A DNA stretch of 25,471 nt. Origin: Pilasporangium apinafurcum. Taxonomy: Eukaryota > Oomycota > Peronosporomycetes > Pythiales > Pythiaceae. Made by a program: the position numbers and the translations under genes. Location of the stretch: contig BCKE01000001.1 of NCBI GenBank assembly GCA_001600495.1, forward strand, positions 860,688 to 886,158, read 5' to 3'. The notes below the pieces were generated by a model, which saw only the letters and a list, made by a program, of their open reading frames with translations, did no database searches and was not told the DNA's origin. Within the stretch, counting starts at the first letter, position 1. Every line of letters begins with the position of its first letter. Shown one piece after another: positions 1 to 25,471 of this stretch.

Positions 1-165
1 CGTGGAGGCGTCTTCTTCGCGTTTGCGTTTGGTAGTGATCTTTTGATTTGAAGGCTTCTGGTTGCACTTGACTCTGGAACGCGAGCGTGGTGTGCCAATT
101 TGAAGCCCTACATCTTCAAAGTCATCGTGAGAGTCTTCCTCATCGAAATCTGGTGGATGACCTCT
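1..165 (-). CDS. C-terminal or internal exon of an unknown acidic/basic protein, running off the left edge
   Basis: A 55-codon open frame on the minus strand runs to the left edge and is closed on its upstream side by an in-frame TGA at 166-168. It reads as an acidic stretch rich in D, E and H (PPDFDEEDSHDDFEDVG), followed by a very basic K/R-rich stretch that includes TTKRKREEDA, a possible nuclear localisation signal. The composition looks like a low-complexity tail of a nuclear protein. No start codon is visible. Upstream on this strand lies a mobile element (244-582), so the exon may belong to a gene broken by that insertion, or an acceptor near 166 may join it to an exon I cannot see. 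No family is recognised. Confidence 0.4.
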
Positions 166-243
166 TCACTTCATCGTGGCAAATCGGAGAATGTTGAAGT
201 TTGGCGTCCGATCGTGCGCTGAGGTTTATGGCTACAGTTGGTA

Positions 244-582
244 TGTAATGGATCTCCATTATATATCATACCCAGCAGGTCTAAAAACAGGAGAAACCCG
301 AACGGGTTTGATAAAGTACGGTTTCTTACTGTGTGTAGGATGCGAACTTCTGCTAAGTGCGATAGTTCATTGCTTACGGTTCTGTTTGAATTGGACACTC
401 GAACATCAGTCACTCATTCTTTTACTTTCTACATAGCTTTATTAAATGTGATAATTGAGTTCCTAAGTTTCCTCCAAAAGAGCAAATCTCTTTCGGTTCC
501 TCTCTTTCCTCTTCATATGCTTCCTCGTACGTGTATCTAGTGTCAGTTAGTAAAGAGGGTGTATATCATATCTCTCTCTAAC
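244..582 (+). mobile_element. Small element (solo terminal repeat or MITE-like) related to the arms of the 17.3-20.1 kb inverted repeat
   Basis: The segment begins TGTAATGGATCTCCATTATA and is clearly similar over its length to the outer part of the inverted-repeat arms at 17293-17596 and 19640-20088. Shared blocks include TTATATATCA, AGCRGGTCT, TGATAAAGTACG, TTCTTACTGTGTGTAG, GCGAACTTCTGCTA, and further in CCTCCAAAAGAG. The right arm, not the left, matches its distal half. It is bounded by the direct repeat GTTGGTA (237-243 and 583-589), a plausible target-site duplication. It has no coding capacity of its own. It may be a solo long terminal repeat or an excised terminal arm of a DNA transposon; the right end does not finish in CA, which argues mildly against an LTR. 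Confidence 0.6.
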
Positions 583-589
583 GTTGGTA

Positions 590-951
590 AATGATGGGAA
601 CTTTGGCAAAATGACTTTCTAGTTGCTGAATTGCTGATATTGCATATACTTGCAAGATTTAACCTCCCAATTTTACCCATTTCTTAGAAAAAATAATGAA
701 AAAATTAGGTAACTATGAGTAATACTGTATTAATTAGGTAAAGTCCAAGCAGTGTATTTCTCTAAGTATGGATTTGCACTGTTGTCACTATTTCGAAATA
801 GTGTCATAGACTAAAATACCTATAAAATAATAAAACCTTGGTGGCTGACACCTATGGCAATGGATAAAAAACCCACGTTCATTGTGGGAGGTTGTGGAAC
901 CACACGGGAACGTCGTGAACGAAGCTCAGCAGAAGCACAGCAGAAGAGAAA
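590..951. other. Intergenic stretch upstream of the SDH subunit gene
   Basis: AT-rich sequence without a convincing ORF. It should contain the promoter and 5' UTR of the downstream succinate dehydrogenase gene. No repeat copy or clear regulatory motif was recognised. Confidence 0.5.
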
Positions 952-1661
952 ATGATGCACCGCAGTCTTTTACGAGGGGGAAGCGCCATCGCGGCGCGTG
1001 TCGGGGCACCACGAAATCCCAGCATGATCACCAACGTTCGACACTTCCGTCAGAGTACGTTTATTTGTTCACTAAATGCCTTTCTATAAACAATTTATGG
1101 ATGTGGTCGCATTCCGGTGGTCTCTCTCCTCACCTTTGCATATTTGACGCGTATGTCATTCATTCCTGTGTGTTTGTCCTACAGCCGCTCCCGCGAAGAA
1201 GCAAGTGAGTGGCATTGCCGGTGTGATTGAAGGTCAGAATTCGGCTTTTAACTCGTCGTTTAGAAGTGCTTTGCTTCGATAAACATACATAGTAGTTGAC
1301 TGAATAATACTATTTGCCTGTAGCCGATAACGCGACGTTCACGACTAAAGTCTACCACTGGACTAACGTTGGACTGTTGGGACTAACGCCTGTGGCGTTT
1401 ATCCTCAGCCCTTCGGTGCTGTCAGTGCCCGTGGACTACGCGCTGGCCGTGGTGTTCCCAGTGCATGCGCACATTGGCATGAACTGCGTCATCTCGGACT
1501 ATGTGCCGCCTCAAGCGCGGACCCTGGCGCGCGTGGCGTGGCTCGGCGTCACAGCAGTCATGTTCCTAGGACTCATGCGTGTCAACATTGAAGGTCCAGG
1601 CGTGACGGAGTCCATCAAGACGATTTGGCGAGAGAACCCCAATAAGAAGAAACAGGAATAA
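952..1661 (+). CDS. SDHD: Succinate dehydrogenase membrane-anchor subunit (CybS / SdhD), mitochondrial
   Basis: Small cytochrome b anchor of respiratory complex II, which holds the catalytic SdhA/SdhB head in the inner mitochondrial membrane and forms part of the ubiquinone and heme b sites. Three exons are inferred, 952-1054, 1185-1232 and 1324-1661, with GT-AG introns of 130 and 91 bp. The frame closes exactly and gives 162 residues. The N-terminus (MMHRSLLRGG..) is rich in Arg and Ser with no acidic residue, like a mitochondrial presequence. Around residues 96-110 the hallmark PVHAHIGMNCVISDY appears: H98 or H100 is the likely heme ligand, and the D109-Y110 pair is the conserved DY near the quinone site. 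Hydrophobic helices lie near residues 64-86, 88-108 and 118-136. Two ATGs are adjacent (952, 955); I took the first. The tail is basic (NPNKKKQE). Confidence 0.93.
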
Positions 1662-1807
1662 GCAAGAAAACAATAAAACAGGAGAATGTTGTGAAGGGAT
1701 GGGGAAAGAATGAAGATGACAAGTAAATCAAGAAAAACGCACACCATTGACGAAAGAAACGAAAGCTCGGTCGGTATCTATCTATTTATATATCTATTTG
1801 CTCATTT

Positions 1808-2432
1808 CTACACCTGGTCTTTGCCAGGTAACAGCACTGTCGCGGTTCCTTCAACTACAATGGCCCCATCACTCGTTTTCTCACAAATGGTTTCACAATC
1901 CACAAAGCGTTTTCGCACGCGTACGACGCGGATCTTGGCCACGATTTCTTCTTCTATCAGCAACGGCGTCCGCCAGCGCAGTGACTGCGAGATGTACACA
2001 GCGCCAGGGATGGTTTTGCCGAAAATGGTTGCAAAGAGACTAGAACTAAGCATTCCTTGTACGATTGGGGTGGAGGAACCTGTTTGCTTGGCTGCAAAGG
2101 CTGGGTCTGTGTGAATGGGGTTGGAGTCTCCTGTCAGCTTGGCGAATTGTGTCGTATCCTCCAGCGTGAATGCATGCCGGACATGTGCTTCCACACCAAG
2201 CTGTGGAATCTCTCCTTTAGAGAACTACAGTACACCACGAGGATTCAGTTGTCAGATGCAATACGTAATGAAACTCGGCGCATGACAGCGAAAGATAGTC
2301 TACCTGGGTTAGATCCCCATGAATGACGAACAGATCAGTTGTGTTATTGCTAATCGTTCGTGTCTGATTTCCGAGTTGGAAAGCATGGCACTGATTGATA
2401 GTCATTAACCCGCGACGCCACATCTTTCTCAT
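1808..2432 (-). CDS. MaoC-like (R)-3-hydroxyacyl thioester dehydratase, probably mitochondrial
   Basis: Single hot-dog-fold hydratase of the MaoC/PhaJ/HTD2 type, which interconverts 3-hydroxyacyl and trans-2-enoyl thioesters in fatty-acid synthesis or oxidation. The main exon (1808-2200) carries the catalytic signature LTGDSNPIHTDPAFA, with the Asp (D68) and His (H73) of the hydratase dyad, followed by a glycine-containing helix (VQGMLSSSLF) and a final beta strand. The open frame of this exon alone has no ATG near its beginning, only a GTG at 2192-2194. A first exon at 2304-2432 joined over a 103-bp GT-AG intron (2201-2303) keeps the frame and gives 173 residues. That exon starts MRKMWRRGLM and contains RTIS, so it looks like a mitochondrial leader; a second ATG lies at 2421-2423. 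In mitochondria such an enzyme would serve the type II fatty-acid (lipoate) pathway; that role is inferred. Confidence 0.88.
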
Positions 2433-2658
2433 CAGATGATACGAACCACACAAGAGCTTGCAGAATTAGCGATCACTACAACCGCGCGAATACCCACGAA
2501 CTTGCTCAATGTGTGTGGATTCTTGCACAGCGCTGTTGCTATCCAATGTGGTCAATTCAAATATCGTACTTAAAAGGGACATTATGGTCTGATCAGGTTA
2601 TATTGGTCAGGTGTGGTGTGCTCATCAACAGTTTGTGGAACAGGACGCACTGCTGCTG
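2433..2658. promoter_or_regulatory. Shared divergent promoter region of the MaoC hydratase and the EF-hand gene
   Basis: The two genes point away from each other with about 226 bp between their start codons, and both products have mitochondrial-type N-termini. A bidirectional promoter is therefore likely. No specific box was recognised. Confidence 0.45.
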
Positions 2659-4190
2659 ATGCGCCGCTTCTCCACTGCCGCTGTGACGCCAACGGCGACA
2701 GCGAATGCAGTCAGCAGATTCACACGGCTCTTCCAGCAGCAACCCATTGGTACTTGGTAGTTGTAGTGGTTTAAACGACGCTTGATAGATGTGATAACTG
2801 AAGTTGTGGTTGGTTTGTGGTGACAGAGGAGCTAGTGGAGTTGAAGACCATTCAAACGGTGCAACGACTGATTGAACAGCTGCCTTCACACAAAGCACGC
2901 GTGCTAGTGGGTGATGAAGGCTTCAAGCGATGGATGGAGAGTTATCGCTCGACCAATAATCTCGATCCCCAGTCCGCACTGGACAAGGTATTTCGATTTT
3001 GATAGATTAGCCTCATCAGTGTTGGATACATTGGACTTGATGATTGTTTTTCTCATAGGGGGCTTTTGAAGCGTTGATGAAGGATGCAATGGCGTATTTA
3101 CAGAGAGAAGAGCGAGCAGTATTGCAAAATAAACCACAGATTGGTGTCCTTGAACCTGAAGAAATAGAAACCACTGGAATACCATACATAGAAGCGATCA
3201 GCATCAAGTTGGCCAAGCAGAAGTGTACCCAGGCGAGCAAGTGTTTTGAGCACTTGGATAAAGATAAGGACGGTACGGAATTGTTATGCGCAAAGAAAAA
3301 ATACAGGACGGTCAGTCGATTGCTAAGGCATCATTGTTCTCACAATTTCTATTGGAACTTTGCAGGCAAGGTGAATGTGAATGAGGTTGAGAATCTACTG
3401 CAAGTCTCTACTCAAGGAAACTCGTCGGAGTGGCTCAGGAGTGAGATGTTGCCTATATAAAATGGAAAGTCGATTATATGTGTAATAAGGCTAAAGTTAA
3501 CTCTGTGATGACCATGGCCATAGGTCAATTTCAGCTATATGATTCTGATGGAGACGATGTTGTGACGGAAACCGAGTCGAAGCAGATCTTTGATTCAATG
3601 ATCGAAACCCAAACACTGGTTTTGAACGACATTTTTGCGCTTCATGTGAGCAACCATTATCTATCCTATTGACGCTAGACTGAAACGTGATTATTCTAAT
3701 TATCTTGTGAATAGGTGACCAACATGCCCAAGAAGCACATGAAGCTTCTTGAAAGAGGCATTAATGAAGAAAATTGGAAGTCCAAGATCCCAGAAAAAAT
3801 GCGCTGCGTGTTCCACTTTGCTGAGAAGGAAGATGATGCGAAGAAGACTGTCTGCTGGGAAATGTTCAAGGAATCGCAAGTAAGTCGCGATACGGTTGTG
3901 ATGCTCTTTATAATGTGAACTGAGCATGACAATGTCCTTACTGCCATACAGGAAGCGGAATTTCCTGAGCTTGATAACCTGCTTGCAGTATATGCCAAAG
4001 GATTCTACGATGATCGGTAGGTGAAAAAATTTCTCCGGCAGGTTTCCTGTCATGAATGCACATTAAACGTTAGTACTTGTGCAGATATCTCTTTCACGAA
4101 CGTCAACGAGAGAAGAGAAACACGAGATACAAAGGACTGTTACTGGCAACGATTATCGGTATATGCGATTATTTCGCAGCTGTTGTTTAG
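2659..4190 (+). CDS. EF-hand calcium-binding protein with mitochondrial-type leader
   Basis: Eight exons fit one frame: 2659-2749, 2827-2987, 3059-3272, 3366-3440, 3497-3645, 3715-3879, 3952-4016 and 4085-4190, giving 341 residues. All introns are GT-AG and short (56-93 bp). The N-terminus MRRFSTAAVTPTATAN.. is Arg/Ser/Ala-rich without acidic residues, like a mitochondrial presequence. EF-hand 1 (loop residues 151-162, DKDKDGKVNVNE) has all canonical ligands and is split by intron 3 inside the loop. EF-hand 2 (loop 196-207, DSDGDDVVTETE) keeps D1, D3, D5 and E12 but has Asp in place of the usual Gly at position 6. The last exon encodes a basic segment (HERQREKRNTR) and a short hydrophobic tail (GLLLATIIG). 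If the final intron is not spliced, the protein stops at 4018-4020. It resembles mitochondrial EF-hand proteins in layout, but I do not recognise the family. Confidence 0.82.
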
Positions 4191-4462
4191 AAGCGTCGGT
4201 GATTATCCTCACTTGTTCCCCCACAGTCTGATCAAAATTGACTTTAGAGTATCCATAATAAGTTGGGCTTCCGACTATCTATGTGAAAAATGAAGCAATC
4301 ACCAACATCTTATTTGATAGATTTTTGGTCTGAATAGAAAATGTCTCGACAGAAATGCAAATCTAGTGCAACAGAAATGTTGTGAGGACGCACCTATCTG
4401 AAGTTCGGAGACGAATTTGCGTCTCTAAATACGGACTTTGCAAACTCGTCGTATCTACTCCC
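4191..4462. other. Short intergenic region between EF-hand and PDI-like genes
   Basis: No ORF or repeat is recognised. It holds the 3' end of the EF-hand transcript and the promoter of the PDI-like gene, both on the plus strand. Confidence 0.4.
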
Positions 4463-6216
4463 ATGCGGCTCCTCACGCAAATATACATGCTCTTCGCGTT
4501 GTGTATTGCTTTATTCCAAAGTCAACACATTGTTGCTGGTGCTTCAGCTGCAAATACCAAGAAAGAGCCTTTGACGCCACCAATACATGAACTTAGTGGT
4601 GTCTTGCTCATCTGGGAAGAAACTTTCCATGCTGTCCTGGATAAGTACACTCCGCTCTTCGTGCTCTTCGATTCTCCTGTGCGTTATTCGCCACACTTCA
4701 GTATATTGTTGTCCGTTTTGTCCTGGTCCTTATCATATTGCGATTTTGTTCTCAGGCTCGTAACGGCAGTCTTGAAGTGTTTCGAGAATTTGCCGCCGCC
4801 GCCACGGCGCTACGACTTTCCGATAGTGAGCGGTATCCATGCATGCGCTTCGCCATGATGGATGTTACTACTCCTTCATGGATTTCGGACGAATACAATG
4901 TCTATGGTCTCCCAGGACTTGTACGCTTTCGTTGTCCGCCGAAAAATCAAAGCAATGTTGCAATAGCAACGGGCACCACTGCAGCCAGCAATCCAACTGA
5001 CTGCTCCATGATAGAGCGAGAAATCCAAAGCTACCGCGGTGGACGGACGAGTATGGAGTTTCAGCGATTCATGCTTGATGCACCCAAACATGATGTTATG
5101 ATTGTATCAAATCGTACATCGCTCCAAGAACTTGTGCAAACGCGAGCATTTGTCGTTTTGGTCGTTGTGGATGGTCAGGATAACCAAGCGTACATGGACT
5201 GCATCGCATTGGCGCAACAAGATACCGAGGCCAGTACATATGCAGCCGCAATGGATCTGTCGCTTCTGGAATCCGATTTGGAAAAATATGCCATCCCAGT
5301 CTTGATACTTTATCGTAACTTTGGTGAAACACGAATCGTCTACCAAGGCGAGTGGAACAAAGCAGCGCTTGCAGGATTCATACAACGTCACAAGTACAGT
5401 CTCATTTCAACATATTCTAACGCGATGTCGGGGTACTTCTACGATAAATCTGCTACTGCACATGTGCTGATTTTCTCAAACCCGAGTGCCCCATACCATG
5501 AAGAACTGATCAAACAACTGGAGGAAATCGCGTACGAGTACTACGACATTTCCAATTCTGTCATACTTCGATTTCTCGTCGTACCACCAGAGGAGGAAGT
5601 ACTTCATCGTGCGCTTTTCGTCACCGCCAACGAATTACCGGCACTCTTGGTCGTTCAGAACATATCACTGCCATCAACGCGTCTTATGCCCTTCGGAGAT
5701 GAATTGGTCGCAACGATGAGCACGTCAACTTTCACAACCATCGTCAAGGGTTTCCTTCGTGAGTTGTTTCCATCAGCAAACACTGAGAAGTATAAAAGTG
5801 CAGTTTCATACGTTGAGACCAAAATCGATGGTCAAATACAAAACCGAAGATCACTTGTGATCGACATTGTCAATGTAAACCTGCTTCAGACTCGGTCACG
5901 GAGTATTGTCGTTTTTTTCTCCTCTCCTCGATGTTTCGGCTGTCAAGACTTTTTCTCCGTTTTTGATGAGATAGCCTGGATTGTTTTACAAAGTGTTGGT
6001 GATGGCGACAACTTATGGTCAACTGGAGGTGTCCCTCTCTTTGCTCGAGTCAACGTAGATGAAGTGGATATATCAAACCTAGGCATCACGATCACATCGC
6101 TACCCAGCGTCTTCTTTTTCCCTCGATCAGGCGACCTCATTGAATTCACGAGTTCAACTCGAAAGTTCACTCAGGAAGAAATTCTCGCGTTTATCTACGC
6201 ACAAGCGTTAGCATGA
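4463..6216 (+). CDS. Secretory PDI-like protein with degenerate first and CFGC last thioredoxin domain
   Basis: Two exons (4463-4678 and 4756-6216, 77-bp GT-AG intron) give 558 residues. The N-terminus MRLLTQIYMLFALCIALFQS is a clear signal peptide, probably cleaved near residue 26. A first thioredoxin-like fold (about 50-170) has no CxxC: the place where it should lie reads DSP-ARNGS across the splice junction. Two further thioredoxin-like folds follow (about 180-290 and 300-410). The last one (about 450-555) carries FFSSPRCFGCQDF, a single CFGC redox motif (C465-C468), and the cis-proline context LPSVFFFP. The order a(inactive)-b-b'-a' resembles PDI. The C-terminus ends IYAQALA, with no KDEL-type retrieval signal, so the protein may be secreted or retained by a partner. 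It converges with the canonical PDI gene next to it. An upstream in-frame ATG is not supported; I chose the ATG that opens the signal peptide. Confidence 0.88.
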
Positions 6217-6532
6217 CTAACAACATCTGTGTCTAAAAGCAATTGTCCTTGATCATATTTTATCCTCAGTTTTTACAAAGAACCCTCTGCCACATACACA
6301 CACAAGCATTATGAACCTCAAGCACAACAAACTTCAGCATCCCTTGAACGTTTACTTTTGTGTATTCTGTCCTTATACCATCAACACTCCAGCTAACTCA
6401 AAGGCAAGGACTTAAGAATAAGAGCAATGAAATGAATGATACAAAATCAGCGAACGGCCCACCAATATCCCATCGTTTCCCTATCATTTTTTTTCTTCGC
6501 CTCTTCTTATTGCGACGACAGCTAACACGCGT
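6217..6532. other. Convergent 3' region between the two PDI-family genes
   Basis: Non-coding sequence between two convergent stop codons (6216 plus, 6533 minus). It should hold both 3' UTRs and polyadenylation sites. No gene is seen. Confidence 0.6.
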
Positions 6533-8038
6533 CTACAATTCTTCGTGCTCCACGCCGTGAGAAGAACCGTCCAAGTCAAACTTTTGGGCATTCTTCTTCA
6601 AGAACTCGGTGAAGCCTTCGACATCGCGCGAACCTTCGTACACAATGGGGTTTTGCTTGTCCTTGGCAGGGAAGAACAGGATCGTTGGGAAGCCCTTCAC
6701 ATCCACACCAGGATGGTCCACTTCATTTTCAGTAGCATCCATCTTGGCAATAACAATGCTTTCCACTTCTGAAAAGGTCTCGGCCAATTCTTCGTATTTT
6801 GGTGCAAGAGCCTTGCAGTGACCGCACCATGGGGCGTAGAATTCGAGGAGCACGTCCTTTTCGTTGTTAACAACGCGCTCTTCAAAGTCCTTACCAACAA
6901 TGACCTTAACGGCTTCATCGCTGTCGTCCACTGGTTCCGCAGACTTGAGCGTTGGGGCAACCTCACCAGCAAAGTAGCGCTTTTCGAAGTCAACCAAGTC
7001 ATCACTCAACTTGTCGTCCAGTTTGCCAATAATGTCTTCGCCCGTGTAGTCAAAAGAGTACTTCTTCATGCCACCACCCATGTTGACGACAAGAACAGAA
7101 GGCAAGTTCTCTTCCTTAATGCCAAAATAGTCCACAATACGCTTCTCCGTAAAAGGCACAATCACGTGCAGCAGCTTGCCCTTATTCTCCTTGGCAGGCG
7201 TTTTCAACGCATCGGTCAACTTGTTGAGGTAGTCCTTGCTGGTATCAGCAAAGACCAACACGTGTTCGCTGATGTCACCGCCAAAGATCTTGGGCGCATT
7301 CTCCTGCGTAAACGTAATTACAAGCGGCAAGCTGTTTGCCTTCACGAACTCGGCAATGTTATCCGACTCAAATTCTCCTTCGTAGATGTTCTTGCCTTCG
7401 TCAAACTTCTTGTACAGCACGACCTTGTTGACGGCAGTAGCGTCTTTCGTGACCTCCGTGCTGGTAGACGCAACGTAAACAGCAACATCATCATTGTCAG
7501 CAAGCGATTCCAACAAGCTGCGCGATTCACCCTCAACAGCATCAATGACAGCAAACACTACAACATCGTTGGCTTCAACGATAGCATCCAATTCATCCGC
7601 CGTCTCTACGATGTTGACAGCCGGACCCGATTTCTTCAGAATCCACTTTTGAATTTCTTCACTCGTGCGGCCGCCATCGTATTCCTTGTGAGAGTCAACA
7701 TCACCCTTGAAAAACTTCAATGTAGGGAATCCTTTGATTCCGAAGCGGTTAGACACACCCGTGTGGGCAGTAGCATCCACCTTGGCGATACGAATCGGTG
7801 GGTCCAGTTCCTTCAACGCCGCAGCCGCCTTGGCGTATTCTGGAGCGAGTTTCTTGCAGTGCCCGCACCATGGCGCGTAAAACTCCACAAGCAGCGTCTC
7901 GTGCGCCGCAACAGCGTCGTCAAAGTTGTCATCTGTGAGTACTAGCACGTCCTCTTCCTCCTCAAACTCAGCGGCACGCACCACGAAGGCCACGGCCATT
8001 AACAATACCAGCGTTTTTGCCACGCGCTTGATAAACAT
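6533..8038 (-). CDS. PDI: Protein disulfide isomerase (two CGHC domains, HEEL ER-retrieval signal)
   Basis: Classical endoplasmic-reticulum protein disulfide isomerase that forms and reshuffles disulfides in secretory proteins. It has 501 residues from one intronless frame, the usual family length. A signal peptide spans about residues 1-22 (MFIKRVAKTLVLLMAVAFVV). Domain a has FYAPWCGHCKKLAPEY with C58 and C61; the redox-inactive b and b' domains follow (about 140-350); domain a' has FYAPWCGHCKALAPKY with C405 and C408. Both active domains keep the cis-proline loop (KGFPTLKFF, KGFPTILFF). The protein ends VEHEEL: HEEL is a KDEL-like retrieval signal. An acidic segment EFEEEEDV lies just after the signal peptide. 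The gene is strongly biased toward C/G-ending codons, as expected for high expression. Confidence 0.98.
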   Translation of the reverse strand: MFIKRVAKTLVLLMAVAFVVRAAEFEEEEDVLVLTDDNFDDAVAAHETLLVEFYAPWCGHCKKLAPEYAKAAAALKELDPPIRIAKVDATAHTGVSNRFGIKGFPTLKFFKGDVDSHKEYDGGRTSEEIQKWILKKSGPAVNIVETADELDAIVEANDVVVFAVIDAVEGESRSLLESLADNDDVAVYVASTSTEVTKDATAVNKVVLYKKFDEGKNIYEGEFESDNIAEFVKANSLPLVITFTQENAPKIFGGDISEHVLVFADTSKDYLNKLTDALKTPAKENKGKLLHVIVPFTEKRIVDYFGIKEENLPSVLVVNMGGGMKKYSFDYTGEDIIGKLDDKLSDDLVDFEKRYFAGEVAPTLKSAEPVDDSDEAVKVIVGKDFEERVVNNEKDVLLEFYAPWCGHCKALAPKYEELAETFSEVESIVIAKMDATENEVDHPGVDVKGFPTILFFPAKDKQNPIVYEGSRDVEGFTEFLKKNAQKFDLDGSSHGVEHEEL

Positions 8039-8650
8039 TCTTCCTCTTCTTTTCTCCTGCGCGATCGAAAATCCAAAGTGACCTTAACGCGCACCCACCT
8101 CGCATTGGTGTCCTCCCCATCAACTGGATCACCTCTGGCTTGGGAACCAAAATAGTGATCCAAATGAAAAAATTCTGCTGAAAGCTAAAAATCCGCAGGT
8201 TCTATCTACTGCTTCAACTAGTTGTTATATATTAATATTTGTATGATAGTAGATACACACAGAGAGGTTCGCTGCATACTAAACCATAGAAAGAAATCTC
8301 GCTCAGCCACGTGGCAATGATCCCCAGAGCTCGATTACCTAATCAAGATGCAAATGACGTATCCCATTACAAAACCAGGTGGGTCAACGAATAGTGGTCC
8401 TTGAAGAGCTCAGCGTATCAAACCTGCTTGGTCAAGAGGTGTTGAGAGAATCGCCGAGTTGCTTGGCAAATGTGAATGGGCAATGACCAGTTGTTTATAT
8501 CCCCATTTATCTTCATGCACTCTCTTTGGTTCATTTCGTTGAAACAAATAATAGCGATGGGAATATGCGCTTTGCATGGTTTACCATGCGTTATTTATTG
8601 TGGTAGAGTGGCCAACAGTCGTCTAGTGAGAAGCTGAATTGGGAGAAAGA
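8039..8650. promoter_or_regulatory. Upstream region of PDI, with a CACGTG palindrome
   Basis: Non-coding stretch upstream of the PDI start. It contains GCCACGTGGCAAT (about 8308-8320), a CACGTG core in a wider palindrome, and a CCAAT pentamer on the minus strand near 8104-8108. These elements resemble parts of unfolded-protein-response elements in other eukaryotes, but the spacing does not match a textbook ERSE. The motif TGTAATGGG occurs on the minus strand at 8363-8371. No ORF is convincing here. Confidence 0.3.
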
Positions 8651-8653
8651 AGG

Positions 8654-9136
8654 TCAAAGAGTGAGACGAATGGAGAAGGTAGAGATTGCGATTCGTGTTC
8701 TCTCCGTCTCGTATGCTCTGGGAATATGTATTCTCGTCCTTCGGATGCAAGGACAAGACACAAGTAGGATGATCACTCTTCTTTCTTTTTTGCCATTTGT
8801 GTGTGTGTGTGTTGCTGCCGCTGGCACTGGACAAGTATTTACAGATGTGATAAATGTCTGTTGATGACTGACATTTGGCCGTTTAATTTGTCTATATCTA
8901 GATAACATTATGTTAGTCACCGTTTTCACGATGGTGTTCACATGTCCATGGTATGAAATCTGTCCTTTCACAACCGTTCCATCCCTCAATGTAAACATGT
9001 ACCACCCTTGCTATTGCGTACAGCTTATGGGCAATTATCAGGTATTGCAGCTGTGCTCGTTACCCTGCAACAACTCTAGATCTTTTAGCAGTGTGAACCA
9101 GCTAAGTACTGGACGTGCGCGCTGACAAGCTTTCAT
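8654..9136 (-). CDS. LSm10-like Sm-fold protein (3' part of model uncertain)
   Basis: Exon 1 (9064-9136) encodes MKACQRARPVLSWF.. and ends LLKDLELLQ plus one base. A 57-bp GT-AG intron (9007-9063) joins it in frame to GWYMFTLRDGTVVKGQI. The joined sequence matches the Sm1 motif: helix, LLQG, then hydrophobic-x-LRDGTxVxGxI, then GHVNTIVKTV, with the conserved Asn kept but the usual Asp of the loop lost. The pattern LLQG..LRD is like LSm10, a subunit of the U7 snRNP core in animals. Downstream the frame stays open to 8654 and contains CIRRTRIHIP, which could be the Sm2 strand pair. The sequence between (about 8780-8920, with a CA-rich run) probably includes another intron whose borders I cannot fix. 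The plus strand here also has open frames, but none with a recognisable fold. Confidence 0.5.
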
Positions 9137-9179
9137 ACTCGCTTTCAGATACTGCCGCGAATATGAGGAACGAAGAAAA

Positions 9180-9377
9180 ATGGTCGTGCTACCAGACAAG
9201 AAACCTAAGAAACGTCCTGACATCGCTGTCCCGAAAGAAAAAGCTGTCCAGCGCACACAGGCCGAGATTCTCGCAGAACAACGCGAACGAGTCAAAAATT
9301 TACACGGGGTCGGCGAGAAGAAGATGAAAATCAAGTCACCCAAGCGCAAAGGACCACCGACCAAAAAAAATGGATAG
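9180..9377 (+). CDS. Small, very basic hypothetical protein
   Basis: A 65-codon frame from ATG 9180 with good coding character (C/G-ending codons). It encodes a Lys/Arg-rich protein beginning MVVLPDKKPKKRPDIAVPKE and ending in KMKIKSPKRKGPP. A predicted helix QRTQAEILAEQRERVKNLHG lies in the middle. The same frame is open upstream to about 9150, next to an acceptor-like TCGCTTTCAG, and reads YCREYEERRK, so the ATG might be internal and an upstream exon could exist. It is divergent from the LSm10-like gene, whose start is only 43 bp away. No family is recognised. The basic composition suggests RNA or ribosome association, which is inference only. Confidence 0.4.
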   Translation: MVVLPDKKPKKRPDIAVPKEKAVQRTQAEILAEQRERVKNLHGVGEKKMKIKSPKRKGPPTKKNG

Positions 9378-9753
9378 CTTCCAAAAATGGGAAATGATAT
9401 CAAAGCTAATGAAATAGGAAGCTTTGGGCAAGATGAAGCAAAGCAATCAACAACAAAGCAGATGCAAATGCCCGAGAAACAAGATCGTGTTTTTTTGTTT
9501 CTTTTCACAGCTACAATCTGATAGAAAATGCTTCCTACCAGTAGATAATAAATAGCTATCGAAACATAATAGTAGTAATATTTATATGAAAGTAAATAGG
9601 GGCTGGTAAACACACGGGCAGCAAGCAGCATCAACCATCAGCAAGAAGATCCTCGAGGTCGGCTCGAGGACGAACACAGGCAGCAGGATAAATCAACAAG
9701 AAGTGACGACACACCACTTGATAGATGGGTCGTGTCGCCTGTTCGCTGCCTCT

Positions 9754-10921
9754 TTAATGGAAGCGCTCAAACACACTCAGACGAGGACTCTCCTCGTCGT
9801 TGTTGTTGGATGGCTCCTTCTTATCGCTCGCATCAAAAGGCTTGCTTTCCAGATTCAACACCAGTGGCGATGACCAACGCTTCTCCGCTGAAGAAGTCAC
9901 CGATGGGAAATCTTTCCAGAGCTCGTCCGATTCCAACGAGAAATCAGGCTTCTTCGCACGCGTATCGGGCGAATTCTTCGAGGCATGCACCGGCGAGGTG
10001 CTACTGAGTACACTGGGTTCGTTGTTGTCTGACGGCGAGAGCGAGAACTTCATCAATGCGTCAATGGCATCTTGAAGATCCGGGTAGCTCGGCGACGTAG
10101 CAGAAGTACTATTAGGGAGAGGTGCGCTGCCAATGGGACCGGGCTGCGTTGGCTTCAAGCTGCCAAAATGGTCACCAGCATAACTTAGCTTGGAATGAGT
10201 CGGACGGGACCCCCAAGCGCTCTTGTCGAAGGACGACATGAGCGAGTAATCCTTCGGGTAGGAAGGCAGACTCGGAGTGCCCAAATGGTCAACTCCATTG
10301 TTGTTGTTGTTACCATAAAGATAGTTCATAGGGGACACAGTACCCAAGTCCGACAATGGAGGAAGCATCGAACCCATGCTCGAGAGGTGGTGATCCTTCT
10401 CGTGCATGAACATGTTCCCCATGCCACCGCTCATCCCGGCCGGTGGACTAAACTGCGGTTGGGAGTACCCCTCCGCTTCTTCATGGATGAACCGGCAACG
10501 GCTCCCGTAAGGGCAGTGGCCAGAACCCCAGTACGACTTGCACTTGGTGGTCTTGTACTTTGGGTGTCGCACGACGTGACGCAGTTCCGCGAGGCCATGG
10601 GCGAATTGACACTTGGCTAGATAGACAATAAAATCAACCATTAGTCAACATGATCATTTTTTCATGTGGGTAAATGACATTAACGAGCTTACCTCCATAC
10701 CGACAGTTGCCAAACTCGGAGAACCGCTTGCACAGCTCCGTCTTGTACAGAGACGACTTGGTGCCGTTCTTGGGGCTGTTTTCTTCGTTCAAGTACGATA
10801 CACCACCACCCAACTCTTCGGCTTGCAGTGAGTATCCATCGTTCCTGGCCGTGTCAATCTCCAGAAAGCTCTCCTTGGGCATCGAGTAGTAGTTGAGATG
10901 ATCCATGGACGAAAGCAACAT
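9754..10921 (-). CDS. TTP/TIS11-type tandem CCCH zinc-finger RNA-binding protein
   Basis: Two exons (10693-10921 and 9754-10616, 76-bp GT-AG intron) give 363 residues. The intron interrupts the first zinc finger. Finger 1 is C64-x8-C73-x5-C79-x3-H83, preceded by SLYKTELCKRF; finger 2 is C102-x8-C111-x5-C117-x3-H121, preceded by KYKTTKC. The spacing within fingers and the 18-residue linker between them are exactly those of tristetraprolin-family proteins, which bind AU-rich elements in 3' UTRs and recruit deadenylation machinery. The rest (about 125-363) is Ser/Pro/Asn-rich and probably disordered, with several SP/TP sites (ASKNSPDT, SVLSSTSPV) that could be phosphorylated and an SFDKSAWG-like short motif region. 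The protein ends SVFERFH. The start is the first ATG of a good frame; a second Met lies at residue 6. Confidence 0.95.
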
Positions 10922-11660
10922 CTTGATTGATCAATTTTCTCGGCTTAGTCGGTTACTTTGGGTCGGAAAATTTTTGGGTTTGTAGGTATTATGACGATGG
11001 GTGAGGGGGGTGGAAGATAAAAAAGTGACACCTGATGCTTGTGTTTTCTTTTTCGAGAGAGCAGCCACCAAACTTCGATGGGAAGGGAATGAACGCCAAC
11101 GACGAAAGACTACCGAAGCGGTGCGTGCGGCTGCGGAAGAGATCGAGAAATGACTTGCTTCCCACGCGAGCGATCTCGTCACCAGTCGAAGGCGTCGAGG
11201 GAGGAAGCGAGCAAGCGGAGCAAGCGAGATAAAAAACTAATAACCTCTGCACAACTCGTAATTCCTCCCCCCTCATACACCCCTCCCCTCCGCACTTCCC
11301 TCCTCCCCCTCTTGCTCCGCTCCCCTCCTCTCTTTATTGGTTTTTATTTCACCTCATATTCGAGGTTATATATCACTGATTTCCTAAAATTCTCCACCAT
11401 TCAGGAAAAACCTTGAATACAAGGTTTTGAAGGATGGTGACTCCAATCCCACTCTTTTCTCTCGAGACAGATGGTTGGATTTAAGGTGTAAGCATTTCTT
11501 TTTTCTTTTCATGCGAGACTATTATCTATTACATATTTTATGTGTAGCTCCCATTTGTACTACTGCGGAGGAGAAGCTTTAATCAACTTTATTAGATGTC
11601 TTGAATACGCTCGGGCACTAGCCAACAGCACCGAAATCGTGCGATTGTCGACGTGACGCA
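10922..11660. promoter_or_regulatory. 5' region of the CCCH gene, with a long pyrimidine tract
   Basis: Upstream DNA of the CCCH gene. At about 11259-11335 the plus strand is almost entirely C/T (polypurine on the gene's sense strand), which may form unusual DNA structure or be part of the promoter. Near 11405-11430 there is a short inverted repeat, AAAACCTTG..CAAGGTTTT type. No ORF is convincing. Confidence 0.35.
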
Positions 11661-11666
11661 AGACTG

Positions 11667-12310
11667 TCAAGACGTCCAGTTTCGTTGAGAAAAGAAAAAA
11701 AAAACTCGACCACTACGAAAAAACCTCAAAGCTGTATCCTTGAATAGGGTTAGGTTTAATAGGCAGGTCTCCCCTACCCACTGCAGTTCTGCAACATTAG
11801 AGCCAAGTGTCACAAAAACGCCACGGTCCTTAGCCCAAAATAAAAAATCCAGAATGCGAAATTGCGACAGAAGTGCGACAAATAGTGGTTGCCTAGCTTT
11901 CCACCTCAAAAGATCAATGATAGCAAAATACTCAGAGAGGAGTTCTTGTTTTTTGTTCGGGTCCGACTTAACTAGCAAATGGCCGCTAAGACTAGATAAC
12001 CGCAGAGCAGGGATTTCCGACACCTGGACTCGATAAATAAATTTCCATTTTTGAGAAACATGTTTCTAGTTTGATATTTGTCTTCCTTTCGCATCAATAC
12101 GATCACGCTACGCTTTCTGAACAATCGTTTTGATTTTCCACGTACCTGATCTCCTCACATCCATTCTTGAAAAGAAGAATGGCGCTGAAACGAGCTCATT
12201 GCGGAGAATTCGAAACAAGTTTCTGCTTTTATCGATAGGGATTGGTTCGCTCCAGAAAACACATCAAAGTGTATCCTACCGATAGGAGAAATGGGGGATA
12301 GAGGCTAAGG
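11667..12310 (-). mobile_element. IS607-like relic R1 (minus orientation)
   Basis: Assigned by shared ends. Reading on the minus strand it begins near 12310 with CCTCTATCCCCC, then the hairpin TCCTATCGGTAGGA (12274-12287) and TACACTTTGATG. The same order occurs in relics R2 and R3. A conserved leader follows (CTCCGCAATGAGC, CATTCTTCTTTTC). The right-end block CGAGTCCAGGTGTCGG..CTAGTCTTAGCG lies at 11990-12033 and is very similar to that of R2. Beyond it a 118-codon minus-strand frame (11667-12023) runs on; its first half (VSEIPALRLSSL, LVKSDPNKKQELL) is also recognisable in R2, interrupted there. Nothing in it has a recognised domain. No intact recombinase or nuclease gene remains. Confidence 0.5.
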
Positions 12311-13380
12311 AACACCTTGTTTGAATGCGCAATTGGAGAACAATGTTTGCTACCTTCGTTAACTTGTATTCTACGCCTTATCGAACGTGATTTCGATATG
12401 CAATATCCAAACATTCTCTTTTCTGATCCGCAAGAGTATACACCACAATAAGGTTCAGTCAACTCGAATCAACTTGTTCGCAAAGTTGGTGCATATTTAT
12501 CAATATTTGTATCTGAAGATCCTGCACTTATATTGCTTGTCGAGCTTCTGTAAAGACCGCACATCAATAAATGCAGAAAGTCGACCCGAGTAGCCATAAT
12601 GATTATGGACTTTTTAATTTAATGTTTATCATTTTAAAGCTGAAAGAATGAAGTTGTGATGGACTGATGTTTGTTGCTGTATATACTCATCAATCATCTC
12701 AGACTGTGAAGCGCATCATTTGCAAAGGCTATCAGTAGTTTCCTTTTCGCTACAATGCACTCAGTAATGATGAAGATGAGAAAGAGCAAGTAATTCTGAC
12801 AAGACTCTGGCGAGCATGCGTTTACATGGCCAATCTTTTTGCTACATTGTTCGATTGCTTTCAAGATGCATTCATGATGAAAGCTAATCGATTTATTCTA
12901 TGTACGATTTTGTGCGTACTTTTAGCGGACAATAATGCAAGTACAAACTAGATAATGTAATCTTTTACCCAATCAGCAGTTACATAATAATTGTAACTCT
13001 GAAAAAGCTAATCTGTCCTGGGTATTTGATGAAACGACCTGATGGTTGAATGATGCTCGAGTTGGAGTTTTTCACGACAGATAGAGGTTGCAAATATGAT
13101 GATCTACCTATCCAGTCTGTTTATACTTTTGGAGTTTAGATGGTGACCGAAGAATGATGAACTTGCGTTGAGATATGTAACTGCTATTTCTTCAGAGTAT
13201 GCGTTACTGAATCATTTAGTCATCTGCTATGTTGTTCATCTATGAGCAACAACAGCTGTACAAAAAAATCAGCAATAAAAATGAGTTCTCATTCAAATTT
13301 CCTAAAAGTAGGAATGCACATAACATGCTGGATCAGAATAGTAAACTTTGTTCGATGTCTGCTGTTAGTGTTCATTTTAG
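12311..13380. other. AT-rich region without recognised gene
   Basis: About 1 kb of AT-rich DNA between two IS607-like relics. The open frames are short and lack domain signals, and I found no copy of it elsewhere in the window. It may be old transposon interior or intergenic spacer. Confidence 0.4.
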
Positions 13381-13833
13381 ATATCAACAAAAGATTATGT
13401 GAGATAGCAAAGTACCTCAGGGAAAAGCTCCTGTTTTTTGTTTGGATTCGACTTGACTAGTAAAAGCTACTTAAGACTAGACAATCGCAGAGTAGGGATC
13501 TCCGACACCTGGGCTCGGAGAACAAGTCTTTGTTGTATACTCTTCCTCATACTCGATCATCCTTCCTCCAGCCCTTTTCATCTTGTACTTCAGTAGCGTC
13601 TTGAATTTGTAGTAAGACCATGTGAGCATTTTTCTTGACACCTTGCTTGAAATCCTTTTTTGCTTGAACGTCATCGCTTCGCATCCGTTCTCGAAAAGAA
13701 GAATGGCACTAAAAAGAGCTCATTGCGGAGAATTCGAAACAATTCTACTTTTGTCGAAAGGAATTGGTTCGCTTCAAAAAACGCGTCAAAGTGTATCCTA
13801 ACAATGGGAGAAGTGGCTTTATTATTCCCAGCT
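13381..13833 (-). pseudogene. IS607-like relic R2 with a TnpB C-terminal fragment
   Basis: On the minus strand the frame 13477-13674 encodes RISSKVSRKMLTWSYYKFK, then KMKRAGGRMIEYEEEYTTKT and CSPSPG. This is the typical TnpB stretch before and at the RuvC-II glutamate: the helix leading to E-E-Y-T-[TS]-K-T-C and the first zinc-finger cysteine. The second half of the zinc ribbon and the RuvC-III DRDxNAA motif are missing, and the frame ends in TAG after SAIV. Upstream on the same strand lie the left-end hairpin (TCCCATTGTTAGGA, 13796-13809) and TACACTTTGACG shared with R1 and R3. Downstream, 13475-13518 repeats the R1 right-end block. TnpB is an RNA-guided DNA nuclease; this copy cannot encode one. 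Confidence 0.68.
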
Positions 13834-13895
13834 AGTCTTTATTCCCTAGGTGTTCTCTACCACGTGTGGTAGAGAACACCTGGGGAATAAAGGCT
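13834..13895. repeat. Palindrome H1 with CTTTATTCCC ends
   Basis: Two 30-bp arms (13834-13863 and 13866-13895) separated by the two bases GT. The arms differ at only two positions. Each begins CTTTATTCCC when read from outside inward, and the centre reads CCACGTGTGG. It sits at the left-end side of relic R2 and 47 bp beyond the stop of the Fanzor ORF. A fully extruded hairpin would be very stable. Confidence 0.85.
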
Positions 13896-13941
13896 ACACT
13901 CATCCGTTTCCGAAATCATAGCAGTGAGGACTTTTATCACC

Positions 13942-14916
13942 TCAGTTTTTGATTTCGAGTACCAATTCATTCTCTTTCCTCGTGAACGCCTCGGGTCTCC
14001 TCTTTTTCTTCACTTGGTCGATGAAGAGTCTCAAAATGTTGATTGCGGCATTGATACCGCGATCCCACAATATGCGATGGCATTCACTCTTTTTGCAGTG
14101 CTGCACACCATAAAGACCGTCACTGTGAATTTTCTCGTCAAGGACGAACCCCTTCATCTTCTTGTGACAAGCACAACAAAGCTTGCTTGTCCTGAATTCG
14201 CCCACATCAACAACATGACACCTGGAACCAATTTTCTTCCGTAGGGTCGTTGCGGGAACAGCAATGTTGCCTTTAGCTGAGCTTGTGAAACTTGCGTTTC
14301 CATACGTGAGCATCTGGCCGAATAAGCTATGCTGAGTTTGGGTGCTCGCACGACCCAGCATTGAGACAGCACTCTTGATTATCTTGTCTTGGTGCTTTTC
14401 AAAATAGTCACTGTTGTGAAGGCGTATCTGCAGGCGTATCCACTTACACAACCGAGAGTAGAACGTCAATCGGTTGCTGACTTGGAAATTCTGCCTTGCG
14501 TGCTGAGCGATCATAACCAACATCTGAGTCATATAGGATTTCTTCTCTGTCGGTTCATAAACTGAAGGGTGTTGGGTCCTGTAAAGGTCTAGACTGGTCT
14601 CCAAGTCAGAATGAACCTCTCCGCTGCCGGCCAAGTTGGCTATTGCAGATGAGCACCGATTGAAGAAGTTATTATCCAATGGAGGAAGCTCTTCGCCAGC
14701 TTCCAATAATCGCAGAACATGGATGGATGCCAGCATAGATGCCTCACATGCTATTCTTGAACAAACTCGCACAGCCTCATCAATCTTTTCCGCCATTCTT
14801 TTGTATTTGCAAAAATTTCTCCAGCCAGTCTTCACAGTGGTGTATACGCTTTGCTTTTGTCGAACTTTCCGCTTTTTAGTGATCTCCTTTTCAATACCGT
14901 CGCTCGTTGATGTCAT
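13942..14916 (-). pseudogene. Fanzor1-type (eukaryotic TnpB) RNA-guided nuclease, internally deleted
   Basis: A single 324-codon frame. The N-terminal part (about 20-195) reads like the oomycete Fanzor helical/WED region (RVCSRIACEASMLASIHVLR, then PPLDNNFFNRC). The C-terminal part is diagnostic: E240 in VVDVGEFRTSKLCCACHKKM (RuvC-II context plus first zinc pair C247/C250), the second pair C274/C279, and D285 in WDRGINAAINILRL (RuvC-III). Between STQTQ (about 195) and LFGQMLTYGNASF (about 199) a large piece is apparently absent: the RuvC-I segment with its catalytic Asp. Known Fanzor1 proteins are much longer (about 500-700 residues). NLS-like stretches KKRKVRQK (14-21) and KKKRRP (303-308) fit nuclear action. 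The frame itself is intact. Without RuvC-I it should not cut DNA, though guide binding is not excluded. Confidence 0.82.
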
Positions 14917-15301
14917 TTTGTCACAATGTTCAAAAACAAGGACGCCTCGTAGTTGGTTTGATTTTTGATTATGCTGTTTCTCAAAGCTGCAGTTCTTTTT
15001 GTTTTGGCGAATGTTGAAGCGACACTCAATAGATGGGTGCTAGGACGTGAGGTGATAAATACTTCAATTCAATTCAATACGCTTCGCTATTGAGAAGCCG
15101 GAAACGATTCATTCAAGAGTTGATTTTTCTAACTCCATATATCTTAACCTTTTTTCCTCACCCAAGGTGTATAATTTCATTTTTCTGGAAACGCGATTGA
15201 TCGTCAACATGGTCTTTCAAGATGATTGCGCACGCAGCAAGAGCCACCAAGGAGTCTCTCCATCCAATGAATCCTAAAGTCTACTCTCAAGGCAATCTTA
15301 G
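14917..15301. other. Upstream region of the Fanzor ORF
   Basis: Non-coding sequence upstream of the Fanzor start on the minus strand. The Fanzor frame stays open for about 40 codons above its first ATG but has no other Met, so the ATG at 14914-14916 is the likely start. No end hairpin is seen until 15302. Confidence 0.4.
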
Positions 15302-15365
15302 TTTTAATCTTTATTCCCCACATCATTTGTACAACGTGTTGTACAAGTGGGGAATAAAGGTTAAA
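15302..15365. repeat. Palindrome H2 with CTTTATTCCCC ends
   Basis: Inverted repeat with left arm 15302-15335 and right arm 15338-15365. The left arm has a bulge of a few extra bases, and the spacer is GT, as in H1. Outer segments read (A)CTTTATTCCCCAC and GTGGGGAATAAAGG; the inner stem is TTGTACAAC/GTTGTACAA. Apart from the shared ends its stem differs from that of H1. A further CCTTTATTCCC in opposite orientation begins relic R3 at 15525, so GGGAATAAAGGTTAAA (15350-15365) and TTTAACCTTTATTCCC (15525-15540) form a 16-bp perfect inverted pair. Confidence 0.8.
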
Positions 15366-15668
15366 GGTGCGCGGCCGGTCTTTCGAGAGTCGTCCGAGTA
15401 TACAAAATTCTATAGAATTTACTTGGCCGGGGTGACTCTTGGGAGAGTCTTACTAAACCTGGACCAGGATTTTTCGAAATGTGTATAACTGCTGTTTTGT
15501 ATCAGCTAAAGAATAAATGCGGAATTTAACCTTTATTCCCTCATTCCTCCCACCGGTGGGATATACTTTGACGTATTTTTTTCTCCCTATCGATAGAAAC
15601 TTGTTTTCAATTCTCCGCAATGAGCGCCATTCTTCTTTTCAAGAAAGGATGCAAGTCGATGACAATAC

Positions 15669-15875
15669 ATGCCCGAGGAGATCGACATTGATTCCGGTCT
15701 TAAGGACAGCAAACCAGGACTGTCCAGACTGGTAGAAATGGCACGTAAAAAGCAGATCTCGAGGATTGTGGTTACCGTCCAAGACCGATTTGAGTACGGA
15801 CTTCTCGCACAAATGTGTAAAGAGCATAGCATCCAAACCGTGGTTCGCGCTGATCAACCGATGCAAGATAGATAA
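15669..15875 (+). pseudogene. Serine recombinase (IS607 TnpA-like) fragment
   Basis: About 68 codons matching the middle and end of the resolvase-like catalytic domain of IS607 transposases: the GL.DSKPGL block, the KKQISRIVVTVQDR strand-turn with the conserved Asp-Arg, and a weaker CKEHSIQTVV. The expected FGFEYL after DR(L) is rearranged to FEYGLL, which points to compensating indels. The upstream nucleophilic Ser and the DNA-binding N-terminal helix-turn-helix are absent. Confidence 0.75.
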
Positions 15876-16029
15876 ACCAAGTCCAAACAGCATCTTGAAA
15901 GTGAGGTTGTATCCAACAAAGGAACAGAAGCAACTTCTCAACAAGATGTTTGGTATCAGAAAGTCTTGGAGTGTCGTCACTGACAGAGATGTCAATGCTG
16001 CTAGAACACATCTTTTTCAAGAATGAACA
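15876..16029 (+). pseudogene. TnpB N-terminus fused to its C-terminal RuvC-III motif
   Basis: In one frame, SILKVRLYPTKEQKQLLNKM (conserved TnpB N-terminal wedge/helix start, YPT..Q) is followed within about ten residues by VTDRDVNAARTHLF, the conserved RuvC-III Asp motif that normally lies some 300 residues later. This is a clean internal deletion. The product would have no nuclease centre. Confidence 0.75.
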
Positions 16030-16080
16030 CCTACTCTCCTGGACTCATCGAGTCCAGATTTCAGAGATGCCTAGTCTGAC

Positions 16081-16605
16081 TCTGGCTTTTAAATCCGCAT
16101 TATGAGGTTCAGATAGTCCACACAACATTCTCTAGGTAATTCACTGCCTTCATGTGATGATACTGAAGATAATGTCGTAATGGACAAAAGCGATGTAGTA
16201 CGATACGTCATCAGCACTTGAGCGATGTTGTCGATTGAGATACTGGGTATTCGTGTATAGTCTTTATAGGAATGTAAATACGAGCACTGGAAATAGAATC
16301 TAACGGAGGGGGATTATCTGAGTCGAGTAGCAACTAATTGCACTCAGACTGCATACTAACAGTAACATTCATACATATACGATGTCTCGTGATGATTTTT
16401 GATTGACAAAGAATTGCAAATCGTCATGTGTATACGTATCTTAGACTTGTCAGATCTTGTAGATTTGAGTGAGATATGCAAAATAAGCAAGTAAGAAAGG
16501 ATCATGGATGGTATCGTGCAGTGTAAATACGCTCAACCATCCCATCATAGCCCACCAGTCGCTTCACAACAAGTTGTGTGTCGAGCACACAACCAGCTCC
16601 ATGAG
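16081..16605. other. Unassigned AT-rich spacer
   Basis: No convincing gene, repeat copy or RNA was recognised between relic R3 and the possible LINE fragment. Confidence 0.35.
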
Positions 16606-16860
16606 TCAGAACTCCCACCAGGTTCTTCGCGGCAACAACAGTGAGTGCAGAATCACGTAGGAGCGAGATGTGAATGCATCGAAGAACATCCTTACACTCG
16701 CTATGTGTCTCCTATGCAGACTTTCAAGATCACAAGAGTTACGATGAGGAGAATAGAGTGCAGGAAAAGTATCCATGGACAGCGGGGGAGTCAACCGACT
16801 TTTCAAACGTGTCCACACGGTTAGGCCGTATTCTGGTAATCGCCAGTAAGGTGTAATTCC
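16606..16860 (-). pseudogene. Possible non-LTR retrotransposon reverse-transcriptase C-terminal fragment
   Basis: On the minus strand a frame reads WRLPEYG.., then SCDLESLHRRHIASVRMFFD, then ILHSLLLPRRT. The pattern L-x-S-L-x-x-R-R-x-x-A-S-V-x-x-x-F followed some ten residues on by a LL pair is what one sees after the RT thumb of LINE-type elements (the segment beginning 'LESLxxRR'). No catalytic YxDD region remains. The match is short, and chance resemblance is possible. Confidence 0.3.
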
Positions 16861-17292
16861 CCACGACGTTTTGATTTACTAAAATGAGCATTCCACCAGA
16901 TATAAGTTATGGCTTTGACTACGAAAGCGCGGGTATCCAGGATAAATGATGATGCAGAACGCTTAAAACACACTTCATAAAATCTTTGTAATGAGAAGAA
17001 ACAAAAGGTTTTTTATCAACTATTACTGTAGTCTGACCATGAACGCATCGACTTCATGGTATCGGGCTAATTAGTTAGATGTTCCACCATTACAAAAGCG
17101 TATATCAGTTTCTGCGCAACTTCGCTGATATCAACCTAGCTCTTCCTCATAGAAAATAACCAGCTTATTAGATCCCCCAGAAAGAGGCTTTTTAAAATAT
17201 AATTTGTGCTCATTCATTGTAGTTAGCAGCGAAATGTTACAATTTTCTGGTAAGATGGAGATGGCGTCACTCTGTAGCACGGCCACAAGTAA
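16861..17292. other. Spacer left of the inverted-repeat element
   Basis: No gene was recognised. The last about 90 bases before 17289 read, in the frame of the recombinase relic that resumes at 20089, as an open stretch; this would fit an insertion into that relic but is not decisive. Confidence 0.3.
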
Positions 17293-17596
17293 TGGGTCTC
17301 CATTATATATCAGACCGAGCGGGTCTGAAAATGGGATTAACCCAAACGGGTTGATAAAGTACGATTTCTTACTGTGTGTAGAAATGCGAACTTCTGCTAG
17401 GTGCGGTTTTTATTGTTTACGGCTAGTCCGTAAATAAATCATGTTTTACAAGACATGGAAGAAATAGTAAACAATACTATTCCCATGTTATCAAAGAGAA
17501 CCAATCCTTTCATATAGGATTTTGTATAGTTGGCTATGTTCGAATTGGACATTCGAACATCAGTCATTCATTTCAGTTTGTAGGTAGCTTTATTAA
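17293..17596 (+). repeat. Outer inverted-repeat arm, left
   Basis: Begins TGGGTCTCCATTATATATCA and ends GTAGCTTTATTAA. It appears to match base for base the reverse complement of 19785-20088, and is diverged from the proximal half of 244-582. Confidence 0.9.
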
Positions 17597-18252
17597 CTCT
17601 CAATCTCAGAGTCGATCGGACCAAAAAAGACGATTTGCGGAAGTCAACCAAAATTCAAAAAATCCGGAACTGATCTAATCTTCAAATAAATTTCATCTCC
17701 AAAAGCTTCATGTTACTGTGGTAAGAATTATATTCTGGTTGCCTCCAAGCCAAACGTCTATGAAGAGAATTAATGGGCTGAAGTTGGGCTCTAATGCTGG
17801 TTGGGCATACCATTTGCACTCGGGAGGGGTGACGGTGGATGGAAGAAGTATTCCGTGGAGATGGACTTTTGCAAGTCTATGTGAAATGATGATGAGCACA
17901 ATCACGTACTGAATTACAAGGCATGCAGTTTGAATTGAAGTTAACCATCGACACCTTTTGGACGTTCCGGTATTCCGCAGCACAACCGAAACGTCGTGAA
18001 AAATAGCGATTCTTCAAAGATATATTGCTATGCTACCAGTCGAGACCATATTTACCTCTGTTGAATGCCAATAAGTGAACGAAAATGCGATGCCCTTTGG
18101 CAAAAATATGTTGGGAATTTTCCGAGGATACTGTCTTCAAATCACAGTTACTGTGGCGTTTACTTGGTTTCCGATACGATGATTGGACGAAAGTCAACTG
18201 TATGAATTCTGATTGGTCGAAATACGACGAACTTGAAGGACGTTGGTGGGCG

Positions 18253-18492
18253 GAGGTGGCAACTTGATGGCAAAATGAAAAGTGAACTAGATGGAGGACT
18301 TAGTTCACTAGCATTACATCTAAGCTCCCGTTGAATGCATCTTTTCCTAATCTGATTACGATCAGCTTTCTACTTTCTTCCTTTACACATGTATTATATG
18401 CAACTATGTATTTCTGACTATTTTCCCTCTTAATGTATTGAAATGTCTTTAAGGTATGTAATGTCGTCTGACCTCGAACGCAAGGTCAGGCA
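18253..18492 (+). repeat. Inner inverted-repeat arm, left
   Basis: Begins GAGGTGGCAACTTGATGG and ends GGTCAGGCA. It is about 98% identical in inverted orientation to 19053-19293, and includes the sequence coding for the first residues of the central ORF when read from the right arm. Confidence 0.85.
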
Positions 18493-18516
18493 TGTGTTAC
18501 AAAACGTCTTTGAGGG

Positions 18517-19101
18517 TTAATTCCGATTTGCATGCCTGCGAAGTTTTGCTGTGGGGCATGTTCGAATATCATGACCCTCTTATTGCCATTCACCACATGT
18601 TCGCTTTCGGCGAGTTTCTGTTGGAGGCTCCACGTACTCGAACGCTGATGGATCGCGGCGTGCGGAGTTTCGAGAGGCATTTATGCCGGAGGGACGATCA
18701 CAGCTACAAACAGGAACAGGGTTCCTGACGATGAAAACGGCATTGTCATCAAGCTCAGTAACGGCTCGCTCCATGATCCCTTGCTGATGAGGACCCATGT
18801 TACTGTGTTTCTCTTCTATACTTGCCATAATGTCGCCAAAACTCCTCTGCACCCGCTGTTGCTGAGATGCTTCACGTGGCGGTTGATGAAGCCACCAATG
18901 CTCATGGAAATCTATTTTCTGGAGCTTGCCTTTGTTGGTGATTAATTGCTTGAATCTATGTGTACATGGCATTCCCATCGTCTTTGAAAAGTACCATTGT
19001 TGTAGCACATGCCTGAACTCGCACGCAAAGGACAAGCGCAGCATCGGCAGGTGCCTGACCTTGCGTTCGAGGTCAGACGACATTACATACCTTAAAGACA
19101 T
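18517..19101 (-). pseudogene. C-terminal part of a Mutator-like (MULE) transposase
   Basis: The minus-strand frame 18580-19101 contains a degenerate SWIM-type motif (FACEFRHVLQQWYFSKTMGM then PCTHRF, i.e. C..and CxH). Next come DFHEHWWLHQPP, a linker with RNPVPVCSCDRPSG, RRDPSAFEYVE, and finally RTCGEWQ. The order SWIM, FHE.W, RGRP-like, DPSAFE, zinc knuckle is the familiar C-terminus of oomycete MULE transposases. Past the stop at 18580 the same frame continues EGHDIRTCPT to TAA at 18517-18519. This restores a CCHC knuckle pattern in which the second Cys is Trp and the next codon is a stop. The catalytic DDE core is absent; the first 18 or so residues come from the inverted-repeat arm. Confidence 0.72.
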
Positions 19102-19293
19102 TTCAATACATTAAGAGGGAAAATAGTCAGAAATACATATAGTTGCATATAATACATGTGTAAAGGAAGAAAGTAGAAAGCTGATCGTAATCAGATTAGG
19201 AAAAGATGCATTCAACGGGAGCTTAGATGTAGTGCTAGCGAACTAAGTCCTCCATCTAGTTCACTTTTCATTTTGCCATCAAGTTNCCACCTC
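19053..19293 (-). repeat. Inner inverted-repeat arm, right
   Basis: Reverse complement of 18253-18492 with two substitutions, one 2-bp indel and an ambiguous base at 19286. It ends at the ACCTC copy that borders the SINE insertion. Confidence 0.85.
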
Positions 19294-19534
19294 TGTTGTG
19301 GGGTTGGAAAAATGCAAAGTGATATTATTGTGTTAGCCTGCACTACTCTCTTTCTTCCTAGCCATTCATTTCCTAATGGCCTAAGAATCAACCATTCTTC
19401 CTTGCGCATAAACATGCGATGACGTAATTATGCTTTTCATAAAAATGAGTAGTCCTAACAATATCAGATATGTAACTGGATATGTAAAAATATAAACTTG
19501 GGTTCGAACCAGGAACATCAACTATGATAACCTC
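19294..19534 (-). mobile_element. tRNA-derived SINE, 5'-truncated, inserted in the right arm
   Basis: This 241-bp block is missing from the otherwise matching left arm, so it is a clean insertion. Direct repeats ACCTC lie at both borders (19289-19293 and 19530-19534), a short target-site duplication. On the minus strand it begins with TATCATAGTTGATGTTCCT and GGTTCGAACC (19501-19510), a perfect pol III box-B, but lacks box A, so it is 5'-truncated. The body is clearly similar to 22295-22560 (shared CTAAGAA.CAACCATTCTTCC, ACAATATCAGATATGTA). This is how LINE-mobilised SINEs behave. Confidence 0.75.
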
Positions 19535-19700
19535 CGCCCACCAACGTCCTCTAAGTTCTTTGTATTTCGACTAATCAGAAGTCATAAAATTGACTTTCGT
19601 CCAATCAGAGTCTGAGAAACTACCGAAACGTCACAATATATGTATTGTAAAAAGGTAACCCTTTTACTAGCGTACACTGTTGTGCAGTGAGGAAGCGCAA

Positions 19701-19728
19701 TTGATTGACGACGGACGTCGTCAATCAA
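19701..19728. repeat. 28-bp palindrome
   Basis: TTGATTGACGACG-GA-CGTCGTCAATCAA: 13-bp perfect arms with a two-base spacer, located in the distal part of the right arm. It is not present at the equivalent place in the related element at 244-582. Confidence 0.85.
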
Positions 19729-19784
19729 GAGGAAAGGAAAGAGACTTACTCTTTTGGAGGAATATTAGGAACTAAATTATTGTT

Positions 19785-20088
19785 TTAATAAAGCTACCTA
19801 CAAACTGAAATGAATGACTGATGTTCGAATGTCCAATTCGAACATAGCCAACTATACAAAATCCTATATGAAAGGATTGGTTCTCTTTGATAACATGGGA
19901 ATAGTATTGTTTACTATTTCTTCCATGTCTTGTAAAACATGATTTATTTACGGACTAGCCGTAAACAATAAAAACCGCACCTAGCAGAAGTTCGCATTTC
20001 TACACACAGTAAGAAATCGTACTTTATCAACCCGTTTGGGTTAATCCCATTTTCAGACCCGCTCGGTCTGATATATAATGGAGACCCA
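19785..20088 (-). repeat. Outer inverted-repeat arm, right
   Basis: Inverted copy of 17293-17596, apparently without a mismatch over 304 bp. It ends GGAGACCCA, directly before the recombinase relic. Confidence 0.9.
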
Positions 20089-20706
20089 GTACAGTCCCGC
20101 TCGACATACCACAACTCTTATTGTCGTCTCCTCACCTGGGTCATCAAAAACAAGGCGTACTTAGTCCCCGGACAGTTCATGACTTGCGTAGGCGACATTT
20201 CTTTGTGCAATGCGCGCCAACTCCGCTCTCGTCTGAAGAATATAGTGGATCACAACTGAGATAACCCTCCGATTTCACTTGATTCCCTAACGGCAGAAGA
20301 TTTCGTCGCTTGGCTGATCATATTAGAAAAGAAGGATGGCGGATCATTGAGCTATTCGACGCTAAATATACATCGGGTGGATCTCTTCAATTTGTTCCGT
20401 GGTTATGGTTACATAATGGGCAAAACTTTGGAGAAGGAACTCACTAATTACTTCAAAGGATTAAAGCGAAAGCTGGCAAAAGATGTTGCGAATGGAACCG
20501 ACCGCGTCAAGTCTGGTAAAGATCCGTTGACATTTGATCTCTACGCATGTTTACGCGAGCAGATGTTGACACTGCCCAGTAAAGATATGTCTTTTTCGCG
20601 CACATACATGATCATTACTTGGGATTTGCTGTGTCAATCGTCCAACGCATTTGGAATTTGCCATCCACATATGAAATGGAAAGGCGATACTCTTCAGATA
20701 TTGTAA
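20089..20706 (+). pseudogene. Crypton-like tyrosine recombinase, N-terminal part, with one internal stop and truncated 3' end
   Basis: From 20089 one frame reads VQSRSTYHNSYCRLLTWV, then a TGA at 20257-20259, then LTAEDFVAWLIILEKKDGGS, SYSTLNIHRVDLFNLFR, MGKTLEKELTNYFKGLKRKL, GKDPLTFDLYACL, and FSRTYMIITWDLLCQSSNAF. This resembles the SAM-like core-binding domain and the start of the catalytic domain of oomycete Crypton-type tyrosine recombinases (helices around TxEDFxxWL and the NLFR.YG block); assignment is from memory of the family. The catalytic R-H-R-Y tetrad would lie mostly downstream and is lost: the frame ends at TAA 20704-20706 where TGTAATGGGACC begins. The 5' side is cut by the inverted-repeat element. 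A single substitution could account for the internal stop, so decay is recent. Confidence 0.6.
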
Positions 20707-21366
20707 TGGGACCTGCCCTTACATGTGATTGATAGATATTATGATCTACGCGGATGGAGCTGATTGGGTATTATTCAGTGATANTAACCAATCAGGCGAC
20801 GTCGTATGAAATAATATGATTNGAAGATATTGCAAAATAGCAGCCAATCAGAAGACGTCATCCGATTATGACACCCATGTGTCGACTTGAGTCTTGCGGG
20901 TAAAAGACCAAGGGTGACTGGACAAGAGTTCAGTTGGGCTGAGATAGCCAAAGTCATATGATGATGCTGTGGCATCATCATGGAAGATTCAAGCTGGTTG
21001 CCTCTAGCTAATCAGATATCTCCGTTTTAACAAGGTTCCTCATTTTCAAGTCAGTTGAAGAATCTGTCTGGATTCAACCTCACTTCTGAGAGTGTACCCA
21101 AGGTTTAATGTATCAGATTCGTAGGTTTTACTCATTCATTCATAGGTTTAATGCATTTCACCCCATAGGTACCTAGTGGTTATATTTTAGGAACCTTTAA
21201 GCATTTTAATTCAGTTGCAAATTTACCTCCAAGTATCAAGTTCTTCCTCCCAGGGTCGGGCATCAGACTCTACACGTTTCGTATGAGTCTAGTTGTCGTT
21301 AGTAAGCTTCCTCTCACTCAGATCCATTCAGCTCTTCACACTTGTGCGAGCAGGATAGGACTGAGT
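20707..21366. other. Transposon-derived spacer with repeated CCAATCAG motifs
   Basis: Begins with the recurring TGTAATGGGAC motif (20702) and ends with its inverted counterpart (21367-21375). CCAATCAGGCGACGTC (about 20788) and CCAATCAGAAGACGTC (about 20852) are spaced by about 65 bp. No ORF with recognisable content. Two ambiguous bases occur here. Confidence 0.4.
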
Positions 21367-21370
21367 CCCA

Positions 21371-21970
21371 TTACAAAAATCCGACACAATTTGGAAATTC
21401 ATATTTGTTTTCAATTCTTTCAGAGATTATACGACGTTCCTCAGCGTTTGGCCACGATATTATTTCACACTTGAGGTCTATCAATCCACTCGTCACGCGA
21501 TCAATGAAGATAGAGCACATTCTCTTTTCCACGTTAAAAAAATACCCAAGGCTTTCAATGCTGGAATCAGTGCCATAGCTTCCTATGTATTTCAGGAATA
21601 CTAGCAACTGGTACGGAGCTGAAGCCATAGTACTTTTGCCGGGTTTTCTTGCAAATACTTGATCACGATTTATTATTTTAGTAATCTTCCAGAGCGATGT
21701 TCTCTCTATTCTAAAACAACGCACAAACTCTCGATCACTGCATTTGCACAGAATACTAGATAAATTACTCGACCGCTGATGCGCAACCCGCTGATTTAGA
21801 TATCGAGAGCTTAGTATACCCTCTAGTCGCTCTATCAACAGGATATTCATGAAATGCTCGTCCTCATCAATAGCATTATGAATCAAGCTAGCGTACATTC
21901 GCAGAAATCGATGGTATCGCTCGCGATCAACATCGTATATAAGCTTTGTGTGGGTGTATTCTCGCGGCAT
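21371..21970 (-). pseudogene. PIF/Harbinger-like transposase (HARBI1/DDE_Tnp_4 type), N-terminal part, copy 1
   Basis: A 199-codon frame with the usual Harbinger N-terminal layout: a leader with DEDEHFMNILLIERLE, then DREFVRCFRIERTSLWKITK, PYQLLVFLKYIGSYGTDSSI, ESLGYFFNVEKRMCSIFIDR, and the beginning of the catalytic core NCVGFL. In intact enzymes the last motif continues into the first catalytic Asp (GF.DGT). Here TAA follows and the sequence changes to TGTAATGGGACT (21367-21375 on this strand), so the DDE domain is lost. At its 5' side (22030-22121) lies a subterminal inverted repeat shared with copy 2. Confidence 0.8.
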
Positions 21971-22029
21971 CTTGTTTCTGACGGATTACAATTTCTTCTG
22001 TGTGTCGATTAGCTATTACTCGCTAGATC

Positions 22030-22121
22030 TGGGGTTCCCAAAGATTGTATGCTATTATTGATTAAAATTAAACAGCATATATTAGCTGCCAAGTTATTAG
22101 CTGCTAATCTTGGGGACCACT
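22030..22121 (-). repeat. 5' terminal block of Harbinger-like copy 1
   Basis: Read on the minus strand: AGTGGTCCCCAAGATTAGCAGC, then an AT-rich centre, then TCTTTGGGAACCCCA. The two ends are imperfect inverted repeats of each other (GGTCCCCAA / TTGGGAACC). The same organisation occurs at 24638-24729 upstream of copy 2. This is probably the element's left terminus. Confidence 0.65.
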
Positions 22122-22294
22122 ATTGTATTTGAATGGCTCTGTTGCATATTCTACATATTAATTCTACATGCGAATGCTACCTGACGCTACTGTGTGGGCC
22201 CTTGACTGCGGAACATACTGGTAACCGGGCCAATACCATCCAAAGGTACCAGAGGGTACACAATGTGAGGGATACTGTAAGGATGCTTGGGTGT

Positions 22295-22620
22295 TTGAAG
22301 ATAAATTGAAAAGCGAGATTATTGTTTTAGCTTGCACCACTCTCTTTCTTTCTAACCGTTCATTTTCTAATGACCTAAGAACCAACCATTCTTCCTTATA
22401 CATAAACATGCACTGATTACCTCGTAATTACGCTTTCATAAATTAGTAATTACGTTTTCGTAAATATAGTAATTACGCTTTCGTAAATGTAGAAATCATA
22501 ACAATATCAGATATGTAGTTTGATATGCAAAATTATGAACTTGTGGGATTTGAACCAGGGACGTCAAGATATAAAAAGTCTTCAATCCTTACACTACCTG
22601 CTAACCACCCATTGGTAATA
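22295..22620 (-). mobile_element. tRNA-derived SINE, second copy, with tRNA-like head
   Basis: Homologous to the SINE at 19294-19534 but longer at the tRNA side. On the minus strand the head runs GGGTGGTTAGCAGGTAGTGT (box-A-like region), an anticodon-arm-like stretch, and GGTTCAAATCC (22546-22556), a match to the pol III box B. The body then has AGATATGTA..AACAATAT blocks, a tandem repeat (22424-22491) and the GGAAGAATGGTTGG.TCTTAGG block. It also carries a frame MFM.KEEWL..LR..NE.L, similar to one in the first copy. Confidence 0.65.
22424..22491 (+). repeat. Three tandem copies of a 22-23 bp unit
   Basis: Units at 22424-22445, 22446-22468 and 22469-22491, each GTAATTACGYTTTCRTAAAT plus two or three variable bases. 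The other SINE copy has only one diverged unit, so this is a local expansion. Confidence 0.85.
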
Positions 22621-23870
22621 CACTACGTAAATGTATATGGACTAGAACTGTAATACTCAATTAAAAAGTTCATAACAGGTGTTCACTAAATTTGCAAGGT
22701 TCAAACTGAGCGCATTTCACCACAGAATGTGCACTCAGAATTTGTGGCACAAAACCGCCTGTTCTAGTGTTACGCGCAGGGTCTCTTTTCGAGGCAGCAG
22801 CTGCCGTTGTGGTGAATGCTGCTTGTCCCTGACAGAAGGGATTTAGTTATGTTCTAAGATTTACATTTATAGTGTGGCTCACATTATTTTCTCTTTGTAT
22901 CAATCCGGTCCTAATAAAACTTTAGGGACCGGATCGTTGTCAGATCGGCTCAAGATGTGGGTGAATAGCCCAAATCAACTCGATATTATATTTCGAATGT
23001 TTATTGGTTATGACAGATTTTATTTTAATAGGGATAATCCTTCTACTAATATAGTTTAAAATTTGCCACATTCGAGATACGTGGCCTCCTTCAACGGTAA
23101 GAATTAGGCTAGAGTAGCCAGAAAAAGCGTGTTAGCTGCATAGCCTACTAGTCAGAGTAGGAAAGAATCGATAGCTTTGCCGGTGTGTTCTTGCGTGTTG
23201 CTTGTGGGTGCGTACGTGTGCGGGTGCTGCGAGATCTATCTTCACCCTTCATATCTCATGTATCGGTAGCTCTTGGTGAAGGCCAGGAGCCGATATTTCA
23301 TATCGATATTTGTATTAGTGATAGAGAAATCTAAGCTAATACATTCTATATCTTTCTTAAGCGAGTGTTAACCTCTGAGTTCAAAAGGTACATACCCAGA
23401 GTAGTGTGTGTTTTGTGAGTGTAGAGTGACGAGTTGGCGCAGTACGAGAGTGCCTTCCCCGCCCCCCGACACGAATTAGTTTGAGTTTGGTAACAGGAAG
23501 GTCATCCCTGTTCCGAACGATTGATCCCACACCGAGCATACGGTTCTCGGTGGTGGTAGACACGTCAAGAGCCATTAGGGAGCTGTCTGCAGACGCTCCT
23601 TCCTGGACGAGTGAAAATAGTCTGCAATATAGGTGTGACGAAGTGGTTGGACTTCTGGACCGGGAACACAGTTCCTGGACCAGAAGATAACCCGATTGTA
23701 GCTAGTTGGAGCACCCAGACCACCTGGAAAGGGGTGCAACCGGTCTGGGGCTCAAGANTGTATTCGTAAGCTATATATTAATATAACTTCCGTGCACACA
23801 GCTAGCACACTCACGTTGTGTACCCCTTTTCTTTGGTTCTTTTATCCGCAGTAATGCGATATATGACCCT
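22621..23870. other. Transposon-like non-coding stretch rich in stem-loops
   Basis: No ORF with recognised content. It contains a series of inverted repeats: ATCCGGTCC/GGACCGGAT (22903-22935); TATCGG..CTTGG/CCAGGAGCCGATA (about 23260-23297); ACCGAG/CTCGGT (about 23531-23551); CTTCTGGACCGGGAAC/GTTCCTGGACCAGAAG (23651-23685); and GAGCACCCAGACC/GGTCTGGGGCTC (23709-23753). A TTGGCGCAG at about 23434 could be a tRNA primer-binding site of an LTR element, but no flanking LTR pair was found. Confidence 0.35.
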
Positions 23871-24092
23871 GTGACGTCGAAAGACGTGATCCACAAGAAG
23901 AAGGTAGGGGCTTTGTCTTATTATTTCGTCGGCCCAGACAAGAGAGGCTCTATACGTGTACTCAATATACAAGGTCAATCTAGTCGCACAGTTGTCTATA
24001 CGCTAGAGACCAATGCCCGTACGGATACTTCAACGTACGAGGCCAATGAAGCTATTAATAGACAAACAATTCCTTTTATATATGAAATGTAA
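23832..24092 (+). CDS. Hypothetical small protein or exon
   Basis: After a pyrimidine-rich tract ending TTTTATCCGCAG (a good acceptor, ending about 23851), the frame SNAIYDPVTSKDVIHKKKVG runs to TAA at 24090-24092. It reads ALSYYFVGPDKRGSIRVLN and ends AINRQTIPFIYEM. The sequence looks protein-like but I recognise no family. The only Met options are internal, so an upstream exon would be needed. A hairpin GTGGTTC/GAACCAC follows the stop (24095-24117). Low certainty. Confidence 0.25.
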   Translation, partial: FGSFIRSNAIYDPVTSKDVIHKKKVGALSYYFVGPDKRGSIRVLNIQGQSSRTVVYTLETNARTDTSTYEANEAINRQTIPFIYEM

Positions 24093-24099
24093 AGTGGTT

Positions 24100-24477
24100 C
24101 TAACTTACTCGAACCACTAGACAACTAATGATAGCACTCAACACAAATAATATGAAAGTCAGAATTGGGACTGAACCTTTCCCCTGACGCACTTCTTTCG
24201 GGAAATATCTTCCCAAGCACACACTATGCAAGGACCAAGTATTTCCTGTATACTTATCGGTCCGATAAAATGCAAACCTGGAAGACGTGGGTTTTCTCAA
24301 GGCGTATATATTGCCAGGAAAATTGAGAACTCTGAGTAAGTTTAAACATGCAACTACTGATCCTAATTCTGACGATCCAATAATCTGACGAGATTCTGAC
24401 GTGATGACGTCATAGAGCCGCATCACTGATATGAGCCCGCTGCCTGGTACTGGTACCATAACGATACCAACACCCAA
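24100..24477 (-). CDS. Hypothetical ORF with C-terminal hydrophobic segment
   Basis: 125 codons ending in a hydrophobic stretch (ILTFILFVLSAIISCLVV) that would be a tail anchor. It has no recognised domain and lies among transposon debris, convergent with the previous ORF. It may be a chance frame. Confidence 0.2.
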   Translation of the reverse strand: MGVGIVMVPVPGSGLISVMRLYDVITSESRQIIGSSELGSVVACLNLLRVLNFPGNIYALRKPTSSRFAFYRTDKYTGNTWSLHSVCLGRYFPKEVRQGKGSVPILTFILFVLSAIISCLVVRVS

Positions 24478-24505
24478 AAAAACTGTTTTATACTATTTNA
24501 ACTGT

Positions 24506-24539
24506 AGAAGGTAACACACTATTTTAAGTCACCTTCTAT
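24506..24539. repeat. Short inverted repeat
   Basis: TAGAAGGTAAC and GTCACCTTCTA with about 12 bases between, one mismatch in the stems. It could be the remnant of a very short MITE. Confidence 0.5.
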
Positions 24540-24637
24540 TCTAGTTTATTTGAGTTGTTTCGTCACATAGTGCTTTTGTCTAGAGTCCTATCAAATATCT
24601 AGACTTTTCTGTGTGTTTATATTAGTGTTTGTATATT

Positions 24638-24729
24638 AGTGGTTCTCAAGATTGGCAGCAAGTTAGGTGGCAGCTAAAAATCGACAGAATTTTTTATCCA
24701 ATTAAAAGTGACTAACTTTGAGAACCCCA
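24638..24729 (+). repeat. 5' terminal block of Harbinger-like copy 2
   Basis: AGTGGTTCTCAAGATTGGCAGC, AT-rich centre, then ACTTTGAGAACCCCA. The ends are imperfect inverted repeats (GGTTCTCAA / TTGAGAACC). It matches the organisation and much of the sequence of 22030-22121, and lies about 50 bp before the transposase start. Confidence 0.65.
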
Positions 24730-24782
24730 TATTTCGTAGGCAGCAGCAAATTAGTGACTGAGCATTGAAATAGCAAAGAGAA

Positions 24783-25471
24783 ATGTTACGGAAATCGAAG
24801 CGCTTTCAGTTTATTGAAGAGCTGAACAGCGTGCTCCAGTCGCGTCTTGTGCGAAAATACGCTCGTCCCTTACATGCTGTAAACGATAATGATGAGGATT
24901 TTACCGACAAACTTTTACTTGATCGGCTGCATAATGTCATGAAAATGCGCTATCTGGTGCATCGGGTGATACAACATCGATCAAATATATTCCCGAGCAT
25001 CATGCATGAAAGCAACGATAGAGATTTTGTGCGGTGGTTTAGAATGGAACGATCATCATTTTGGAAGCTCATACATACCATCAGTTCCGATTCGGTGTTT
25101 GAAAGAAAACCAGAAAAGCGGGTTATGGCCCAACCCGCAGAACAACTTCTAGTTTTCTTAAAGTATCTAGGTGGCTATGGTACTGACGCTTGCATTAAAA
25201 GTATGGGGTCATTTTTCAACATTGGGAAGGGAACATGTTCCATCTTTATTGATCGAGTCACTGTTGCGCTCATGAATCTCAGGAAGCGTGTAATATCTTG
25301 GCCTACAGTCGATGAGCGTATCGAAATCTCCCGAAGAATTGAAAGAAAATATGTAATGGGACTGACACAACAATCCCAAAACACGACACACACGCTTGTG
25401 CGACGAGGAAGCAATACTCCTGACTTGGAAGGAGAGGGAAGAAGCTTAGGAAGGAGGCTTGAGCAGTGTAA
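24783..25471 (+). pseudogene. PIF/Harbinger-like transposase N-terminal part, copy 2, running into inserted sequence and off the window
   Basis: From ATG 24783 the frame is open to the right edge. Residues 1 to about 190 parallel copy 1: DRDFVRWFRMERSSFWKLIH, AEQLLVFLKYLGGYGTDACI, KSMGSFFNIGKGTCSIFIDR, RVISWPTVDERIEISRRIER. After KY at about 25351 the DNA changes to TGTAATGGGACT and the reading continues in unrelated low-quality sequence (VMGLTQQSQN..). The catalytic core is therefore not present. It breaks off 8-10 residues earlier than copy 1 does. The frame lacks a stop because the window ends. Confidence 0.78.
25352..25471 (+). mobile_element. Start of an unknown element (possible LTR) inserted in Harbinger copy 2
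   Basis: Begins TGTAATGGGACTGACACAAC exactly where the transposase similarity stops and runs to the window edge. The same 12 bases start the foreign sequence at the break of copy 1 (minus strand, 21375 downward), and TGTAATGGGACC does so at 20702. The TG start would suit an LTR. Its far end and any target duplication are outside the window. Confidence 0.45.

Follow-up and report, generated by a model that had tools for sequence, protein, structure and literature searches.

The open frame at positions 13942-14916 (minus strand) is, at a probability of about 0.87, a copy of a non-autonomous, internally deleted and decaying Fanzor1 transposon derivative. It lies within an element of 1527 bp, delimited by comparison of copies and placed between TA dinucleotides (13835-15361, minus strand). 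The window, i.e., the whole stretch of 25,471 nucleotides analyzed, corresponds to C1:860688-886158 in a genome of 36.5 Mb and 136 contigs. The element displayed the features of a deletion derivative, namely kept ends, a shared internal deletion and many dispersed copies.

The short frame and its protein

The frame was open from start to stop over 324 codons, as originally predicted, and joined an N-terminal Fanzor1 half to a C-terminal RuvC-II/TNB part. A protein search with this frame returned three relatives, the best of which, P0001 (561 aa), showed 42% identity over 35% of the query and matched both sides of a central gap in the window protein. Full-length genomic copies aligned on both sides of the gap as well (67-80% identity over the matched pieces for L049, 70-76% for L050), in agreement with the predicted Fanzor N-terminal half, and Fanzor1 homology was therefore found on either side of the deletion. 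The sole Pfam match of the frame was the Cas12f1-like TNB (zinc-ribbon) model, over residues 233-294 (E 1.5e-5), with a score of 25.5 bits slightly below the curated cut-off of 26.3. Relative to the majority of short copies, the window copy was devoid of nine codons near the start.

The RuvC-II Glu (codon 240, in EFRTSK; 14197-14199, minus strand) was kept according to both the alignment and the copy comparison, and was unchanged in all 36 short copies that were readable there. The zinc-ribbon part within the TNB match, from Cys 247 to Cys 279 (14080-14178, minus strand), kept Cys 247, 250, 274 and 279. Both features had been foreseen from the window alone. The RuvC-III Asp had been foreseen too and turned out to be lost: the conserved Asp column of the alignment fell on residue 287 (14056-14058, minus strand), where the window copy reads WDRG. 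Asp was present at this position in 39 of the 40 short copies analyzed, and Gly solely in the window copy. Residue 239, an Asp ahead of the RuvC-II Glu elsewhere, was also Gly in the window copy.

The Fanzor1 motif, given as D-X(125,275)-[TS][TS]XX-C4 zinc finger-X(5,50)-RD (Bao and Jurka 2013, PMC3627910), was found in part, with TSK and the C4 finger kept, the leading Asp (RuvC-I) absent and RD reading RG. Judged on its sequence, the window frame is a Fanzor1 derivative and not a complete member. The catalytic residues of SpuFz1 are reported as D383, E541 and D606 (PMC11423790). The window protein sequence gave no match to solved structures; P0001, used in its place, aligned with chain 8gkh (E 0.0005), the Glu of its DEFRTSK falling on chain residue 936. 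E240 of the window copy would be equivalent to SpuFz1 E541 if the fusion partner in 8gkh adds 395 residues, an offset obtained by arithmetic (1032 minus about 637). The RuvC-I Asp of Fanzor1 fell in the segment missing from the window frame. Since RuvC-I is absent and the RuvC-III Asp is gone, the window protein, if made, should not cut DNA.

Internal deletion and its junction

About 300 codons, RuvC-I included, were missing from the window frame by comparison with full-length copies. Against 911-912 nt in the full-length copies L050 and L052, the short element keeps 12, so that about 900 nt net have been lost; because the two sides of the deleted segment are in one frame in L052 and L054, this loss was in frame. 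The N-side of the break in L054 reads ...GTCCGCGTACTCC and the C-side ...ATCGCGTATGGA; across the junction, short copies read ...CTCGCGTATGGA. A CGCGTA repeat flanked the break on either side and was exact in some of the full-length copies; nucleotide comparison placed the junction with this microhomology (CACGTA in the window copy) at residues 203-205 (14303-14308, minus strand). Alignment to full-length copies, the check proposed with the original prediction, thus defined the deletion; the two halves did meet within a few residues, at this position rather than at residues 195-199.

The protein alignment had raised the possibility of filler DNA at the junction; this explanation was dropped, CGCGTA being present on both sides at the nucleotide level. 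Nucleotide differences just before the junction CGCGTA read as substitutions. Near-fixed differences between short and full-length copies were concentrated at the break, with seven within 24 bp of the junction and two elsewhere in the region tested. A single event of microhomology-mediated repair would have produced the deletion.

In the window, no hit to the missing segment (307 aa from L050) was credible, the best reaching E 0.75, as expected from the predicted loss of the RuvC-I core, and the segment was absent at E 1e-5 from all 40 fetched short loci; the same query recovered the full-length copy L052 at E 0.0 as a control. An intron-like insertion holding the segment, or RuvC-I in another frame at this locus, had been named as cases that would overturn the deletion, and both were rejected on these searches.

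Copies in the genome

A six-frame genome search with the window protein gave at least 126 matches (123 of 666 candidates scored), some of which crossed residue 205; in others, residues 1-206 and 202-324 were matched separately. With a 161-bp probe for the junction, at least 40 matches (40 scored of 333 candidates) were obtained at 90-100% identity, and all 40 covered the probe end to end or within 2 bases. The union of both lists, i.e., 58 junction-spanning rows of the protein search (read by eye) and the 40 probe matches, placed the same junction at 64 loci or more, these counts being lower bounds. At least 100 matches were listed with the RuvC half of a full-length copy as query, a few of them representing two pieces of one locus.

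The 40 best-scoring of the 58 junction-spanning rows were fetched as short loci (L009-L048), and all of them aligned across the junction. Frames were intact in seven (L009, which is the window copy, L011, L012, L014, L015, L017 and L025), a share biased upward because the best-scoring rows had been fetched. Six full-length copies were fetched for comparison (L049-L054), and an uninterrupted end-to-end frame was present in none of them. L051 and L053 matched the short element only from element position 981 and displayed a different N-terminus.

The original prediction had offered, beside a decayed copy, a catalytically dead guide-binding protein exapted as in bacterial TldR. Such a protein would be in line with an open frame that retains the Fanzor N-terminal half and the zinc ribbon, but the frame belonged to a repeat with at least 64 copies rather than to a single conserved locus, 33 of the 40 copies read were broken, and the immediate neighbours of the window copy were other transposon relics. 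Exaptation of this kind is accordingly regarded as highly improbable, and the structure models and selection tests below bear on it further.

Structure models

The window protein model, built on a 10-sequence alignment, displayed a mean pLDDT of 46 and zero strands. The model of a full-length relative, P0008, built on another 10-sequence alignment, reached a mean pLDDT of 74.7 and a pTM of 0.71, contained strands and matched SpuFz1, GtFz1 and PpFz1 (E 4e-13 to 1e-7), this control being imperfectly matched in that its alignment has closer relatives than that of the window protein. Residues D377, E552 and D596 were invariant in the P0008 alignment and would, by motif, form the RuvC triad. P0008 strands 247-251, 309-316, 319-326, 372-377, 384-388 and 406-410 lay in the part absent from the short protein, their positions relative to the gap being taken from alignments A2 and A3 and not from superposition. 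In solved Fanzors, the RuvC/TNB surface and the RuvC-WED junction are described as the parts that hold the omega-RNA (PMC11423790). The combination that marks a TldR, an inactive RuvC with a retained binding fold, was not recovered for the window protein, strandless beside the P0008 control; given the low confidence of the window model and its more distant alignment, this reading leans also on the missing segment itself, which includes strands of the full-length model.

Ends and flanks of the element

Comparison of copies gave the element ends as RCCTTTATTCCCC, and the terminal sequence of the Fanzor1 element ends as TARCCTTTATTCCCC. Both ends were long palindromes that folded far better than shuffles. 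The right-end hairpin, composed of the terminal repeat and an inner palindrome, spanned 13833-13896 (minus strand; fold z-score -11.6), and the left-end hairpin with its flanking TTTA spanned 15303-15365 (minus strand; z-score -8.5 for the 65-nt piece 15303-15367).

Both ends were recognized in 27 of the 40 short copies, which formed the scored set for flanks. TA was found on both ends in 22 of these 27, and no match of 3-9 bp between left and right flanks was seen among them. The TA at the right end of the window copy (13833-13834, minus strand) is a putative target-site duplication; flanks taken from different copies matched equally often (22.2 of 27), and because TA is near-invariant among copies, duplication and target preference are inseparable at this dinucleotide. 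The short elements were probably moved in trans by a transposase encoded elsewhere, and a Tc1/mariner-type enzyme as mobilizer would fit the TA sites.

The base before TA at the left end was T in 25 of 25 cases, and the base after TA at the right end was A (14), G (8) or T (2) in 24. The resulting TTTA left flank (TA plus a conserved TT; 15362-15365 on the minus strand of the window) was present at 48 of 54 exact left ends genome-wide. It is a candidate TAM by analogy with SpuFz1, for which a CATA TAM and a CA conserved outside the left inverted repeat are reported (PMC10432273).

The short elements may also have acted through RNA, with guides usable in trans by full-length Fanzor. This idea, drawn by analogy, is compatible with a decaying deletion derivative and is considered possible, if rather doubtful. 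The right part of the element, where Fanzor guide RNA arises in the cases studied, was kept (86-91% identity between the window element and the six full-length copies over element positions about 1092-1568, C-terminal coding included), the frequency of TTTA at left ends points the same way, and ghost elements with guide RNAs usable by SpuFz1 have been published (PMC10432273). The right-end hairpins, however, were highly variable, with a diversity of 0.37 among copies in the last 48 columns and foldings of 30 right ends ranging from -2.9 to -34 kcal/mol, and a full-length copy with an uninterrupted frame to use such guides was lacking among the six read.

Transposases and neighbouring relics

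No transposase with the same ends was found when 59 DDE_3 genome matches were set against the first 100 of 160 terminal-motif places. At the one such place read, a Tc1/mariner-type transposase frame of 333 codons (L055:722-1720) stopped some 30 bp beyond the right end of a Fanzor1 element. As a candidate autonomous partner it gave no evidence of shared ends, since it sits outside that element. At C26:140329-147662, two exact terminal motifs faced each other 7.3 kb apart, with no Fanzor match between them among the matches listed; this region could hold a larger element.

Relics of IS607/Fanzor2 type were located at 15525-16080 (plus strand), 13480-13816 (minus strand) and about 11999-12307 (minus strand). 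The first two contained a resolvase piece (20 bits, cut-off 23.3), an OrfB helix-turn-helix and a TNB piece, and the third was recognized by DNA similarity. These relics look internally deleted themselves. The relic ends at 15525 and 12307 carried a terminal motif resembling the one found in the Fanzor1 element, and the relic end at 15525-15663 had at least 40 matches in the genome (40 scored of 339 candidates).

Selection and decay

The short copies look to be in neutral decay, their private (one-copy) changes displaying no detectable protein-level constraint. The 40 copies formed a star-like tree in which the tips were long and the inner branches short and, in many cases, poorly supported. 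Private changes were spread over codon positions 1, 2 and 3 at 0.32, 0.31 and 0.29 per site. They amounted to 217 nonsynonymous, 78 synonymous and 11 stop changes against an expected 279.3 : 102.1 : 15.5, the expectation being corrected for the mutation spectrum seen in the noncoding parts of the element itself. The dN/dS below 1 looked for among copies with the same junction did not appear in these changes, omega being 1.02 (bootstrap 0.83-1.33) for the 40 loci compared out of at least 64. The seven intact copies held 38 nonsynonymous and 14 synonymous private changes, a ratio like that of the whole set, and the window copy 11 and 2. Stops in the majority frame averaged 1.4 per short copy (56/40), and 11 of the 40 copies were stop-free in this frame where 9.9 were expected from a Poisson distribution of that mean. 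The window frame would thus be open by chance, as a copy that collected no stop or frameshift. Of the two readings first proposed, the decayed copy agrees with the neutral private changes; the dead guide-binding protein conflicts with this neutrality as it does with the copy number and the missing segment.

Some measures counted against neutrality. Judged by the noncoding parts, private changes in the coding part reached 0.77 of expectation. Per-site values were 0.31 for the frame, 0.32 for the 5' noncoding part and 0.69 for the 3' noncoding part, which includes the hairpin, and the noncoding excess sat in this 3' hairpin end. Variants found in at least three short copies gave an omega of 0.76 (0.62-0.98) and a nonsense ratio of 0.55, i.e., a mild constraint; the omega value would also favour an exapted protein. 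Pairwise NG86 omega among the 21 intact pairs had a median of 0.48 (range 0.28-0.74), a method that disregards the mutation spectrum. The singleton ratio of codon positions 1+2 to 3 was 0.78 in the seven intact copies and 1.09 in the 33 broken ones. In random six-copy subsets of short copies it was 0.90 (0.73-1.11) and in the deleted segment of the six full-length copies 0.72, a weak contrast between short and full-length copies.

The constraint on shared variants was attributed to a pool common to short and full-length copies, because 45-47% of the variants present in at least three short copies were found also in the six full-length copies (76/169 nonsynonymous, 46/98 synonymous) and because N/S in the N half was 1.83 in short pairs and in full-length pairs alike. 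Private variants were found in the full-length copies in 18 of 213 nonsynonymous and 5 of 76 synonymous cases. In the C half, N/S was 2.27 in short pairs and 1.70 in full-length pairs, with short subsets spreading over 1.66-3.4.

While the family was active, its protein might have served as a trans-acting repressor or dominant-negative, the in-frame deletion aiding the spread of elements whose remains are the present copies. The KP derivative of the Drosophila P element offers an analogy. The frame of the deletion and the mild constraint on shared variants would suit such a role, as would the near constancy of the RuvC-II Glu and RuvC-III Asp, which were somewhat more constant in short copies than drift would suggest. 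A deletion is nevertheless in frame by chance in one case out of three, the equal N/S of short and full-length copies in the N half makes a short protein unnecessary as the source of constraint, and the private changes were unconstrained. A former repressor is thus considered very unlikely, and decay of a non-autonomous derivative remains the preferred reading.

A variant pool shared between short and full-length copies

Along the frame and away from the junction, diversity was about as high among short copies as among full-length copies, and comparisons between the two groups gave about the same value. Close to the junction, net divergence between the groups reached 0.18 (within 24 bp) and 0.11 (within 16 bp); at more than 40 bp it was 0.00-0.015. 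This confinement of net divergence to the junction is a founder signature. Three short copies (L016, L039 and L040) carried the full-length codon GAT beside the junction instead of AAC.

Linkage decayed over very short distances. Among variants in at least eight copies, r2 was 0.53 for pairs up to 5 bp apart and had dropped to 0.05 for those separated by 16-40 bp. For transversions in at least eight copies it was 0.72 within 5 bp, 0.70 at 6-15 bp and 0.037 at 16-40 bp, values based on just 5, 2 and 17 pairs, and for transversions in at least three copies it was 0.29 at 16-40 bp and about 0.04-0.05 beyond. Recurrent mutation contributes to this mosaic, since minor variants in 6-10 copies were transition-rich (0.89), but was insufficient as its sole cause, the transversions in at least eight copies also losing linkage beyond 15 bp. 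The data suggest that short-tract exchange between dispersed copies would explain a pool in which linkage is gone within about 40 bp.

A more speculative reading, to which a low probability is given, sees the short and full-length Fanzor1 elements as a single interbreeding pool whose members are kept alike by RNA-guided cutting, with homologous sites cut in trans by full-length Fanzor and then repaired from other copies. Each short element would bring its own guide-RNA end along with the TTTA motif of the left flank, and repair would have restored short elements and exchanged short tracts among dispersed copies. Such a process would account both for the loss of linkage within about 40 bp and for the near-zero net divergence off the junction.

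Comparison with known systems

Since dozens of decaying copies share this junction and their private changes look neutral, a Fanzor frame that stays open after losing the nuclease core is by itself no evidence of a domesticated dead nuclease. The object is of an ordinary kind, unusually well resolved, and its mosaic variant pool is the part that deserves a closer look. With the short loci and RuvC-half matches counted above, the genome is well populated for asking whether Fanzor helps non-autonomous relatives to persist, and is equally suited to asking whether RNA-guided cutting drives sequence exchange among transposon copies.

TldRs are reportedly nuclease-dead TnpB repressors, in work by Wiegand et al. 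from 2024. Their nuclease is described as inactivated, with guide RNA and DNA binding apparently preserved (PMC13418256). The short protein resembles them as a member of the TnpB/Fanzor superfamily predicted to be without nuclease activity. TldRs, however, still bind guide RNA and DNA and are associated with non-transposon genes (PMC13418256), whereas the frame described here belongs to a multi-copy decaying transposon and is without half of the protein.

Among stramenopiles, two Fanzor1 families were reported in Albugo laibachii (Bao and Jurka, PMC3627910); literature searches for gene conversion among deletion derivatives and for Fanzor in combination with Albugo retrieved nothing closer. 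PUl-4 of Pythium ultimum (Bao and Jurka 2013, PMC3627910) likewise has Fanzor1 as its sole gene and terminal inverted repeats, as well as TA duplications, which are putative in the present element. The Mariner identity of elements of the PUl-4 type rests on ends identical to those of confirmed Mariner members, and, among the places compared, no transposase-bearing element with the same ends was found for the one analyzed here. The Chlamydomonas elements CRe-1, -2 and -3 (PMC3627910) share internally deleted copies and hairpins at both ends, a Helitron2 feature, but are of Helitron type, with variable-length duplications and frequent 5' truncation, where the present element displays TA flanks and one shared junction.

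The short family is comparable to the 'ghost' Fanzor elements of Spizellomyces punctatus, for which 134 ghost Spu-1 elements and 42 Fz loci, either full or partial, are reported (Saito et al. 2023, PMC10432273). Both are non-autonomous Fanzor1 relatives that keep the inverted-repeat ends, the right-end region and a left-flank motif. Guide RNA is demonstrated for ghost Spu-1 and would be putative in the short family. Ghost Spu-1 elements, as described in that source, are without an Fz open frame (about 550 nt); the short family, unlike them, derives from one defined internal deletion and keeps 333 codons in frame.
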